Assembly (NCBI RefSeq): GCF_000428945.1
Contig: NZ_AUAX01000019.1
Location: 186,001-250,000, forward strand
Source: Hamadaea tsunoensis DSM 44101
GTDB taxonomy: Bacteria; Actinomycetota; Actinomycetes; Mycobacteriales; Micromonosporaceae
Direction: 5' to 3'
Length of the DNA stretch: 64,000 nucleotides
Shown: piece by piece, positions 1 to 64,000 of the stretch
How positions within the stretch are numbered: the stretch's first letter is position 1
How the letters are laid out: each line of letters starts with the position of its first letter
Notes under the pieces: model-generated
Databases searched by the model: none
The model's input: only the letters and a program-made list of their open reading frames with translations
Told to the model about the DNA's origin: nothing
Made by a program: the position numbers and the translations under genes

Positions 1-23
1 TCTTCGCCCCGCGACCCAATACC

Positions 24-320
24 GGACCTCGATCCAGTGCCCGGATTCTGCAGTAGTGGATCTCCAGAGCTTGATCAAGTTCCTTGGAGCTGCAGAATCG
101 GCCCGTTCTCTGCAGGAATCGGGAACTTGATCATGCTTTCATGTCGTGATCAAGTGACCCTCACCTCGAGTGATCGCGTACCGCCGATTCGGCAGTCCAC
201 GGCAGAACTCCTTGATCAAGTACCGTCTATTCGGCAAGGGAGCGCTCTCCCGCCGCAATGACGGCACTCGATCATGGAAATCGGTGTCGCGGTGCCGTAA
301 TGGCGGTACTCGATCAAGGC
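24..320. repeat. Family C multi-hairpin repeat, copy 1
   Basis: No gene is supported in positions 1-450. Most of the stretch is a structured repeat that reappears at 14805-15099 in the same orientation. Inside it are inverted arms: TGATCAAGTTCC at 72-83 faces its complement at 122-133, and a CTGCAG pair lies between them. A second arm pair (about 200-215 and 304-319, 15 of 16 positions complementary) also has GATC at its core. Short ORFs across it shift frame between the two copies and look non-coding. Confidence 0.75.
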
Positions 321-450
321 AATCGCGTCGGCGATGCGGGACTATTATTTCTCCATCTCCAGCCCATATTGCACGAACATGGACGCGTCCGGTGCGACCA
401 GGGCCGCCGATTTCGCCTGCGCGCCGGACGGTGCGTGAGCAGGAGAGGTT

Positions 451-1335
451 CTAGGTTTGGGGTGCGACGGTGGGCGAGTTGGCGAGCAACCCCACTCCGA
501 GCGCGATCAGGCTGCCGGCCAGGGCCATGCTGCCGAGCGACATTGCCGTCGTCGGCCGGGTGGCGTCGAACAGGATCGCTCCCCAGATCGCACTGAACAA
601 CGGGTCGGCGATGCTCATCGTGGTCAGTGCGGCCGGGAACGAGCCGCTCGCGTACGCGTCCTGGGCCAGGATCGACGCGACGACGCCGGAGCCGGCCAGG
701 GCGTACACCGGCCAGTGCTGGAACAGTCCACCATGGACGAGAAGGTCGGTGCAGACCACGATGAGCACGGCCGACAGGCTGAATCCGATGCCGGCGGCGG
801 TTCCGATCAGCGCCGTACGCGCGACCCGCCCGTGGAACAGCCGGGCGAGACCGATGAACAGCCCGATGAGCGTGGCGGCCGCGGCGGCGACGTACGGGAC
901 GAGGTGCGTGCGGGACAGCGTCTGCGGCACGGCACCCCGGGCGGCCACGAGGACGACGAGGCCGACGCAGGTCGAGGCGGTTCCGATCCAGTCGCGGGCC
1001 AGCAGCGGCATCCGCGTACGCCAGGCGCCGAGCGGCAGCGCGAACATCAGCTGGACGCAGAGCAGCGCCTGGACGAGGGAGATCGAGCCGACGTGCAGGG
1101 CGGTGGAGTGGAAGAAGAAGCCGAGCACGTTGCCGCCGAGGCCGAGCCACCACACCGGATGCGACAGGACCCGGGAGGCGAAGCCGAGCACCGGCATCCA
1201 GCGGGCGACGCCGGACGGCGGGCCGGCGTCGAGCGCGATGGTGCGGGTCGCCGAGTGCTGCAGCGCACCGGCGGCGGCGAAGCAGAGGGCCGAGGTCAGT
1301 GCGAGGAGTATTCCGGCCGGCATGCTCCGGATCAT
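451..1335 (-). CDS. DMT-superfamily (EamA-like) transporter
   Basis: About 294 residues and almost wholly hydrophobic, with roughly ten predicted membrane segments. This is the normal size and topology of DMT/EamA exporters, which move small metabolites across the cytoplasmic membrane; the substrate cannot be read. The frame stays open upstream to 1524, but that extra 63-residue stretch is polar and overlaps the divergent mannosyltransferase. The start was therefore placed at the ATG at 1335 just before the first membrane helix; a second ATG four codons on (1323) is also possible. It is transcribed divergently from the mannosyltransferase genes. Family assignment is from topology and motifs such as the repeated Gly/Ala-rich helices, not from a catalytic residue. 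Confidence 0.75.
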   Translation of the reverse strand: MIRSMPAGILLALTSALCFAAAGALQHSATRTIALDAGPPSGVARWMPVLGFASRVLSHPVWWLGLGGNVLGFFFHSTALHVGSISLVQALLCVQLMFALPLGAWRTRMPLLARDWIGTASTCVGLVVLVAARGAVPQTLSRTHLVPYVAAAAATLIGLFIGLARLFHGRVARTALIGTAAGIGFSLSAVLIVVCTDLLVHGGLFQHWPVYALAGSGVVASILAQDAYASGSFPAALTTMSIADPLFSAIWGAILFDATRPTTAMSLGSMALAGSLIALGVGLLANSPTVAPQT

Positions 1336-1465
1336 GCGGTGGCCGGTCGTCCGGCGGCATGACACTCTGTGAACATCAAGTGACCGGCGGGCAAGCAACC
1401 CGGCGGATACCGGGAAGTGGCCGGCTGTTCGCCTGCCGGAAACGAGCGGCTGGCACTCTGCCGAG

Positions 1466-2860
1466 GTGTCAAGACTCCCCAGCGTGATCGGCGCTCGCCT
1501 GCTGGGCATGGCCGGGGCGATCACGCTCGCGGGAGCCGGGCTCGCGGCCGGCGCGTTACCTGTGGGCGGCTTCGAGGTCTGGCCGGGCCCCGACCTCAGC
1601 GAGTACGCCCTGCCTGCCGTCCTCTATGGATACTTCGGCGTCACTCTGCTCGTGGCCGCCTGGCTGTGGGCCGGCCGGGTCGAGACCGACCGCCGGGGCC
1701 AGCTCACGACGCTCGCGCTGTGGTGTGCCCCGCTGCTGCTCGCCCCGCCCCTGTTCAGCCGCGACGCGTACGCGTACCTGGCGCAGGGCGCGATGGTCGT
1801 GTCCCGGATCGACGTGTACAAGGACGGTGTGGCGGAACTCGGCGGGCAGCTGGCCGCCCAGGTGCCCGGGATGTGGCAGCACACCCCGACGCCCTACGGC
1901 CCGGTGTTCCTGGCCATGGCGGCGGCGGTGTCGGCCCTCGCCGGTGCGAAGATCGTCCTCGGTGTCCTGGGCCTGCGGCTGGTCGCCGTCGGCGGTGTGG
2001 CACTGCTCGCGTACTTCCTGCCGCGGCTGGCCGTCCAGTGTGGCGTCGACCCGGGCCGGGCGCTGTGGCTCGGCGTACTCAATCCACTGGTGCCGCTGCA
2101 TCTCGTGGCCGGGGCGCACAACGACGCGCTGATGATGGGGCTGCTCGTCGCCGGCCTGTCGATCGCCTTCGACCGCCGGTTCGCCGCCGCCGCGGTCCTC
2201 GTGACGCTCGCGGCCCTGGTCAAGGCGCCGGCCGCCGCCGGTCTCCTGGTGGTCGCCGCGTTGTGGTGGCCCTACCTGCCCAAGCGGGCGGCCCTGGTGA
2301 ACGCGGCCGTGCGTACAGGCGGCATCGCGGCGGCGACGACCGCGGCCGTGACATGGGCGACGGGCACCGGCTACGGCTGGGTGGCCTCCTTGCGTACGCC
2401 GATGTCCCCCCGCAGCTGGTCGCTGTCGACGGCGCTGGGGCGGGCCTCGAAGCTGATCGCGCCGCCGGGCCTGGGTGACGCGGCGATGCAGTTCTGGATC
2501 TGGTGCGGGCTCGCGGCGACGGCGGCGATCGTGGCCTACGTGTGGTGGCGGCGCGCCCGGCTCGGCCCCGTGTACGCGATCGGCCTCGGTCTCGCCGCGG
2601 TGGCCCTGCTCGGTCCGGCGACCCGCCCCTGGTACGCGCTCTGGGGCGTGATCCCGCTGGCCGCCGCCGCCCCCGAGGGCGTGGTACGCCGATGGGCGGC
2701 GGCCGGCAGCGCGATGCTGACCCTGCTCGTGCTGCCGAGCGGCTTCGGCCCCGACGGTACGCAGTTCGCCCTCGCCGCCGCCGGCGTCCTGCTGGCCGGG
2801 ATCGTGCTCGCCTACGGCCGCCTGTGGGCCGAGACCCTCGCCCCGGCCTACCGATGGTGA
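1466..2860 (+). CDS. mptB: Polyprenol-phosphomannose-dependent alpha-1,6-mannosyltransferase (MptB-like)
   Basis: 464 residues, GT-C fold membrane glycosyltransferase. The first large extracytoplasmic loop has the SRDAYAYLAQG motif with an acidic residue near 100, followed by TPTPYGPV, both typical of MptA/MptB proteins. About 12 hydrophobic segments follow. MptB adds alpha-1,6-mannose units from polyprenyl-phosphomannose to phosphatidylinositol mannosides on the outer face of the membrane, on the way to lipomannan. The GTG start at 1466 fits the first helix. The stop overlaps the start of the next mannosyltransferase (ATGGTGA), so the pair is probably translationally coupled. The direction of chain growth and exact acceptor are inferred from the family. 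Confidence 0.85.
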   Translation: MSRLPSVIGARLLGMAGAITLAGAGLAAGALPVGGFEVWPGPDLSEYALPAVLYGYFGVTLLVAAWLWAGRVETDRRGQLTTLALWCAPLLLAPPLFSRDAYAYLAQGAMVVSRIDVYKDGVAELGGQLAAQVPGMWQHTPTPYGPVFLAMAAAVSALAGAKIVLGVLGLRLVAVGGVALLAYFLPRLAVQCGVDPGRALWLGVLNPLVPLHLVAGAHNDALMMGLLVAGLSIAFDRRFAAAAVLVTLAALVKAPAAAGLLVVAALWWPYLPKRAALVNAAVRTGGIAAATTAAVTWATGTGYGWVASLRTPMSPRSWSLSTALGRASKLIAPPGLGDAAMQFWIWCGLAATAAIVAYVWWRRARLGPVYAIGLGLAAVALLGPATRPWYALWGVIPLAAAAPEGVVRRWAAAGSAMLTLLVLPSGFGPDGTQFALAAAGVLLAGIVLAYGRLWAETLAPAYRW

Positions 2861-4206
2861 ACGTCAGGCGTGCGGGGATCGTCGCGGCCCTGGCGACGGC
2901 GATCGGCGTGGTGATCGCGCTCGTCCCGGGTCACCGCGGCTGGTTCGACGTCGGCGTCTACCACGACGCCGTCCACTACTGGGTGGACGATCACGGCGAC
3001 CTCTACGCGTTCCTGCGCCCGGGCACGATCTACGGGTTCACCTACCCGCCGTTCGCGGCCGTGGTCATGCTGCCGATGGCGCTGCTCGGCTGGCACACGA
3101 CGATCGCGGTCTCGTGCGTCCTGACCGCGATCGCGTCGGCGTTCCTGCTGTTCACGCTGGTCGACCCGATCGCCCGGCGGGCGGGCTGGAGCCGGTGGTA
3201 CAGCCTCGCCCTCGCCGCCTGCGCGTTCGCCTGCCTCAACCCGGTCCGCGACACGGTCAGCTTCGGCCAGATCAACCTCGTGCTCGTCGCACTGGCCTAT
3301 GTGGACCTTCAGCTGCTACTCCGGGGCAGCCGCTGGGCCGGCATCGGCATCGGCCTCGCCGCCGCGATCAAGCTCACCCCCGCGCTGTTCATCCTCTACC
3401 TGGTCGTCACCCGCCGTGGCCGCGCCGCGCTCACCGCGGTCCTCACCGCCGCGGCCGCCACGCTGCTCGCGGCCGCGTACGACCCCGACACCTCGCGGAC
3501 GTACTTCACCGGCGTCGCCTTCGACACCAGCCGCATCGGCAACCTCGACTACGTCTCCAACCAGTCGCTGCTCGGGCTCGTCAGCCGGCTGCACGCCGAT
3601 CAGACCCTCTGGGCCGCCGCCGGGCTCGTCGTGCTCGTCGTCTGGTTCCTCCGGGTACGCGTAGCGACGCCGACGGCCGGATTCGCTCTGACGGGAATCG
3701 CGTCCTGCCTGCTCAGCCCGATCACGTGGGTACACCATCTCGTGTGGGTGGTCCCGGCGTTCGCGGTCCTCCTCGACGAGGGCGTACGCCGCCGCCGGGT
3801 GCCCTGGTGGGGCGTGACCGGATACGTGATCCTGGTCAGCAGCATCGTCTGGCTGTGGTCCGTGCACTACGACGGCGTCCTGGGCTTCCTCGGCGCCGAC
3901 GCGTACGTGTTCGTGGGACTGGGACTGCTGTTCGGGCTGCCGGTCCGGGGCTCCGCCGTTGCCGGAGGCTCCGCTGCCGCCGGGGGCTCCGCGGCTGCTG
4001 CCGGAGGCTCCGCGTCACAGGCTCTCGTGGACGGCGAGGAAGCCGCGGACCGCCGCGTCCCAGCCGAACCGCTCAGCCCGGTCGCGAGCCCGCCGGCGGC
4101 GCACGTCGGCCGGCTCGGCCAGCAGCTGCCGGACCCCCGCCGCGAAGTCCTCGCCGGCCACCGCGACGCCCGCCGGCCCGACGACGTCCGGCAGGGCGCT
4201 CGATGA
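2854..4206 (+). CDS. GT87 alpha-1,2-mannosyltransferase (PimE/MptC-like membrane protein)
   Basis: 450 residues. The N-terminal FDVGVYHDAV segment (Asp near 32) and GFTYPPFAAV are hallmarks of GT87/DUF2029 polyprenol-phosphomannose mannosyltransferases; about ten membrane spans follow. Family members add alpha-1,2-mannose to PIMs, lipomannan or arabinomannan. The start ATG at 2854 overlaps the mptB stop. After residue ~362 the protein leaves the membrane domain and runs through a low-complexity tail of repeated GGSAAA units. That tail is antisense to the end of the next gene: the two convergent CDS overlap by 192 bases, and the tail is probably not conserved. Confidence 0.8.
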   Translation: MVNVRRAGIVAALATAIGVVIALVPGHRGWFDVGVYHDAVHYWVDDHGDLYAFLRPGTIYGFTYPPFAAVVMLPMALLGWHTTIAVSCVLTAIASAFLLFTLVDPIARRAGWSRWYSLALAACAFACLNPVRDTVSFGQINLVLVALAYVDLQLLLRGSRWAGIGIGLAAAIKLTPALFILYLVVTRRGRAALTAVLTAAAATLLAAAYDPDTSRTYFTGVAFDTSRIGNLDYVSNQSLLGLVSRLHADQTLWAAAGLVVLVVWFLRVRVATPTAGFALTGIASCLLSPITWVHHLVWVVPAFAVLLDEGVRRRRVPWWGVTGYVILVSSIVWLWSVHYDGVLGFLGADAYVFVGLGLLFGLPVRGSAVAGGSAAAGGSAAAAGGSASQALVDGEEAADRRVPAEPLSPVASPPAAHVGRLGQQLPDPRREVLAGHRDARRPDDVRQGAR

Positions 4207-5115
4207 GCTGACCACGACCGGCGTACCGCAGGCGAGCGCCTCCAGCGCGGCGAGCCCGAAGGTCTCGATCGGCCCGGGCGCGAGCACGACGTCCGCCGCC
4301 GCGAGCAGGCCGGCCAGTTCGGTCCGGTCCGTGATCCAGCCGGTGAACTCGGCCTCGCCCGTCCTGCGCAGCCGCTCCCGCAGCGGCCCGTCGCCGGCCA
4401 TCACCAGCTTCGCGCGTACGCCTGCCGCCCGCAGGGTCGCCAGCGTGGTCAGGGCCCGCTGCGGTCGCTTCTCCACCGACATCCGGGTGCAGCAGACGAG
4501 CAGGAGCTCGCCGGGGTCGGCGTACCGGGCGCGGACGGCGGGATCGAACCGGGCCGGTTGGAACAGGTCGAGGTCCACGCCGAGCGGCACCTGCGCGATG
4601 TTCCGCGCGCCGGCCGCCCGGAACTCCTCGGCCGCCCAGCTCGTCGTGCAGACGACCCGCCCGTAGTGCCGGGCGGTGGCCCGGTTGAGCCGCTTCGCAA
4701 ACGCCGTCCGCGCGCCCTGCGGCAGCCGGGCCACGCGCAGCAGCCCGTCGAGGCTCTCGTGCGACACCATCACCGATCCGACGCCGCGGCGGCGCGCCCA
4801 GCCGCCCGTCCAGCGCAGCGTGAGCCGGTCGGAGACCTCGATCCGGTCGGGCTTCAGGCCCGCCAGGACGTCGGCGACGTCCGACCGTCCCAAGAGGACG
4901 CGGTAGCCGCCCATCGACGGCACCTCCGGCCCCGGAATCGTGATGATGCGGCCCTGCGGGGTCAGCTCGTCGGAGTGCGCCGGGCCCGGCATGACGAGCA
5001 CCGGCTCGTGCCCGGCGGCCGCGTACCCCCGGCCGAGCTCGCGCAGCGCGGTCCGCAGGCCGCCCGACTTCGGCGTGATGAAGTTGGCGAGGCGCACGAT
5101 ACGCAGGCCGCTCAC
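4015..5115 (-). CDS. GT4 glycosyltransferase (probable GDP-mannose mannosyltransferase)
   Basis: 366 residues with GT-B architecture: an N-terminal acceptor domain and a C-terminal Rossmann half with MSVEKRPQR near 212-220 (donor phosphate contact) and the E-x7-E signature ETFGLAALE at 284-292. No membrane helices, so cytoplasmic. It lies 4 bases (ATGA overlap) behind another GT4 gene, and both converge on the MptB/GT87 pair. This suggests work on the cytoplasmic, GDP-mannose-using steps of the same glycolipid pathway (PimC/MgtA-type); the exact linkage is inference. Its C-terminal coding end lies opposite the tail of the GT87 gene. Confidence 0.82.
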   Translation of the reverse strand: MSGLRIVRLANFITPKSGGLRTALRELGRGYAAAGHEPVLVMPGPAHSDELTPQGRIITIPGPEVPSMGGYRVLLGRSDVADVLAGLKPDRIEVSDRLTLRWTGGWARRRGVGSVMVSHESLDGLLRVARLPQGARTAFAKRLNRATARHYGRVVCTTSWAAEEFRAAGARNIAQVPLGVDLDLFQPARFDPAVRARYADPGELLLVCCTRMSVEKRPQRALTTLATLRAAGVRAKLVMAGDGPLRERLRRTGEAEFTGWITDRTELAGLLAAADVVLAPGPIETFGLAALEALACGTPVVVSSSSALPDVVGPAGVAVAGEDFAAGVRQLLAEPADVRRRRARDRAERFGWDAAVRGFLAVHESL

Positions 5116-6248
5116 GGCACGAGCTCCAGTTCCCGGGCGCGCCGGCCGAGCGCGGCCCGATAGTGCGAGATGAGCTGGTCGCCGAGCGCGGCCCAGCTCC
5201 GGTCGGCCACGGCCAGCCGGGCGGCGAGCCCGAACCGCTGGCGTACCTCGGGGTCGGCGAGTGCGGTCACGGCGTGGGCGATCGCGGCGGAATCGTACGC
5301 GGGCACGAGGAAGCCGGTCACGCCCTGCTCGACGAGGTCCAGCGGGCCGCCCGAAGCCGGCGCCACCACCGGTACGCCGCTCGCCAGCGCCTCCTGGATG
5401 GTCTGGCAGAACGTCTCGTGGGGTCCGGTGTGGACGAACACGTCGAGGCTGGCGTAGATCGTCGCCAGGTCCGCGCCGGACCGCCCGCCGAGGAACACCG
5501 CGTCCGGCAACGCCTTCTCGACGGCTTTGCGGGTCGGCCCGTCGCCGACGACCACCACGCGTACGCCCGGCTCCCGCGACGCGTCCCGCAGCAGCTCCAC
5601 CCGCTTCTCGTGGGCGAGCCGGCCGACGTATCCGACGATCAGCTCACCCTGGGGCGCCAGCTCCCGGCGGAGATCGGCGCTGCGCCGGCCCGGATGGAAC
5701 AACGTGGTGTCGACCCCGCGACCCCACCGGGCCACCCGCGGAATCCCGTGCTCGGTCAGCTGGTCGGCCGTCGACGAGGACGGCGCGAGCGTCACGCTGG
5801 CCCGCCCGTGGATGTCGGCGATCCACCGCCACGCGGCCCGCTGCGCCAACGTGACCCCGTACGCGTCCGCGTACCCGGGAACGTCGGTCTGGTAGACCGC
5901 GACGACCGGCAACCCGAGTTCGGCGCCCGCCCGCGCGCCCCAGGCGCCGAGCACGAACGGGCTCGCCAGGTGCACGACGTCGGCCCGGTGCAGCCGCAGC
6001 GCATCCTTGATCAGACGGCTGGGCCCGGCCAGGCGGACGTTCCGGTAACCCGGCATCGGCAACGACGGCAGCCGCAGCACCGGGTACGCCTGCGGTGCGG
6101 CGAGGTGCCGCAGGGCCCGGCCCGGCTGCGGCGCGATGACCAGCGGTTTGTGCCCCCTGGCCATCAGGTGTTCGGCCACGCGCAGGACCGAGTTGGCCAC
6201 GCCGTTGACGTCGGGGGCGTAGGACTCCGTGATGATCGCGACCCGCAT
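5112..6248 (-). CDS. GT4 alpha-mannosyltransferase, MgtA/PimB-like
   Basis: 378 residues. N-terminal ESYAPDVNGVANSVLR is the typical opening of GDP-mannose-dependent alpha-mannosyltransferases such as MgtA. GRLAHEKR at 209-216 and the E-x7-E motif ETFCQTIQE at 278-286 mark the donor site. These soluble or membrane-associated enzymes transfer mannose from GDP-mannose to glycolipid acceptors (PIM or glucuronosyl-diacylglycerol in known relatives). First gene of a two-gene unit; its TGA overlaps the ATG of the following GT4 gene. The substrate choice between PIM and MgtA-type acceptors cannot be settled from sequence. Confidence 0.82.
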   Translation of the reverse strand: MRVAIITESYAPDVNGVANSVLRVAEHLMARGHKPLVIAPQPGRALRHLAAPQAYPVLRLPSLPMPGYRNVRLAGPSRLIKDALRLHRADVVHLASPFVLGAWGARAGAELGLPVVAVYQTDVPGYADAYGVTLAQRAAWRWIADIHGRASVTLAPSSSTADQLTEHGIPRVARWGRGVDTTLFHPGRRSADLRRELAPQGELIVGYVGRLAHEKRVELLRDASREPGVRVVVVGDGPTRKAVEKALPDAVFLGGRSGADLATIYASLDVFVHTGPHETFCQTIQEALASGVPVVAPASGGPLDLVEQGVTGFLVPAYDSAAIAHAVTALADPEVRQRFGLAARLAVADRSWAALGDQLISHYRAALGRRARELELVP

Positions 6249-6346
6249 GGCCGCAGGCTACGAAGATCAACTAGCGGGCGAGAGTCGGTGACACCTCCGG
6301 CACGTAAACTCCGCCCGACGGAATCCCTTTTCCTCATCCCTTTCCT

Positions 6347-6420
6347 CGACGATCTTGCGCGAGTGTCTCGAATTTCGTCGGGCATGCCCGGAATGCGGGT
6401 ACATCCGCGCAAGATCGTCG
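6347..6420. repeat. Family B palindromic repeat, copy 1
   Basis: Perfect 15-base inverted arms, CGACGATCTTGCGCG at 6347-6361 and its complement at 6406-6420, enclose about 44 bases that contain the smaller palindrome GGGCATGCCC. The same arms recur near 14.6 kb and 34.6 kb. It lies just past the 3' end of the methyltransferase gene, so it could also act as a transcript end. Confidence 0.8.
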
Positions 6421-6438
6421 CGCGGCAGGGGGAGGGCT

Positions 6439-7236
6439 TTACGGGCGGTGGGCGGTGACGATGACGTAGCCCTTGGGGTCGCGGCGGGGCGACTCCTCGT
6501 CGAACAGCGCCACCGCGTACGCCTCGATCGCCGCGACCATCGCGTCCCGCCGGGGGTCGTCGGCGGTGATCCCGTAGCCCGTGAGGCACGAAACCGCGTA
6601 CGCGGCAACGGGTCCGGGGGAGTCGAAGACGAGCTCGTTGTCGTGGCGGTGCACCCGGGCGTTGCCGAAGACGTCGCCGACCAGGCCGGGCAGGTTGCCG
6701 GAGTGCACCTTGAGCCAGAACTCCGGCCGCCGTACGCCGAACGCCGCCAGCGGTCTCCGGGACGCCTCGTGCAGCAGCGGCGTCGTGTGTTCGAGGTTGA
6801 CCAGAGCCGCCACCGTCCCACCCGGACGCAGAACGCGCCGGGCCTCGCGGAGCGCGCGGCCGGGGTCGGGGACGTGGTAGAGCATGTGCCGCAGGGTGAC
6901 CACGTCGAAGGTGGCGTCCTCGAACGGCAGCTCCTGGGCGTCGGCCCCGACCGCCGTCACCCCCGGTACGCCGTCCAGCGCCGCGATCGCCGCGGGCGAG
7001 GCGTCCACGCCGACGAGCCGCCCGGCGTGCCCGGAAGCGGCGAGGCGGCGCAGGTAGGAGCCGGTGCCGCAGCCGATGTCGAGCAGGTCGGCGGTGTCGC
7101 GCAGGACCACGGCCTCGTCGACGCTCGCCTCGATGTCATCCGGGCGGGCGCTGTAGCGGCGGTGTGTCTCGATGCGGACCGAGAGCGGGTCGAGGGTCGC
7201 GTACTGGGCGCGGGCGATGCCGTCCTCGTCAAGCAT
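6439..7236 (-). CDS. Class I SAM-dependent methyltransferase
   Basis: 265 residues. Motif I LLDIGCGTGSY at 51-61 binds S-adenosylmethionine, and VGVDASP plus the LRHMLYHVPDP and VLRPGGTVAAL segments complete a methyltransferase type 11/25 Rossmann domain. The open frame continues upstream to 8316 through the XRE gene, but codon pattern and domain start place the initiator at the ATG at 7236. The substrate is unknown. It lies 26 bases after the XRE-family gene on the same strand and may be co-transcribed with it. Confidence 0.82.
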   Translation of the reverse strand: MLDEDGIARAQYATLDPLSVRIETHRRYSARPDDIEASVDEAVVLRDTADLLDIGCGTGSYLRRLAASGHAGRLVGVDASPAAIAALDGVPGVTAVGADAQELPFEDATFDVVTLRHMLYHVPDPGRALREARRVLRPGGTVAALVNLEHTTPLLHEASRRPLAAFGVRRPEFWLKVHSGNLPGLVGDVFGNARVHRHDNELVFDSPGPVAAYAVSCLTGYGITADDPRRDAMVAAIEAYAVALFDEESPRRDPKGYVIVTAHRP

Positions 7237-7262
7237 GATCGCGACCCTACCCGTGCGTCCGG

Positions 7263-8048
7263 TCAGAAGTGGTCCCCGTCGTCGGGCCCGGGCTGCGTCT
7301 CCGCCGCGAGTCCGTCGTCGGTACGCGCGTGCGCCCAGGCCCGGTCGAACCCGGTGGCGAACATGTCGAACAGGCCGGCGTCGGTGAGCCGGCGGACGTG
7401 CATGATCGGCTCGACGAAGCCGAGCGAGCCGTAGACGTGCTGGTGGACGAGCATCTCGTGGTCGAAGCGGAACAGCGAGTTGTAGACCGCGCCGCGGTTC
7501 CAGCGCAGTTCGGCGTGGCCGGCCCGGATGACCGGGTCGAAGAGCCCCCGCGCGGTCCGGGCGCGGTCGGCGGCGCTCTGGTAGAACGAGCCGTCGTCGT
7601 AGGCCGGCGGTTGCGGCGTGCGGTGGTCGGCCAGCAGCAGCCGCACCGCCGTCCCGGCCGCCCCCTTCGCCTCGATGATGCCGAGCAGCGCGGGCTCGGC
7701 GGCGAGGATCGACAGCCCGCTGACCGCCTGGATCTCGATCGTGGTGGTGGCGGCCCCGGCCAGCTCGCGCCAGATGTCCGTCGGCACCTCGGTGCGGTGC
7801 GTGTAGAACCGCAGGAAGTCGCCGCGGCCGTTGACGGTCGGCACGTGCTGACCGTCGAGCCGCGGCCACAGCCAGCCCGACGGGACGCCGAGTCCGGCGG
7901 CCGCGCGGTGGGCGGTCGCCCGGCGCGGCGTACGTCCTTCGTATATCCAGCGCTCGGCGGTCTTCGGGTCGACGCCCGCCCACTCGCTGAGTTCCCTGAT
8001 CGTCACACCGGCCGCCGTCAAGGCGGCCTGCAGCCTTTCGTTGCGCAC
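7263..8048 (-). CDS. XRE-family regulator with C-terminal phospholipase-D-like (DUF5919-type) domain
   Basis: 261 residues. Residues 1-55 form a Cro/XRE helix-turn-helix (TIRELSEWAGVDPKTAERW). Residues ~75-240 look like the degenerate PLD-like sensor domain attached to many actinobacterial XRE proteins, with HQHVYGSLG-type strand/turn pattern. Such proteins are presumed DNA-binding regulators whose ligand is unknown. The GTG start is preceded by GGGGAGGGG at a good distance. It precedes the methyltransferase gene and is separated from the upstream P450 gene by 344 non-coding bases that should hold its promoter. Confidence 0.75.
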   Translation of the reverse strand: MRNERLQAALTAAGVTIRELSEWAGVDPKTAERWIYEGRTPRRATAHRAAAGLGVPSGWLWPRLDGQHVPTVNGRGDFLRFYTHRTEVPTDIWRELAGAATTTIEIQAVSGLSILAAEPALLGIIEAKGAAGTAVRLLLADHRTPQPPAYDDGSFYQSAADRARTARGLFDPVIRAGHAELRWNRGAVYNSLFRFDHEMLVHQHVYGSLGFVEPIMHVRRLTDAGLFDMFATGFDRAWAHARTDDGLAAETQPGPDDGDHF

Positions 8049-8392
8049 GGGCGCCCCTCCCCGTCATGTCCACCCATCGGTCGTTCCGACGAGGCGCGCC
8101 GCCGGCCCGGGGGTGGTGTGCCGGTCGGCGATGCCCGACCGAATGGTCCGCGGGCGAGAGGTTCCATTGTCTCGCATTCGCGTACGCGTCGGACAGCGCG
8201 CATCGTCCCCCGGAAGTTGTACCAATTCCGTCGGCCCGCTTCAACTCACTCCAGCATGGTTGTCCCAGGTGAGTAATGGTTTGTGCGGTGATTGTGTCCC
8301 CTTTCAACAACCGCATTCATGGGACGATGGAATGAGTTTTCCATGTACTTGTCGCGCGCTGTGACGATCACAAGACCGTTTTCGCGCCGTCC
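8049..8392. other. Intergenic region between the P450 and XRE genes
   Basis: 344 bases without a supported gene. It is less GC-rich than its surroundings, as expected for a promoter region of the leftward XRE gene. A small symmetrical site TGTGACGATCACA is at 8360-8372 (arms TGTGA/TCACA with a 3-base spacer, shorter than a classical CRP box). No convincing -35/-10 pair could be fixed. Confidence 0.4.
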
Positions 8393-9580
8393 TTATCGGA
8401 GAGTGACCGGCAGCCGCTCATAACCGCGCAGAACCAGCCGGTCGCGGCGTACCGCCGGGGCGCCGAGAGCGATCCGGGGAAACCTGCCGAGCAGTAACGG
8501 GAAGGCGATCCGGCCCTCCAGCCGGGCCAGGGCGGCGCCGAGGCAGAAGTGCGCTCCCGCGCCGAACGACAGCGGCGTGTTGTCCGGACGGTCCGGGTCG
8601 AACACCGCAGGATCGTTGAACCGCAAGGGATCCCGGTTGGCCGCGCCGATCAGGACGGTGACGGCCGTGCGGTGGTCCGCCGTCACCGCACCGATCTCGG
8701 TGGCCTCCGCCGGTACGCGTGTCGTCATCTGCACGGGCGGGTCGAACCGCAGGAACTCCTCGACGAGCGGCTGCGCGTACGCGGGGTCGGACCGCAACCG
8801 CAGTTGTGATTCCGGCCGCTGAAGAAGAATCGAGATTCCGTTGCCGATCAGATTCGTGGTCGTCTCGTGACCGGCCAGGAGCAGCAGGGCCAGATTGCCG
8901 AGCAGCTCGGCCCCGGACAGCCCCTCCGCGTGCGCGAGCTCGCTGGTCAGATCGTCGGTCGGCGTACGCAGCCGGTCGGCGACCAGCCCGATGAAGTAGT
9001 CGCGCAGTTCCCGGGCGGCCGCGTCGGCCCGGTCGGCGCCGTCGGCGGTCTGCGCGTACTCGACGGTCTCGGCGAAGTCGAGCGCGACCGGGCGGAACCA
9101 GGCGCGGTCGGACTCGGGTACGCCGAGCAGCTCGCAGATCACGGTGACCGGCAGCGGGACGGCGAAGGCGGCCATGAGGTCGACGGCGGCGTCGGCCGCG
9201 GCCGCTTCGGCGAGGTGCTCGGCCTGGGCGGTGACGGCGTCGGCCAGCCCGGCGACGCGGCGGGGCGTGAAGGCGGCGCTGACGATGCGGCGCATCCGCC
9301 GGTGATCGGGCTGGTTGGTGTTGAGCAGGGAGTCGGTCATCAGGCGCTGCGCCGGGCGGTCGGCCCACTCGGGACCGGCCACCCGCAGCAGCATCGCCCG
9401 GTCGACCACCCGCATCCCGGGGTCGCGCAGGACGGCGTCGGCCTCGGCGTACCCGGTGACGACGACCTGCTCCCCGAAATCGGCGACCGGCCCGGCGGCG
9501 CGGATCGCCTCGTACAGCGGGTACGGGTCGCGGCGGCCCTCGGCGGTCATCAGCATCGACATCGCGGTGAGTGCGTCCAT
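8393..9580 (-). CDS. Cytochrome P450 (CYP107/105-like)
   Basis: 395 residues, soluble bacterial class I P450. Key elements are present: I-helix oxygen-binding AGHETTT at 236-242, K-helix ExxR (Glu275-Arg278), and heme-binding loop FGAGAHFCLG with proximal Cys near 346. It needs a ferredoxin and reductase, none of which is adjacent. The frame is open upstream to 9664, but that part is translated from a palindromic repeat, so the start is placed at the ATG at 9580. The substrate is unknown. No biosynthetic cluster surrounds it, so a stand-alone detoxifying or catabolic monooxygenase is as likely as a tailoring enzyme. Confidence 0.88.
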   Translation of the reverse strand: MDALTAMSMLMTAEGRRDPYPLYEAIRAAGPVADFGEQVVVTGYAEADAVLRDPGMRVVDRAMLLRVAGPEWADRPAQRLMTDSLLNTNQPDHRRMRRIVSAAFTPRRVAGLADAVTAQAEHLAEAAAADAAVDLMAAFAVPLPVTVICELLGVPESDRAWFRPVALDFAETVEYAQTADGADRADAAARELRDYFIGLVADRLRTPTDDLTSELAHAEGLSGAELLGNLALLLLAGHETTTNLIGNGISILLQRPESQLRLRSDPAYAQPLVEEFLRFDPPVQMTTRVPAEATEIGAVTADHRTAVTVLIGAANRDPLRFNDPAVFDPDRPDNTPLSFGAGAHFCLGAALARLEGRIAFPLLLGRFPRIALGAPAVRRDRLVLRGYERLPVTLR

Positions 9581-9616
9581 GACCCCGATCCTGCCCGTTC
9601 CCCGCCCGGGCGCCCA

Positions 9617-9703
9617 CCCCAAGATCCCGTTTGGATCAGGGAAATCACCCGAATCTTGGGCCAAGATTACGTGCGAAACCCTGATCCAAACGGGATCTTG
9701 GGG
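9617..9703. repeat. Family A palindromic repeat, copy 1
   Basis: Perfect 25-base arms (9617-9641 and 9679-9703) containing AAGATCCCGTTTGGATCAGG, with an inner palindrome AATCTTGGGCCAAGATT at 9652-9668. It starts right behind the stop of the GH105 gene and could form a long hairpin in its transcript. Five more copies lie in the window, near 32.4, 36.4, 44.9, 50.6 and 54.8 kb. Confidence 0.85.
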
Positions 9704-9705
9704 GG

Positions 9706-11226
9706 CTAGCGGAGCTGCTCGTTCATGATCAGGAAGGCGCCGAGCCCGTGGAAGTCGTTCGTCGCCCGGGTCCGGCCGATGTAGTACGCGTAGTCACCCA
9801 CACTCGTACCGATGCTGATGTCCGTCAGGTAGGTCAGGTTGTCGGAGTGCAACGAGATCTTCTGCAGCACGCCGGCGTACCCGCGGTCGGCGACCGGCTG
9901 GTACTGCGTACCGACGTAGCCCTTCGCGACCGCCTTGTCGACCGCGTACGCGAACATCGCCGAGCACGACGTCTCCGTCCAGTTCCCGGCCTGCGTACCC
10001 TTGTCGACGACCTGGAACCAGCGCCCGGTGGCGGGGTCCTGATAGGACGCGTACGCCGGGACCAGTGTCTGCAGCACGGACACGAGCGACGACCGGCGGG
10101 GCTGGTTCGCCGGCAGGACGTCGAGGATCTGCGCGGTCGCCATGCCGAACCAGCCGACGGCCCGGCACCACGACTCGGCCGACTGGTGCGTCGAGGGGTT
10201 GGCCCAGCTCTCGCTGCCGTCCTCGTCCCAGGCGTGCTTGAGCAGCCCGTTCGTCGCCTTCAGGTGGCTGTAGTAGATCTGGATCTGGCGGGCCGCCTCG
10301 TCGGTCGCGGTCGCGTCGCCCACCACCGCGCCGTACTCGGCCAGGAACGGGAAGGCCATGAACGCGCCGTCGTCCCACAGCTGCCCGGTCCGGTCCGTCG
10401 AGTGCCAGAAGCCCCCATCGGTCGTACGCGGATAGGTGGTCAACCGGTTGCGGATCGTGGCCGCCGCGGTCCTGTACTTCTGCTGGCCCGTCTCCGTGTA
10501 GAGGATGAGCAGCAGCCGGCCGCCGAGCATGTTGTCGAGGCTGTTGAACGACACGCTGATCGAACCGTTCGAGCCCACGAACCGGTCCACCCACGCCTTG
10601 ATGTACGCCAGCAGCGCCGGGTCGTGCGTCCGCTGGTAGTACAGGTACTGGCCGTAGAGGTACAGCACGACCGGATAGCTCCAGGAGCCGAGGGTCGCGG
10701 GCGTGTACCGCTGCATCGTGGAGCGGACGACCTCGGCCGTCCAGTCCGTGCCGGGCGGCGGTCCCGAGCCGTCGTCGACCGTCAGCGAGTCCAGGTTCGC
10801 CAGGCCGTCGACGGTCGTCGAGGTCACGCGTACGCGGTTCGTCCCGGCGGCCAGCGTCACCGGCACCGACTGGGTGGACCAGGTGTTCCAGTCGACGGTG
10901 GACGGAAAGGACGGCGTGGCGACCGTCGTTCCGTTGAGGGCCACCGTGGCCGGCCGGCCCGCGGCGACGCCCTCGCTGTAGCGGATCACGAGGGTGACCG
11001 CCGAGGCCGAGGTCGCCGGAACACTCCACTCCACGTACGCGCCGGCCTCGTTGGTGCTGTTGACGAAACCGGAGCCGGTGTAGCCGGTGTGGTCGGCGTC
11101 CACCGTGCCGTGGAAGACCGTGGCGCTCTCCGCCTCGTACACGGTGGACAGAGCCGACGCCGGTGTCGGCACAGCGATCACGCCGGCCGCGAGGACGCCG
11201 GCGAGGATCAGGGGAAGGGGACGCAT
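9706..11226 (-). CDS. Secreted CBM35-GH105 (unsaturated rhamnogalacturonyl hydrolase-like)
   Basis: 506 residues. A signal peptide ends near residue 26 (PTPASA). Residues ~28-155 are a CBM35-type beta-sandwich (YEAESATVFHG, TGYTGSGFVN, NLDSLTVDDG). The remainder is an (alpha/alpha)6 barrel of family GH105/YteR with WDDGAFMAFPFLAEY and ESWCRAVGWFGMA, regions that carry the catalytic Asp in known members. These enzymes remove unsaturated galacturonyl residues from oligosaccharides released by pectin lyases. Most characterised GH105 enzymes are cytoplasmic, so a secreted, CBM-tagged form is noteworthy. It follows the ABC permease gene by 16 bases with a GGAGG ribosome site, so it belongs to the importer operon. 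Confidence 0.82.
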   Translation of the reverse strand: MRPLPLILAGVLAAGVIAVPTPASALSTVYEAESATVFHGTVDADHTGYTGSGFVNSTNEAGAYVEWSVPATSASAVTLVIRYSEGVAAGRPATVALNGTTVATPSFPSTVDWNTWSTQSVPVTLAAGTNRVRVTSTTVDGLANLDSLTVDDGSGPPPGTDWTAEVVRSTMQRYTPATLGSWSYPVVLYLYGQYLYYQRTHDPALLAYIKAWVDRFVGSNGSISVSFNSLDNMLGGRLLLILYTETGQQKYRTAAATIRNRLTTYPRTTDGGFWHSTDRTGQLWDDGAFMAFPFLAEYGAVVGDATATDEAARQIQIYYSHLKATNGLLKHAWDEDGSESWANPSTHQSAESWCRAVGWFGMATAQILDVLPANQPRRSSLVSVLQTLVPAYASYQDPATGRWFQVVDKGTQAGNWTETSCSAMFAYAVDKAVAKGYVGTQYQPVADRGYAGVLQKISLHSDNLTYLTDISIGTSVGDYAYYIGRTRATNDFHGLGAFLIMNEQLR

Positions 11227-11242
11227 CGAACCTCCGTTGGGG

Positions 11243-12115
11243 TCATCCCTTGATCGCGCCGCTCGTGAGGCCCCGGACGAACTGGCGCTGGAAGGCCAGG
11301 AACGCCAGGACCGAGGGGAGCAGCGCGAGCAGTGCCGCCGCCAGCAGGACGCCGATCCCGACCTCTTCGTCGCCGCGCAGCGTACGCAGCGCGATCGGCA
11401 GTGTGTACTGGGGCGAGTCCGTCGCGACGATCAGCGGGAGCAGGTACTGGTCCCAGATCATCGTGAAGCCGAAGACGCCGATGACGCCGAGCGCGGGCCG
11501 GCACATCGGCAGAATGATCGAGAAGAACGTCCGCAGCTCGCCCGCGCCGTCGATCCGGGCCGCCTCCTCCAGCTCGATCGGCACCTCCTTCATGAACTCG
11601 GTCATGACGAGGATCGAGAAGCCCCAGGCCGCGACGGGCAGGATCATGCCGGCGTACGAGCCGATGAGGTCGAGGTGCACGACGGGCAGGTCGGCCAGCA
11701 CCACCGAGAGCGGAACGGCCAGCACCTCCTCGGGCAGCATCATCGTGCTGAGGATGAGCAGCATGACGATCGCGGCCCCGCGCAGCCGTTTGCGCGCCAG
11801 GCTGTACGCCGCGAAGATGCTGACCATGATCTGCAGCAGCAGCCCGACGCCGACCACGACGAACGAGTTGAGCAGGTAGCCGAAGACGTTCCGGTCGGCC
11901 GCGCGGCGGAAGTTCTCCAGCGTCAGGCCGTGCTCGGGGACGAGGGTGAACTGCGTCGGATCGACGATCTTGCTGAAGGCCCCCCAGAGTACGCCGAGCA
12001 GCGGGCCGGCGAACACGACGGTCATCGTCGCGTACAGGAGAATCTTGAGGATGACGGCCAGCGGGCCGCGGCGCGCGTCGAGGCCCAGGACGCTGTCGTA
12101 ACGGTCGCCCATCAT
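11243..12115 (-). CDS. Carbohydrate ABC transporter permease (MalG-type)
   Basis: 290 residues, six membrane segments, with the EAA loop (EEAARIDGAGELRTFFSIILPMC) that docks on the ATPase. This is the second permease of a CUT1 sugar importer. The start ATG at 12115 overlaps the stop of the first permease (ATGATGG). No ATPase gene lies nearby, so the transporter probably shares a general MsiK-like ATPase encoded elsewhere, as is known for actinomycete CUT1 systems. Confidence 0.9.
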   Translation of the reverse strand: MMGDRYDSVLGLDARRGPLAVILKILLYATMTVVFAGPLLGVLWGAFSKIVDPTQFTLVPEHGLTLENFRRAADRNVFGYLLNSFVVVGVGLLLQIMVSIFAAYSLARKRLRGAAIVMLLILSTMMLPEEVLAVPLSVVLADLPVVHLDLIGSYAGMILPVAAWGFSILVMTEFMKEVPIELEEAARIDGAGELRTFFSIILPMCRPALGVIGVFGFTMIWDQYLLPLIVATDSPQYTLPIALRTLRGDEEVGIGVLLAAALLALLPSVLAFLAFQRQFVRGLTSGAIKG

Positions 12116-12987
12116 GCGGCACCCCGGCGGCGGACGAGCCGGACGGCGAGCGTGAGCACGACGGTGGCGAGGAAGAGCACGACGGACCCGGCGGCCGCCA
12201 CGCCCAGCTCGCCCTGCTGGAGGCCGAGCTTGTAGATCAGGGTCATGAGCACCTCGGTGGAGCCGTTGGGCGCGCCGTTGGTGAGCAGGAAGACCTCGGT
12301 GAACACGCGCAGCCCGCGGATGGCGGCGAGAATGAACAGGATGCCGAACACGCCGCGCAGCGACGGCAGCGTGACGTGCCGGAACCGGCCCCACGTGGTG
12401 GCGCCGTCCACAGCGGACGCCTCGTAGAGCGTGCGGTCGACGCCGGCCAGGCCGGCCAGGATGATCATCATGTCGTAGGGGGCGCCCTTCCAGACGCCGA
12501 CGGCCATGATGGACAGCAGCGAGCTGTGCTCGTTCGCGAGGAACGGCAGGGGACCGAGGCCGACCCAGCCGAGAACGGTGTTCAGCGGGCCGTTGTCGGC
12601 CGGGTAGTACAGGATGCGCCAGACCTCGGCGACCACGGCCAGCGTCGTGACCACGGGCAGGAACGCCGCCGTACGCACGAACCACAGGTATTTCGCGCGT
12701 CCCTCGACGAGCAGCGCGAGAACGAGCCCGAGCAGCATGGAGCCGGCCGTCACACCGACGGTCAGCAGGGCGCTGTGCCAGATGGCGGCGGTGAACCGCT
12801 CGTCGCTGACGATGGTCCTGTAGTTGTCGAGCCCCACCCACTCGTCCCCGAGATACGTACGCACCTCGTACAGGCTCATGCGCAGCGCGGTGGCCATGGG
12901 GATGAACTTGAAATAGAGGAAGAGCACGAGCGCCGGGGCGAGGAAGCCCCAGGCGACCAGGGTGCTCTTCAGGCGATGGCTCGCCAT
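12112..12987 (-). CDS. Carbohydrate ABC transporter permease (MalF-type)
   Basis: 291 residues with six membrane helices and the EAA motif YEASAVDGATTWGRFRHVTLP. First permease of the CUT1 importer. It follows the substrate-binding protein gene after 66 bases that hold a 15-bp stem-loop, and overlaps the next permease by four bases. Together with the lipoprotein and the GH105 enzyme it should import pectin-derived or related oligosaccharides; the substrate is inferred from the enzyme in the operon. Confidence 0.9.
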   Translation of the reverse strand: MASHRLKSTLVAWGFLAPALVLFLYFKFIPMATALRMSLYEVRTYLGDEWVGLDNYRTIVSDERFTAAIWHSALLTVGVTAGSMLLGLVLALLVEGRAKYLWFVRTAAFLPVVTTLAVVAEVWRILYYPADNGPLNTVLGWVGLGPLPFLANEHSSLLSIMAVGVWKGAPYDMMIILAGLAGVDRTLYEASAVDGATTWGRFRHVTLPSLRGVFGILFILAAIRGLRVFTEVFLLTNGAPNGSTEVLMTLIYKLGLQQGELGVAAAGSVVLFLATVVLTLAVRLVRRRGAA

Positions 12988-13008
12988 GGGTGCCCTCTTT
13001 TCTGGGGG

Positions 13009-13049
13009 CTCCGGCCCGGGCGCCCGGAATTGTCGCGCCCGGGCCGGAG
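13009..13049 (-). terminator. Stem-loop between binding-protein and permease genes
   Basis: Perfect 15-bp stem: CTCCGGCCCGGGCGC at 13009-13023 and its complement at 13035-13049, with an 11-base loop. It has no T-run. Placed between a solute-binding-protein gene and its permeases, it likely acts as a partial terminator or 3' stabiliser that lets the binding protein be made in excess. Confidence 0.7.
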
Positions 13050-13053
13050 AGGG

Positions 13054-14394
13054 TCAGGAAGCCAGGGCCTTCTGCTTGGTCAGCTCCGCGCCAAGCTGAT
13101 CCGAGAGCTTGGCCATGGCCTGCCTGACGTCGGTGGCGCAGTTCGCCATGACGGCGTTGAGCCCGTCGGCGGTCTCCTGCCGGAACGGCGCCCAGTTGGG
13201 CACCGAGGGGGTGTAGACGCTGGAGGAGTCGTAGGCCTGCTGGAAGACCTGCCAGCGCGGGTCCTGCCGGACCTTGGCCATGTCGACGTCCTTGTTCGCG
13301 GGCAGCCGGACGATCGCGCCGGCCTTGTCGCCGTTCATGCCGATCGTCTGGCCCTCCACGGAGGACGCGAACTCGGCGAACTTGAGCTGCCCGTCCTGGT
13401 TCTTCGAACCGGCCATCAGGTAGACGTGCTCGCCCTCGGCCAGCGTGCCCGGCCCGCCGGACGGCCCGGCCGGCAGCGGGATCGCCTCGATCTTGTCGCT
13501 GCCCAGGCTCGCCACGAACCGGGCCAGCACGTACGGTCCGGTGAGGTAGATGCCGGCGATGCCCTTCTCGAACACCTCGTGGGCGACCGTGGTGTTGTTG
13601 TTGACCGCGCCCGGGTTCACCGTCTTCGCCACGCAGAACTGGTCCTGCAGGAACTTGACCGCCTCGACGGTCTTGTCCCCGGCGACCGCCGGCTTCCAGT
13701 GGCCGGTACCCGCCTCGGTCAGGAAGTCGCCGCCGTTGCCCCAGATGAACGTCGAGGCGTACCAGGACATGTAGCCGCGCTGCGTGGTGCCGGGGATGTC
13801 GAAGCCGTACGTGTCCTTCTTGCCGTCGCCGTCCGGATCCTGCTCGGTGAACGCCTTGGCCATCGCGGCCACGTCCGCCCACGTCCGCGGAACGGGCAGG
13901 TTCAGCTTCTTACGCCAGTCGGCGCGTACGAGCATGACGAAGGACTGCGCGGAGAAGGGGACCGCGTAGTACTTGCCGTCGGCCGCGGTGGCCGCCTTCC
14001 ACGTACGCTCCTGCAGCTTGTCGGCGCCCGGGAAGGAAGCGCGGTCGACCTCGCGCAGCCAGCCCTGGCTCTGCATGTTGCCCAGCTGGGCGGTGTCGTT
14101 GATGACGATGTCCGGCAGCTTGTGCTGGGCACCCTGCTGCTGCAGCTTCGTCTCGAAGTCGTCGAAGATCGCCGTGACGTGCGCCGGTACGCCCGTCTTG
14201 GCGGTGTAGGCGGCGGCGAGCCGCTGCGCGGTCTTGGCCGAGTCGGAATCGGGCGCCTGCCGGATCCAGATGTCGATCTGCGCCTTGGCGTCCTGGCGGG
14301 TGTCGCCCGAAGGCGTGGATGAGCAGGCCACGAGTGCCACGGCGAGCGTGGGCACCGCGAGAAGGCGCAATACGCCTCCGGAACGGCTGGGCAT
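13054..14394 (-). CDS. Sugar ABC transporter substrate-binding lipoprotein
   Basis: 446 residues. A lipoprotein signal peptide with lipobox LVAC (Cys24) anchors it outside the cell. The mature part is a family-1 extracellular solute-binding protein (MalE-like), with PDIVINDTAQLG and the GIAGIYLTGPYVLARF strand pattern of the family. The ATG at 14394 is preferred over the adjoining GTG at 14397 because AGGAGA lies five bases upstream of it. It heads the operon binding protein - two permeases - GH105, and a clear promoter lies upstream. Confidence 0.9.
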   Translation of the reverse strand: MPSRSGGVLRLLAVPTLAVALVACSSTPSGDTRQDAKAQIDIWIRQAPDSDSAKTAQRLAAAYTAKTGVPAHVTAIFDDFETKLQQQGAQHKLPDIVINDTAQLGNMQSQGWLREVDRASFPGADKLQERTWKAATAADGKYYAVPFSAQSFVMLVRADWRKKLNLPVPRTWADVAAMAKAFTEQDPDGDGKKDTYGFDIPGTTQRGYMSWYASTFIWGNGGDFLTEAGTGHWKPAVAGDKTVEAVKFLQDQFCVAKTVNPGAVNNNTTVAHEVFEKGIAGIYLTGPYVLARFVASLGSDKIEAIPLPAGPSGGPGTLAEGEHVYLMAGSKNQDGQLKFAEFASSVEGQTIGMNGDKAGAIVRLPANKDVDMAKVRQDPRWQVFQQAYDSSSVYTPSVPNWAPFRQETADGLNAVMANCATDVRQAMAKLSDQLGAELTKQKALAS

Positions 14395-14453
14395 CACCGT
14401 CTCCTGTTCATGTATGTGGACGGGTGTCGGAAGGATGGAATCAGTTCGTAGGA

Positions 14454-14482
14454 AGGTTACGAGTACCCATCCCTGACGTCAA
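14454..14482 (-). promoter_or_regulatory. Sigma70-type promoter of the ABC/GH105 operon
   Basis: On the minus strand, TTGACG (14482-14477) is followed after 17 bases by TAACCT (14459-14454), a good match to a housekeeping -35/-10 pair. It sits about 60 bases upstream of the binding-protein start. Confidence 0.65.
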
Positions 14483-14529
14483 GACACCCATCGATACCTC
14501 AATCAGCCAGGTCGCCATAGCGGAATGAA

Positions 14530-14545
14530 TTGTCAGACTGACTGT
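14530..14545. promoter_or_regulatory. Palindromic operator candidate upstream of the pectin-type operon
   Basis: The core GTCAGACTGAC at 14532-14542 is a perfect palindrome, about 50 bases upstream of the -35 element. A very similar site (core AGACTGACT) lies at the transcription start of the secreted sugar dehydrogenase gene near 21.4 kb, which suggests one regulator for both carbohydrate genes. Confidence 0.45.
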
Positions 14546-14607
14546 CTATCCTCACCCATGGACATGTCAAGATGCCCCACCCTTCCGTCCGCGCAGCCCC
14601 CGATCCC

Positions 14608-14681
14608 CGACGATCTTGCGCGAATGTCCGGGCTATTCGGGCATACTTCGCGTAATTCGGGACATTCGCGCAAGATCGCCG
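14608..14681. repeat. Family B palindromic repeat, copy 2
   Basis: Inverted arms of 19 bases, CGATCTTGCGCGAATGTCC at 14611-14629 and its complement at 14660-14678. Same arm sequence as the copies near 6.4 and 34.6 kb; the central bases differ. Confidence 0.8.
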
Positions 14682-14691
14682 GGGTCGGGAG

Positions 14692-14745
14692 GCCGGAACG
14701 GTCTCCCGCGCGAGGAGCGGAGGTGAGATCGACGGACCCGGGACA
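14692..14745. repeat. Fragment of the family E composite repeat
   Basis: This stretch (core GGTCTCCCGCGCGAGGAGCG, then GAGATCGAC and ACCCGGG) matches the outer end of the right arm of the composite element at 18.6-18.7 kb. A second fragment of that arm (GGACGGTTGCGACAAAG type) lies at 15149-15176, on the other side of the family C repeat, so parts of the composite have been shuffled here. Confidence 0.65.
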
Positions 14746-14804
14746 AAAAGATCTTGATTCTAGAAAGGGCTCTTCGGTCGCTTGTGTGGGTCCGGATCGC
14801 CCCT

Positions 14805-15099
14805 GGACCTCGATCCAGTGCCCGGATGCTGTAGTGGTTGATCTCCACGGCTTGATCAAGTTCCCTGGAGCTGCAGAATCGGCCCGTTTTCTGCAGAATC
14901 CGGGAACTTGATCATGATTTCCGTCGTGAGCGACTAGCCTCAGCCGCAGAGTGATCATTTACCGCTATTTCGGCAGTCCGCGGCGTGTCTCCTTGATCAA
15001 ATACCGGCTATCCGGCAGGGGGGTGCACTCTCGCCGTAATGACGGTATTTGATCAAGGTAATCGGCGTCGTGATGCCGCAATAGTGGTATTTGATCAAG
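14805..15099. repeat. Family C multi-hairpin repeat, copy 2
   Basis: Closely matches 24-320 along its whole length, including the TGATCAAGTTCC inverted arms, the CTGCAG pair and several TTGATCAA cores. Compensating substitutions in some arms keep pairing, which favours a structural role. The whole interval 14546-15457 holds repeats and no supported gene. The leader of the transpeptidase gene (15177-15443) shows nothing recognisable apart from a ribosome site. Confidence 0.75.
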
Positions 15100-15457
15100 T
15101 CTTCGAGCCCGCAACGGGGCTGCCGTCCGCGAACGAGGTCGGCACGTTCCATACCGGACGGTTGCGACAAAGCCCGGATCACATGAGGAACCGATCCGTT
15201 GCGATCCCGAACCAGACGATCGCCGCAGGAGCCGCCCACACATACGGGCGGGGAGCCCTGGAAAGATGGTCCCGCCGGGGCCTGCGAGCAGGCGCGTTCC
15301 CGGCGGGCGTGAAGGTAGACGTCGGCTGCCCCGGGGATGGTTGCCACTCCCAGCGGATTGTGATCTCAGTTGGTCCGTCCGGCGGAGGGCAAGGCATACC
15401 GGACGGGGTGTCGCGGCGGGGGCGGCGTTGAGTACCCTTCCGGCGGGAGGATCCGAC

Positions 15458-16714
15458 ATGCGCCGCCGTACCGTTCTCATCTCAGCCGCCGGAGCGGCGA
15501 CCGCCGCCGCGACCGCGAGCCTGCTTTCCGCGTGCAAGAGCGACGACCAGCCTGCCTGGAGTCAGCCGAGCACCGGCTCGTCCGCGAGCCCCGTGGGTGA
15601 CGCGAGCCCCGCACCGGGTGACGCGGCATTCTCGATCGTGCCCGCGGCCGGAGCCACCGGCGTCTCGCCGGGCGAGCCCGTCGTCGTGACCGCGACCAAC
15701 GCCACCCTGACGACCGTCGCCGTGACCAACAGCGGCAAGGCGGTCGTGGGCACGCTCGACGCGGACGGCAAGACCTGGCGGAGCACCGGGCCGCTGGGTT
15801 ACAACCGCACCTATCAGGTGACGGCCTCCGGCACGGGCGCCGACGGGCAGACCGTGCAGAAGACCGGGAGCTTCACCACGGTCAAGCCGGGCTCGACGGC
15901 CAGCGTGACCTTCCAGGCGAACGCCATGACCTCGCTGCAGAACGGCGCCACCTACGGCGTCGGCCAGGTCGTCATCGCGCGGTTCAGCAAGACCCCGTCG
16001 GACAAGACGGCGGCGCTGCGGGCGATCGAGATCACCAGCGAGCCGGCGGTCGAGGGCCGTTGGTACTGGGTCGATTCGCGTACCGCGCACTATCGGCCGG
16101 AGCAGTACTGGGTCAAGGGCACCAAGGTCAGCGTGCACGCCAACATGGTCGGCGCCAACCTCGGCAAGGGGGTCTACGGCGACGCCAACAAGGCGCTCAC
16201 GTTCACGATCGGGCCGGCCCGGATCGCGATCGCCGAGAACAAGACCCACCGCATGATCGTCACGATCGACGGCGTACAGGTGAAGAACATCCCGATCAGC
16301 ATGGGCAAGGACGGCTACGTCACCACCGCCACCGGTGACAAGGTCCTGTTCCCGACCCGCTCGGGGACGCACGTCGTCATGAGCCGCGAGCTCGAGCACC
16401 AGATGTCGTCGGCGAGCTACGGGGTCACCGACCCGAAGAACCCGAACTACTACGACGAGCTGATCAAGCTGTGCTGCCGCATCTCGTACAGCGGCGAGTT
16501 CGTGCACGCGGCGCCGTGGAGCGTCGGCTCGCAGGGCAAGCGGAACGTCTCGCACGGCTGCATCAACATCAGCACGCCGAACGCCCAGTGGTTCTACGAC
16601 AACTTCCGGCTCGGCGACGTCGTCGTCGTCCGCAACACCGGGCGGGCCCAGCAGATCGGCGACAGCGCCGGCGCCGTCTGGGACATTCCGTGGAACAAGA
16701 TGATCGCCGTCTGA
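15458..16714 (+). CDS. L,D-transpeptidase lipoprotein (YkuD domain)
   Basis: 418 residues. The signal peptide has a lipobox LSAC (Cys26), so the enzyme is tethered outside the membrane. Ig-like domains (Big_10 type) occupy about residues 55-250, followed by a YkuD catalytic domain with the signature SHGCINI (catalytic Cys near 368, His near 366). It makes 3-3 cross-links between meso-diaminopimelate residues of peptidoglycan, as in mycobacterial Ldt proteins of the same layout. GGGAGG seven bases upstream of the ATG at 15458 fixes the start. It is followed by an unrelated TetR gene after 21 bases. Confidence 0.92.
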   Translation: MRRRTVLISAAGAATAAATASLLSACKSDDQPAWSQPSTGSSASPVGDASPAPGDAAFSIVPAAGATGVSPGEPVVVTATNATLTTVAVTNSGKAVVGTLDADGKTWRSTGPLGYNRTYQVTASGTGADGQTVQKTGSFTTVKPGSTASVTFQANAMTSLQNGATYGVGQVVIARFSKTPSDKTAALRAIEITSEPAVEGRWYWVDSRTAHYRPEQYWVKGTKVSVHANMVGANLGKGVYGDANKALTFTIGPARIAIAENKTHRMIVTIDGVQVKNIPISMGKDGYVTTATGDKVLFPTRSGTHVVMSRELEHQMSSASYGVTDPKNPNYYDELIKLCCRISYSGEFVHAAPWSVGSQGKRNVSHGCINISTPNAQWFYDNFRLGDVVVVRNTGRAQQIGDSAGAVWDIPWNKMIAV

Positions 16715-16735
16715 CCGCTGCCTTACCGTAGGCGG

Positions 16736-17287
16736 GTGCAGCCTGAGGACAGCGCCCGCCGGGCAGAGCTCTTGGACAAGATCGTCGCGTACGCGCGCCG
16801 GCACGGTCTGGCCGACGTGTCGTTGCGCCCGCTCGCGGCCGCCGTCGGGTCGAGCCCGCGCGTGCTGTTGTACTTCTTCGGCAGCAAGGAGAAGCTCGTC
16901 CGCGAGGTCGTCGCGTACACGCGGGCGGAGCAGGTCGCCACGCTCGCCCCGGAGCTGAACGCGGCCGCCGTCGACCGGCTGTGGGCGTGGCTGTCCGACA
17001 ACGACAACGTCACCCGGCTGTTCTACGAGAGCTACGCGCTCTCGCTGCGCGACGATCCGGGGCCGTGGGCCGGTTTCGGCGCGGCCAGCGTACGCGAATG
17101 GCTCCCGCATCTGCTGCCGCTGTCGGCCCGGCTGCTGCCCGGCGTACCGGCGGAGACCGGCGCGACCCTGATCCTGGCGATGCTGCGCGGCCTGCTCATG
17201 GACCGCCTCGCCACCGGGGACACCGAACGGGTGGATGCCGCCGTGGCGCTGTTCGAGAACCTCCTGACGGCCGAGCCGCCCGCTTGA
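16736..17287 (+). CDS. TetR-family transcriptional regulator
   Basis: 183 residues. Residues ~12-58 form the TetR helix-turn-helix (LADVSLRPLAAAVGSSPRVL, then YYFF-like LYFFGSKEKLV). The C-terminal helical bundle is the ligand and dimer domain. GTG start. It lies between the transpeptidase gene and a GNAT acetyltransferase gene, with a strong TGAAAC/GTTTCA palindrome directly in front of the latter, so local repression of the acetyltransferase is likely. The ligand is unknown. Confidence 0.85.
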   Translation: MQPEDSARRAELLDKIVAYARRHGLADVSLRPLAAAVGSSPRVLLYFFGSKEKLVREVVAYTRAEQVATLAPELNAAAVDRLWAWLSDNDNVTRLFYESYALSLRDDPGPWAGFGAASVREWLPHLLPLSARLLPGVPAETGATLILAMLRGLLMDRLATGDTERVDAAVALFENLLTAEPPA

Positions 17288-17334
17288 CGTTTGGACCGCC
17301 CTTCTTGGCGCTGGACTGGCCCTTGACGCTGGAC

Positions 17335-17350
17335 TGAAACGACTGTTTCA
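17335..17350. promoter_or_regulatory. Probable TetR operator TGAAAC-N4-GTTTCA
   Basis: TGAAACGACTGTTTCA is an inverted repeat with 6-base arms, 8 bases upstream of the GNAT start codon. Position and symmetry fit an operator for the TetR protein encoded just upstream. The bases before it also hold an imperfect direct repeat of TGGCGCTGGACTGG type. Confidence 0.55.
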
Positions 17351-17358
17351 CTGAGGTC

Positions 17359-17898
17359 ATGGCTGAGACACGGGGCACGACACGGGGTACGACACGGGGC
17401 ACGGCGCAGACGCGGGGCACAGCCGCGATACGACCACTGGACCGGCCGGGCGACCTGGGCTGGGTCGTCCAGCGGCACGGCGAGATCTACGCCGACCAGT
17501 TCGGCTGGGACGCGACCTTCGAGGAACTGGTCGCGCAGATCGTCGCGGACTACGCGACCGACCGCGACACCGCCCGCGAACAGGCCTGGATCGCCGAGGT
17601 CGACGGCGTGCGGGCCGGCTGCGTCTTCTGCGTACGCAAGGACGCCGACACGGCCCAGCTGCGCATCCTGCTCGTCGACCCGGAATTCCGCGGCCACGGG
17701 ATCGGCGGCGCACTCGTGCGCACGTGCATCGCGTACGCGCGCGCGGCCGGCTACCGGAAGATGATGCTCTGGACCAACCATCCGCTGACGGCCGCCCGCA
17801 AGATCTACCTGGCGGAGGGCTTCCAGCTCGTGGAGTCCTACGAGCACGAGTCCTTCGGCGCCACCCTCACCGGCCAGATCTACGAACTCACCCTGTGA
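17359..17898 (+). CDS. GNAT-family N-acetyltransferase
   Basis: 179 residues. Acetyl-CoA motif A is LLVDPEFRGHGIGGALV, with RGHGIGG at 111-117; motif B is KIYLAEGFQLV. The early part (GEIYADQFGWDATFEELVAQIV) resembles the GNAT half of MarR-GNAT proteins. It acetylates an unknown small-molecule or protein amine in the cytoplasm. The first 20 residues are low-complexity (RGTT repeats), encoded by 12-base tandem repeats, so the true start could be later. Likely controlled by the adjacent TetR protein through the palindrome at 17335-17350. Confidence 0.85.
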   Translation: MAETRGTTRGTTRGTAQTRGTAAIRPLDRPGDLGWVVQRHGEIYADQFGWDATFEELVAQIVADYATDRDTAREQAWIAEVDGVRAGCVFCVRKDADTAQLRILLVDPEFRGHGIGGALVRTCIAYARAAGYRKMMLWTNHPLTAARKIYLAEGFQLVESYEHESFGATLTGQIYELTL

Positions 17899-18119
17899 TC
17901 ATGTAGGCACTAAAGATCAAATTCATGTCCCGGGTTCGTCGATCTCACTTCCGCTCCTCGCGCGGGAGACCGTTCCGCCCCTATCGCTACGCTCCAGGGA
18001 CTCCACTGCCAGGTGAGTGGGGCGAGGCATCATCCACCGCGGCCCGGTCACCGCCTCAACCCCTGCCCGGCCTTTGTCGCGACTGTCCGATATGGGCGCG
18101 GGGCGGCGGTCGACGGGGT

Positions 18120-18310
18120 GATCGTTTACGGCTGCGGCGTGGAAACAGCCCCCCGACGCATGATCGTTTACGGTTCTGGAGCACGCTGACCGACCTTTGC
18201 CACACCTGACGCGTAATTGATCATGCAGATCGGGCCGGATTGACACCCCAGCCGTAAACGATCAACAAATCAGCGCCCCGTGCCCATCTGCCGGAAGATC
18301 GTTCCCGCAT
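18120..18310 (-). repeat. Family D GATC-ended repeat, copy 1
   Basis: Inverted arms GATCGTTTACGGCTG at 18120-18134 and its complement at 18249-18263. Reversed, this segment matches 60255-60447, including the shared stretch GATCTGCATGATCAATTACG and an adjacent ACGATCTTCCG motif. It is nested inside the composite element. Confidence 0.7.
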
Positions 18311-18377
18311 CGCGGGCAACGGTCGACCGCGGGACGGTGTGGACGTGATCCGCAGCGGCTGAGATGTCAAAACGCAC

Positions 18378-18460
18378 CCCATCCCCTCGATCCACAGCGG
18401 TCGGGATGTAGGAAAACGGCCTCTGCCTACATCTCAGCCGTAATGGATCGAGGGGATGGG
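18378..18460. repeat. Hairpin with GATC-containing 17-base arms
   Basis: CCCATCCCCTCGATCCA at 18378-18394 pairs with TGGATCGAGGGGATGGG at 18444-18460, and inner arms around GATGTAGG/CCTACATC add to the stem. No second copy was seen, but the plan resembles families C and D. Confidence 0.65.
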
Positions 18461-18749
18461 CCTGGAAACTACATCCCAGCCGCGAACGATCACCGGCGAG
18501 CCGACCCACCCAACCGCCATATCGGACAGTCGCGACAAAGGCACGGCGGGGGTTTGGGTGAAACGGCGACCGGATCGCGGTGGATGATGCTTCGCCCCAG
18601 AAACCTGGCAGTGGAGTCCCCGGAGCGCAGCGACAGGGGCGGAACGGTCTCCCGCGCGAGGAGCGGAAGTGAGATCGACGAACCCGGGCCATGAATATGA
18701 TCTTGACTTTGATCTTGTGTAAGGGAACGGACTTTTCCCTGGATATGGT

Positions 18750-18783
18750 CCTGTGGTCCGGAGCGCGCCCTCCGGACCACAGG
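18750..18783 (-). terminator. Terminator of the secreted sugar dehydrogenase gene
   Basis: Perfect 14-bp stem (CCTGTGGTCCGGAG and its complement) with a 6-base loop, 19 bases past the stop codon of the leftward gene at 18802. Confidence 0.75.
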
Positions 18784-18801
18784 GGTCTCACCCGAAGATC
18801 A

Positions 18802-21246
18802 TCAAGAAATGATGATCTTGTAAATCTTGTCGGAGCCGTTGGCCTGGCCGCCGTTGTTGTCGCAGTTGGTCGTGCTGAGCCAGATCTGGTCCGCGCCCGG
18901 CACCTTCGTGACCGTGCGCAGCCGGCCGTAGGTTCCGACGTAGTACGCCGTCGGCGAGCCGGTGCTCTCGCCGCTCAGCAGCGGGATCCGCCAGAGCCGC
19001 GTGCCGCGCAGCGCCGCCATGTAGACGACGTCGCGGACGATGGCGATGCCGGAGGGCGAGGCGGTGGAGACCGACCACTGGCGGGCGGGGTTGGTCATGC
19101 CGGCGACGCTGCAGGTGCCTTCGCAGGTGGGCCAGCCGTAGTTGTTGCCGGGCTTGATCAGGTTGAGCTCGTCGTACATGCTGTCGCCGAACTCGGCCTC
19201 CCAGAGCCGGCCCTGCGAGTCCCAGGCGAGACCCTGCGGGTTGCGGTGGCCGTAGCTGTAGACCAGGGTGCCGAACGGGTTGCCGGGCGCGGGCGTGCCG
19301 TCGGTCTTCATCCGCAGGACCTTGCCGTTGAGCGAGCTCTTGTTCTGGGCGTTGCTGCTGCTCTGGGCGTCGCCGGTGGTGGCGTAGAGGTAGCCGTCCG
19401 GCCCGAAGGCGAGCCGGCCGCCGTTGTGGTAGCGGTTCTTGGCGATGCCCTGCACGAGGATCGTGTACGCCGTGAGCGTGCTCCCGTTGTAGGTCATCCG
19501 CACGATGCGGTTGCCCTCGCTGGCGGTGTGCATGAAGTACACGTAGTGGTTGGTGTCCCAGTTCGGGTCGAAGGCCACGCCGAGCAGGCCGCCCTCGCCG
19601 TCGGTGGTGACCACGTTCGGGACGGTGCCGACCTGGGTCTTGGTGCCGCCCGTGGTGAGCTTGTAGACCTTGAACTGGCCGGCGGTCGTCTTGTCGTCCC
19701 GCTCGGTGACCAGCGCCGAGAGGCCGTCGGGGGCGAAGTACGTGCCCCACGGGATGGTCCAGCCGGAGGAGAAGGTGGACGGCGTGCCGGGGAAGCCGCC
19801 CGAGCCGCAGGCGGTGGTCGAGAACGTCACGGCGTTGCTGGCCGCGGAGACGTTGCCGCCCGCGTCCCTCGCCACGAGGCTGAGGGTGTAGGAGGTGTTG
19901 CAGAGCAGCGCGGTCACCTGTCCGGAGGTCACCTTCCCGAAGGTCTGCACGACCGTGCCGCCGCTCACCACGTCGTACGCGGTGACGCCGACGTTGTCGG
20001 TCGACGCCGTCCAGGTCAGGTTGACCGTGCTGGCGGTCGCGTTGGACTGGGCGAGGCCGGTCGGGGCCGTCGGCGCCTGCGTGTCCGAACTGGGCAGCGT
20101 GGTGCAGTACGCCTGGGCGCTGGAGAGCGAGACGTTGCCGGCCGCGTCCCGGGCGAAGACCGACAGGTGGTACTCGGTGTTCGGGCTGAGGCCGGTCAGG
20201 TCCGCGCTCGGCGTCGTGCCGCCGACGGAGGCCAGCTTGTTGCCGTCGTTGTAGACGTCGTACGCGCTCACGCTCACGTTGTCCGAGGAGGCCGGCCAGG
20301 TCAGCGTGAGGCTGGTCGAGGTGATGTTCGAGCAGGCGGGCTGGCCGGGCGTGGTGGGTGCCTGGGAGTCGCTCTGCTGGGTGACCCGCAGCCGGTCGAG
20401 GTTGGGGCCGCCGTTGGCGGTCGTCGCGGTCGCCCGGATCGTGTTGCTCCCGGCCGCCAGCGTCACGCTGATCGTCGTGTCGGTCCAGGTGTCCCAGTTC
20501 GTGGTGGCCGGGAAGGACAGGTCGTTCGCCGCGACGTTGCCGTTGACGGAGACGTCCATCGGCCGGTCGACGGCTGTGCCGTTCGAGTAGTGGAAGGTGA
20601 TCTGGGCCGTGCCCGCGACCGCCCCGGTGACCGCGAACTCGACGTAGCTGCCGGCCACGTTCGTGTAGTCCACGAAGCCCGTGCCGGTGTAGCCCAGGTG
20701 GTTCGTGGCGACCGCCCCCTGCGAGATGGTCGCGTTCTCCGCCTGATAGTCCGTGTACGCGGGGAGCAGGTCCACGTCCAGGTAGTCGAGATTGGCCGGG
20801 CCGTTGGCGGTCGTGCCGGTGATCCGGATGGTGTTCGCGCCGGAGTTCACGGGCACCGTGACGGTCTTCGTCGCCCAGGTGTCCCAGTTCGTGGTGGCCG
20901 GGAACGAGACGCCGCTCATCGCGAGGAACCCGTTGACGGTGATGTCGGAGACGCGGTCGACGGCGGTGCCGTTCGAGTATCGGATCGAGACGGAAGCCGT
21001 GCCCGCGGACGCCATGGTGACCGTCCACTGTACATAGCTGCCGGCGACGTTGTCGCAGTTCACGTAGCCTGTGCCGGAGAAGCCGGTGTGCGTGGTCTCC
21101 AGGACGCCCTGCGAGATCGTGGCGTTCTCGGCCTCGTACCGGGTCGGTGCGGCCGCGGCGGGCGCCGCGCCGGCGGTCAGCAGGCCGAGGACGAGCCCGG
21201 CGGCGGCGAGGCCGGCGACCAGGCCGCGCTGATGGCGGAAACTCAT
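18802..21246 (-). CDS. Secreted PQQ-type sugar dehydrogenase with two CBM35 and two FN3 domains
   Basis: 814 residues. A signal peptide ends near 33 (AAPAAAA). Two CBM35-type modules follow (about 34-157 and 164-290, each starting YEAENATISQG or YQAENATISQG), then two fibronectin III domains (about 296-388 and 392-483; both with WxASxDNVxVxAYDV). A six-bladed propeller of the glucose/sorbosone dehydrogenase family completes the protein (DGEGGLLGVAFDP, NRYHNGGRLAFGPDGYLY, YSYGHRNPQGLAWD). Known relatives oxidise aldoses with pyrroloquinoline quinone outside the cell. The CBMs should hold it on plant polysaccharide. A sigma70-like promoter and a palindromic site lie about 180-225 bases upstream. 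Confidence 0.85.
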   Translation of the reverse strand: MSFRHQRGLVAGLAAAGLVLGLLTAGAAPAAAAPTRYEAENATISQGVLETTHTGFSGTGYVNCDNVAGSYVQWTVTMASAGTASVSIRYSNGTAVDRVSDITVNGFLAMSGVSFPATTNWDTWATKTVTVPVNSGANTIRITGTTANGPANLDYLDVDLLPAYTDYQAENATISQGAVATNHLGYTGTGFVDYTNVAGSYVEFAVTGAVAGTAQITFHYSNGTAVDRPMDVSVNGNVAANDLSFPATTNWDTWTDTTISVTLAAGSNTIRATATTANGGPNLDRLRVTQQSDSQAPTTPGQPACSNITSTSLTLTWPASSDNVSVSAYDVYNDGNKLASVGGTTPSADLTGLSPNTEYHLSVFARDAAGNVSLSSAQAYCTTLPSSDTQAPTAPTGLAQSNATASTVNLTWTASTDNVGVTAYDVVSGGTVVQTFGKVTSGQVTALLCNTSYTLSLVARDAGGNVSAASNAVTFSTTACGSGGFPGTPSTFSSGWTIPWGTYFAPDGLSALVTERDDKTTAGQFKVYKLTTGGTKTQVGTVPNVVTTDGEGGLLGVAFDPNWDTNHYVYFMHTASEGNRIVRMTYNGSTLTAYTILVQGIAKNRYHNGGRLAFGPDGYLYATTGDAQSSSNAQNKSSLNGKVLRMKTDGTPAPGNPFGTLVYSYGHRNPQGLAWDSQGRLWEAEFGDSMYDELNLIKPGNNYGWPTCEGTCSVAGMTNPARQWSVSTASPSGIAIVRDVVYMAALRGTRLWRIPLLSGESTGSPTAYYVGTYGRLRTVTKVPGADQIWLSTTNCDNNGGQANGSDKIYKIIIS

Positions 21247-21406
21247 CGAACCCTCCCAAATGGTTCGACGGACGGCGGGGCCTCTCGCCCGGCCGTGATG
21301 AATGTGGGCATGCGGTGCACGCGGACGGGACAGGTCCGCGTGGCCGATGGCGCGTCGGCCCAGGTGCTGATGCTCATGCGGTGGTGCTGGTTGCTGAGGC
21401 GATGTC

Positions 21407-21427
21407 GTCAGTTAGTTAGACTGACTT
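21407..21427. promoter_or_regulatory. Palindromic operator at the dehydrogenase transcription start
   Basis: GTCAGTTAGTTAGACTGAC at 21407-21425 has arms GTCAGT/ACTGAC. It lies just downstream of the -10 element of the leftward promoter, where a bound repressor would block initiation. The core AGACTGACT is shared with the site at 14530-14545. Confidence 0.5.
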
Positions 21428-21441
21428 ACATATGCTGCGGA

Positions 21442-21471
21442 ATGCTAGTCCGCCCTTTGTGGAGCGGTCAA
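21442..21471 (-). promoter_or_regulatory. Promoter of the sugar dehydrogenase gene
   Basis: On the minus strand, TTGACC (21471-21466) is separated by 18 bases from TAGCAT (21447-21442). This would give a leader of about 190 bases before the start at 21246. The leader shows no recognisable riboswitch. Confidence 0.55.
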
Positions 21472-21526
21472 GCGGTCGTCTGGTGGCAGGGTGTCCCGAC
21501 GGCCGCCGATCCGGCAGGATGGCGGC

Positions 21527-22867
21527 ATGATCCTGGCCGTCACGCTGAACCCCGCGCTGGACATCACCTACCGGGTCGACACGCTGCGGCCGCACGCCAC
21601 GCACCGCGTACGGGAGGTCGCCGAGCGGGCCGGCGGCAAGGGGCTCAACGTCGCCCGCGTCCTCGCCCAGCTCGGCGAGCCCGTCCTCGCGACCGGCCTG
21701 GTCGGCGGGATCACCGGCGCGCGGCTCGGCACCCTCCTCGGCACGATCCCGCACGCCTTCTGGCCCGTCGCCGGCGAGGCCCGCCGCACCGTCACCGTCG
21801 TCGACGACCGCGAGGCCACCGGCTTCTGGGAACCCGGCCCCACCGTCACCGCCGACGAATGGGAGCGGTTCGTGGGCCATTTTCAGAGCCTCCTTCCCTC
21901 CGTACGCGTGGCCGTCCTCTCGGGATCGCTGCCCACCGGCGTGCCGCAGGACGCGTACGCGCAGCTGATCAGGGCCGCCCAGGCCGTCGGCGTACGGACC
22001 GTGCTGGACGCGGACGGTCCCGCCCTGGCGGCCGGGATCGAGGCCGGGCCGGACGTCGTCAAGCCCAACGTGGACGAACTCGGCGACGACACACCCCGCG
22101 AACTGCTCAAGCGCGGAGCGAAGGCCGTGGTCGCCACGAAGGGCGAAGAGGGCATGGAGGTCGTGACGGAGCAGGGGACCTGGCGCGCGTACCCGCCCGA
22201 ACGCGTCTACGGCAACGCGACTGGGGCCGGCGACGCCGCGGTGGCGGCCCTGGCCCGCGGACTCGTCCGCGACGCGGCCTGGTCCGACCTCGTCACCGAC
22301 GCGATCGCCCTCTCGGCCGCCGCGGTCGCCGCTCCGGTCGCCGGGCAGTTCGACGAGGACGCGTACGCGCGCTTCCGGGAAGGCGTACACGTGGAGGAGA
22401 TGGCCCACCGTGCGGCCGTACGCGTCGTCTGCCTCGACACCGACGGCCGGATCCTGCTGATGCGCTGGCGCGATCCGGCGAACGGGGAGACCCTGTGGGA
22501 GCCCCCGGGCGGCGGGATCGACGACGGCGAGGAGCCGATCGACACCGCGCGGCGCGAACTGGTCGAGGAGACCGGCCTCAACCCGGCGATGATCGGCGAG
22601 ATGAGCGTGGCGGTGCACCGCGACACGCAGTGGAACGGCCGGCGCTGGGTCGGCGTGGAACCCTTCTTCCTCGCCAAGTTCCCGTCGGCCAGGCCACCGG
22701 TGACCCCGGCCGAGCTGACCGCCGACGAGCAGCGCAACCTGGTCGAGAGCAAGTGGGTGCACTGGTCGGAACTGGGCGACCTGGAGGGCCGCCTGGAACC
22801 GCCGCAGCTGCTGTACATCGTCCGCCGCCTGGCCCCCAACGATCTGCGCCCCCGCCTCGACGACTGA
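21527..22867 (+). CDS. PfkB-family sugar-phosphate kinase fused to a Nudix hydrolase
   Basis: 446 residues in one uninterrupted frame. Residues 1-~285 are a PfkB kinase of the 1-phosphofructokinase/tagatose-6-phosphate kinase type: TLNPALDITY start, GGKGLNVARVLAQLG at 37-50, and the catalytic GAGD with Asp near 236. After a short helix, residues ~295-446 form a Nudix domain with an exact Nudix box (Gly329 to Leu351: G-x5-E-x7-REL-x-EE-x-GL). The kinase should phosphorylate a hexose phosphate in the cytoplasm; the Nudix half should hydrolyse a nucleoside diphosphate derivative. The fusion is unusual. An internal ATG at 22400 has a Shine-Dalgarno-like GGAGGA too close to work well. The ATG at 21527 is favoured over an upstream GTG (21491). 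Confidence 0.88.
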   Translation: MILAVTLNPALDITYRVDTLRPHATHRVREVAERAGGKGLNVARVLAQLGEPVLATGLVGGITGARLGTLLGTIPHAFWPVAGEARRTVTVVDDREATGFWEPGPTVTADEWERFVGHFQSLLPSVRVAVLSGSLPTGVPQDAYAQLIRAAQAVGVRTVLDADGPALAAGIEAGPDVVKPNVDELGDDTPRELLKRGAKAVVATKGEEGMEVVTEQGTWRAYPPERVYGNATGAGDAAVAALARGLVRDAAWSDLVTDAIALSAAAVAAPVAGQFDEDAYARFREGVHVEEMAHRAAVRVVCLDTDGRILLMRWRDPANGETLWEPPGGGIDDGEEPIDTARRELVEETGLNPAMIGEMSVAVHRDTQWNGRRWVGVEPFFLAKFPSARPPVTPAELTADEQRNLVESKWVHWSELGDLEGRLEPPQLLYIVRRLAPNDLRPRLDD

Positions 22868-22895
22868 TTCCGGGGTGGCTCCCGAAGGGAAATCC

Positions 22896-22938
22896 GGATG
22901 CCCCGTCTCTCGCGGCCGGGCGAGAACACGGGGCATCC
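22896..22938. terminator. Hairpin between convergent genes
   Basis: GGATGCCCCGT at 22896-22906 pairs with its complement at 22928-22938, and an inner TCTCGC/GCGAGA stem extends it. It lies 28 bases past the PfkB-Nudix stop and also downstream of the leftward small gene ending at 23077. Confidence 0.7.
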
Positions 22939-23076
22939 AGAGCTTGTGTGGGCGGGCCGCGCGGTGGTTCGGCATCCGGCCGGTGCATCGGTGCGTGACG
23001 CCGGTCGAACGGATCAGCTCGTGAGAGGGGCACCTCGTGGGCGAGCGTTCACCGCGCGGCCCAGCTGTGTACGCGC

Positions 23077-23424
23077 CTAGGGCGACGCGTCGCAGGCGGG
23101 ACGGGAGAGCCGGTTCTTGATCTGTACGCAGAGCTCGCCGGCCTGGCGGTGGCCACAGGTGGCGGCTTGGTTGGCCCAGTGCAGTGCGGCCCGGTACGCA
23201 CCGACGTCGGCGAGGTCGGCGGCGAGTTCGTAGGTCGTCTGCGGATCCTGGGTGAGGATGCGCCGCCAGTAGTCGGCCTGCGCCGTGACGCCGTTCTCTT
23301 CCAGCGTCATGATCATCAGCCAGATGGCCGCCGAGCTGGTTCCCGAGGCGGCCTGCCAGAAGAGCGCGCCGACGCCGAGCGTCTGGGCGAAGCACCGCTG
23401 GAGCCGGAGCCCCGTGTTCACCAT
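23077..23424 (-). CDS. Small protein of unknown function downstream of the LAL regulator
   Basis: 115 residues, family not recognised. The N-terminal third is hydrophobic (around GVGALFWQAASGTSSAAIWL). The C-terminal half (YWRRILTQDPQTTYELAADLADVGAYRAALHWANQAATCGH) has the helical spacing of a TPR/Sel1-like repeat. The open frame runs far upstream antisense to other genes, but coding character starts at the ATG at 23424. It lies 176 bases after the large LuxR-family regulator gene on the same strand, with an AT-rich palindromic site between them. Regulation by that protein is a guess from position. Confidence 0.5.
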   Translation of the reverse strand: MVNTGLRLQRCFAQTLGVGALFWQAASGTSSAAIWLMIMTLEENGVTAQADYWRRILTQDPQTTYELAADLADVGAYRAALHWANQAATCGHRQAGELCVQIKNRLSRPACDASP

Positions 23425-23489
23425 GGAAGATCCTCTCAAGGGGGACGCTCGCCGCAGGGTGGTGTTGCGAGCACGCACAGCATCCCACC

Positions 23490-23509
23490 GTGCACTGTGC
23501 AATTTGCAC
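23490..23509. promoter_or_regulatory. GTGCAA-T-TTGCAC palindrome upstream of the small gene
   Basis: A 13-base perfect palindrome at 23497-23509, preceded by GTGCAC at 23490-23495, 66-85 bases upstream of the small leftward gene. It is the most symmetrical site in this gap and an operator candidate. Confidence 0.35.
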
Positions 23510-23600
23510 GATCGCGCACAGTCGGGCGCGGGATGAGTGGCGGCGTCACTGCCCTTGAGTAATGGGTAGTACCGAGCTGAGTAGTCCCTGGCGGACCTGG

Positions 23601-26225
23601 TCAGCGGGTGCGCTGGCCGTGCAGGGCCTTGTACAGCTTCAACCTGGCGGTCAGCTCGGCGCGGCCGGCGATGCCCAGCTTCGTGTACACCTTGAAGAGA
23701 TGATTGTCCGGCGTACGCGTCGACACGACGAGGTGCTCGGCGATCTGGCGGCTGGACATGCCGCTCGCGGCCAGTTCGGCGATCTCCAGTTCGCGTTCGG
23801 TCAGCTGGATCATGCCGAGGCGCAGGGCCGGCGTGTGCACGCCCTCGCACAGCGCGAGCAGGTCGGCCAGCCGGAAGGCGATCGCGTCCGTCGCGTTGAG
23901 CTGGTACGCCTGCGCGGCCGCTTCGGCGGCGTACAGGTTGAGGCGCAGTCCGGCGAAGTCCTCGACGACCGACTTCAACTCGCCCACGTTGGCCGAGAGC
24001 AGGGCCTTCGTGTGCCTTGCGGCGGCCTGGGCGAGCGCGCCCTCGACGTGCGCGGCGAGTTCCGCGATGCGCCGGCCCACGGCGTCGTCGGCGAGCCCGG
24101 CCCGGGTCAGCGCGTGCAGGGCCAGCACCTCGAACGCGTGCAATCCGTTGCGGCGCAGGTCGAAGAGGAGCCGCTCGGCCGAGTCGCGGGCCGCCTCCAG
24201 CCGCCCGGCGCTCGCCTCGACCTGGATGCGGGACAGCCCGACGGCCGGTGCGTGGTTGCGCCGCGACCGCACGAGGGTCCGCTCCGCCTCGACGAGGTAC
24301 TCGTCGGCCGCCACGCCGTCGCCGTTGATCGCGGCGGCCTGGGCGAGTTCGGCGTACACGGCGGGCAGGAAGATCCGTCCGGCGGTGTGCAGGTGGGACA
24401 GGGCGCCCTGGGCGAGCCGGAACGATTCCCGGGTACGCCCGATCATCCGCAGGCCCTGCGCCCGGTTGAGGACGACCTGGCCCTCCAGGATGGGGAAGAA
24501 CTGGATCGCGAAGCTGCCCGGCTCGTCGAGCAGGCCGAGCACGTGCGTCAGGTCGCCCGAGAGCAGGGACGCCGTGCCGATCGTGTTCTGGATGGAGTTG
24601 CTCAGGTAGGGCATCTCCGGGAACAGTGCGAGGGACGTCCGTTCCATCTGGACGATGCGCTTGAGGGCCGTCACCGGTTCGCCCCGGGCACAGCTCATCT
24701 CCAACTGCAGCGTACGCGCGAACGCCCGGGCCGCGTCCGACGAGTGCGGGTCGGCCGTGATGTCGTTGATCAGTTCGTCGAGCTTGTCGTACTGCGCGTA
24801 CAGCATGCGTTCGGGGGCGATGTGGGCGCGCATCCAGGCCCGGGTGGTCGGGTCGGTGACCTTGGCGGTCGCCTCTTCGAGGTCGCGCAGCGGATCGGCG
24901 TCGTCGATGCCGGTCATCTGCTGGACGCTGCGGGCGACCGCGATCCGGGCGACCTCCCAGTCGGAGGTGTGCGTCTCGGCGGCCTCGTCGAGCATGTCGA
25001 TCGCGCGCTGCGGCGCGCCGCTGAAGCCGACGGCGGTGGCGTGCAGTTCGAGCGCGGGCAGTCCGGCCCCGACCGCCTGGGCCGCCTGCGCGAGCCGGGC
25101 GGCCAGCCGCGTGTCCATGTCGGCGAACGCGATGCCGGCCGCGCGCAGCAGCAGGTCGGGATTGGTCGCCGTCCGGCTGTCGAGCCGCCAGACGGCCACG
25201 CGCAGCAGGTCCTCGCGGCGGCGGGCGCCGGTGGATTCGATCATCGCGGCCAGCTCGGCCCGCCGCTGCCGGGACCGGGTCGTGCCGAGGTTCTGCCGGA
25301 TGACCTCGCCGTAGATCGGGTGCGTGAGGCGGACGTTGGACCGCATGCCGTCGTCGAGGATGCGGATGAGGCCCTTCTCCTCCGTCGAGCGCAGGGCGAC
25401 GTCCCCGCATTCGCGGACGACGAGGCTGAAGCCGATCGGCTCGCCCAGCGCGACCAGTTCCAGGACGCGCCGCTCCGGCTCTTCGAGGCGGCCGATGCGG
25501 CTGTCCACGAGCTGTGACAGCGCGGTCCCGGTGTTCAGCCGGCCGCTCCAGGTCCACAGTCCTTGCGCCTGGTTGAGTTCCGAGGTGTCGCCGATGCTGG
25601 CGAGGACCTCGCGCAGCAGCAGGGCGTTGCCCTCGGTGATCTGCCACAGCCGGTTGGCGCTGGCCTGCTGCACCGGTCCGCCGAGGACGGTGGTCAGCAG
25701 CTCGGTCGTCTGCGTCTCGTCGAGCGCCTTGATCTCCATCCGGTCGACGAGGCCGTCTTTCCACAATGCGGTGATGGCGTCGTCGACCGAGGCCTCCGAG
25801 CGGTGGCTCGCGATCAGGGTGGCCGCGTTGTTGCGGCAGACGTAGAGGGCGAGCGTCGCGCCGAGCGGGTCCAGCAGGTGGATGTCGTCGACGACGAGCA
25901 CGATCCGCCGGTCGTCCGCGCGGCTGCGGATGGCGTCGAGCGCCCAGCGCAGCAGCAGCGAGGCGTTGGCGCCCATGGGCGGGGCCGGCGGCAGGATCTC
26001 CGCGAACGCGCCGAGCGGCAGGTTCTGCGTCGCCGCGGTGGCCGCGACCTGCAGCACCGACAGTCGATCGCGATCCAGCTGCTTGAGGACCTCGCGCAGC
26101 AGACGGCTCTTGCCGATCCCTGCCGCTCCACTGAGGACGACGCCGCGCGGGGCGGTCGCGGTCACAGAATGCAGTACCGCGTCGCGCTCAGCGTGACGTC
26201 CGACAAATGGCCACGGTTCGCCCAC
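23601..26225 (-). CDS. LAL-type LuxR-family transcriptional regulator with AAA ATPase domain
   Basis: 874 residues. The N-terminal STAND/AAA ATPase has a Walker A motif GAAGIGKSRL (33-42) and a Walker B-like IVLVVDDIHLLD. A long helical TPR-like middle section follows. The C-terminal LuxR helix-turn-helix (LTERELEIAELAASGMSSRQ, then IAEHL) spans about residues 805-865. Such large ATP-binding regulators usually activate sugar-use or secondary-metabolite operons after binding an inducer. The HTH has VSTRTPDNH where most relatives have a Val in place of the Pro, a change in the recognition helix. It sits between the GH36 gene (upstream) and a small unknown gene (downstream). Confidence 0.87.
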   Translation of the reverse strand: MGEPWPFVGRHAERDAVLHSVTATAPRGVVLSGAAGIGKSRLLREVLKQLDRDRLSVLQVAATAATQNLPLGAFAEILPPAPPMGANASLLLRWALDAIRSRADDRRIVLVVDDIHLLDPLGATLALYVCRNNAATLIASHRSEASVDDAITALWKDGLVDRMEIKALDETQTTELLTTVLGGPVQQASANRLWQITEGNALLLREVLASIGDTSELNQAQGLWTWSGRLNTGTALSQLVDSRIGRLEEPERRVLELVALGEPIGFSLVVRECGDVALRSTEEKGLIRILDDGMRSNVRLTHPIYGEVIRQNLGTTRSRQRRAELAAMIESTGARRREDLLRVAVWRLDSRTATNPDLLLRAAGIAFADMDTRLAARLAQAAQAVGAGLPALELHATAVGFSGAPQRAIDMLDEAAETHTSDWEVARIAVARSVQQMTGIDDADPLRDLEEATAKVTDPTTRAWMRAHIAPERMLYAQYDKLDELINDITADPHSSDAARAFARTLQLEMSCARGEPVTALKRIVQMERTSLALFPEMPYLSNSIQNTIGTASLLSGDLTHVLGLLDEPGSFAIQFFPILEGQVVLNRAQGLRMIGRTRESFRLAQGALSHLHTAGRIFLPAVYAELAQAAAINGDGVAADEYLVEAERTLVRSRRNHAPAVGLSRIQVEASAGRLEAARDSAERLLFDLRRNGLHAFEVLALHALTRAGLADDAVGRRIAELAAHVEGALAQAAARHTKALLSANVGELKSVVEDFAGLRLNLYAAEAAAQAYQLNATDAIAFRLADLLALCEGVHTPALRLGMIQLTERELEIAELAASGMSSRQIAEHLVVSTRTPDNHLFKVYTKLGIAGRAELTARLKLYKALHGQRTR

Positions 26226-26289
26226 TGCCGCAGAGTACCGACATTAGAGATCCCTCGGGTCCGCCAAAAGGGTGAGTGTCACCGCATTT

Positions 26290-28362
26290 TCACTGTCCGC
26301 GAACATGGATCATGCGGCTCGCGTCCGGTCCCGGTGGCAGCGCGAGGTCCAGACCGTGCCCCATCAGCACCGCTCCACTATAGGTCTCGGCCGTTCCGAC
26401 CAGCTCGTATTCGACGTCGGGGTCGAGCCCCGCGAGGCGTACGGGGGGTTGGGGCGTGGCCCAGGCCATCGACGGTCGCCACGCCAGCACCACCGCCTCC
26501 CGTCGGTCCGCGGAGACATACTCGACCACCGTGGTCGTCCCGTTCGCGAGCCGGTGCAGCTCGCCGTGCTGCACGATCTTCCGCACCCGCTTGTACGCGT
26601 CGACCAGCGAACGGGCCTCGTCGAGCGCCCCGGCGTCCCACTCGCGGAGGTTGCCGCTGACGCCCAGCGCACCCGCCGACGCCACGTGGAACCGCATTGC
26701 CAGTGGGGCCGCCCGATGGGTGATGGGGTTCGGGCTGTCGCTGGCCCAGGAGCCCATCGCGATCGCCGGATACACCTGCGAGTAGCCGTGCTGGATCGCG
26801 ATGCGGTCGACCGGATCGGTGTTGTCCGACGTCCACACCTGGTCCGTGCGGGCCAGGATGCCGAGGTCCACCCGGCCGCCGCCGCTGGCGCAGCTCTCGA
26901 CGCGTACGTGGGGGTGGGTGGCGCGCAGCCGGTCGAGGATGTCGTAGACCGCCCGGGTGTGCCCGGCCCACAGCCGGTCCGGGTCGTCCGCGGTCGGCCA
27001 GCCGGCCTCGGTGAACGACCGGTTCATGTCCCACTTGACGAAGTCGATCGCGTTGCTGCTGAGCAGGTCGTCGAGCCACGCGTACGCCCAGGCGGCCACG
27101 TCGGGCCGGGCGAAGTTCAGGACGAGCTGGTTGCGTTGCTCGGAGCGGTGGCGATGGTGCATGTGCAGCACCCAGTCGGGATGGCGCCGGTAGAGATCGC
27201 TGTCCGGGTTGACCATCTCGGGCTCGACCCAGATGCCGAACTTCATCCCGAGCCCGTGCACGTGCTCGATGAGCGGGCCGAGGCCGTCGGGGAACCGGTC
27301 CGGGTTGGGCCACCAGTCGCCGAGCCCGGCATGGTCGTCGACCCGGCGGCCGAACCAGCCGTCGTCCATCACGAACAGTTCGACGCCGAGGCCCGCGGCG
27401 ATCGTGGCGACGGCCTTCTGGTTCTCCTCGTTCACGTCGAACCAGGTGCCCTCCCAGCCGTTGTAGAGCACCGGCGCGACCTCGTCCGCGTGCTGCAGAA
27501 CGTGCGCGCGGGCGTACGCGTGCCAGGACCGGCTCGTCGCGCCGAACCCGTCGGCCCGGTAGAGCCCGAGACTGGACGGCGTACGCCAGGTCTCGCCGGG
27601 AGCCAGCCGGATCGTGACGCCCTCGTGCGCTCCCGAGGCGGCGACGTGCACGTGCCCGCCGTGCGTACGCCGGACGTCGAACCGGAACGGGCCGCTCCAG
27701 GCGAGCACGGTGCTCCAGACCTCGCCGGAGGTCTCGGTGGCGTCGCCGGTGTCCACCATCACCCACGGGTTGCCCTGGCCGCGGGCGATCCCGCGGCGGG
27801 TCGTGAGCGTCGTCTCGCCGACCGGCAGCGGTGTGCGCTGCAGCTGGAACTCCGCGGCCCACGCCCCCGACACCGACGTCAGCCGGTACGCGTCCCGCCA
27901 CGGCACCGTCCACGCGGCACTGTCGGCGCGGCGTACCTCGACCGGGTCGGGGCCGGTGTTGGTGATCTCGGTCCACCGCTCGATCACGTCGGTGCCTTCG
28001 CGGACGACGTAGTGCAGGTCCGCCCGCAGCGGGTAGTGCCGGTCGGCCAGGGCGACGGTCAGCCGGCCGCCGTCGAGCAGCTGGCCGGCCAGGTGCCACT
28101 CGACGGCCGCCGTCCCGTCGGGGTAGACGACGTCGAGGCTGGGCGGGCCGAAACGGTGGCCGCCGCGTACCGGGAACTCCTCACCGGTCCGCTCGTCGTC
28201 GCGGTCGGGCCGGACCGGGATGGTCGCGGCCTGCTCCAGGGTCAGCGGCGGCCCCCAGTGCACGCTCCGGACGGACGAACCGTCCCAGCGCAGCGCGTAC
28301 GCGCTGGCGGGCGTCCGCAGCAGCCAGGTCTGTGAGGCGGGATCATGCGACGTCAGCGCCAT
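26290..28362 (-). CDS. Alpha-galactosidase, glycoside hydrolase family 36
   Basis: 690 residues, the normal length for GH36. An N-terminal beta-sandwich is followed by a TIM barrel with FVMDDGWFGRR, the nucleophile motif FVKWDMNRS (Asp near 446) and the acid/base region SDNTDPVDR (near 510), then a C-terminal beta domain. It releases terminal alpha-galactose from raffinose-type sugars or galactomannan side chains. No signal peptide, so it acts inside the cell. The start is at the ATG at 28362; upstream open frame overlaps a terminator hairpin. No ribosome site is seen, and TACGTT ends a few bases before the ATG, so a leaderless transcript is possible. Confidence 0.9.
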   Translation of the reverse strand: MALTSHDPASQTWLLRTPASAYALRWDGSSVRSVHWGPPLTLEQAATIPVRPDRDDERTGEEFPVRGGHRFGPPSLDVVYPDGTAAVEWHLAGQLLDGGRLTVALADRHYPLRADLHYVVREGTDVIERWTEITNTGPDPVEVRRADSAAWTVPWRDAYRLTSVSGAWAAEFQLQRTPLPVGETTLTTRRGIARGQGNPWVMVDTGDATETSGEVWSTVLAWSGPFRFDVRRTHGGHVHVAASGAHEGVTIRLAPGETWRTPSSLGLYRADGFGATSRSWHAYARAHVLQHADEVAPVLYNGWEGTWFDVNEENQKAVATIAAGLGVELFVMDDGWFGRRVDDHAGLGDWWPNPDRFPDGLGPLIEHVHGLGMKFGIWVEPEMVNPDSDLYRRHPDWVLHMHHRHRSEQRNQLVLNFARPDVAAWAYAWLDDLLSSNAIDFVKWDMNRSFTEAGWPTADDPDRLWAGHTRAVYDILDRLRATHPHVRVESCASGGGRVDLGILARTDQVWTSDNTDPVDRIAIQHGYSQVYPAIAMGSWASDSPNPITHRAAPLAMRFHVASAGALGVSGNLREWDAGALDEARSLVDAYKRVRKIVQHGELHRLANGTTTVVEYVSADRREAVVLAWRPSMAWATPQPPVRLAGLDPDVEYELVGTAETYSGAVLMGHGLDLALPPGPDASRMIHVRGQ

Positions 28363-28377
28363 GCGATCAACGTAAGC

Positions 28378-28410
28378 GACGGCCACCCCCGGTGACCAGG
28401 GGTGGCCGTC
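28378..28410 (-). terminator. Terminator of the cellulase gene
   Basis: Perfect 12-bp stem, GACGGCCACCCC at 28378-28389 and its complement at 28399-28410, 15 bases past the stop of the leftward GH5 gene and just before the GH36 start. Confidence 0.75.
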
Positions 28411-28424
28411 GATCCAGCGGAACG

Positions 28425-30002
28425 TCAGTTGGAGACCGCCGCGAGATGGTCTTTCAGGCCCTGGCCGAACGCGGTCGGCGTACCGTTGTAGTCGCTGATG
28501 AGCGACGGGCCGCTCGAGCAGTCCCAGTTGTTCCACGTCCAGCCGAGGTAGCCGACGCCCTTGCCGTCCGCCCAGTTCATCAGCGTGTCGACGAAGCCGT
28601 GCGAGCAGTCGTTCTCACCGATCTCGGAGAGGGTGAGCGGCACCGACGCCGCGACCGGCGCCAGCTGGCTGTCGTAGCAGGAGGTGTTCGAACAGGTGTT
28701 GAAGTTGTAGATGTGCGCGAACGCCATCAGGTTGCCGGTCGAGTCGGTCGGCTTGTAGGCCAGCCACTGGGTCAGGTCGTTCGAGTACGCGAGGCCGCCC
28801 AGCATGATGACGTTGGTGGCACCGGTCGCGCGGACCGAGTTGACCAGCGTCTGGAAACCGGCCACCTGGTAGGTGATGCCGGGGCAGGTGCCGCCGTCGC
28901 GCCAGCAGACCCAGCCGGCCGTCTCGCTGCTGCCCGAGCCGCGCTCCGGGTACGGCTCGTTGAACAGGTCGAAGACGACCGCGTTGTTGCCCTTGAAAGC
29001 GTTCGCGACGCCGGTCCAGAAGCTCGGCGCGTACTGGGCGTCGGGCATCGGCTTCTGGCAGGTCGCCTTGACGTCCGAGCAGCCCGCCGAGGGGCCGGTG
29101 TACTGGCCGTAGTTCCAGTGCATCTCGACGATCGGCGTGATGCCGCTGGCGACCAGCAGGTTCACGTAGTTCTTGACCTCGGTCTGGTACGCCGCTCCCG
29201 AGGTACCGCCGGCCGGCACGTCGGCCGTTCCGAGCCAGCACTCCTCGTTCAGCGGTACGCGTACCGTCCGGATCTTCCAGGTCCGCATCGCGTCGATCGA
29301 GGCCTGGTCCATCGGGCCGTTCCACATCGCGTACCCCTGGATGCAGGCGAACTCGCCGCCGGAGCGGTTGACGCCGAGCAGCCGGTAGGTGGCGCCGGTA
29401 CTGGTGAGCAGCTTGTTGCCGGACACGTGCAGGGCCGGCGCGCTGCCCGCGGGCGGCGGGCTGGTGCTGGCCGACGGGCTCGGCGAGACGCTCCTGGACG
29501 GCGAGGCCGACGGTGAGGCGGACGCGCTCTTCGACGGCGAGGCCGACGGGGACGCGGAGGCGCTCTTGGACGGCGACGGGCTCGTGGTGACCCCGCCGGT
29601 GCAGGTGATGCCGTTCAGCGTGAACGACGCCGGCACCGGGTTGCTGCCCGTCCACAGGCCGTTGAAGCCGATCGACGTGGAGCCGTTGGTGGCCAGGTTC
29701 TTGTTCCAGTCCAGGCTCGCGGCGTTGACATGCTGGCCGGACTGCGTCCAGGTGGCGCTCCAGCCCTGCTGGACGGACTGGCCGGCGGCCGGGAAGTCGA
29801 ACCCGAGGTTCCAGCCGGAGATCGGGTCGCCGAGGTTGGTGACGGTGACGTTGGCGGTGAACCCGCCCGGCCACTGGTTCTGGTTGTTGTACGTGACGGA
29901 GCAGCCCGCGGCTGCACTCGCGGCGGGCGCGAGCGCGATGCTGACGGCCCCCGCCAGCGTCGCCGCCGCGGTGGCCGCGAGCAGGGCGGTACGGACTTTC
30001 AT
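28425..30002 (-). CDS. Secreted CBM2-GH5 cellulase
   Basis: 525 residues. A signal peptide ends near 30 (PAASA). A CBM2 cellulose-binding module (34-134, with a Cys34/Cys134 pair and surface Trp residues) is followed by a Ser/Pro-rich linker built of SASPSASPSK repeats (about 138-185), then a GH5 catalytic barrel. Acid/base Glu349 is in DLFNEPYPE and nucleophile Glu460 in LTLSEIGEN. It hydrolyses internal beta-1,4-glucan bonds outside the cell. ATG at 30002 with AGGGAG upstream. A CebR-like box about 57 bases upstream points to cellobiose-responsive repression. Confidence 0.93.
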   Translation of the reverse strand: MKVRTALLAATAAATLAGAVSIALAPAASAAAGCSVTYNNQNQWPGGFTANVTVTNLGDPISGWNLGFDFPAAGQSVQQGWSATWTQSGQHVNAASLDWNKNLATNGSTSIGFNGLWTGSNPVPASFTLNGITCTGGVTTSPSPSKSASASPSASPSKSASASPSASPSRSVSPSPSASTSPPPAGSAPALHVSGNKLLTSTGATYRLLGVNRSGGEFACIQGYAMWNGPMDQASIDAMRTWKIRTVRVPLNEECWLGTADVPAGGTSGAAYQTEVKNYVNLLVASGITPIVEMHWNYGQYTGPSAGCSDVKATCQKPMPDAQYAPSFWTGVANAFKGNNAVVFDLFNEPYPERGSGSSETAGWVCWRDGGTCPGITYQVAGFQTLVNSVRATGATNVIMLGGLAYSNDLTQWLAYKPTDSTGNLMAFAHIYNFNTCSNTSCYDSQLAPVAASVPLTLSEIGENDCSHGFVDTLMNWADGKGVGYLGWTWNNWDCSSGPSLISDYNGTPTAFGQGLKDHLAAVSN

Positions 30003-30058
30003 GGGCGTGTATCTCCCTAGGAGACTGTGGGCGAGCGCTGCGTGGAGGACAGCGCGAA

Positions 30059-30072
30059 TGGGAGCGTTCCCA
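30059..30072. promoter_or_regulatory. CebR-like operator TGGGAGCGTTCCCA
   Basis: Differs by one base from the known CebR operator TGGGAGCGCTCCCA, which controls cellulase and cello-oligosaccharide import genes in Streptomyces. Its place 57 bases upstream of the cellulase start fits that role. The cebR gene itself is not in this window. Confidence 0.75.
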
Positions 30073-30122
30073 CGGTCGCCCTCCACCTCCGAAAAGTCAA
30101 GTGGTGCCTATAAATTGGGGAC

Positions 30123-30872
30123 ATGACGACGAACTTCGGCGAGGTCGCCGCCCTCTACGACGCCCGCCGCCCCGGCCACCCGCCCGAGGTCGCCGAGCAG
30201 GTCTTCACCTACCTCGGCGGTACGCCCGACCGGGCCGTCGAGATCGGAGCGGGTACCGGGCAGGCCACGGTCCTGTTCGCCGGCAACGGTTTCCCGATCA
30301 CCGCGGTCGAGCCGGACGACCGGATGGCGGCCGTCCTGCTGGACCGCGGACTGCCCGACGTCACCGTGGTCTCCTCGACGTTCGAGGACTGGACCCCGCC
30401 GGCCGGGGGCGTCCCGTTCCTCTACGCCGCCCTCGTCTGGCACTGGCTCACCCCGGTACGCCGTACCGAGCTGGCGGCGGCGGCCCTCGCGCCGGGCGGC
30501 GTACTGGCGATCATCGGGGCTCGGAACGTCATCGAGGACGAGGAGCTGGACGCGGAGATCCTGCGGATCATGACGGAGCATCCCGGCGGGGTCCTGCGCC
30601 GGCCACCGCTGTTCAGCTGGGCGCCGGCCGAGCTGACGGAGTCGGGGCTCTTCACGGAGCCCGTCCTCTGGACCACTCGGCGATCCTCTACGTTGGATGA
30701 TCAACAATTTCTCGACCTGCAGCGTACGTACGGGCCGTACCGGTCGCGGCCCGCCGGCGTACAGGCGGAGATCGACATCGAGCTGCGCGACCTGGTCGCC
30801 GGGCGCGGCGGCTCGGTGGCGATGCGAGTGGACACCCACCTCATCCTTGCCCGCCGGGTGGACGTCGACTGA
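30123..30872 (+). CDS. Class I SAM-dependent methyltransferase
   Basis: 249 residues. Motif I AVEIGAGTGQAT at 38-49 and AVEPDDRMAA (second strand acidic residue) define the SAM site; WHWLTP and LAPGGVLAII are the later motifs. The opening FGEVAALYDARRPGHP is typical of the small-molecule methyltransferase 11 group. The substrate is unknown. Divergent from the cellulase gene and 29 bases before the phosphatase gene, with no clear functional link to either. Confidence 0.82.
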   Translation: MTTNFGEVAALYDARRPGHPPEVAEQVFTYLGGTPDRAVEIGAGTGQATVLFAGNGFPITAVEPDDRMAAVLLDRGLPDVTVVSSTFEDWTPPAGGVPFLYAALVWHWLTPVRRTELAAAALAPGGVLAIIGARNVIEDEELDAEILRIMTEHPGGVLRRPPLFSWAPAELTESGLFTEPVLWTTRRSSTLDDQQFLDLQRTYGPYRSRPAGVQAEIDIELRDLVAGRGGSVAMRVDTHLILARRVDVD

Positions 30873-30901
30873 GCGTCACCTGTGGTCGGTAGACCACGGG
30901 C

Positions 30902-32416
30902 ATGAATCGACGCAACCTTCTCCGGGGCAGCGTGGCCGCAGCCGCCGGGAGCCTGCTGGTTCCCGGCGCCGCCGCGGCCTATGTCCCCGGTGGACGCCCG
31001 ATCCTCACCCACGGCGTGCAGAGCGGCGAGCCGCGGGCCACCTCCGCGCTGGTCTGGACCCGCGCGGACCGGCCCAGCCGGCTGCTGGTCGAGTACTCGC
31101 ACCGGCCCGACTTCCGCGGCGCGCGCCACGTGCGCGGCCCTGTCCTCACCCCCGGCACCGACTTCACCGGCAAGGTCGCCCTGCGCGACCTCGACCCGGG
31201 CACCCAGGTCTTCTATCGCGTACGCGCGGAGAGCCTGGACCGGCACGGCGTGGCGTCCGACTGGCTGACCGGCCGGCTGACCACCGCCTCGACGGGCCGG
31301 CACCGGGGCGTCCGGTTCGTCTGGACCGGCGACGTCAACGGCCAGGGCTGGGGCATCAACCCGGACCTGGGCGGGATGCGCATCTTCGACGCGATGGGCC
31401 GGGTGGACCCCGACTTCTACCTGTGCAGCGGTGACACGGTGTACTCCGACGGGCCGATCACGGCCGCGGTCACGCTGCCCGACGGGCGGGTCTACCGCAA
31501 CCTCACCGACCCGGCCAAGGACAAGGTCGCCGAGACGCTGGCCGAGTACCGGGGCCAGTTCGCCTACAACCTGCTCGACGAGAACCTGAAGGCGTTCGCG
31601 GCGCGCGTACCGCAGATCAACCAGTGGGACGACCATGAGGTACGCAACAACTGGTACCCCGGCCAGATCCTCGCCGACGACCGGTACACCGAGAAGAACG
31701 TCGACGTGCTCGCGTCACGGGCGAGGCAGGCGTTCTTCGAGTACGTGCCGATCGCCTCCGGCGAGGTCTACCGGAAGTTCTCGTTCGGCCCGCTGCTGGA
31801 CGTGTTCGTGCTGGACATGCGTACCTACAAGGACCCCAACAGCTCCAATGTGTACGCCGACCCGCACCTCGGCATGCTCGGCGCCCGCCAGCGCCGGTGG
31901 CTGATCGACGGGCTGACTCACTCGAAGGCCACGTGGAAGGTCATCGCGAACGACCTGCCGCTCGGCCTCGTCGTCCCGGACGGTGCCAGCGCCCAGGAAG
32001 GCGTCGCGCAGGGCGACGGCGGCGCGCCGCTCGGCCGGGAGTTGGAGTTCGCCGAGGTGCTGCGGACAGTGCACCGGCGCGGTGTCGACGGGATCGTCTT
32101 CCTCACCGCCGACGTGCACTACACGGCGGCCCACCACTACGACCCGGCCCGCGCGGCGATCGGGGACTTCTCGCCGTTCTGGGAGTTCGTCTCCGGTCCG
32201 GCCAACGCGGGAGCGTTCGGGCCCAACGCGCTCGACGCGACCTTCGGCCCCGAAGCGGTGTTCGTCCACGCGCCGCCGGCCGCGAACACCTCACCGCTGG
32301 ACCCCGCGTACCAGCACTTCGGGGAGGTGGACATCGACGGCCACAGCGGAGACCTCACGGTCCGCCTCCGCGACGCGACCGGCGCCGTCCTGTTCACCCG
32401 GACCCTCACCCGCTGA
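30902..32416 (+). CDS. phoD: PhoD-like alkaline phosphatase (Tat-exported)
   Basis: 504 residues. The N-terminal NRRNLLRG with a following hydrophobic stretch is a twin-arginine signal, as usual for PhoD. An Ig-like N-terminal domain precedes a metallophosphatase with VNGQGWG, LCSGDTVYSDGP, QWDDHEVRNNW and FLTADVHYTAAHHY, which supply the metal ligands (Asp, Asn/His). It cleaves phosphodiesters/monoesters outside the cell in phosphate scavenging. No convincing PHO box was found in the 29-base gap upstream. Confidence 0.88.
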   Translation: MNRRNLLRGSVAAAAGSLLVPGAAAAYVPGGRPILTHGVQSGEPRATSALVWTRADRPSRLLVEYSHRPDFRGARHVRGPVLTPGTDFTGKVALRDLDPGTQVFYRVRAESLDRHGVASDWLTGRLTTASTGRHRGVRFVWTGDVNGQGWGINPDLGGMRIFDAMGRVDPDFYLCSGDTVYSDGPITAAVTLPDGRVYRNLTDPAKDKVAETLAEYRGQFAYNLLDENLKAFAARVPQINQWDDHEVRNNWYPGQILADDRYTEKNVDVLASRARQAFFEYVPIASGEVYRKFSFGPLLDVFVLDMRTYKDPNSSNVYADPHLGMLGARQRRWLIDGLTHSKATWKVIANDLPLGLVVPDGASAQEGVAQGDGGAPLGRELEFAEVLRTVHRRGVDGIVFLTADVHYTAAHHYDPARAAIGDFSPFWEFVSGPANAGAFGPNALDATFGPEAVFVHAPPAANTSPLDPAYQHFGEVDIDGHSGDLTVRLRDATGAVLFTRTLTR

Positions 32417-32436
32417 CGGCGAGCCGGTAGCACAGC

Positions 32437-32523
32437 CCCCAAGATCCCGCTGGGATCACGGTTGCCACCCGAATCATGGCCCAAGATTCGGGTGATTTCC
32501 CTGATCCCAGCGGGATCTTGGGG
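32437..32523. repeat. Family A palindromic repeat, copy 2
   Basis: Arms CCCCAAGATCCCGCTGGGAT... and its near-complement end at 32523; the inner part CACCCGAATC/GATTCGGGTG also pairs. It lies between the convergent phoD and GlxA-type regulator genes and could end both transcripts. Confidence 0.85.
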
Positions 32524-32557
32524 AGGGAGAGGGCGGGAGGCGGGGAAGCGGGGAGGG

Positions 32558-33526
32558 TCAGGCGGGGAGCTTGTCGCGGCGGCAGAAGGTCGCCCGGTAG
32601 GACACCGGGGTCGTGCCGAGGCGCTTGGCGAAGTGGTGGCGCATGGTCGCGGCATCGCCGAAGCCCGCCCGGTCCGCGACGGCGTCGATCGACAGGTCCG
32701 TCTCCTCGAGGATGCGGCGGGCGAGCAGGACGCGCTGCCCCGTCATCCAGTCGTGCGGCGTGGTGCCCGTCTCCGCCTTGAACCGCCGGGCGAACGTACG
32801 CGGTGCCATGTACACCCGGGCGGCCAGGTCCTCGACGGTGTGCGGCCGGTCGAGGTGCTCGGCCAGCCACAGCAGCATGGGGGTGAGGGTCGGCGCGTCG
32901 GGTTCGGCCGGCAGCGGCACGTCCACGTACTGCGCCTGGCCGCCGTCGCGGTGCGGCGGCACGATCATCCGCCGGGCGAGTTTCGTGGCGATCTCGGTGC
33001 CCTGCTCCCGGCGTACGAGGTGGAGGCAGAGGTCGAGGCCGGCGGCCGTGCCCGCGCTGGTGAGGATCTGCCCGGCGTCGACGTAGAGGACACCGGGATC
33101 GACCTGGGCGAGCGGGAAGCGCCGTTGCAGTTCCTCGGCGTATTTCCAGTGCGTCGTGCAGCGTATGCCGTCGAGCAGGCCGGCTTCGCCGAGCGCGAAG
33201 GCCCCCGAGCAGACGCTGATGATGATGGCGCCGCGCGCGTACGCCTGCCGCAACGCGTCCAGCGCGGCCGGCGGGAGGGGCGTGCCGGTCCCGTGGGCGG
33301 GCACGACGATGAGATCGGCGTACGACATCGGGGTCAGGTCGCCGTGCGGGGTGAGCTCGAACCCCGACGACGTACGCACGGCGGAACCGTCCACACCGCA
33401 CAGTCGGAAGTCGTAGGCCGGGAAGCCGTCGGCCGTCCGGTCGGTGCCGAAGACCTCGCAGACGGTCCCCAGTTCGAACGGTGCGACGTTGTCGAAGACC
33501 AGAACGGCCACCTTGGTGAGAGCCAC
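32558..33526 (-). CDS. GlxA-type regulator (DJ-1/PfpI domain plus AraC HTH)
   Basis: 322 residues. Residues 1-~175 form a DJ-1/PfpI-like domain (VAVLVFDNVAPFELG start; SVCSGAFALGEAGLL with the elbow Cys near 106). Residues ~215-312 are an AraC/XylS DNA-binding domain with two helix-turn-helix units (TVEDLAARVYMAPRTFARRF, and the second containing AVADRAGFG). These regulators usually control nearby amine or small-molecule catabolic genes. The GTG at 33526 was chosen because the family begins right there; the upstream in-frame extension covers the divergent promoter region and a small ORF. Confidence 0.85.
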   Translation of the reverse strand: MALTKVAVLVFDNVAPFELGTVCEVFGTDRTADGFPAYDFRLCGVDGSAVRTSSGFELTPHGDLTPMSYADLIVVPAHGTGTPLPPAALDALRQAYARGAIIISVCSGAFALGEAGLLDGIRCTTHWKYAEELQRRFPLAQVDPGVLYVDAGQILTSAGTAAGLDLCLHLVRREQGTEIATKLARRMIVPPHRDGGQAQYVDVPLPAEPDAPTLTPMLLWLAEHLDRPHTVEDLAARVYMAPRTFARRFKAETGTTPHDWMTGQRVLLARRILEETDLSIDAVADRAGFGDAATMRHHFAKRLGTTPVSYRATFCRRDKLPA

Positions 33527-33658
33527 GCCACCAGGGTAGCCGGGAGTTGGCAGGATTTCGAGGGCAACTGGCAATCCGGCCACTGTATCCGGAATCCTCG
33601 GCGGCGCAGAATGGTTCTTGTCGATAGGAATACCACCCCCACCGGGAAGGAAACTGAA

Positions 33659-33751
33659 ATGTTGTTCGTAGTCGCCACCATGGTCGTCGTCGCCGTGGCC
33701 GGCCTCGCGGGCTGGACCGCCGACAGCCGTCACACCCGCATCGGCGCCTGA
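33659..33751 (+). CDS. Small single-span membrane peptide
   Basis: 30 residues, too short for usual gene calling. It starts with MLFVVATMVVVAVAGLAGW, a single membrane helix, and ends with a short polar tail. A strong ribosome site (GGGAAGGAAA) lies a few bases before the ATG, and a hairpin terminator follows at 33810. It is divergent from the GlxA-type regulator. The function is unknown; signal density (ribosome site, start, hydrophobic helix, stop, terminator) supports a real gene. Confidence 0.5.
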   Translation: MLFVVATMVVVAVAGLAGWTADSRHTRIGA

Positions 33752-33809
33752 CGACACCGCCCCGGGGCTCCGGCACCGGATGAGCTGATGAACTGAAGAT
33801 GTACCGAGG

Positions 33810-33835
33810 AACGCCGACCCGTCCGGGCCGGCGTT
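33810..33835 (+). terminator. Hairpin terminator after the small peptide gene
   Basis: AACGCCGACCC pairs with GGGCCGGCGTT around a GTCC loop (one A/C mismatch). It lies before the LLM oxidoreductase start at 33868. Confidence 0.6.
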
Positions 33836-33867
33836 CGGCGTATCCGGGGTGTGGCAGTGTGTCAGTG

Positions 33868-34599
33868 ATGAGATACGCGATCGGGCTGCCGACGGTGGGC
33901 GAGTTCGGCGATCCGCGTGTGCTCGCGGACCTCGCGACCCTCGCCGCCGGGAACGGCTGGTCGGGCGTGCAGCTGTGGGACCACGTGCTCTACCACGAGC
34001 CCGGCTGGGCGGTCGCGAGCCCGACGGTGGTGGCCGGCGCCGTCGCCGCGGCCACGGACCTGCACATCATGCTCACCGTCGCCCTGCCGCGCCGGCAGGT
34101 CCAGGATGTCGCCCGGGACACCGCCACGCTGGCCTCGCTCGCCCGTGGCGGCGTCACCCTGGTCGCCACCATCGGTTCCATGGACTCCGAGTACGCGAAC
34201 TTCGGCCTGGACGCCTCGCTGCCCGGCCGGGGCGCCCGGCTGGACGACGGCCTGGCCCGATTGACGCGGCTGTGGGACGAATGGGGTGTGCCGCGCCTGC
34301 CGATCTGGTGCGGCGGACGCTGGCCCCGCAAGGTCGGCCTGCGCCGGGCGGCGCGCTGGCAGGGCGCGATGCCCACGTTCGACGACCAGCGCGAGCGCAA
34401 CCCGGACCCCGAGGCTGTACGCGCAGCCGCCGCCCTGGTACCCGGCCTCGACCTGGCGATCGAAGGAGTGTCGCCGACCCCGCTGCTACCGTCCTATGCA
34501 GACGCCGGGGTGACCTGGTGGATCGAGGCGTTCGGCTGGTGGCGGGGCGGAGTCGAGGCCGCCCGCGCCCGCATCCTCGCCGGCCCACCGTCCCCCTGA
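33868..34599 (+). CDS. LLM-class flavin-dependent oxidoreductase
   Basis: 243 residues, at the short end for the luciferase-like monooxygenase family. YAIGLPTVGEFGD at the start, SGVQLWDHVLYHEP (family WDH motif), LTVALPRRQVQDVARDTATL and GLDASLPGRGARLDDGLARL are recognisable. It should use FMN or F420 on an unknown substrate in the cytoplasm. The upstream in-frame extension overlaps a terminator hairpin, so the ATG at 33868 is preferred. No partner flavin reductase is adjacent. Confidence 0.8.
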   Translation: MRYAIGLPTVGEFGDPRVLADLATLAAGNGWSGVQLWDHVLYHEPGWAVASPTVVAGAVAAATDLHIMLTVALPRRQVQDVARDTATLASLARGGVTLVATIGSMDSEYANFGLDASLPGRGARLDDGLARLTRLWDEWGVPRLPIWCGGRWPRKVGLRRAARWQGAMPTFDDQRERNPDPEAVRAAAALVPGLDLAIEGVSPTPLLPSYADAGVTWWIEAFGWWRGGVEAARARILAGPPSP

Positions 34600-34602
34600 T
34601 TC

Positions 34603-34676
34603 CGACGATCTTGCGCGAATGTTCGGGCATTGTGGACATAGCACGCTGATTTCGGGGCATTCGCGCAAGATCGTCG
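34603..34676. repeat. Family B palindromic repeat, copy 3
   Basis: 19-base inverted arms CGACGATCTTGCGCGAATG at 34603-34621 and its complement at 34658-34676, starting four bases after the LLM gene stop. Likely also the end of that transcript. Confidence 0.8.
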
Positions 34677-34722
34677 AAAGTCGGCGGGCGGAATGTGAGC
34701 GGGCGGATGGCATGATCCCGGG

Positions 34723-35517
34723 ATGGACCCGTTGCGGATCGGCGACATTGAGATCGTGATGCTCGAGGACGGCGCCGGCCCCTTCTTCGCCGATCGGAAA
34801 GAGGTCTTCGCCGCCGCCACGGCGGAACAGTGGGCGGCCGCGGACACGTACGACCCGGGTGCGCTGCTGCCGGACGGCCGGTGGCAGCTGCGGTTCCGGT
34901 GCTTCGCGCTGCGCCAGCCGAACGGCCGCACGATCCTCGTCGACACCGGCATCGGGCCCGCCGACGCGCCCGCCGCCTCGTGGGCGCCGGTCCCCGGCCG
35001 GTTGCCGGCGGCGCTCGCCGAGGCCGGCATCGCCCGCGAGGACGTCGAGATCGTCGTGCTCACCCACGTGCACACCGACCACATCGGATGGTCGGTCACC
35101 GGCGGCCGGCCGTACTTCCGCAACGCCCGCTACCTGCTGCAGGCGGCCGACGTGACGGCCCTGGAGGAGGCCCGCTCGGCCCTGCTCGACCGGCTGCTGG
35201 AACCGTTGCGCGGCACCGGGCAGCTCGACGTGGTCACCGGCGACCGCGGCCTCGCGCCCGGCGTCGGGATCGTGGCGACCCCCGGCCACACCCCGGGCCA
35301 CCAGTCCGTCCTGGTCGCCGACGGGGACGACCGCCTGCTCGTCACCGGCGACCTGCTGGTGCACGCGATCCAGCTGCTCCACCCCGAACTCGGGTACGCG
35401 CACGAGTCCGACCAGTCCGCCGCCCGGGCGGTACGCGTACGGCTGCTGCGCGAACTGCGCGGCGGAATCCTGGCCACGCCGCACCTGACCGAGGCCTTCG
35501 TCCGGTTGGCGGGCTGA
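34723..35517 (+). CDS. MBL-fold metallo-hydrolase
   Basis: 264 residues. The metal-binding signature is THVHTDHIGW (His115, His117, Asp119, His120), with later ligands in TPGHTPGH and VTGDLLVH. The layout matches quorum-quenching-lactonase-like MBL hydrolases, but the true substrate is unknown. ATG at 34723. A stand-alone gene between a palindromic repeat and the slipin gene. Confidence 0.85.
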   Translation: MDPLRIGDIEIVMLEDGAGPFFADRKEVFAAATAEQWAAADTYDPGALLPDGRWQLRFRCFALRQPNGRTILVDTGIGPADAPAASWAPVPGRLPAALAEAGIAREDVEIVVLTHVHTDHIGWSVTGGRPYFRNARYLLQAADVTALEEARSALLDRLLEPLRGTGQLDVVTGDRGLAPGVGIVATPGHTPGHQSVLVADGDDRLLVTGDLLVHAIQLLHPELGYAHESDQSAARAVRVRLLRELRGGILATPHLTEAFVRLAG

Positions 35518-35563
35518 TCCCGCGCGCTCCCATGCATTACGGTGGGCGGGGATCGAGGGAGTG

Positions 35564-36427
35564 ATGACCGTGGACAAATACGCCTCGACGGCCGGTTGCC
35601 TGGTCGCCGCCGTCATCGTCGGCTGGATGGTCCTCGGCGGCGTACGCGTCGTCAATCAGGTCGAACGCGGCGTCGTCTTCCGGTTCGGCCGGGCGCTGCG
35701 GCGCGTACGCCAGCCCGGGCTGACGATCGTCGTCCCGCTCATCGACCGCGTCCGCAAGGTGAACATCCAGATCATCACCCTGCCGGTGCCGTCGCAGGAG
35801 GGCATCACCCGTGACAACGTGTCGGTGAAGGTGGACGCGGTGGTCTACTTCCGCGTCGTCGACCCGATGAAGGCGATCATCGAGGTGCAGAACTACCGGG
35901 TCGCGGTCGAGCTGCTCGCGCAGACCTCGCTGCGCTCGACCATCGGCAAGGCGGAGCTCGACGAGCTGCTGTCCAACCGCGACGAGCTGCACCGGGGCCT
36001 GCAGGAGGTGCTCAGCGCGCCGATGGCGGCGTGGGGCATCCACATCGAGCGGGTCGAGATCAAGGACGTCCAGCTCCCCGAGTCGATGAAGCGCTCGATG
36101 TCGCGCCAGGCCGAGGCCGAGCGGGAACGCCGCGCGCGGGTCATCACCGCCGACGGCGAGTACCGGGCGGCGCAGAGCCTCGCCGACGCCTCGCAGATCA
36201 TGTCCGAGACGCCGGGCGCGTTGCAGCTACGGCTGCTGCAGACCGTGGTCGAGGTGGCGGCGGAGAAGAACTCGACGCTCGTCATGCCGTTCCCGGTGGA
36301 ACTGCTGCGCTTCTTCGACCGCGCGGTCGCGCCCGTCTATCCGGAAGGACCGGCGCCGGTGATCCCGACGCAGCGTACGGACCCGGACCAGGACCAGGAG
36401 CCCGAGGACCCGGATCTCCTCGACTGA
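35564..36427 (+). CDS. Slipin (SPFH/stomatin-family membrane protein)
   Basis: About 287 residues. One N-terminal membrane segment (about 9-27) is followed by an SPFH domain (VNQVERGVVFRFGRALRRVR, QEGITRDNVSVKVDAVVYFR) and a coiled-coil Glu/Ala/Arg-rich region near 190. Slipins form oligomeric membrane microdomain scaffolds; an NfeD partner often lies beside them, but none is seen here. The acidic C-terminal tail is EPEDPDLLD. Three starts are possible (GTG 35561, ATG 35564, GTG 35570) after GAGGGA at 35555-35560. Confidence 0.88.
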   Translation: MTVDKYASTAGCLVAAVIVGWMVLGGVRVVNQVERGVVFRFGRALRRVRQPGLTIVVPLIDRVRKVNIQIITLPVPSQEGITRDNVSVKVDAVVYFRVVDPMKAIIEVQNYRVAVELLAQTSLRSTIGKAELDELLSNRDELHRGLQEVLSAPMAAWGIHIERVEIKDVQLPESMKRSMSRQAEAERERRARVITADGEYRAAQSLADASQIMSETPGALQLRLLQTVVEVAAEKNSTLVMPFPVELLRFFDRAVAPVYPEGPAPVIPTQRTDPDQDQEPEDPDLLD

Positions 36428-36439
36428 GCGTTCCCGCCC

Positions 36440-36522
36440 TCAAGATCCCGCTTGGATCACGGTTGCCACCCGAATCATGGCCCATGATCCGGGTGATTTC
36501 GCTGATCCAAACGGGATCATGT
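36440..36522. repeat. Family A palindromic repeat, copy 3
   Basis: Arms CAAGATCCCGCTTGGATCA and TGATCCAAACGGGATCATG with an inner CACCCGAATC...GGGTG stem, between the convergent slipin and MFS genes. Directly after it the palindrome GTGGCGCCAC occurs twice (36521-36530 and 36538-36547). Confidence 0.82.
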
Positions 36523-36561
36523 GGCGCCACGGGTCGTGTGGCGCCACGGGGATCAGGGGCC

Positions 36562-37746
36562 TCAGGCCGGGACGAGAGCCGGGGCCGGGGCGGGGACCGA
36601 GCGGCGGGCCAGGGCCGGGGCCAGCGCCAGCAGGCAGACCGCTCCGACGACCCCCGTCACCGCCGTCGCGGACCACAGCGCTCCCGGGCCGGCCGTGCTG
36701 AACAGCCAGGTCGTCACGGCGGGGCCGATCAGCCGGGCGGACGCCGCCGTCCACGTGATCACGCCCTGGTAGCGGCCCTGCGCCCCGGCGGGCGCCAGGT
36801 CGGCCGCGATCGCGCCGGCCACGATGCCCCCGGCGACCTCGCCGACCGACCAGATCGCGGTCGTGATCGCGTACCAGAGCGGGGTGTGCCCGAGGCCGGT
36901 CGCCGCGATGCCGAGGCCGACGACGGCGGTGGCACCCGCGAGGACCGCGTAGCGGTTGAGGCGCGCGACGACCGGATACACCACCGGCTGGAGCAGGACC
37001 ACGAGGGCGGCGTTGACCACGGCGACCGTGCCGAAGACGGCGGGTGACAGTCCGTCGAGGCGGATGGACAACGGGACGGCGTACTCGGTGAGGCTGTAGA
37101 CGATCTCCTGGGACAGCGCGAGGGCGACGAAGGCGAGCATGAGCTTGTCGCGCAGGAGGATGCCGTAGCCGGTGCCGCCGGCGGGCCGGGTACGCCGGCC
37201 GGTGCGCGGGATTCCCGCCACGACGATCGCGGCGAACAGCAGGCTGGTGCCGGCGTCGATGGCGAAGATGAGGCCGAAGCCGTGCGCGGCGAGGAAGCCG
37301 GCGAGGGCGGCCGCCCCGGCGGCGCCGATGTTGTAGGCCCAGTGGATGAGGCTGAAGGCGCGCAGGCGCTGGGCGCCGGTGACGCCGTCGGCGACGAGCG
37401 CGGCGGCGGCCGGCGGGTAGATCTTGGCAGTGACCCCGACGAGGACGGCGGCCGCCGCCATGACCGGTACGCCGGGCGCGGCGAACAGGAAGCCGAGGCT
37501 GGCCGGGGCGGCGAGCAGGCCGATCAGCAGGGTGGTCCGGTGTCCGGCGCGGTCGGCGAGCCAGCCGCCGAGGACGGAGCCGGCGACGCCGCCCGCGCCG
37601 AGGGCGGTCACGATCCAGCCGGTGTCCTGTTCGGACACCTGGTGCGCGCCGAGGAAGAAGACGAGGAAGGGGACGACCATGCCGCCGATCCGGTTGGCCA
37701 CGGTGCCACCGGCGATGATCCAGAAAGAGCGGGGAAGTTCTCGCAC
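36562..37746 (-). CDS. MFS transporter
   Basis: 394 residues with 12 predicted membrane segments. The loop 2-3 motif GGWLADRAGHRTTLLIG matches the major facilitator motif G-x-L-a-D-r-x-G-r-k. Probably a drug or metabolite exporter. It is divergent from an ArsR-type regulator gene 71 bases away, which likely controls it. The C-terminus ends in a Pro/Ala-rich stretch. The substrate is unknown. Confidence 0.88.
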   Translation of the reverse strand: MRELPRSFWIIAGGTVANRIGGMVVPFLVFFLGAHQVSEQDTGWIVTALGAGGVAGSVLGGWLADRAGHRTTLLIGLLAAPASLGFLFAAPGVPVMAAAAVLVGVTAKIYPPAAAALVADGVTGAQRLRAFSLIHWAYNIGAAGAAALAGFLAAHGFGLIFAIDAGTSLLFAAIVVAGIPRTGRRTRPAGGTGYGILLRDKLMLAFVALALSQEIVYSLTEYAVPLSIRLDGLSPAVFGTVAVVNAALVVLLQPVVYPVVARLNRYAVLAGATAVVGLGIAATGLGHTPLWYAITTAIWSVGEVAGGIVAGAIAADLAPAGAQGRYQGVITWTAASARLIGPAVTTWLFSTAGPGALWSATAVTGVVGAVCLLALAPALARRSVPAPAPALVPA

Positions 37747-37817
37747 ATGATGATCGTCGGGCGGCCCCCGCGTGCGGAGTATTGTTTTAGGCCGGTCCGA
37801 ATGTTGGGGGCAGGCCG

Positions 37818-38795
37818 ATGCTGACCATGGAGTTCACCGCGGGTGACGTCGCCCGCATCCGGTTCGCGCTCTCGTGCCTCTGGGAGGCGGCGTCGAGCTT
37901 CCACACACTGCTCGACCCGCCCGCCGCGCTGCGGCCGTGGGCCCAGCGGGTCCTGCCGGCGCTGTCCGCCGCGGGTCTCGCCCCGGGCGGCGACAACCTG
38001 CTCACCGGCCTCATCCCGGCCGGCCCGCGCTACATGCCCGACTTCCTGACGCCGCCGCCGGGCACCCTGACGCCGTCGCTCGCGGCCGAGCTGCGGGTCG
38101 TTCTCGCCACCGACCACACCGTCGTACGCCGGGAGCTGGATCTCCTGGAACCGCCGTTCACCGCACCGGTCGCGGCCCTGTACGCGGATCCCGCCGCCGG
38201 CCTGGCCCGGCTGACCGGCGAGATCGCCCGCTACTGGGAGATCGCGCTGGCCGCCGACTGGCCCCGGATGCGGGCGCTGCTGGAGGCCGAGGTCTTCCAC
38301 CGGGCCCGGCTGCTCGCCGAGGAGGGCACGGCGGGCCTGCTCAACGGGCTGCACGACCGGGTCGGCTGGGAGGCCGACACGCTGTCGGTCGCGCACAAGT
38401 GGTGCGCCGGCGGGACGGTGCTCGCCGGGGCCGGGCTGGTCCTCGTGCCGGTCGTGTTCACCTGGCCGGCCGTGCGTACGGTGAGCTCGGCCGAGCACCC
38501 GCAACTCGCCTTCCCGCCCCGCGGCGTCGGTACGCTCTGGGAAACCCCCGCGTCGGCACCCGAGGCGCTGGCCGCGGTGCTGGGCAGGTCCCGGGCGCAA
38601 CTGCTGGTGGCGCTGGAGACGCCGGTCTCGACGACCGAGCTGGCCCGGCGTACGGGGCTGTCGGCCGGTGGCGTGTCGCAGCAGCTGGGGGTGCTGCGGG
38701 CGGCCGGGCTCATCACGGCCCACCGATCCGGGCATTCCGTGCTGAACGTGCGTACGCCGGCCGCCGACACCCTGCTCGCCGCGGCGGCCGCGTGA
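37818..38795 (+). CDS. ArsR-family regulator with large N-terminal DUF5937-like domain
   Basis: 325 residues. The N-terminal ~240 residues (IRFALSCLWEAASSFHTLLDP opening) match the DUF5937-type sensor module of actinobacterial ArsR proteins. A winged helix occupies about 245-325 (STTELARRTGLSAGGVSQQLG, then VLRAAGLI). It probably represses the divergent MFS gene across the 71-base gap, where AT-rich sequence around TATTGTTTTAGG should contain the promoter and operator. Confidence 0.82.
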   Translation: MLTMEFTAGDVARIRFALSCLWEAASSFHTLLDPPAALRPWAQRVLPALSAAGLAPGGDNLLTGLIPAGPRYMPDFLTPPPGTLTPSLAAELRVVLATDHTVVRRELDLLEPPFTAPVAALYADPAAGLARLTGEIARYWEIALAADWPRMRALLEAEVFHRARLLAEEGTAGLLNGLHDRVGWEADTLSVAHKWCAGGTVLAGAGLVLVPVVFTWPAVRTVSSAEHPQLAFPPRGVGTLWETPASAPEALAAVLGRSRAQLLVALETPVSTTELARRTGLSAGGVSQQLGVLRAAGLITAHRSGHSVLNVRTPAADTLLAAAAA

Positions 38796-39884
<1,089 letters not shown>

Positions 39885-39896
39885 CAGGCGTACCCA

Positions 39897-39930
39897 GGCG
39901 CGGGGTCCCCGACGGGGTCCCGCGCCTTTT
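39897..39930 (+). terminator. Rho-independent terminator of asd
   Basis: GGCGCGGG pairs with CCCGCGCC around a loop that itself contains TCCCC/GGGGT, followed by TTTT at 39927-39930. Confidence 0.85.
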
Positions 39931-39941
39931 CCGTACCCCGG

Positions 39942-40154
39942 TCAGCCGCAGCAGCCGCCGCCGCAGCAGCCGCCCCCACCACCGCCGGCCGGGGCCGAGA
40001 CCTGTACGCGTCCCGCCATCCCGGCGGTCGTGAGGAGCTTGACGGTGTCGTCGTGGCCCTCGGGGCAGCGCGCGGGTTCGGTGGCGCCGCTCATCGGCCG
40101 GTCCACCTCGAACGTGTCGCCGCAGGCGCGGCAGCGGAACTCATAGCGGGGCAT
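39942..40154 (-). CDS. fmdB: FmdB-family zinc-ribbon protein
   Basis: 70 residues. MPRYEFRCRACGDTFEV with Cys8-x2-Cys11 and a second Cys near 30 is the FmdB zinc ribbon. The C-terminus is a Gly/Cys tail (GGGGGGCCGGGCCG), common in this family. FmdB was named as a putative regulator of formamidase genes; here it lies divergent to a permease-formamidase operon, which matches that association. The upstream side has a TCCCTATAGGGA palindrome at 40173-40184 and CTCC-N6-GGAG at 40191-40204. Confidence 0.85.
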   Translation of the reverse strand: MPRYEFRCRACGDTFEVDRPMSGATEPARCPEGHDDTVKLLTTAGMAGRVQVSAPAGGGGGGCCGGGCCG

Positions 40155-40703
40155 GGCGCCATGCTACCTGTTTCCCTATAGGGAGTCCGTCTCCATATAA
40201 GGAGTAATGACTCCGCCGGACGCCTCCCAGGCGGCTCCAACATCGTGCTCGTATGACTACGGAGTCCCGCGGTCACGGTACGCGGGTCGGGTCTGTAACC
40301 CTTTACAGGCGGTCCGGTCGTTGCCTTTCGGCAATTACTCTGCGTGCTATTCGGTCAGACGGTGGTGAATGCGGCGGCGTCGATGAAGATCGGGATCGTC
40401 GCAAGGCCCGTCTACCTGGTACGACGTTCATCGATGGCGTCATCCGCGACGTCCCGTTAACCTTCCCGAAAACGGTCCATAGTAGAACGAAAGAGCTGGT
40501 GGACAAAAGCGGATCTACATGGGAGGCTGTCCGCTGGCAGAAACGGGGGGCCCGGGGCGAGCCTCGGGGCAGGTGCGGCATCTGCACACCGGCTACCCCA
40601 CACTCTCGCCGGTGCGAGCGGTGCTGCCCGCCCCGTGTTCTCCCTCGACCACCGAACGTTCCTCCCGCTACCCCCCAGCGGGAGTCGATAGGGGAGAGTG
40701 CGC
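40155..40703 (+). promoter_or_regulatory. Long non-coding region before the permease-formamidase operon
   Basis: 549 bases without a supported gene, between fmdB and the APC permease. It contains a perfect palindrome TCCCTATAGGGA, the inverted repeat CTGTAA-CCCT-TTACAG (about 40300), a TTGCC-TTTC-GGCAA hairpin at 40321-40334, and a strong 8-bp hairpin CTCCCGCT/AGCGGGAG (40662-40684) directly before the ribosome site GGGGAG. The last could control translation. No known riboswitch consensus was recognised. Confidence 0.45.
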
Positions 40704-42116
40704 GTGTCTGACAACACGTTAGGCGAGTTCGGGTACAGGCAGGAGTTGCGCCGCGGCGTAAACCTTGCTGACCTGGTCTTCTATGGCCTGATCTTCATGG
40801 TTCCGATCGCTCCGTTCGCCATCTTCGGCCAGGTCTTCCAGGTCTCCAACGGCATGCCCGTGCTGGCGTACGCCGTCGGCCTGGTGGCCCTGCTCTTCAC
40901 CGCGGCGAGCTACGCGCAGATGGTGCGCGCGTACCCGCTTTCCGGCAGCGTCTACAGCTACGCGGGCCGGGGCATCGGCGCGCCCTTCGGCTTCATCACC
41001 GGCTGGGCGATCCTGCTCGACTACCTTCTTGTCCCCGGCTTGCTCTACCTGGTCGCCAGCCTGGCCATGAACGCCACGGTGACCTCGATCCCGGTCTGGG
41101 GCTGGCTGCTCATCTTCGTGGGCGCCAACACGATCATCAACCTCCGCGGCATCAAGCTGACCGCGAACTTCACCAAGCTCATGATCATTGGTGAGCTCAT
41201 CATCCTGGCGATCTACCTGGCGGTCGGCATCTACGCCATCTCGCAGGGCAAGGGCCACCTCAGCTTCAAGGCGGTCTTCGACTCGTCCGCGTTCTCGTGG
41301 TCGGTCGTCGGCGCGGCCGTCTCGGTCGCCGTCCTGTCGTTCCTCGGCTTCGACGGCATCGCGATGCTGGTCGAGGAGTCCAAGGGCGGCGCGACCGACG
41401 TCGCCAAGGCGATGCGCTGGGCGCTGGGCCTCGCCGGCCTGCTGTTCATCGCGCAGGTCTGGGTGGCCGCGGCCCTCGTTCCGGACGCGGCCGGCCTGAT
41501 CGCCAACGGCGACACCGCCGGCACCGCGTTCTACGACACCGCCCAGGTGGCGGGCGGGCACTGGCTGTACCAGACGACGTCCATCGCCACCGCCATCGCG
41601 TGGGGCCTCGCGGACACCCTCGTCGCCCAGGTCGCGGTCTCCCGCCTCCTGTACGCGATGGGCCGCGACAAGCAGCTGCCGAGCTTCCTGGCCAAGGTGT
41701 CGCCCCGCCGGGCGGTCCCGACCAACGCCATCCTGCTCGTCGCCGCGCTGTCGATCGGCCTGGTGCTGTACATGAACTACGGCCGTACGGACGGTCTGAC
41801 GATCATGAGCTCGATGATCAATATGGGTGCGATGGTGGCGTTCGTCATCCTGCACGTCACGGTCATCTGGCACTACGTCGTGAAGAAGCGCTCGGGCAAC
41901 CTGTGGGCGCACCTGGTCGCCCCGCTCATCGGCGCGGCCATCCTGATCTTCGTCATCATCAACGCGAAGATCCTGGCGCAGATCGTCGGCTTCGTCTGGC
42001 TCGGCGTCGGCGTCCTCGTCCTCATCGGCCTGTACGCGGTCGGCAACAAGCCGAAGTTCGAGCCGCACCCGCTGGAGCAGACCTCTACGCCCGCCCCGGA
42101 GGGTGCGAGCGCATGA
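40704..42116 (+). CDS. APC-family amino acid/amide permease
   Basis: 470 residues, 12 predicted membrane segments, with the APC consensus loop AQMVRAYPLSGSVYSYAGRGIG and FLGFDGIAMLVEES. It probably imports an amino acid, amine or amide. GTG at 40704 was preferred over GTG at 40698 because GGGGAG at 40691-40696 is then seven bases away. Its stop overlaps the formamidase start (ATGA), so uptake and hydrolysis of an amide are likely coupled. Confidence 0.85.
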   Translation: MSDNTLGEFGYRQELRRGVNLADLVFYGLIFMVPIAPFAIFGQVFQVSNGMPVLAYAVGLVALLFTAASYAQMVRAYPLSGSVYSYAGRGIGAPFGFITGWAILLDYLLVPGLLYLVASLAMNATVTSIPVWGWLLIFVGANTIINLRGIKLTANFTKLMIIGELIILAIYLAVGIYAISQGKGHLSFKAVFDSSAFSWSVVGAAVSVAVLSFLGFDGIAMLVEESKGGATDVAKAMRWALGLAGLLFIAQVWVAAALVPDAAGLIANGDTAGTAFYDTAQVAGGHWLYQTTSIATAIAWGLADTLVAQVAVSRLLYAMGRDKQLPSFLAKVSPRRAVPTNAILLVAALSIGLVLYMNYGRTDGLTIMSSMINMGAMVAFVILHVTVIWHYVVKKRSGNLWAHLVAPLIGAAILIFVIINAKILAQIVGFVWLGVGVLVLIGLYAVGNKPKFEPHPLEQTSTPAPEGASA

Positions 42117-43117
42117 GCGAACTGATCACCTACCGGCCGGGGACCGACGAGTACGGCTACACGCTCGGCGGCCGCTCACCGGTGGCGACGGTACGCCCCG
42201 GCGATGTGCTCCAGGTCTACACGGAGGACTGCTTCGGCGGTCTCGTGCGGACCGGCAAGGACCTGCCTTCGCAGGTATGTGAACTGCCGTTCGTCAACCC
42301 CACGACGGGCCCCTTCTTTGTGGAGGGGGCCCGCCCGGGCGACACGCTGGCCCTGCACTTCGCCTCGATCACGCCCGCGCGTGACTGGGGTGTGTCGGCG
42401 ACCTTCCCGCACTTCGGGGCGCTCACCGGTACGCACAACACGGCGACCCTGCACCCGGCTCTGGAGGAGCGGGTCTGGGTCTACGAGATCGACGCCGACA
42501 AGGGCGTGGTGCGCTACCGCGCCACGCAGAGCGGACACGAGGTCGAACTGCCCCTCGACCCGATGCACGGAACGGTCGGGCTCGCGCCCGGCGGGTACGA
42601 GGCCCGGTCCACGCTGACGTGCGACGCGCACGGCGGCAACCTGGACACCCCGGAGATCCGGGCGGGCGTCACCGTCTACTTCGGAGTGAACGTCGAGGGC
42701 GCGCTGTTCGCCCTCGGCGACGGCCACGCCCGCCAGGGCGAGGGCGAGGTCTGCGGAGTCGCCGTCGAGACGGCGATGAACACCACGGTCGTGGTGGACC
42801 TCATCCCCGGCGTGGCGACCGCGTGGCCCCGCCTGGAGACGGACGAGCACCTGCTGTCCATCGGTGTGACGCGACCGCTGGAAGACGCGTACCGCATCGC
42901 GCACGTGGACATGACGGAGTGGATCGGCTCGCTCACCGGGCTGGAACAGCTGGACGCGTACCAGTTGCTGTCGCAGGCGGGCACCAGTCCCGCCGGCAAT
43001 GTCGTTGACCCCAACTACACGATGCTCGCCAAGATCGCCAAGCGCTACCTGCCGGGTCGCGCCGAGGCGTACGAAGGCGTGCACGCAAGGCTTCGCGCGA
43101 CTGCCGCGAGCCTGTAG
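42113..43117 (+). CDS. Acetamidase/formamidase family protein
   Basis: 334 residues, FmdA/AmdA family. EDCFGG, GPFFVEGARPGDTLALHF, HGGNLDTPEIRAGVTVYFGV, GDGHARQGEGEVCGVAVE and MTEWIGSLTGL are the family's metal and substrate regions. It hydrolyses short-chain amides to ammonia and an organic acid. It overlaps the APC permease gene by ATGA and lies near fmdB, so nitrogen acquisition from formamide or related amides is the likely pathway. GPP34 follows after 17 bases. Confidence 0.9.
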   Translation: MSELITYRPGTDEYGYTLGGRSPVATVRPGDVLQVYTEDCFGGLVRTGKDLPSQVCELPFVNPTTGPFFVEGARPGDTLALHFASITPARDWGVSATFPHFGALTGTHNTATLHPALEERVWVYEIDADKGVVRYRATQSGHEVELPLDPMHGTVGLAPGGYEARSTLTCDAHGGNLDTPEIRAGVTVYFGVNVEGALFALGDGHARQGEGEVCGVAVETAMNTTVVVDLIPGVATAWPRLETDEHLLSIGVTRPLEDAYRIAHVDMTEWIGSLTGLEQLDAYQLLSQAGTSPAGNVVDPNYTMLAKIAKRYLPGRAEAYEGVHARLRATAASL

Positions 43118-43134
43118 GAAGACGGAGGACCGGT

Positions 43135-43770
43135 GTGGAGCGGCTGACTCTGCGCGACGAGTTGTACCTGCTCGCCCACGATGACCGTGGCGAGTCCCGT
43201 ATCCACACCGGTTCACTGGCGATCGGGCTGGCCGGTGCCTGCCTCATCGATCTCGTCATCGCCCGGCGGCTGACCGTCGACCGGGGACGCCTGCAGATGC
43301 AGGACACGTCGCGTACCAACGACGCGATCAGTGACTGGATCATCGCGCAGCTCGTCACCAGCAACACCATGCGCGAGCTGCGCTGGTGGCTGGCCGGCAT
43401 CGCGGGCGAGATCTACGACCGGACCTCCGGCGGCCTGCACGCCAAGGGCATCGTCACCAAGACGACCCAGCGCCGGCTGCTCGGCACCACGACCCGCTAC
43501 CCTCCGGTCAACGACAGCGTCATCGGCCCGATCCGCGCCATGGCCTGGTACGTCGTGCACGGCCGGGAGCGGCCGGACGACCAGTGCGCGGCACTGTGCG
43601 GGCTGCTCGGCGTACTGCGGCTGGAGGACACCCTGATCGTCGGGGTGCCGCAGGGCGAACTCCTGGCGCGCCTCAAGCAGATCCTGGGCTGGCACACGCC
43701 GGCGGTGCAGGAGATCGTGGCCGCGGTGGAGGGTCTCATCGGTGAGGCGGCGATGGCGGTCTACCGCTAA
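43135..43770 (+). CDS. GPP34 (GOLPH3-like) family protein
   Basis: 211 residues. LTLRDELYLLAHDDRGESRIH and the LAGACLIDLVIARRLTVDRGRLQ segment match the GPP34 phosphoinositide-binding fold, widespread in actinomycetes but of unclear function there. No signal peptide or membrane segment; it probably binds membranes through charged surfaces. GTG start after AGGAGG-like bases. Its closeness to the formamidase gene suggests co-transcription, not necessarily shared function. Confidence 0.82.
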   Translation: MERLTLRDELYLLAHDDRGESRIHTGSLAIGLAGACLIDLVIARRLTVDRGRLQMQDTSRTNDAISDWIIAQLVTSNTMRELRWWLAGIAGEIYDRTSGGLHAKGIVTKTTQRRLLGTTTRYPPVNDSVIGPIRAMAWYVVHGRERPDDQCAALCGLLGVLRLEDTLIVGVPQGELLARLKQILGWHTPAVQEIVAAVEGLIGEAAMAVYR

Positions 43771-43838
43771 CGGAACCGTACGCGCCCCCGCGAAGTCCAT
43801 ATCGCCGGTATGTACCTCAACCACCCATGGGGGAAGCT

Positions 43839-44399
43839 ATGCGCGTGCGAACGGCCGTCGCGGGCCTGGTACTGATCCTGGCCGCGGCGGGCTGCGCGGA
43901 TGATCCGGCGGCACCGGCCGCGAGCGGCGGCGACTTCGGCCTGCCGGCCGATCCCGGTGCCGCGGCGGTGGCTGCCGGCCTGCCGATGCTGGGCCAGGAG
44001 ATGCTGGCCGTGCACTACCACGCCCATCTGGACGTGAGCGCGCACGGAAAGATCATCACTGTGCCGGGCGGGATCGGCATCGACACCAGGAAGAACAAGA
44101 TCTCACCGCTGCACACCCACGACACGTCCGGCATCGTGCACATCGAGTCGGCCGCCGACATCCCGTTCACGCTCGGCCAGTTCTTCACCGAGTGGGGACA
44201 CCCGATCAGCGCCACCGCGATCGGCTCGGCGCGGGCCGCCGACGGCGAGCAGGTACGCGTCTACCGCAACGGCACGCTCGTCACCGGCGACCCGGCCGCG
44301 ATGAAGTTCGAGCCGCACGACGAGATCTTCGTGTACCTCGGCGGGGCGAACGACCAGCCGCAGGCGCCCACGTCCTACGAGTTCCCCCAAGGGACCTGA
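43839..44399 (+). CDS. Histidine-rich lipoprotein of unknown function
   Basis: 186 residues. The lipobox LAAAGC (Cys19) marks a lipoprotein. The mature part carries conserved-looking His clusters, HYHAHLDV and LHTHDTSGIVHIE, that could bind a metal ion, plus VRVYRNGTLV and a C-terminal DEIFVYLGG. The pattern recurs in uncharacterised actinobacterial lipoproteins as far as I can tell. The ATG at 43839 fits the GGGGGAAG ribosome site better than the ATG at 43827. Confidence 0.7.
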   Translation: MRVRTAVAGLVLILAAAGCADDPAAPAASGGDFGLPADPGAAAVAAGLPMLGQEMLAVHYHAHLDVSAHGKIITVPGGIGIDTRKNKISPLHTHDTSGIVHIESAADIPFTLGQFFTEWGHPISATAIGSARAADGEQVRVYRNGTLVTGDPAAMKFEPHDEIFVYLGGANDQPQAPTSYEFPQGT

Positions 44400-44413
44400 C
44401 CGTCGGTTGTGGA

Positions 44414-44836
44414 CTATTCGTCGCCTCGGCGGCCGCGCTTGACGTCGGCGCGGCGCTTCTTCGCGGCGATCCGGCGCTCGACCGAACCCTTCGTGGGCCG
44501 GGTCGGGCGCCGAGCCTTGGGCGGCGGCGCGATCGCGTCGCGGACGAGCGCGGCGAGGCGTGCCTCCGCGGCCTCCCGGTTGCGCAACTGGGCCCGATGC
44601 TCCGACGCCGCCACCGTCAGTACGCCGTCCACCAGCCGGCCGGCCAGTCTTTCGAGCGCGCGCGCCCGGAGTGCCGGGGACAGAACCGTCGACTCCGCCA
44701 CGTTCCAGGACAGTTCAACGCGAGAGTCGGCGGTGTTCACGCCCTGCCCGCCGGGCCCGCCGGACCGCGAGAAGCGCCAGCCCAGCTCGGCCTCGGGGAT
44801 GACGATGTGACTGTTGATCTGAAGGGCGCCGGGCAT
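44414..44836 (-). CDS. arfB: Alternative ribosome-rescue factor / peptidyl-tRNA hydrolase ArfB
   Basis: 140 residues. The GGQ loop is in SGGPGGQGVN (29-31), and the basic C-terminal tail (KARRPTRPTKGSVERRIAAKK) should enter the empty mRNA channel. ArfB releases peptides from stalled ribosomes as a backup for tmRNA. Full length. It converges with the lipoprotein gene and is divergent from the helicase gene. Confidence 0.92.
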   Translation of the reverse strand: MPGALQINSHIVIPEAELGWRFSRSGGPGGQGVNTADSRVELSWNVAESTVLSPALRARALERLAGRLVDGVLTVAASEHRAQLRNREAAEARLAALVRDAIAPPPKARRPTRPTKGSVERRIAAKKRRADVKRGRRGDE

Positions 44837-44896
44837 ACCGCCAGCATGCCATCACGGCCGCGTCCGCTTCCTCCGGAATCCCAGGCGAATCGCCCT

Positions 44897-44975
44897 CATG
44901 ATCCCGCTTGGATCAGGTAAATCACCCGAATCTTGGGCCATGATTCGGGTGACAACCGTGATCCCAGCGGGATCG
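44897..44975. repeat. Family A palindromic repeat, copy 4
   Basis: Arms CATGATCCCGCTTGGATCA and TGATCCCAGCGGGATCG with an inner CACCCGAATC/GATTCGGGTG stem. This copy is in a divergent gap (arfB and helicase), so it is not simply a shared terminator. Confidence 0.8.
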
Positions 44976-45056
44976 GGAGGTCGGGGTGGCGCGCGGCCGG
45001 CCGCATCGGCCTCGCGTAACGGGAGAGTGTCGCCGTTGCGTGGCACAATCGAGCCC

Positions 45057-48000
45057 GTGACCGAGGAGTCGCCCTTCGAGACGACGATGCCGCTGGCCCC
45101 GGCACCGCCGACCGCATCAGCACCACCGCAGTCCGTCCCCGTCGCGGCGGACGAACCCGACGCGCCCGAGTCGCCCCGCGCCCGGCGTATCCGGCTGACG
45201 GCCAAGCGCTGGGCCGACTCGCTGATCGACATGTCCGGCGGCAACCGGCTCGTCTACTACCGCGACCTCAAGTCCGGCACGCTGGACCTCTCGCGGGCGC
45301 GGCCGGAGGCGGTCACCGCCCTGCTCGCCGGCCAGTCGAAGACGATCGGCGACCTGTTCGCCGAGGCCGAGCAGCGTACCGATGCGATGCGGCGGATGCG
45401 TACCATCCGGTCGAAGATGCGCGAGTTGTCCGAAGAACGCGGCCTGGAGGCCGGCTATCTCGCGTTCGGCCTCGCGAGCTGGTCCGAGCCGGACCGCACA
45501 CCCCGCTCGCCGGTCCTGCTCTACGCGTTGAAGGTCACCCCGACCTCCGCGACCGAGTCCGACTTCACGCTGAAGGTCGCCACCGAACCCGAGGTCAACC
45601 CGGTGCTGCTGTTCCGGTTGGCGCACGACTTCGGCGTACAGATCGACGCGGACGAGGTGCTGGCCGGGACCGTGCCGCCCGTGGAGGTCGCCGGCGAGCC
45701 GGGCGCGCCCCGGCCGCCCGTCACGCCCGAGCAGGAGGCCGAACTCGCGCTGGAGGCGCTGGCGAAGCTGGCGGCCCGCGTACCGGGGTTCGCGATCGCC
45801 CCCGGCAAGGTCCTCGGCACCTTCGTCTACGAGAAGCTGCCGATGGTCCAGGACATCAACCAGTCCGGCGCGCTGCTCGCCGTGAGCGACGTCGTCGCCG
45901 CGCTGGCCGGGGAGACCGCGGCCGCCCGCGAACTGGCCGCCGGCAGCCCCGTGGAGCGGTCCGCGCCCGACACCACGCCGCTGCGCGACGAGTTCCTCGT
46001 CCTCGACGCCGACTCCTCGCAGAGCCGCGCGGTCAACGCCGTCGTCGCCGGCCAGCACCTCGTGGTCAAGGGCCCGCCCGGAACGGGTAAGAGCCAGACC
46101 ATCGCCAACCTCATCGCCACGCTCGCCGCGCGCGGGCAGACCGCGCTGTTCGTCGCGGAGAAACGGGCGGCCATCGACGCCGTCCTCGACCGGCTCGCCT
46201 CGGTCGGCCTGTCCGACCTGGTGCAGAACCTGCACGGCGGGCTGACCAGCCGGCGCGAACTGGCCGCCGCGCTGCACGCCCGGCTGCTGCGGGTCGCCGA
46301 CGAGCACCAGCCCCACCTCTCCGAGCTGGGCAGCACGCTGGTCGCCCGGCGCGAGCAGATGGTCGCGCACGAGGCCGCCATGCACCGGGCGTACGCGCCG
46401 TGGGACGTCTCGGTCTTCGACGCCCAGTCCCGCCTGCTCGGCCTCGGCGCCGACGCGGCCACCCCCACCCGGTGGTACGCGGACGGCCTGCTCGCGCTCG
46501 GCCGCGAACAGGCGGCCCTCGTCCGGGATCAGCTGGCCGAGGCCGCCCGGCTGGGACTGTTCGACCCGGCGGCGCGTACGGGCGCGTGGGACGCGTTCGG
46601 GTCGCCGGAGCCGCAGCAGGCCCGGACGGCGCTGCACGCCGCGACCGAGCTCTCCCAGCGGCAGCTGCCGGTGCTGCGCCGGCTCGCCGCCCAGGTGGCC
46701 GCCGAGTGCGGACTGCGACCGCCGTCCACTCTGGACGACGTGGCGGCCGTGGTGCAGCTGGCGGCCGGCGCCCAGTCGGTGGCCGACCGGTTGCGTCCCG
46801 AGGTCTACCTCGGCCCGGTGGACAAGTGGTTCCTGGCGACCGGGGATCGCGCCTTCCGGCGCAGGCGTCGTGGTGAATCCGCGCTGGCACGAGGAGGTCG
46901 CGAAGCGGCCCCCGCAGGGCGCGCCAATGGCATGGGCTGGCTCGCCCGGCGCCGTGCGCGCAAGGAAGCCGCGGCGCTGTGGCTGCACGGCAAGCCGGGC
47001 CGCGCCGAACTGCACCGGGCGCTGGGCGACGTGATCGAGGTCGGCCGGCGCTGGCGTGAGTCGAGTGTGGACGGACGTCCGCCCCGGGGTTGCGCGGCGA
47101 CGCCCGAGGCGGTCACGGCCCTGGAGGCGGCCGCCGCGTCGCTGGCGAACGTGCCGGTCATGCGCGCGGACGTGCCGCTGGAGCAGCTGCACTGGCAGGC
47201 CGACGCGCTGGCCGCGGACTCGGCTGGCCTCGACCGGGCGGTACGCCGCAACGGCCTGGACGTCGCGCTGCGGCAGTGGCGCGCGGACCGGCTGCTCGAC
47301 GAGCTGACCGCCCGGCACGCCGACGCCGACCTGGCCGGGCGCGCGTTCGACCACGCCTGGCTGACCAGCGTCCTGGACCACATCGTGGCCAACGACGCGC
47401 GGCTGCGCGGCTTCGACGGGACCGTCCTGCACGCCGCCTCGGAGCAGTTCCAGACGGCCGACGCCGAACACATCCGGGCCACCCCCGCGCGCGTACGCCG
47501 GGCGGCCGCCGCCCACCTCGTCGCGACCCTGGACAGGTACCCGGAGGAGCAGGACCTCATCCGCCGGGAAGCCTCGAAGAAGGCACGGCACCTGCCCACC
47601 CGGCAGCTGTTCGAGAAGGCCCCGCACGCCCTGCTGGCGATCAAGCCGTGCTGGGCGATGAGTCCGCTGCTGGTCAGCCAGGTGCTGCCGGCCCAGCGCT
47701 TGTTCGACGTGGTCATCTTCGACGAGGCGAGCCAGGTGCTGCCGGTCGACGGCATCACCGCGATCATGCGCGGCCGGCTGCTCGTGGTGGCCGGCGACGA
47801 GCACCAGCTGCCGCCGACCGCCTTCTTCGACAAGGTCGACGCCGAGGTCGAACCGGTCGGCCCGGAAGACGAGGCGTACACCGACGACGTCGAGTCGCTG
47901 CTGCAGGCGTTCTCCTCGGTGCTTCCGCTGCCGCAGGTCACCCACCTCGCGTGGCATTACCGCAGCCGGGACGAGCGGCTGATCGCCTTCTCGAACGCCC

Positions 48001-49367
48001 AGATCTACGCGCCGCACGGCAACGAGCTGGTGACCTTCCCGGGCGCCACGTCGGCCGGCAGCCTCACCCACGTCCTCGTACGCCCGGTGCCGTCGGCGCG
48101 TACCGACAAGGACCCCGAGGAGAGCGCGTCCGGCGAGGTGGCCAAGGTCGTCGAGCTGATCCTGGAGCACGCGACGCTGCGGCCGATGGAGTCGCTGGGC
48201 GTCATCACGATGGGCATCAAGCACGCCGACCGGATCGACGCCGCGCTGCGCCGGGCCCTGGGCACCCGCCCTGATCTGCATTCGTTCTTCGGGGAGCGGG
48301 GCAACGAGCCGTTCTTCGTCAAGAACATCGAGCGGGTGCAGGGCGACGAGCGCGACGCGATCATCCTCTCGGTCGGGTACGCCCCGGCCGCCGACGGGCG
48401 CATGCTCTACCGGTTCGGCCCGCTGAACCTCCAAGGTGGACAGCGACGGCTCAACGTGGCCATCACGCGGGCCAAGCGCCGGATGACCGTCGTCAGCTCG
48501 TTCGCGGCCAACGACATGGACCCCGAGCGGCTGCGGGCCGACGGCGCCCGGCTGCTGCGGGCGTACCTGGCCTATGCGGAGTCGCAGACCCAGGCGCAGA
48601 CGGCCGTGCCGGCCGTGGGCGCCGGCGCGGCCAACGAATTCGAGGCCGACGTGCTGGCCCGGCTCACCGAGGCGGGCATACCGCTCGTCGGCCGGTACGG
48701 CGTCGGCGGCCAGCGCATCGACTTCGCCGCCGTGCATCCCGAGGACCCGGCGCTCATGGTGCTCGCCATCGAGGCCGACGGCGCCACGTACCACTCCTCG
48801 CCGACCGCGCGCGACCGGGACCGGCTGCGTTCGGACCATCTGGAACGGCTCGGCTGGCGGTTCCACCGGATCTGGTCGACCGACTGGTTCCACCGTCGCG
48901 AGGCCGAGATCGAGCGGGTCGTGGCCGCGTACAAGCGGGCGGTCGCGGACGTGGACGCCGGTCGCATCTCCGGCGTCGAGGCCATCGGCGTGACCGGTGT
49001 GCTCGGCGTACCGGGTGGGATCATCGCGGAGACCCCGCCGGTCGTCGGGCGGGCGATCGTGCCGCGCAGCCGCGACGGCGGCAAGCCCGAACTCGAGCCC
49101 GGCCTCGGCATCACCGAGTACGCGCCGGCCGACCTGGTCGCGCTCGTCCGGTGGATCGAGAGCGACGGGCGGCTGCGTACCGAGGACGATGTCGTCACCG
49201 AGGCGATGACGGAGCTGGGGTTCAGCCGGCGCGGTCCACGGATCGTGGAGGGCATCAGACGGGCGATCGCCGAGGCCCGGCAGCCGGCGGACGGCGTAGC
49301 CCCGAGGGGATCCGCCGAACCGGTGGGATCCACGGGCGACAATGGGGAACCGCCGGCCACGTCCTGA
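45057..49367 (+). CDS. Giant SF1 helicase with DUF4011-type N-terminus and C-terminal PD-(D/E)XK-like nuclease
   Basis: 1436 residues. Order: DUF4011-like N-terminus (around RWADSLIDMSGGNRLVYY), Walker A GPPGTGKSQT near 339, a long helical insert, DEAS box in VVIFDEASQVLP near 888, QLPPTAFF, WHYRSRDE, motif VI RLNVAITRAKRR near 1131, then a DUF559/Vsr-like fold near 1195-1260 (RIDFAAV and IEADGATYH). A small helical module ends the protein. It should translocate on and cut nucleic acid; relatives are often found in defence or repair contexts. The GTG at 45057 has no ribosome site, but CACAAT ends seven bases upstream, so a leaderless transcript is possible. No methylase or other partner lies beside it. 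Confidence 0.85.
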   Translation: MTEESPFETTMPLAPAPPTASAPPQSVPVAADEPDAPESPRARRIRLTAKRWADSLIDMSGGNRLVYYRDLKSGTLDLSRARPEAVTALLAGQSKTIGDLFAEAEQRTDAMRRMRTIRSKMRELSEERGLEAGYLAFGLASWSEPDRTPRSPVLLYALKVTPTSATESDFTLKVATEPEVNPVLLFRLAHDFGVQIDADEVLAGTVPPVEVAGEPGAPRPPVTPEQEAELALEALAKLAARVPGFAIAPGKVLGTFVYEKLPMVQDINQSGALLAVSDVVAALAGETAAARELAAGSPVERSAPDTTPLRDEFLVLDADSSQSRAVNAVVAGQHLVVKGPPGTGKSQTIANLIATLAARGQTALFVAEKRAAIDAVLDRLASVGLSDLVQNLHGGLTSRRELAAALHARLLRVADEHQPHLSELGSTLVARREQMVAHEAAMHRAYAPWDVSVFDAQSRLLGLGADAATPTRWYADGLLALGREQAALVRDQLAEAARLGLFDPAARTGAWDAFGSPEPQQARTALHAATELSQRQLPVLRRLAAQVAAECGLRPPSTLDDVAAVVQLAAGAQSVADRLRPEVYLGPVDKWFLATGDRAFRRRRRGESALARGGREAAPAGRANGMGWLARRRARKEAAALWLHGKPGRAELHRALGDVIEVGRRWRESSVDGRPPRGCAATPEAVTALEAAAASLANVPVMRADVPLEQLHWQADALAADSAGLDRAVRRNGLDVALRQWRADRLLDELTARHADADLAGRAFDHAWLTSVLDHIVANDARLRGFDGTVLHAASEQFQTADAEHIRATPARVRRAAAAHLVATLDRYPEEQDLIRREASKKARHLPTRQLFEKAPHALLAIKPCWAMSPLLVSQVLPAQRLFDVVIFDEASQVLPVDGITAIMRGRLLVVAGDEHQLPPTAFFDKVDAEVEPVGPEDEAYTDDVESLLQAFSSVLPLPQVTHLAWHYRSRDERLIAFSNAQIYAPHGNELVTFPGATSAGSLTHVLVRPVPSARTDKDPEESASGEVAKVVELILEHATLRPMESLGVITMGIKHADRIDAALRRALGTRPDLHSFFGERGNEPFFVKNIERVQGDERDAIILSVGYAPAADGRMLYRFGPLNLQGGQRRLNVAITRAKRRMTVVSSFAANDMDPERLRADGARLLRAYLAYAESQTQAQTAVPAVGAGAANEFEADVLARLTEAGIPLVGRYGVGGQRIDFAAVHPEDPALMVLAIEADGATYHSSPTARDRDRLRSDHLERLGWRFHRIWSTDWFHRREAEIERVVAAYKRAVADVDAGRISGVEAIGVTGVLGVPGGIIAETPPVVGRAIVPRSRDGGKPELEPGLGITEYAPADLVALVRWIESDGRLRTEDDVVTEAMTELGFSRRGPRIVEGIRRAIAEARQPADGVAPRGSAEPVGSTGDNGEPPATS

Positions 49368-49406
49368 GGCCGTTTGTTCGAGTCATGCACAATTGTCGTT
49401 GTGCTG

Positions 49407-50501
49407 ATGACCTTCGATGACGCGGGCACATGCCAGGTCACGTTCACGTGGACGGAGGACGATCCCGAGAACCCGGCGCGCGAAGTGCTGCTCCGGCTAC
49501 TGACCGCGGTCGATTTCGCGTACGAGGACGGGGATCTCGCCGGGTTCCTGTTCGAGCGGGGCGCCGACGGCGTGTGGCGTCGCGAGATGGAGGTGTCGTC
49601 GGACGTACGCGCCTCCTACCAGTTCTGCGTCGTCCGGGACCGCTCGCTGCGCGGCGACCTGCCCGCCGAGGAGGAGTTCCGGAAGATCCTCTCGTCGTCG
49701 ATCCTCGATCCGGACAACCCCGTGACGATCGGGCCGTCGACCTGGCCGGCGAACGCGGGCGCCTCCGTCCTCGAACTGCCGGACGCGTTGCCCCAACCCT
49801 GGTACGCGCGGCGGGAAGGCGTACCGCGGGGGACGGTGGAGCGGCACGAGGCGGCCGGGTCGACGTTCTGGACCCACGTCCCGGCGGCGCCCGCCGACCA
49901 CTACGCGCTGGCCGTCCTGTTCGACGGCGACACGTGGATGACGATCGACGGGGTCTCTACATTGGACAATCTGGCCGCGGACGGCGTGATCCCGCCGACC
50001 GTGACCGTGCTGCTGGACTCGATCGGCGGCCGTGAGCGCGACGACATCCTGCTACGCCCCGCCGCGCTGCTGCCCGCGCTGCTCGACGACATCCTGCCGA
50101 CGGTCACCCGGCGGCTGCCGGTCACCGGCGACCCGGCCGAGAGCCTGCTGTGCGGGCAGAGCTTCGGCGGCCTGGCCGCGGCCGAGATCGCCCGGCTGGC
50201 CCCCGACCGGTTCGGCCTGCTGCTGACCCAGTCCGGCTCGTTCTGGCGGTCCGCCACCGCGCCGGACGAGATCGACGCGCCGGAGCTGCTGCGCGCGTAC
50301 GAGCGGGGGGTGCCGGTCCGGGTCTTCCAGGAGGTGGGGACCTGGGAACGGCGACTGCTCGACCGCAACCGGGCCTTCCACCAGATCCTGGCCGACCGCG
50401 GATACGACGTGACCTACCGCGAGTACGAGGGCGGCCACGACTACGCGTGCTGGCGCGGCGGCCTGGCGGACGGCCTCATCACCCTCCTCACCAAGCCCTG
50501 A
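49407..50501 (+). CDS. fes: Enterochelin-esterase-like (Fes family) hydrolase
   Basis: 364 residues. An N-terminal all-beta domain (VTFTWTEDDPENPAREVLLRL) precedes an alpha/beta hydrolase with GQSFGGLAA (catalytic Ser) and EYEGGHDYACWRGG (catalytic His). Fes enzymes cut ferric catecholate trilactones in the cytoplasm to free iron. No siderophore genes are near, and no IdeR box was seen. An inverted repeat GCACAA-N6-TTGTGC overlaps the start region (49387-49404). Start ATG 49407; GTG 49401 is the alternative. Assignment to the family is firm, the siderophore link less so. Confidence 0.82.
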   Translation: MTFDDAGTCQVTFTWTEDDPENPAREVLLRLLTAVDFAYEDGDLAGFLFERGADGVWRREMEVSSDVRASYQFCVVRDRSLRGDLPAEEEFRKILSSSILDPDNPVTIGPSTWPANAGASVLELPDALPQPWYARREGVPRGTVERHEAAGSTFWTHVPAAPADHYALAVLFDGDTWMTIDGVSTLDNLAADGVIPPTVTVLLDSIGGRERDDILLRPAALLPALLDDILPTVTRRLPVTGDPAESLLCGQSFGGLAAAEIARLAPDRFGLLLTQSGSFWRSATAPDEIDAPELLRAYERGVPVRVFQEVGTWERRLLDRNRAFHQILADRGYDVTYREYEGGHDYACWRGGLADGLITLLTKP

Positions 50502-50553
50502 CGCCCTCCCGCCCTCCCGCCCTGACGCCCCCGGCGTCAAGCCCCCTGGCCGT

Positions 50554-50636
50554 CAAGATCGGGTTTGGATCAGGGATCGCCACGTAATCTTGGCCCAAGA
50601 TTCGGGTGATTTCCCTGATCCAAGCGGGATCTTGGG
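50554..50636. repeat. Family A palindromic repeat, copy 5
   Basis: Arms CAAGATCGGGTTTGGATCAG and its near-complement at 50613-50636, with an inner AATCTTGG/CCAAGATT stem, between the convergent fes and trmB genes. Confidence 0.82.
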
Positions 50637-50647
50637 GGCGGGGCGGG

Positions 50648-51325
50648 TCAGGCGCGGGTGAAGATCAGGTCGGCGATGGGGCGGCCCGCGTCGATGCCCC
50701 GCTGCTCGAACTTCGTGACCGGTCGGGTGGCCGGGCGCTGCGCGTACCCCTGGGTGGTGTTGCGCAGGCCGGGAGCGCTGCCGAGGACTTCCAGCATGAC
50801 CTCGGCGTAGGCGGGCCAGTCGGTCGCGCAGTGCAGCGTGCCGCCGGGCCGCAGCGCGCGGGTGATGATCGGGATGTTGCCCGGTGCGATGAGGCGGCGC
50901 TTGTGGTGGCGGGCCTTGGGCCACGGGTCCGGGAAGAAGACGTGTACCGCGTCGACGCCGCCGGGCGGAAGCATGTGACTGAGGAGGGTGAGGGCGTCAC
51001 CGCGCGCGACGCGGACGTTGGTCAGGCCCTCCTGCTCGATCAAGGCGAGCAGGTTCGCGATGCCCGCGTGATGCACCTCGACCGCCAGGTAGTCGCGCTG
51101 CGGGTCCGCCGCCGCCATCCGCGCCGTCGTCTCGCCCATGCCCGAGCCGATCTCGACAACGAGCGGGGCGCGGCGTCCGAACGTCGATTCCCACACGCCC
51201 TCTTTCACCTGTACGCCGAACGCCGGCCACAGCCGGTCGAAGGCGTCCTCGCGCTGCGGGCCGACCCGGCCGCGGCGGGGATGGAAGCTGCGGATGCGAT
51301 GGGGCGTCAGGGATGTCTCGGTCAT
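50648..51325 (-). CDS. trmB: tRNA (guanine-N7-)-methyltransferase TrmB
   Basis: 225 residues. SAM motif VVEIGSGMGETT and the family signature FFPDPWPKARHHKRRL identify TrmB, which methylates G46 of tRNAs. The C-terminal TKFEQRG contains the usual TKFExR residues. Single gene between a palindromic repeat and the divergent phosphodiester glycosidase gene. Confidence 0.95.
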   Translation of the reverse strand: MTETSLTPHRIRSFHPRRGRVGPQREDAFDRLWPAFGVQVKEGVWESTFGRRAPLVVEIGSGMGETTARMAAADPQRDYLAVEVHHAGIANLLALIEQEGLTNVRVARGDALTLLSHMLPPGGVDAVHVFFPDPWPKARHHKRRLIAPGNIPIITRALRPGGTLHCATDWPAYAEVMLEVLGSAPGLRNTTQGYAQRPATRPVTKFEQRGIDAGRPIADLIFTRA

Positions 51326-51413
51326 GATCGATCAAGGATACCGTCTGGAAAATTATTAACGCATTCATGTTAAGTCTTGAAAATGTTTGGCAGGTACGCG
51401 TCTACTGCTCGGT

Positions 51414-54400
51414 ATGCCCTCTCTCCTCAGGCTGAACCGCCTCCTCCGCCCGGCGCTCGCGGTGACGCTCGCGCTGACGTCGATCGGGTACGCGCCGCCC
51501 CCCGCCCTCGCTTCCCCGGATGTGCCCGCCCTGCAGACCGCGCGGTCCGTCCGGCCCGTGGCTCCCGGGCTCACGCTGACCTCCACCGATTCCGTCGACG
51601 CCGGGGGCTGGCTGCGTACCGACGCGCTGACCGCGGACCTCGGCAACGGCACGAAGATCGACTACCTGAGCCCGGGAGCGGTCGCGGCCGACGCCACGGT
51701 ACGCGGCATGGCGGCCGCCACGAAGCCGGTCGCCGCGGTCAACGGCGACTTCTTCGACATCAACAATTCCGGTGCGGCGCTGGGGATCGGCGTACATTCC
51801 GGGGAGTTGGTGCAGTCGCCGACCGCCGGCTGGTCGCACGCCGTGGGCTTCACCGCCGCCGGCATCGGCCGCCTGGTCGAGGTCGGGTTCGACGGCACGC
51901 TCACCTCGCCGTCGGGCGATCTCGCGCTGACCCAGTTCAACAACATCGTGGCGCGCGACGGCATCGGCCTGTTCACCTCGCTCTGGGGCACCTACACCCG
52001 GCAGCGGGCGGTCGACGGCGCCACGTCGGTGACGGAAGTGTCCGTGGTGGACGGTGTCGTGACGTCGGTCGGCTCCGCCGCCGGCTCGGGCGCGATCCCG
52101 GCCGGCACCTCGATCCTGCTCGGCCGCGACGCGGGCGCGACCGCCCTGGGCCGGCTCGCGGTCGGCGACCGGGTGAGCGTCGCGTACCACGCCAAGACCT
52201 CGGACGACGCCGGCCTGTACGCGGCTGTCGGCGGCAACAACATCCTGGTGAAGGACGGCGTACCGCAGACGTTCGACGACACCGCGCTGGCTGCCCGCAG
52301 CGCGATCGGGTTCTCCGCGGACGGCACGAAGATGTTCATCCTCACCGTCGACGGCAAGCAGGTGAACAGCGCGGGCGTGACCCTGACCCAGTGGGCGAAG
52401 CAGGTCGCGTCGTTCGGGGCGTACTCGGCCCTGAACATCGACGGCGGCGGCTCCTCGACGCTGCTCGCCCGCGAACCCGGCTCGGCCGACCTGACCCTGG
52501 AGAACAGCCCGTCGGACGGCTCGGAACGGGCGGTGGCCAACGGGCTCGGCCTGTACGCGCCGGCCGGCTCGGGCAGACTGACCGGCTTCTGGGTCGCGCC
52601 GAAGGCCGACCCCGCGGCGGCGCCCGGCGCCGACCAGGTGACCCTGGCCCGCCCCGACCGCGTCTTCCCCGGCCTGACCCGGGCGCTGTCGGCCGACGGT
52701 TACGACGAGACCTACGGCCCGGCGGCGGGCGACCCCTATTGGCGTACGAACATCGCGCACGGCTGGGTCTCGGGCGGGGTTTTCCACGCGCTGCTGCCCG
52801 GCGAGACCGACGTGACGGCGTTCCGCGGCACCGCGAAGGGAACGACCCACGTGACCGTCCTCGACCCCCTGGTACGCATCGCCCCGACCGCCGACCGCAT
52901 CGCGCTCTCGGCGACGGGCGGCACGTTCGGCGTGGTCGGCTACGACCGCGACGGCTACAGCGCGCCGATCGAGCCGGCCGACACCAAGCTCGACTACGAC
53001 CACTCGTTGTTCTCGGTCGTGCCGGGCGCCGACGGGATGTTCACGGTGACGTCCCTCCAGGCGACCGCCGCCGGGCTGATCACCGTGCACGTCAACGGTT
53101 CCACGACCTCGCTGGCGGTCACGGCGGGCCTGACCGACGTGCCGGTCGCCACCTTCGACGACGCCGCCCAGTGGACGTTCACCCAGGCCCGCGCCTCGGG
53201 CTCGCTGTCGGCCGCGGAAGGCCACACCGGCCAGGGCCTGAAACTCGGCTACGACTTCACCCAGTCGACCGCCACCCGGGCCGCGTACGCGAACCCGCCG
53301 ACCCAGTTCACCGTGGCCGGACAGCCCCAGGCGTTCGGCATGTGGATCTACGGCAACGGCAAGGGCGAATGGCCGGCCCTGGAGTTCTACGACGCGCTCG
53401 GCCAGTCGCAGATCCTCCGCGGCCCCTACGTCACCTGGACCGGCTGGCAGTACGTCGAGATGGCGGTGCCGGCCGGGATCGCGTACCCGCTGAAGCTGCG
53501 GCGGTTCTACGTCGTCGAGACCAAGGCGGCCGCCCAGTACAAGGGCGAGGTCGTGATCGACGACCTGGTCGCCAAGGTGCCGCCCTCGGTCGACACCCCG
53601 GCCGCGCCACACGTCGTCGACCCCGTCGTCGGCATGGCCACCCGCGCGGACTGGCACTTCGCGGTCATGTCCGACGCCCAGTTCGTCGCCCGCTCACCCG
53701 ACAGCGACATCGTCGCCAACGCCCGGCGTACGCTGCGCGAGATCAAGGCGTCCGGGGCGGACTTCGTCATCATCGACGGCGACCTGGTGGACGAGGCGTC
53801 GCCGGCGGACATCGCGTTCGCCAAGACGATCCTCGACGAGGAACTGGGCTCGTTCCCGTACTACTACGTACCCGGCAACCACGAGGTCATGGGCGGTCCC
53901 ATCGCCAACTTCCAGGCGGTGTTCGGCGACACCCACCGCGTCTTCGACCACGAGGGGACGCGGTTCATCACCCTCGACACCTCCGCCCTCACCATCCGAG
54001 GCAGCGACCCCGGCCAGTACGCGTTCCTGCGTACCGCCCTGGACCAGGCGGTCGCGGACCCGTCGATCAAGGACGTCGTGCTGGTCGAACACGTGCCGCC
54101 ACGCGACCCCACCCCGGGCAAGGGCAGCCAGCTCAACGACCGCAAGGAAGCCGGAATGGTCGAGAAGTGGCTCAGCGAACTCGGCAAGCCGGCCACGTTC
54201 ATCGGCGGGCACGTGGGCACCTTCCACGCATCCCATGTGGACGGTGTGCCGTACTTCATCAACGGCAACTCGGGCAAGAACCCGGCGACCGCGCCGGACG
54301 ACGGCGGCTTCACCGGCTGGACGCTGTTCGGAGTCACCGGCGGGAAGCTCACCGCCCAGGTCAACCCGCATGTCGACACGCTCGCCGTGACGGTGGCGCC

Positions 54401-54662
54401 GGTCGCGCCAGGTCAGACGGTCACGGTTTCCGGAGTGATCACCCAGCCGGGCGGGCGGATCGTGCCGGCGGCGTACCCGGTGGCGTGCTCGTGGACGTCG
54501 TCGTCGGGGGTCCGCATCGGACCGTGGTGGGCGGCGCGGCCGGGTGACGTGGCGGCCTTCGACCCGGCGACGGGAGAGCTCCGGGGCATCCGGCGCGGCA
54601 CGGGATCGCTGACCCTCACCGTCAACGGCACCTCCACCACCGCGACCGTCACCGTCGCCTGA
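51414..54662 (+). CDS. Secreted NAGPA-type phosphodiester glycosidase fused to a metallophosphoesterase
   Basis: 1082 residues. A signal peptide (LAVTLALTSIGYAPPPALAS) is followed by a NAGPA (phosphodiester glycosidase) domain with VNGDFFDINNSG and LNIDGGGSST, then beta-sandwich regions. A calcineurin-like phosphoesterase (about 745-985) follows, with metal motifs MSDAQF, IDGDLVDE, VPGNHEVMG and IGGHVGTFHA, and a C-terminal Big_2-like domain. It probably strips sugar-phosphate units from extracellular polymers such as teichoic acids; the two catalytic parts could act in sequence. TTGAAA lies at 51378 with TCTACT downstream as a possible promoter. An upstream TTG (51387) is a less likely start. 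Confidence 0.85.
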   Translation: MPSLLRLNRLLRPALAVTLALTSIGYAPPPALASPDVPALQTARSVRPVAPGLTLTSTDSVDAGGWLRTDALTADLGNGTKIDYLSPGAVAADATVRGMAAATKPVAAVNGDFFDINNSGAALGIGVHSGELVQSPTAGWSHAVGFTAAGIGRLVEVGFDGTLTSPSGDLALTQFNNIVARDGIGLFTSLWGTYTRQRAVDGATSVTEVSVVDGVVTSVGSAAGSGAIPAGTSILLGRDAGATALGRLAVGDRVSVAYHAKTSDDAGLYAAVGGNNILVKDGVPQTFDDTALAARSAIGFSADGTKMFILTVDGKQVNSAGVTLTQWAKQVASFGAYSALNIDGGGSSTLLAREPGSADLTLENSPSDGSERAVANGLGLYAPAGSGRLTGFWVAPKADPAAAPGADQVTLARPDRVFPGLTRALSADGYDETYGPAAGDPYWRTNIAHGWVSGGVFHALLPGETDVTAFRGTAKGTTHVTVLDPLVRIAPTADRIALSATGGTFGVVGYDRDGYSAPIEPADTKLDYDHSLFSVVPGADGMFTVTSLQATAAGLITVHVNGSTTSLAVTAGLTDVPVATFDDAAQWTFTQARASGSLSAAEGHTGQGLKLGYDFTQSTATRAAYANPPTQFTVAGQPQAFGMWIYGNGKGEWPALEFYDALGQSQILRGPYVTWTGWQYVEMAVPAGIAYPLKLRRFYVVETKAAAQYKGEVVIDDLVAKVPPSVDTPAAPHVVDPVVGMATRADWHFAVMSDAQFVARSPDSDIVANARRTLREIKASGADFVIIDGDLVDEASPADIAFAKTILDEELGSFPYYYVPGNHEVMGGPIANFQAVFGDTHRVFDHEGTRFITLDTSALTIRGSDPGQYAFLRTALDQAVADPSIKDVVLVEHVPPRDPTPGKGSQLNDRKEAGMVEKWLSELGKPATFIGGHVGTFHASHVDGVPYFINGNSGKNPATAPDDGGFTGWTLFGVTGGKLTAQVNPHVDTLAVTVAPVAPGQTVTVSGVITQPGGRIVPAAYPVACSWTSSSGVRIGPWWAARPGDVAAFDPATGELRGIRRGTGSLTLTVNGTSTTATVTVA

Positions 54663-54693
54663 CGCCCTCCGGCCCCCCGCGGCGGCGTCGCGC

Positions 54694-54785
54694 TTCATGA
54701 TCCCGCCGGATCAGGCTTCATGATCCCGCCGGATCAGGCTCCATGATCCCGCCGGATCAGGCTCCATGATCCCGTTTGGATCAGG
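54694..54785. repeat. 23-base tandem repeats leading into a family A element
   Basis: Three consecutive copies of a 23-base unit (core CATGATCCCGCCGGATCAGG, at 54694-54716, 54717-54739, 54740-54762) run without break into the left arm of a family A palindrome at 54763-54785, which is a variant fourth copy. This looks like arm amplification by slippage. Confidence 0.85.
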
Positions 54786-54845
54786 TAAATCACCCGAATC
54801 ATGGGCCATGATTCGGGTGAAAACCCTGATCCAAACGGGATCTTG
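54765..54845. repeat. Family A palindromic repeat, copy 6
   Basis: Arms CATGATCCCGTTTGGATCAG (54765-54785) and its near-complement (54825-54845) with an inner CACCCGAATC/GATTCGGGTG stem, between convergent genes. Confidence 0.85.
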
Positions 54846-54918
54846 GCTTCGCCGGCGCGGCGGCTCGGCGGCTCGCCGGGGCGCGGCGGCGCGGTGCGGG
54901 GTGGGTGGGGAGACGGGG

Positions 54919-54949
54919 ACGGGCGCCCGGCTTGTGGCCGGGCGCCCGT
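54919..54949 (-). terminator. Terminator of the hypothetical gene at 54970
   Basis: Perfect 13-bp stem ACGGGCGCCCGGC and its complement around TTGTG, about 20 bases past the stop of the leftward gene. Confidence 0.75.
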
Positions 54950-54969
54950 TGAGGGGGAAGAAAGCTCTG

Positions 54970-55665
54970 TTACGCCGCCTTGCGCTCCGGGACCGAGGTC
55001 TGCGGCCGGCCGGTGGTCGCCGGGGCCAGGCCCCACATCGCCGTGAAGCCGGCCGCCTCCCCGTTCAGCCAGCGGTCGATCTCCTCCGCGCCGCCGCGCA
55101 CCTCGCCCAGCCGGTGGGGTACGCCGCGGCGGACGTCGACGAGGACCGGTTCGGCGTGCGGCAGGATCTGGTCCATGTGCCGCCGCATCAGATGCAGCGT
55201 CGCGGTGATCAGGTCCGGCGTCGGCGGCTGCTCGTCGAAGTGCAGCCGGACCGCCTCCTTGCGGCCGTCGGCGTACCGCAGGCCGAAGTGGGCGCTGATC
55301 CGGACCGGCAGGTTGCCCAGCAGGCCCAGTGCGTCGTGCGTGGGAGTCAGCGAGAACTCGCCCGGCTGGCCCAGCGTCTCCAGGTACTGCGCGGAGCCGG
55401 TCGTCAGGGCGATGTACAGCCTTCGCCATCGGGGCGCCACCGCCTGCGCGATGCTCGCGAGATGCAGCCCGCCGGTCCGGAACTGGATGTCGGCCTTCAG
55501 CGCCTTGACGAGCTGGCTGTGCGGGTTGAAACCGCCGCCGGACTCGCGCTGCTTGCGCAGGCCGCCGACGTACGCCGCCTTCGTCGGACCGGTCTGGTCC
55601 ACGTAGCGGGTGAAGGCGAGCAGGGTGGCGTAGGGCAGCGAGCGGGCAGAAGCAGGGGTGGTCAT
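54970..55665 (-). CDS. Protein of unknown function
   Basis: 231 residues, not recognised. Soluble, mixed alpha/beta, no signal peptide or Cys-rich motif. Visible features are RYVDQTGPTKAAYVGGLRKQR near the N-terminus and an LTPTHDALGLLGNLPVRISAHFG-like strand region. GGAGG lies five bases before the ATG at 55665, which fixes the start. It is downstream of the thaumatin operon on the same strand, separated by 224 bases that contain an ATGTAC-N8-GTACAT palindrome, so it may have its own promoter. Confidence 0.65.
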   Translation of the reverse strand: MTTPASARSLPYATLLAFTRYVDQTGPTKAAYVGGLRKQRESGGGFNPHSQLVKALKADIQFRTGGLHLASIAQAVAPRWRRLYIALTTGSAQYLETLGQPGEFSLTPTHDALGLLGNLPVRISAHFGLRYADGRKEAVRLHFDEQPPTPDLITATLHLMRRHMDQILPHAEPVLVDVRRGVPHRLGEVRGGAEEIDRWLNGEAAGFTAMWGLAPATTGRPQTSVPERKAA

Positions 55666-55806
55666 GACGGCCTCCATCGCATGTCCTGCGGCGCCGCCCA
55701 CGGTGCGCCTCCGGGCACGCGAGAGCCCGGAAACCCCGTGGTCAGCGACCGTGTTTCGTACAGACATTCTAATCGAGCGGGCCGACATTTCCCAGCCTTG
55801 AAGATC

Positions 55807-55826
55807 ATGTACTAATCGACGTACAT
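55807..55826. promoter_or_regulatory. ATGTAC-N8-GTACAT inverted repeat
   Basis: Symmetrical site about 140 bases upstream of the unknown gene at 55665 and 64 bases past the end of the second thaumatin gene. Operator candidate; the binder is unknown. Confidence 0.35.
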
Positions 55827-55889
55827 GCGTTTCACCAGCGGTGATGGGAGTGTGACGAAGATGGCACATTCCGAGGTCGGAGCGGTCCT

Positions 55890-56846
55890 TCACGAGGTGC
55901 TGAAGACGATCCGGTAATCGCATCCGCCGCCGCAGACGAACGTGCTCGTCGCGTCGTCGTCGACGTACGAGTACGCGAACGGCTGCGCCTTCTTGAACAC
56001 CGCCGCGTAGTCCACCGGCCACTGGTCCGGCCGGCACTTGTCCCGCGGCGCGTACGCACCCCGGCAGCAGTACTGGTCGGTGTCGAAGACGCCGCACGGC
56101 GACTCGCAGCCGACGACGCGGCCGCCCCGGTCCACGCGCAGCTCGGGCGGGCACGGGACGGCCCGGGTGCAGCCGTCCTTCGAACAGCCGCGCGTACTGA
56201 TCGGATCTTTCGTCCTGCCTTGGGCGATGTTGATCCACATCGGCACGTTCGACCCGTCGACCATGCTGACGTCGTAGAAGTCGAGCTGCTGCCAGGCCGT
56301 CAGGTTGAACTCGGCCAGCGTCGCCGGGATCACGCCGTACTGGCGGCACTGGAAGCGGCCGGCGCAGTCGCCCGTCGCGCAGCGGCCGTGCCCCGACGCG
56401 TCGAACGAGCACCCGGTACGCGCCCAGAACCGCCCGTTCCACCTGTCGGGCACGGAGATCGTCAGCGTGCCGCCGGCCGGCAGGACCCAGCCCGTCGTGG
56501 CGAGGGCGGGCTGCGGGGTCTGCTGCCACCCGGCGATCCAGAGCGTCTCGGCGAGCCGGTTGTCGAACGTGAACAGGCGGCTCCCCGCGGGCCGGGCCAC
56601 CGGTGACGCGCTGCGCTTCACCGGCGATCCGCTCGACGAGCCGCTGGGCGAGGCGCTCGACGATCCGCTCGGCGGGACACCCGGTGTGGCGCCGGCGGCC
56701 GCGACCACCGACGCGACCGGCGACGCGGCAAGAGAACCGCCCTGCGACAGTTCCGCGCGTACCTCGGTGAAGACCAGGACGCCGCCCGCCACGACGAGGA
56801 CGGCCGCCGCGACGGTCAGCCAGAGCCGGGGGCGGGACGGTCTCAT
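55890..56846 (-). CDS. Membrane-anchored thaumatin-like (PR-5) protein
   Basis: 318 residues. An N-terminal signal-anchor helix at about 9-28 has no lipobox Cys. A Ser/Pro/Ala linker runs to about 85, then a full thaumatin domain to the end. It shows the thaumatin signature (GRCATGDCAG around 154-163), DFYDVSMVDGSNVPM near 189-203, YCCRG and the final AYSYVDDDATSTF. Many Cys residues fit the disulfide pattern of plant PR-5 proteins, several of which bind beta-1,3-glucan and damage fungi. The ATG overlaps the stop of the preceding thaumatin gene, so both are coupled to the sigma-GH128 gene upstream. Antifungal function is inference. Confidence 0.88.
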   Translation of the reverse strand: MRPSRPRLWLTVAAAVLVVAGGVLVFTEVRAELSQGGSLAASPVASVVAAAGATPGVPPSGSSSASPSGSSSGSPVKRSASPVARPAGSRLFTFDNRLAETLWIAGWQQTPQPALATTGWVLPAGGTLTISVPDRWNGRFWARTGCSFDASGHGRCATGDCAGRFQCRQYGVIPATLAEFNLTAWQQLDFYDVSMVDGSNVPMWINIAQGRTKDPISTRGCSKDGCTRAVPCPPELRVDRGGRVVGCESPCGVFDTDQYCCRGAYAPRDKCRPDQWPVDYAAVFKKAQPFAYSYVDDDATSTFVCGGGCDYRIVFSTS

Positions 56847-57730
56847 CCGGACACTCCGAACGTGATCCGGTACGAGCAGCCGCCCTTGCAGGCCATCGTC
56901 GCCGAGTCGTCGTACGCGTACGAGTAGGCGTACGGGGCGGCGTGCTTGAAGACCTGGGTGTAGTCGGTCGGCCACTTCGACGGCACGCAGTGCTCCCGAC
57001 CCGACCACGAGCCCCGGCAGCAGTACGCGTCCCCGCCGAACGCGGCGCACGCGGTCCTGCACGCCACGGTGCGGCCGCCGGCGGCGACCCGCATCCCGGC
57101 GGGGCAGTCGACCGCCCGCGAGCAGCCGGCCGCGACGCAGCCGCCCGCGCTCACGGGATCCTTGCCGGTCGCGTGCGAAACGTTGATCCACACGGGCAGG
57201 TTCGACCCGTCGACCATGCTCACGTCATAGAAGTCCATACCGCCCCAGGCCGCCAGCGCGAACTCGGCGAGCGTGGCCGGGGTGGCGCCGCCGCCGTCGC
57301 ACTGGAACCGGCCGCCGCAGTCGCCGGTCTCGCAGTGCCCGCGTCCCGAGGCGTCGAACGAGCAGCCCGTACGCCCCCAGAAGCGGCCGCCCCACTTGTC
57401 CGGCACCGAAACGGTGACCGAGGCGCCCGGGCGCAGGACCCAGCCGGTGGCCGCGAGCGGGTGCTCCTTGTTCCGGTTGGCCGCCAGCCAGACGGTCTCG
57501 GACAGCTTGTTGACGAACGTCATCGTGCGCGTACCCGGTTTCGGCTTCGCCGTGGGCGACCCGGCCGCGGAGCGCGAAGGGGAGGGCGACGGAGCGGACG
57601 ACGGCACGGCGACCGGCGACGAGAGCCCGGCCGACGGCGTCGGCGCGAGGGAGGCCGCCACGGACACGGGATCCGAGCCGCAACCGGCCAGCACCAGCAG
57701 GAGCGACGACAACAGCAGCCGCGCTCTCAT
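56843..57730 (-). CDS. Thaumatin-like (PR-5) lipoprotein
   Basis: 295 residues. Lipobox LAGC with Cys17. A Pro/Ser linker to about 66 precedes a thaumatin domain: signature GHCETGDCGG at 131-140, DFYDVSMVDGSNLPV at 166-180, YCCRGSW, and AYSYAYDDSATMAC near the end. It resembles plant PR-5 proteins along the whole domain. It is the middle gene of three: the ATG overlaps the stop of the sigma-GH128 gene and its own stop overlaps the next thaumatin gene, both by ATGA. The two thaumatins are diverged paralogues anchored in different ways (lipid here, transmembrane there). Confidence 0.9.
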   Translation of the reverse strand: MRARLLLSSLLLVLAGCGSDPVSVAASLAPTPSAGLSSPVAVPSSAPSPSPSRSAAGSPTAKPKPGTRTMTFVNKLSETVWLAANRNKEHPLAATGWVLRPGASVTVSVPDKWGGRFWGRTGCSFDASGRGHCETGDCGGRFQCDGGGATPATLAEFALAAWGGMDFYDVSMVDGSNLPVWINVSHATGKDPVSAGGCVAAGCSRAVDCPAGMRVAAGGRTVACRTACAAFGGDAYCCRGSWSGREHCVPSKWPTDYTQVFKHAAPYAYSYAYDDSATMACKGGCSYRITFGVSG

Positions 57731-59508
57731 TTCGCCGCCACGTACGCGCGCCCGACGGTCGTGATGTCCGTGCCGCTGCGGAACAGCCCCGACTGGTCCT
57801 TGTCGGACGCCGGGAGGCCGAACCACGCGTACCGCTGCAGGAAGGACAGGCCGCCGAGCATCTGGAAGGCGGCGGTGACGAAGGCCGCCTGGTCGGCCTG
57901 CGCGGGGAAACGCGTACCGTTGGAGAAGTCGATGAGGGCGAATTCCGTGAGCCAGATGGGCTTGTGGTAGCGGTTCCACACGGCCGTGAGGTACGACTTG
58001 AGCTGGCTCACGGCGTTCGCGGTGCGAAAGTCGCCGCCGTACCAGTGCAGGGCGATGAAGTCGACGCGGTAGCCCTTGGCGGCCGCCCCGCTCATGAACC
58101 GGTCGAGCCAGCCGCCGGCGTCCGCGCCGCCCCACGCGACGGCCGGGCTGCCCAGCTTGCTGCCGGTGGCCATGAGCTGCGGCCACAGCGAGAGGGCCTG
58201 GTCGGTGGACATGTTGGCCTGCCCGGACATGTCGGGCTCGTTGAAGCCCAGCAGGTAGGGACCGGCTTTCCTGGCGTCGGCGAGCGCGCTCGCGGTGACG
58301 CTGCCCGCGCCCCAGATCATCGGCACGAAGGCGGCCTTCGCGGGCGTGCTCACGCCGTCGTGCCTGGTGTTCCAGGTGTAGTACCAGCTCGCGCCGGACG
58401 AGGCGAGCGCCTGGCTGACGCCGCCGAAGTTCCAGACCGCGACACCCTTCTTCGCGGACGTCGCCGGTGGCGGCTTCAGCACCGCCTTCTTCGACGCCGA
58501 AGGGGACACCGACGCCGAGGGAGACGGCGCGACCGTCACCGGCGGACTGGCCGACACAGCCGTGGACACCGACGGTTGGGCCATCGGCGTCGGCGCGGCC
58601 GCACCCGGGCTGAGTTGCGCCACCACGAGCGCCACCGCCACCGCTAGCGTCGTCACCCCGGCCGCCGGGATCAGCGCCGTCTTGCCGGTCAGCACCCGCA
58701 GGCCGCGCGGGCGTACGACCGCCGCGTGCGGCACCGCCCTCGCCGCCAGCAGGCTCGCCGGCACCGCCAGCACCGGCACCGTCGTCACGATCCGGTCCAC
58801 CGGCAGCCCCGAACGCTCGCGCGAGCACTCGGCGCAGCCGCGTACGTGGCGCGCGAAACGCTTGCGCCACAACGGACTCGGCTGCCCGTCCCAGCCGTGC
58901 GCCGTCTCGGCCAGCCCCGCGCAACCGGGTCGGCCGAGCGCGCGTACCACGCTCCGGCTGACCTCCACCTGCTCCTTCATCCGCTGTACGCGTACCGCGG
59001 CATGCTTGGTCCCGACGCCGATCGCCCCGGCGAGCCCCGCCCGGTCGACCTCGCCGATCTCCTCCAGCCACCACAGGGTGAGCAGCGTCCGGTCCTCGGG
59101 ATCCAGCCAGCGGGACGCCTGCGCGACCTCCCGCCGCTGCTCCGCCAACCCCATCCGCAACGCGGTCAGCTCGTCGAACGACGCGGCCGGATCGGCGACG
59201 TCCTGAGCATCCTCCAACCCCGCCGTACGCCGTTCAGCCGCCCGGCTCGACTGGGCGGCGTCGCGTACCTGCCGGACGGCGATCGCCACCAGCCACGACC
59301 GGTACGCCGCCGGATCCCGCAGCTCGCCGAGGTGGCGTACCACCCGCAGCAGCGTCTCCTGCACCACGTCGTCGACGTCGGGCCGCCCGCCCAGCGACCG
59401 GGCCACGATGTTGTAGACCAGCGGCATCGACTGCTGCACCAGCGCGTCCAGCGCACGACGGTCACCGCGGCGGGCGGCGGCGACCAGCGGGGGATCGGGG
59501 GTGTACAT
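57727..59508 (-). CDS. ECF sigma factor fused to zinc-finger/TM anti-sigma-like segment and extracellular GH128 beta-1,3-glucanase domain
   Basis: 593 residues in one frame. Residues ~7-80 are sigma region 2 (PDVDDVVQETLLRVVRHL) and ~120-185 region 4 (LDPEDRTLLTLWWLEEIGEV). H221-x3-C225-x2-C228 is the zinc anti-sigma signature. A membrane span lies at ~277-300, then a Ser/Pro/Ala linker. Residues ~354-593 are a GH128-type barrel with GFNEPD (Glu424, acid/base) and IWLTEFAL (Glu522, nucleophile). The sigma part should be cytoplasmic and the hydrolase outside. GAGGTGA upstream of the ATG at 59508 is a good ribosome site. ECF sigma factors with fused sensor extensions are known; a glucanase extension linked to thaumatins suggests glucan-controlled release of sigma activity. 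Confidence 0.9.
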   Translation of the reverse strand: MYTPDPPLVAAARRGDRRALDALVQQSMPLVYNIVARSLGGRPDVDDVVQETLLRVVRHLGELRDPAAYRSWLVAIAVRQVRDAAQSSRAAERRTAGLEDAQDVADPAASFDELTALRMGLAEQRREVAQASRWLDPEDRTLLTLWWLEEIGEVDRAGLAGAIGVGTKHAAVRVQRMKEQVEVSRSVVRALGRPGCAGLAETAHGWDGQPSPLWRKRFARHVRGCAECSRERSGLPVDRIVTTVPVLAVPASLLAARAVPHAAVVRPRGLRVLTGKTALIPAAGVTTLAVAVALVVAQLSPGAAAPTPMAQPSVSTAVSASPPVTVAPSPSASVSPSASKKAVLKPPPATSAKKGVAVWNFGGVSQALASSGASWYYTWNTRHDGVSTPAKAAFVPMIWGAGSVTASALADARKAGPYLLGFNEPDMSGQANMSTDQALSLWPQLMATGSKLGSPAVAWGGADAGGWLDRFMSGAAAKGYRVDFIALHWYGGDFRTANAVSQLKSYLTAVWNRYHKPIWLTEFALIDFSNGTRFPAQADQAAFVTAAFQMLGGLSFLQRYAWFGLPASDKDQSGLFRSGTDITTVGRAYVAAK

Positions 59509-59610
59509 CGGTTCACCTCGCGGAGGGGATCGTCAGGGGATGAGTGTGCCCAACGAGGAGACCCGCCCGCGACCTCACGGATAACAAAAATCCGCGGGTG
59601 ATCCGACCCT

Positions 59611-59943
59611 TCAGTCCACCGGGACGGATTGGGTGGGCCGGGCCAGCATCCGCCCCGCGGCCTCGATCCCGGTGAGCGCCGCACCGTACGCGGCCAGTTC
59701 CCGCTGGAAGTGCTCGACCTTGCTGTTCCAGAACCCGAGTTCCGGGTGCAGCCGCTTGCGGTCCTGGTACGACACCATGTCGGTTTCGGGGGTGATGCCC
59801 TGGCGGAGGCACAGGTCGTCGAAGTGCGCCTTCGCGGCGGCGTAGTTCTCGCTCATCAGGAGCAGGCCCCTCTCGGCCTCGATGAGCTTGTCCCGCAGAT
59901 ACTCCACGTAGTCGCGGGTGATGGAGGGATCGGCAGTGGTCAT
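59611..59943 (-). CDS. Small alpha-helical protein of unknown function
   Basis: 110 residues, family not recognised. Two long amphipathic helices are visible (YVEYLRDKLIEAERGLLLMS and KVEHFQRELAAYGAALTGIE), suggesting a coiled-coil dimer. GAAGGTGGT before the ATG at 59943 supports the start. It lies 102 bases upstream of the sigma-GH128 gene on the same strand and 40 bases after a possible zinc-ribbon gene. A role in the thaumatin operon cannot be excluded but is not shown. Confidence 0.6.
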   Translation of the reverse strand: MTTADPSITRDYVEYLRDKLIEAERGLLLMSENYAAAKAHFDDLCLRQGITPETDMVSYQDRKRLHPELGFWNSKVEHFQRELAAYGAALTGIEAAGRMLARPTQSVPVD

Positions 59944-59983
59944 ACCACCTTCTACCCCCACCAGCCGGCCACGATGCACCGAA

Positions 59984-60184
59984 TCACCCGTTCGAACCCG
60001 ACCTGCGGGGACGTTGCCCGACGGCGCAGTGGTAGCAGCGTTCGACCAGGCCGTCGGCGTTGTACCAATCGTGGTCGCCGCAGTCGGCCTCCGGCTTGCC
60101 GGCGACCCCCAGGCTGACCAGGAACCAGGGCAGCCGAGCGCGGACTCGCGTACGGCACCTGAATCGACCACGCCTGTCCAGCAC
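59984..60184 (-). CDS. Possible small zinc-ribbon protein
   Basis: 66 residues from a GTG at 60184, with the true start uncertain. The C-terminal half CGDHDWYNADGLVERCYHC has Cys/His spacing of a small zinc ribbon of a type I recall from short actinobacterial proteins. The N-terminal half is Arg-rich and may be untranslated. Same strand as, and 40 bases before, the 110-residue helical protein. Confidence 0.4.
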   Translation of the reverse strand: MLDRRGRFRCRTRVRARLPWFLVSLGVAGKPEADCGDHDWYNADGLVERCYHCAVGQRPRRSGSNG

Positions 60185-60254
60185 CGCCGCAAGGTACGCC
60201 CGGGCCGCCGGCCACCGCCACCGCTTTCATCAACCGTTCTCGACCGGAGTCCGT

Positions 60255-60447
60255 GATACGGGACGATCTTCCGCCAGATGGGCGGGGCGGTCGATCGCGA
60301 TGATCGTTGGCGGCTGAGGTGTAAATCCGGCCCGATCTGCATGATCAATTACGCGTCAGGTGCAGCCGGGGCGGGTCAACGTGCTCCGGAACCGTAAATG
60401 ATCATGCGCAAGGCGGCAGTATTCACACCTCAGCCGTAAACGATCAC
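60255..60447 (+). repeat. Family D GATC-ended repeat, copy 2
   Basis: Outer arms GATCGTTGGCGGCTGAGGTG (60304-60323) and CACCTCAGCCGTAAACGATC (60428-60447). It matches the reverse of 18120-18310, including the shared GATCTGCATGATCAATTACG and the preceding ACGATCTTCCG segment. Here it is not flanked by the family E arms. Confidence 0.72.
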
Positions 60448-60605
60448 GACGTCGGCAGCCCACGGCGACACCTTACGAGGATCGACGGGGATCACACGAC
60501 CGGCTCGGAACAGCCCCGCGCGACGGCGACACGCCGGCAGGCGAGTTTCCGCACTTGAAAGCCATGTTCACCGTCGCAGAGGTGCGATGACCTGTGCAAA
60601 CGTTG
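60448..60605. other. Probable left junction region of the integrative element
   Basis: 158 bases between the family D repeat and the integrase stop. The attachment site of an actinomycete integrative element normally lies right next to the integrase gene, so attL is expected here. No tRNA gene or T-loop sequence was found, so the target may be at the other end, outside the window. Confidence 0.35.
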
Positions 60606-61835
60606 CTAACTAGGGTCCGTGGGCCGTGTTTGGGCCGTCTGGCCCTTCATCAGCGCGTCGATCGCAGCGCGAGTCCGGTTCTCACTAGAAGGCATCAAGT
60701 GGGTGTAGATCCGCAGCGTGAGAGCCGGGTCCGAATGGCCGAGGAACCGCGACAGAGCCTTGATGTTCTCGCCGGCGTCGAGCAGCACCGAGGCGTAGGT
60801 ATGGCGCAGAGCGTGCATGCCCCCGCTCCGAGATTGGGCGATGCCGGCCCGACCCAGTGCACGGTGCCACTGGGTCCCGTTGAAGGACTCGCGCCGGATG
60901 GGGTTACGGTGCGTGGTCGTCATGATGAGAGTCACCGTGGTCTGCGGTCCGTCGGGCTGTTCCCACGGCAGAGATACGGACACGGGCGGGAACATTGCCA
61001 TGTGCGTGCGTATCCGATCCGCCAGCTCACCGGCAACCGGAATCCGTCGTGACTTGTCGTTCTTAGGCAAGCCGAACACGAGGTGTCCCCGGACGTTCTT
61101 CAGTTGCCGCCGGACATGCAACCAAGCTTCCTCATGCGCGCCGACTTCCAGGTCGTCCACGGCCAGTCCGAAGATCTCGCCCTGCCGCAGCCCGCAACCC
61201 ACACCGAGATCCACGCACAGTCTGTAACGCTCGGCGAGGCCCGCCCTGATCGCGGCGACCTGATCTCTCGTCCAGGGCACCACCTCTTTCACGATTGCTC
61301 GCGGGCGGTGGATGCTCTTGGCCGAGCAGGGATTCTTGGACAACAGCTCGTCGTCCACGCCAGCGGCGAGAATCGAGTTGAGATGGGCAAAGATGGCTGA
61401 CCGCGTGTTGTCCGCCAGCGTCAGCGCGAGCGCGGCATCCCAGGCGCGGATGTCGCTGGGTTTGATCGTGTTCAGGCTCCGCCGACCGAAGTAGGGGAGG
61501 ATGTGCCGCCGAAGGCGACTCTCCATCGTCTCGCGAGACGATTCGTCGACCACGTGGGTCTTCAGCCAGTTTTCGGCGTACGCCGAAAACTTGACGCGGC
61601 CGGCAACAGGGTCGACGTATGTTCCTCGCAGCTTGTCTCCTTCAATGGAGATCAGGAAGTCGTCGGCTGCACGCTTCGCCCTATCGGGGAAGGACTTCGA
61701 CCGTTCGCGTCCAGCGGGATCGATGTACCGCACGCGGTAGCGAAGACCAACCCCGTGGCGAGCCGTGGGCACTCGCTCCTTCTTCTTGTCCGGCCCGAGG
61801 ATTTCTCGGTACCAGCGATCTTCAACATGTGCCAA
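60606..61835 (-). CDS. int: Tyrosine site-specific recombinase (integrase)
   Basis: 409 residues. An N-terminal SAM-like core-binding domain (KFSAYAENWLKTHVVDESSR) is followed by a catalytic domain with Arg217 (GLRQGE), His341-x2-Arg344 (HALRHTYAS), His367 (LGHSDP) and nucleophile Tyr377 (IYTHL). All catalytic residues are present, so it should be active. TTG start after AAGGAGG, which overlaps the excisionase stop region. It integrates the element at attB and, with the excisionase, excises it. Confidence 0.93.
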   Translation of the reverse strand: MAHVEDRWYREILGPDKKKERVPTARHGVGLRYRVRYIDPAGRERSKSFPDRAKRAADDFLISIEGDKLRGTYVDPVAGRVKFSAYAENWLKTHVVDESSRETMESRLRRHILPYFGRRSLNTIKPSDIRAWDAALALTLADNTRSAIFAHLNSILAAGVDDELLSKNPCSAKSIHRPRAIVKEVVPWTRDQVAAIRAGLAERYRLCVDLGVGCGLRQGEIFGLAVDDLEVGAHEEAWLHVRRQLKNVRGHLVFGLPKNDKSRRIPVAGELADRIRTHMAMFPPVSVSLPWEQPDGPQTTVTLIMTTTHRNPIRRESFNGTQWHRALGRAGIAQSRSGGMHALRHTYASVLLDAGENIKALSRFLGHSDPALTLRIYTHLMPSSENRTRAAIDALMKGQTAQTRPTDPS

Positions 61836-61844
61836 GGAGCCTCC

Positions 61845-62033
61845 TTAGTTGGTGCACTGGTCGTGAAACCAGGTGCGTACTTGTTCGGGGTCGTAGCGCA
61901 GGTACTTCCCGACGCGGCCCGAGGGTGGGCCGGTGCGCTTCTTGCGCCAGGCGTAGAGGGTTTCGACGGGAACGCCGAGATAGGCGCTGACGTCATCGAC
62001 GGTCCAGAGGGGGCGGGCCGCGACTGTGGTCAA
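61845..62033 (-). CDS. xis: Excisionase / MerR-like helix-turn-helix protein
   Basis: 62 residues. LWTVDDVSAYLGVPVETLYAWRKKRTGPPS and KYLRYDPEQVRTWF form the winged-helix AlpA/Xis fold that directs integrase to excision. TTG start after AGGTGA. Nine bases before the integrase start and in the same unit. Confidence 0.85.
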   Translation of the reverse strand: MTTVAARPLWTVDDVSAYLGVPVETLYAWRKKRTGPPSGRVGKYLRYDPEQVRTWFHDQCTN

Positions 62034-62184
62034 GGGTCACCTGCCTTTGGTTGGAAGTGGGCTGATTGCTTTGTGTTGCAGACATACCGGTGCCTCCGAG
62101 GCCTGTTTATCCACTATGGAGTTTTCAAGGAACGGGTTCGCGTGGTCGGGCATCCTTGTGGTCTGTCCGGTGGTCACGGGGTGG

Positions 62185-63960
62185 TCAGTGGTTGGTGAGG
62201 GCGTCGCGGATCGCGCCTCGTCTGGCTCTGGCCATGGCGGCTGAGGTGTTGGCGAGGATGGCGTCTCCGGTGGTGTGCCAGCCGCTGCCGGCGTAGGTGA
62301 GGCTGCCGACGATCAGGGTGGTTTCCTCGTCGGCGTGGTCGGCGGTGCGGATCGGCTCGGCGGGCCGGGGTGCCCGGTGGTAGTCGCGCCGGGCGGTGCG
62401 CAGGGCGGTGAAGGTGACGCTGTAGCGGCGGGCGGTGGTGAAGAAGTGGCCGCCGAAACCCAGCAGGTGCGCCCAGCGGCGTAGCCGCGAGTAGGGCTGG
62501 TCTACATCGGATGGGCTGCTGTTCGGGCGTGTGGTGTCAAGGTTGTCTTGACGCGTCGGGGCGCAGTGCACGCAGTGGGCGAGGCGGGTGGGTCGGGCGC
62601 AGGTGGGGCATGTCCAGCGCGGTCCGAGGGCGGTCGAGCGCCGTACGCGCGCCGGGCGTAGCAGTCTGGCCGTGGTGGCGGTGGGGCGGCCGAGGTGCCA
62701 GCAGGCGGCGATGAGGCGGTGCGGGTGGTCGCCGTCAGGGTCGGCGTAGGTGTCGTACGTGTCGTCGGTGATCCGCCCGGACGCGTGGCCGGTGACCTCG
62801 GATCCCTTCGTCGCGTATTTGGACAGGTAGCCGGCTACTTGGCCGTCGGTGATGGGGTCGGTGCCGGTGAGGGCGAGCGGACGTTTGTCGAGCTGCTCTC
62901 CCCAGGCGATCACCCACCCGTCGGCCTGGTCGGGGTGTGGTGGGGTGGTGAAGGCGATGCTGTCGCGGGCGTGCTGGAGGGCGGCTTCGATGTCGTCGGT
63001 GGTGAACGCGTCGGGCGGGGGGACGACCGCGGTGGGGTCGAGGGTGGCGACGCCGTCGAGGCGGACCAGGGCGTGGAAGTGCGCCACGCCGCGTGCTTGG
63101 AACTCGGCCGCCTTACCGTGGGACAGCCGCACCGGCGGGACGGTGCGGGGTTTCCCGTCGGGGGTGTAGCCGATCAGGACGTTGGGGATGCCGCGTTCGC
63201 GGGCGAGTTGAGCGAGGTACCTGTCCGCAGCTTGTTTGGTGCGCCGCCACAGCTCACCGGAGAAGCTGTTCCAGACGACCTGGGCGTTGTGGTCGTAGCA
63301 GTCCAGACACAGCGGCCTTCCGGTGCGCCGGTCGCCGGGCTCGTGCCGGGAGAAACACACCGCCGACGTCCCGTGGACACAGGTACGAGGGTCGCGGGGG
63401 CCGGTGCGGGCGTGGCACGGCTCGGCCCGGCAGTCGCAGCGAGACCGCTTGGTGCAGGTGTGACGGCGCACGACGCGGCGGTGCACGGTCCCGAAGCTGG
63501 GCGCGGTGAACGTCGCGAACGTCGCCGGATGCGACGCGACGCTGTCGGGGACGCCTTTGCCGCCGACGAGTCCAGCGCGTAGGAGTTGGTAGGCGTCCTG
63601 TTGGTAGAGCTTGGAGCAGGACGGGCATACGGACGCCAGGCGGGAGCCGCAGGCTTTGTAGATCTCGCCGTCGGGCATGTTGTCGGTGCGGCGGATCGCG
63701 GTGATCGTCGCGGAGTCGCCGGTCTTGGTGATGGTGTAGATGGAGCCGACGAGGCGGATCGGGCGGGTGCAGCCGGCGGCGGGGGCGATGTGGTGCAGCC
63801 ACCGGTCCATGTCGGTCGACGCGGCGCGGACGGCGATGTGGTCGCGGGCGTTGACCGGGCGCAGGTCTTGCCATGGGCGGGTGGGGGTCGGCTCGGCGGC
63901 CGGGGCCGCACCCAGCGGCATGGTGCTGCTGGGTGCGACGGTCGGGGTCGAGACGTTCAC
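62185..63960 (-). CDS. repSA: RepSA-type rolling-circle replication initiator
   Basis: 591 residues. Cys-rich zinc-binding stretches (CGSRLASVCPSCSKLY; CVHGTSAVCFSRHEPG; LCLDCYDH) and the HUH motif GVAHFHALVRLDG (His294 and His296), with a candidate nucleophile Tyr in GYLSKYATKG (about 395-404), match RepSA of pSAM2-like elements. It nicks the element's origin for autonomous replication after excision. GTG start at 63960, overlapping the stop of the gene upstream (GTGA), as is common in these operons. Confidence 0.92.
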   Translation of the reverse strand: MNVSTPTVAPSSTMPLGAAPAAEPTPTRPWQDLRPVNARDHIAVRAASTDMDRWLHHIAPAAGCTRPIRLVGSIYTITKTGDSATITAIRRTDNMPDGEIYKACGSRLASVCPSCSKLYQQDAYQLLRAGLVGGKGVPDSVASHPATFATFTAPSFGTVHRRVVRRHTCTKRSRCDCRAEPCHARTGPRDPRTCVHGTSAVCFSRHEPGDRRTGRPLCLDCYDHNAQVVWNSFSGELWRRTKQAADRYLAQLARERGIPNVLIGYTPDGKPRTVPPVRLSHGKAAEFQARGVAHFHALVRLDGVATLDPTAVVPPPDAFTTDDIEAALQHARDSIAFTTPPHPDQADGWVIAWGEQLDKRPLALTGTDPITDGQVAGYLSKYATKGSEVTGHASGRITDDTYDTYADPDGDHPHRLIAACWHLGRPTATTARLLRPARVRRSTALGPRWTCPTCARPTRLAHCVHCAPTRQDNLDTTRPNSSPSDVDQPYSRLRRWAHLLGFGGHFFTTARRYSVTFTALRTARRDYHRAPRPAEPIRTADHADEETTLIVGSLTYAGSGWHTTGDAILANTSAAMARARRGAIRDALTNH

Positions 63961-64000
63961 CGGGTGGTCTCCAGAACCTTGCCGTTGTGCACGGTCGGGC
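63957..64000 (-). CDS. 3' end of an upstream gene of the integrative element (partial)
   Basis: Open frame reading TVHNGKVLETTR up to a TGA that overlaps the repSA start by four bases. Too short to identify. The coupling suggests a gene of the same element (replication or transfer functions). Confidence 0.4.
   Translation of the reverse strand, partial: PTVHNGKVLETTR

Follow-up and report, generated by a model that had tools for sequence, protein, structure and literature searches.

Three genes of the actinomycete Hamadaea tsunoensis DSM 44101 are best read, and in our judgement probably rightly, as an autoregulated one-component glucan sensor with surface thaumatins among its outputs. They form an operon of three minus-strand ORFs (55890–59508; positions are those of the window, the whole stretch of 64,000 nucleotides that was analysed), and the operon's parts recur behind the same type of promoter in some related bacteria, which suggests that bacteria respond in this way to glucan of the fungal-wall type.

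Architecture of the operon

Neighbouring genes overlap by four bases (ATGA) at both junctions and a simple gene caller recovered all three ORFs with identical boundaries, so that the coupled layout proposed in the sequence-only reading holds on ORF coordinates and on independent gene calling. Two elements that were absent from that reading, the zinc-finger motif of gene 1 and the promoter, are included in the following features.

59557–59586, minus strand: predicted ECF promoter motif, with −35 element TGTTATCC at 59579–59586 and −10 element GTCTCC at 59557–59562
57727–59508, minus strand: gene 1, a fusion of sigma factor, zinc-finger anti-sigma-like (ZAS) motif, membrane span, linker and GH128 domain, 593 aa
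58933–59508, minus strand: ECF sigma regions 2 and 4, aa 1–192 (Sigma70_r2, TIGR02937, high-pLDDT helices)
58825–58923, minus strand: ZAS motif C196-x24-H221-x3-C225-x2-C228, four invariant residues
58618–58674, minus strand: single membrane span, aa 279–297 (Kyte–Doolittle 2.33 over 19 aa)
58471–58617, minus strand: disordered linker rich in Ser, Pro, Thr and Ala, aa 298–346 (low pLDDT)
57733–58458, minus strand: predicted GH128 subgroup I endo-beta-1,3-glucanase domain, aa 351–592, catalytic residues E424 and E522
57727–57730, minus strand: ATGA overlap of genes 1 and 2
56843–57730, minus strand: gene 2, clade I thaumatin with lipobox LAGC, 295 aa, domain at about 56855–57523
56843–56846, minus strand: ATGA overlap of genes 2 and 3
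55890–56846, minus strand: gene 3, clade II thaumatin with N-terminal membrane anchor, 318 aa, domain at about 55899–56561

The sigma part of gene 1 is matched by Pfam Sigma70_r2 (aa 23–87, E 9.1e-12) and by the NCBIfam sigma70-ECF profile TIGR02937 (aa 19–180, 53.6 bits, cut-off 42.9), and Sigma70_r2 and the GH128 profile are each found in all 36 aligned fusions. The four residues of the ZAS motif are invariant across the same alignment; Pfam zf-HC2 matches the region in only one of the 36, the assignment being made by motif and not by profile, and we take the spacing C-x24-H-x3-C-x2-C to be that of an anti-sigma zinc finger. A membrane span (Kyte–Doolittle at least 1.6) is present in 35 of the 36, the remaining one (L037) having been cut at the wrong stretch and so not properly measured. 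In the predicted structure pLDDT falls below 50 across aa 259–346. The C-terminal domain matches Pfam Glyco_hydro_cc (E 1.5e-50) and the sequence of AmGH128_I (6uaq; E 9.3e-86), and its model superposes on 6uaq with a TM score of 0.96 (by target length) at 1.3 Å and 60% identity. The catalytic glutamates are those of 6uaq, and E424 and E522 are invariant across the 36 fusions. By predicted fold and by both glutamates the domain is thus assigned to GH128 subgroup I, with hydrolysis predicted; the solved chain of 6uaq comprises just the enzyme domain (263 aa) and has no sigma part. Profiles, span and fold match therefore agree with the earlier proposal of an ECF sigma factor joined through the membrane to GH128, whose fold was borne out by structure prediction.

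Proteins of this general plan are known. ECF52/ECF53 (and ECF48) factors, exemplified by SCO4117 of Streptomyces coelicolor, resemble gene 1 in that a single chain holds sigma factor, zinc finger, membrane span, proline-rich region and carbohydrate domain, and release of the sigma factor by proteolysis has been proposed for them (PMC8999054, PMC5826349). For some ECF52/53 proteins glycosyl hydrolase domains have been predicted but, according to a review, not studied by experiment (PMC10766802), so that gene 1 represents a further variant. Its sequence shows the features of the type, namely regions 2 and 4, the ZAS motif and a span with a Pro/Ser-rich extension, and it differs in its GH128 beta-1,3-glucanase sensor with intact catalytic residues and in the thaumatins of its operon. 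A second parallel is provided by the SigI/RsgI biomass sensors of Clostridium thermocellum, in which an extracellular polysaccharide-binding or hydrolase domain (GH10 and others) sits on the membrane anti-sigma factor RsgI and the output consists of enzymes for that polysaccharide. The coupling of an extracellular carbohydrate domain to a membrane anti-sigma is common to both. However, SigI/RsgI is a Firmicutes system of two proteins, with a sigma factor of another family and no thaumatin, whereas gene 1 is a single chain with an ECF-type sigma and no separate SigI and RsgI.

Both downstream proteins belong to the thaumatin family, as had been proposed, with matches to Pfam PF00314 above the cut-off (E 1.7e-63 and 1.1e-62 for genes 2 and 3); the evidence for the fold comes from the gene 2 model alone, which is of low confidence (mean pLDDT 58.5) and finds its best matches in the thaumatin-like proteins of cherry and apple (E 6e-17 and 1.2e-16). 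In plants, thaumatins work together with beta-1,3-glucanase in PR-2/PR-5 defence. The window pair resembles plant PR-5 proteins (Mal d 2, Pru av 2) in fold and acidic-cleft residues: four of the REDDD positions are kept in 22 of 22 thaumatin rows (one duplicate genome included), and the fifth is D in 17 and E in five. The differences are a bacterial origin, a lipobox or membrane anchor, and 14 cysteines (within the last 225 aa in all 22 rows) in place of the 16 typical of plants. The thaumatin signature, which we take to be PS00316, is matched by both window proteins and by 7 of the 22 rows overall. A solved actinobacterial structure, the Amycolatopsis rifamycinica thaumatin-like protein 7p22, is distant from the pair, gene 2 scoring 70 bits with it and 177 with the apple protein. 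In plant TLP-kinases a PR-5-type domain lies close to a signalling route at the membrane (PMC3048497); in those proteins the thaumatin serves as the receptor domain, whereas here the glucanase would be the receptor and the thaumatins the output.

The promoter motif and the genes behind it

The window promoter, TGTTATCC, a 16-nt spacer and GTCTCC, lies 48 nt upstream of the gene 1 ATG and agrees with the consensus at 14 of 14 bases. With a spacer of 15 or 16 nt and at least 12 of 14 bases, the motif stands upstream of 44 of 51 fusion genes (8 of 2550 shuffles), and of 10 of 21 thaumatin genes (3 of 1050 shuffles), rising to 19 of 21 at 11 or more bases (62 of 1050), although the consensus was derived from the same upstream regions that were then scored. 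The two thaumatins without it are the window's own operon-internal genes 2 and 3. In Actinospica, where the thaumatin gene comes first, it is this gene that bears the motif; the fusion behind it overlaps by four bases and has none. No clear motif was found upstream of two fusions (L022 and L053), and among partner genes it falls below 12 of 14 bases before two of the three that encode secreted GH128 and one of the two that encode F5/8C-DUF1996. The motif differs from that of SCO4117, given as CSGYN-17-SRHA.

An independent test was provided by a class-wide sample of 345 genomes, in which the exact motif occurs 11 times, against once for a reversed control. Four of the 11 sites precede genes of this sigma family, four precede carbohydrate-active genes and three precede genes with secretion-like N-termini of no clear family. 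Two lie in the Hamadaea genome, one being that of the window and the other upstream of a CBM2-pectate lyase gene. Because of that site, and because the motif serves a wider sigma family, recognition by the gene 1 sigma is something that we infer. A looser form, GTWRTCC-N15/16-GTCTCC, matches four times in the Hamadaea genome (reversed control, once). A regulon built from these sites was considered, but two (L203 and L204) were dropped as lying inside called ORFs of the opposite strand, and the fourth, before the CBM2-pectate lyase gene, may belong to a sibling sigma factor, sigma-Pel9A. No trans target is therefore claimed for the gene 1 sigma.

The siblings are informative in their own right. 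Sigma-AbfB, with an arabinose-binding domain, adjoins GH54 and GH10 genes, and sigma-Pel9A, with a pectate-lyase-like domain, adjoins pectate lyase and pectinesterase genes; the sensor domain thus matches the neighbouring genes, in these cases enzymes for arabinan and pectin. It could be argued that the promoter is used by other members of the family and that the gene 1 sigma has no control over its co-transcribed thaumatins, since the motif is also found upstream of sigma genes that lack GH128 and of lyase genes for pectin or alginate. We regard this as improbable: the motif is retained, across differing gene arrangements, upstream of fusions and of thaumatins that are transcribed separately, and it has no match close to either sibling sigma gene of Hamadaea.

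Recurrence of the parts in relatives

No other locus examined has the order sigma-GH128, thaumatin, thaumatin on one strand, so that the exact arrangement is not conserved among these loci, contrary to what a check proposed in the sequence-only reading had required, and cannot serve as functional proof. The argument rests instead on recurring content and on the promoter. A thaumatin lies nearby in 12 of 47 related fusion loci and is absent from the covered flanks of the other 35; it is a common partner of the fusion, not an obligatory one. All nine genomes in which the searches showed a plant-like thaumatin also carry the fusion's sigma and GH128 parts, adjoining the thaumatin in seven, and each of the seven two-thaumatin sets observed pairs one clade I with one clade II copy, both clades being old. 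The proposed association of thaumatin genes with those for beta-1,3-glucanase thus recurs in relatives, with a common promoter.

The same link was examined for thaumatins of a second group (group B, matches at E 1e-17 to 1e-30). In Streptomyces, GH128 lies within 1.5 kb at 34 of the 38 listed places, the exceptions being G691, G970 (GH128 2.4 kb off), G1022 and G775; a further place at a contig start (G639) is outside the 38. By contrast, no GH128 was found in the 1.5-kb flanks of 22 group B places of the window's own family (L103–L125, L125 being a second piece of L115). The link is therefore strong in Streptomyces and not universal. No promoter was found before the group B thaumatin in the 16 Streptomyces loci scanned (L173, L174, L184–L197), three of which have a loose match elsewhere, and the gene 1 type of sigma is involved in only part of the link.

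An integrase and a RepSA gene adjoin the operon, and thaumatin and PF11790 are absent from three genus relatives. These observations suggested horizontal transfer with the adjoining integrative element, which is not claimed, given that GC3 of the trio (0.93–0.94) equals the window mean (0.93). That the GH128 domain is just a tethered enzyme, its junction with the sigma factor decayed or accidental and the thaumatins passengers, would suit the unconserved order, the patchy distribution and the adjoining integrase and RepSA, but it is very improbable indeed given the invariant ZAS and catalytic residues and the co-occurrence of the three parts in several unlike arrangements.

A proposed glucan switch at the cell surface

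In the preferred reading, that of an autoregulated sensor, gene 1 would act as a sigma switch of one component, tethered to the membrane. On the cell surface its GH128 domain would meet, and probably cut, the presumed ligand, beta-1,3-glucan. This would relieve the zinc-finger anti-sigma part of the fusion, in all likelihood by regulated proteolysis at the membrane. The sigma factor so released would transcribe from TGTTATCC-N15/16-GTCTCC promoters; since one of these precedes the operon itself, the switch would amplify itself while deploying the two membrane-anchored thaumatins, which may bind or weaken the same glucan at the cell surface, with a presumed benefit against, or from, fungi.

What the response is for can be seen in two ways. 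The sigma factor may turn on the use of beta-1,3-glucan as food, from dead fungi, plant callose or algal laminarin, with the thaumatins as accessory openers of the glucan, a possibility that we place only a little short of even. Genes near the fusion in relatives encode GH16-RicinB, GH30-RicinB and CBM3-GH16 proteins (by Pfam) as well as sugar-transporter-like, GH1-like and GH20-like proteins (named from N-termini only), which suit feeding as much as defence, and the sibling sigma genes adjoin those of plant-wall enzymes; against this, the Pfam scan found no transporter or glucosidase among five neighbouring window genes. Dedicated fungus sensing, in which touching the wall of a live fungus would switch on antifungal proteins at the surface, was the earlier proposal and seems to us rather doubtful. 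It accords with the conserved acidic cleft of the thaumatins, but the data do not separate fungus from other glucan sources and tethering would restrict reach to touching hyphae. More tentatively, and somewhat less readily than feeding, the system may be seen as a touch response to beta-1,3-glucan, a miniature PR-2/PR-5 defence of actinomycetes in which the catalytic glucanase is the receptor, cutting and not just binding frees the sigma factor, and the thaumatins deployed are a matched, ancient bacterial pair. On this view the sigma chassis, which bears other enzyme or binding domains for other polysaccharides, would amount to a general receptor scheme with a common promoter grammar.

Our literature search listings yielded no paper on the role of thaumatins in actinomycetes; the present analysis ties bacterial thaumatins to beta-1,3-glucan through operon, promoter and co-occurrence. 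The computationally defined ECF52/53 hydrolase class gains a concrete case with a named promoter, residues and output genes, and the system offers a test case for bacterial sensing of fungal-type walls. If bacterial thaumatins cooperate with beta-1,3-glucanase as those of plants do, the pairing would be very old or would have arisen repeatedly.

Domains of the sigma-GH128 fusion and its operon

The three genes are coupled by two ATGA overlaps, as the sequence-only reading had stated, and lie on the minus strand:

55890-59508, minus strand: operon of three open reading frames, neighbours overlapping by ATGA, twice

The first gene encodes a 593-aa protein in which the proposed joining of an ECF sigma factor to a GH128 domain is confirmed by matches to Sigma70_r2 (9.1e-12), sigma70-ECF (score above its cut-off) and Glyco_hydro_cc (1.5e-50), the closest solved relative of the GH128-type domain being 6uaq (E 9.3e-86). 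The thaumatin identity of genes 2 and 3 likewise holds (family matches of 1.7e-63 and 1.1e-62), and the cleft residues of the thaumatins are conserved. In the AlphaFold2 model of gene 1, made on an alignment of 36 fusions (mean pLDDT 81), the sigma part and a helical zinc-finger anti-sigma (ZAS) part are separated by a disordered stretch (aa 259-346) from a GH128 barrel, which fits a GH128 subgroup I endo-beta-1,3-glucanase with a TM of 0.96 by target length (Foldseek). The gene 2 model is weaker than that of gene 1 (pLDDT 58.5); despite this, its best 29 matches are all thaumatin-like chains, the 30th being a laminaripentaose-producing beta-1,3-glucanase (E 4e-4).

Overlooked by the sequence-only reading was a motif between sigma and membrane, C196-x24-H221-x3-C225-x2-C228, which is unchanged across the 36 aligned fusions. 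Since its spacing is that of zinc-finger anti-sigma motifs, the protein would appear to have a brake built in. C-terminal to the motif lies a single strong membrane span (aa 279-297), found in 35 of the 36 fusions and directly followed by a Ser/Pro/Thr/Ala-rich linker. Both E424 and E522 are invariant across the aligned fusions, and in 6ufl, the structure of an E199Q mutant, the Q occupies the position equivalent to E522, which argues that the surface GH128 domain is probably an active enzyme.

A pSAM2-like integrative element close to the contig's end adjoins the operon at window positions 60606-63960, where matches identify a pSAM2-type RepSA initiator (PF20199, 1.2e-130) and a tyrosine integrase (PF00589, 1.9e-16). 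GC drops to 0.63-0.66 at 60-62 kb, and no tRNA gene was found in the 64-kb window. A 1082-aa protein with phosphodiester glycosidase (NAGPA) and metallophosphoesterase domains is encoded at 51414-54662.

Recurrence of the fusion and its thaumatins

Genome contigs were searched with gene 1, and the best 80 matches listed fall at 79 loci. Sigma and GH128 adjoin at 47 of these, including three (L049, L052, L054) at which the two parts are called in different frames. Among the matches listed, the 47 fusion loci belong to Streptosporangiaceae, Micromonosporaceae, Streptomycetaceae, Actinospica and MAGs, and 12 have a thaumatin within the flanks examined (three Planotetraspora, Actinospica, one MAG and seven Streptomyces). 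Arrangements vary between divergent, divergent plus convergent, and convergent only; in Actinospica (L027) one thaumatin overlaps the fusion start by 4 bases and the second is divergent, while in G599 (L158) two fusions in tandem accompany a divergent thaumatin. The three-gene order of the window, sought in other actinomycetes, has no second case among the fusion loci examined.

Representatives of the other fusion loci have F5/8C-GH128, F5/8C-DUF1996, GH16-RicinB, GH30-RicinB, CBM3-GH16 or DUF305 proteins as neighbours. Next to the fusion of L025 lies a DUF1996 protein that also has an F5/8C domain (Pfam); in L017, where its gene has the shared promoter, and in L175 such a protein is placed by similarity or reading only. 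DUF1996 could thus be active on beta-glucan. In L053 (Streptomyces; 4291-5739 and 5980-7806) the GH128 ends of the fusion and of a divergent secreted protein are almost the same, which would fit a recent copying of the domain.

Searches for thaumatins irrespective of GH128 found them in 24/250 genomes of the window's family, 8/394 of its class and 41/392 of Streptomyces. Plant-like (group A) thaumatins occur in nine genomes of these samples, and all nine contain both the sigma and the GH128 parts, in a single open frame (Hamadaea tsunoensis, G190, G599, G725, G920, G671), in two frames or pieces (G241, G741) or on two contig ends (G834). These parts adjoin the thaumatin in seven of the nine and lie elsewhere in G241 and G190. 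Strong GH128 hits (E below 1e-40) were obtained in 12 of 121 Streptomyces genomes, 11 of them also thaumatin-positive (Fisher p 5e-11, with the remaining 380 genomes of the 392-genome thaumatin search as comparison; the value is approximate because most of those 380 were without a GH128 search); weaker PF11790 hits in seven further genomes of the sample (best G755, 9e-20) were left uncounted. Streptomyces also has a second, distant thaumatin type (L127-L157, L173-L197, L226-L233), with GH128 within 1.5 kb and the sigma part absent nearby at 34 of 38 places; no sigma promoter precedes it in the 16 loci scanned.

In an unrooted tree of 39 thaumatin rows, all 21 group A rows fall on the same side of one branch (support 99/96). 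Within this group, gene 2 belongs to a clade of 15 rows (96/93) and gene 3 to a weaker one of six (88/83). The plant rows, two sequences only, group in this unrooted tree with A rather than with the more distant group B (100/100). All seven two-thaumatin sets seen (the window, L027, L034, L040, L180, L181, and G834, split over contigs L178 and L179) have one member per clade by best score to other loci, and the second thaumatin is reduced to a short remnant in L045 and L012. This pairing, together with the remnants, suggests that the fusion and the thaumatin pair are an ancient module of three parts, some of which have since been lost at some loci.

A promoter motif common to fusions and thaumatins

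Reading of upstream regions revealed TGTTATCC-N15/16-GTCTCC behind a T-rich tract, found before the operon at:

59557-59586, minus strand: predicted promoter of the operon, 14/14 bases with a 16-nt spacer, 48 nt upstream of the ATG

With two duplicate genomes taken out, 44/51 fusion upstreams score 12 or more against 8/2550 shuffles, as do 10/21 thaumatin upstreams against 3/1050 (at 11 or more, 19/21 against 62/1050), scores that are partly circular because the consensus was drawn from the same upstreams. One of three secreted GH128 partners and one of two F5/8C-DUF1996 partners also reach 12. Of the seven fusions below 12, L015 scores 11, L023 and L033 reach 11 and 13 when scored manually from the correct start, L027 and L158_3 are second genes of same-strand tandems, and L022 and L053 lack the motif. 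The two of 21 thaumatins without it are genes 2 and 3, internal in the window operon.

As an independent test, the exact motif was sought across 345 genomes of the class, giving 11 hits in nine genomes, the window operon's promoter included, against one for the reversed control. Nine of the 11 sit 4-111 nt upstream of a called gene; at L214 and L215 the starts appear to have been miscalled, the motif there being near a sigma gene of the fusion's sigma family and an F5/8C-GH128 gene. Four of the genes at the 11 hits are of that sigma family (gene 1 included). The others encode an F5/8C-GH128 protein, a CBM2-pectate lyase, two members of the alginate-lyase family and three proteins of ~490 aa whose N-termini are secretion-like and which fit no clear family, L213 being judged by its N-terminus only.

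Sibling sigma proteins and a proposed mechanism

Sigma factors that combine anti-sigma, span and carbohydrate domains in one chain are already known as ECF48/52/53 (PMC8999054, PMC5826349), and hydrolase domains of ECF52/53 were predicted earlier without experiments (PMC10766802). The literature searched, from which most subscription papers and the ECF classification are absent, holds no earlier description of a GH128 sensor with conserved active site, of a thaumatin pair as GH128-sigma partners, of a promoter common to fusions and thaumatins, or of a sensor-neighbour match within one genome; those papers may contain one.

Two sibling proteins in the Hamadaea tsunoensis genome have the same sigma-ZAS-span chassis (42-45% to gene 1):

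L002 (G000:C13), L003 (G000:C21): sibling loci with AbfB and Pel9A-like outer domains; neighbours are arabinan and pectin enzyme genes

The AbfB-ended sibling is divergent from a GH10-CBM2 gene, and two GH54 arabinofuranosidases lie within ~4 kb of it; next to the sibling ending in a Pel9A-like helix, genes for a RicinB-pectate lyase and a RicinB-pectinesterase run divergently. A search near the two sibling sigma genes did not find the exact promoter motif. In Streptomyces and its relatives the chassis also bears further kinds of outer end (L069-L071, L077, L080, L085 and others), a CAP domain in L069; the remaining loci look similar by their C-termini only.

In both siblings the outer domain fits the substrate of the neighbouring genes' products, and by the same rule the thaumatins would belong to a beta-1,3-glucan response. 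Beyond the observed parts, residues, promoter motif and recurrence, a mechanism can be proposed for this system, whose role may be defence or feeding, the results not separating the two. Glucan would be the signal for gene 1, the zinc-finger brake would be released by proteolysis, as the ECF52/53 literature leads us to expect, the switch would amplify itself, and the thaumatins would be surface proteins acting on glucan.
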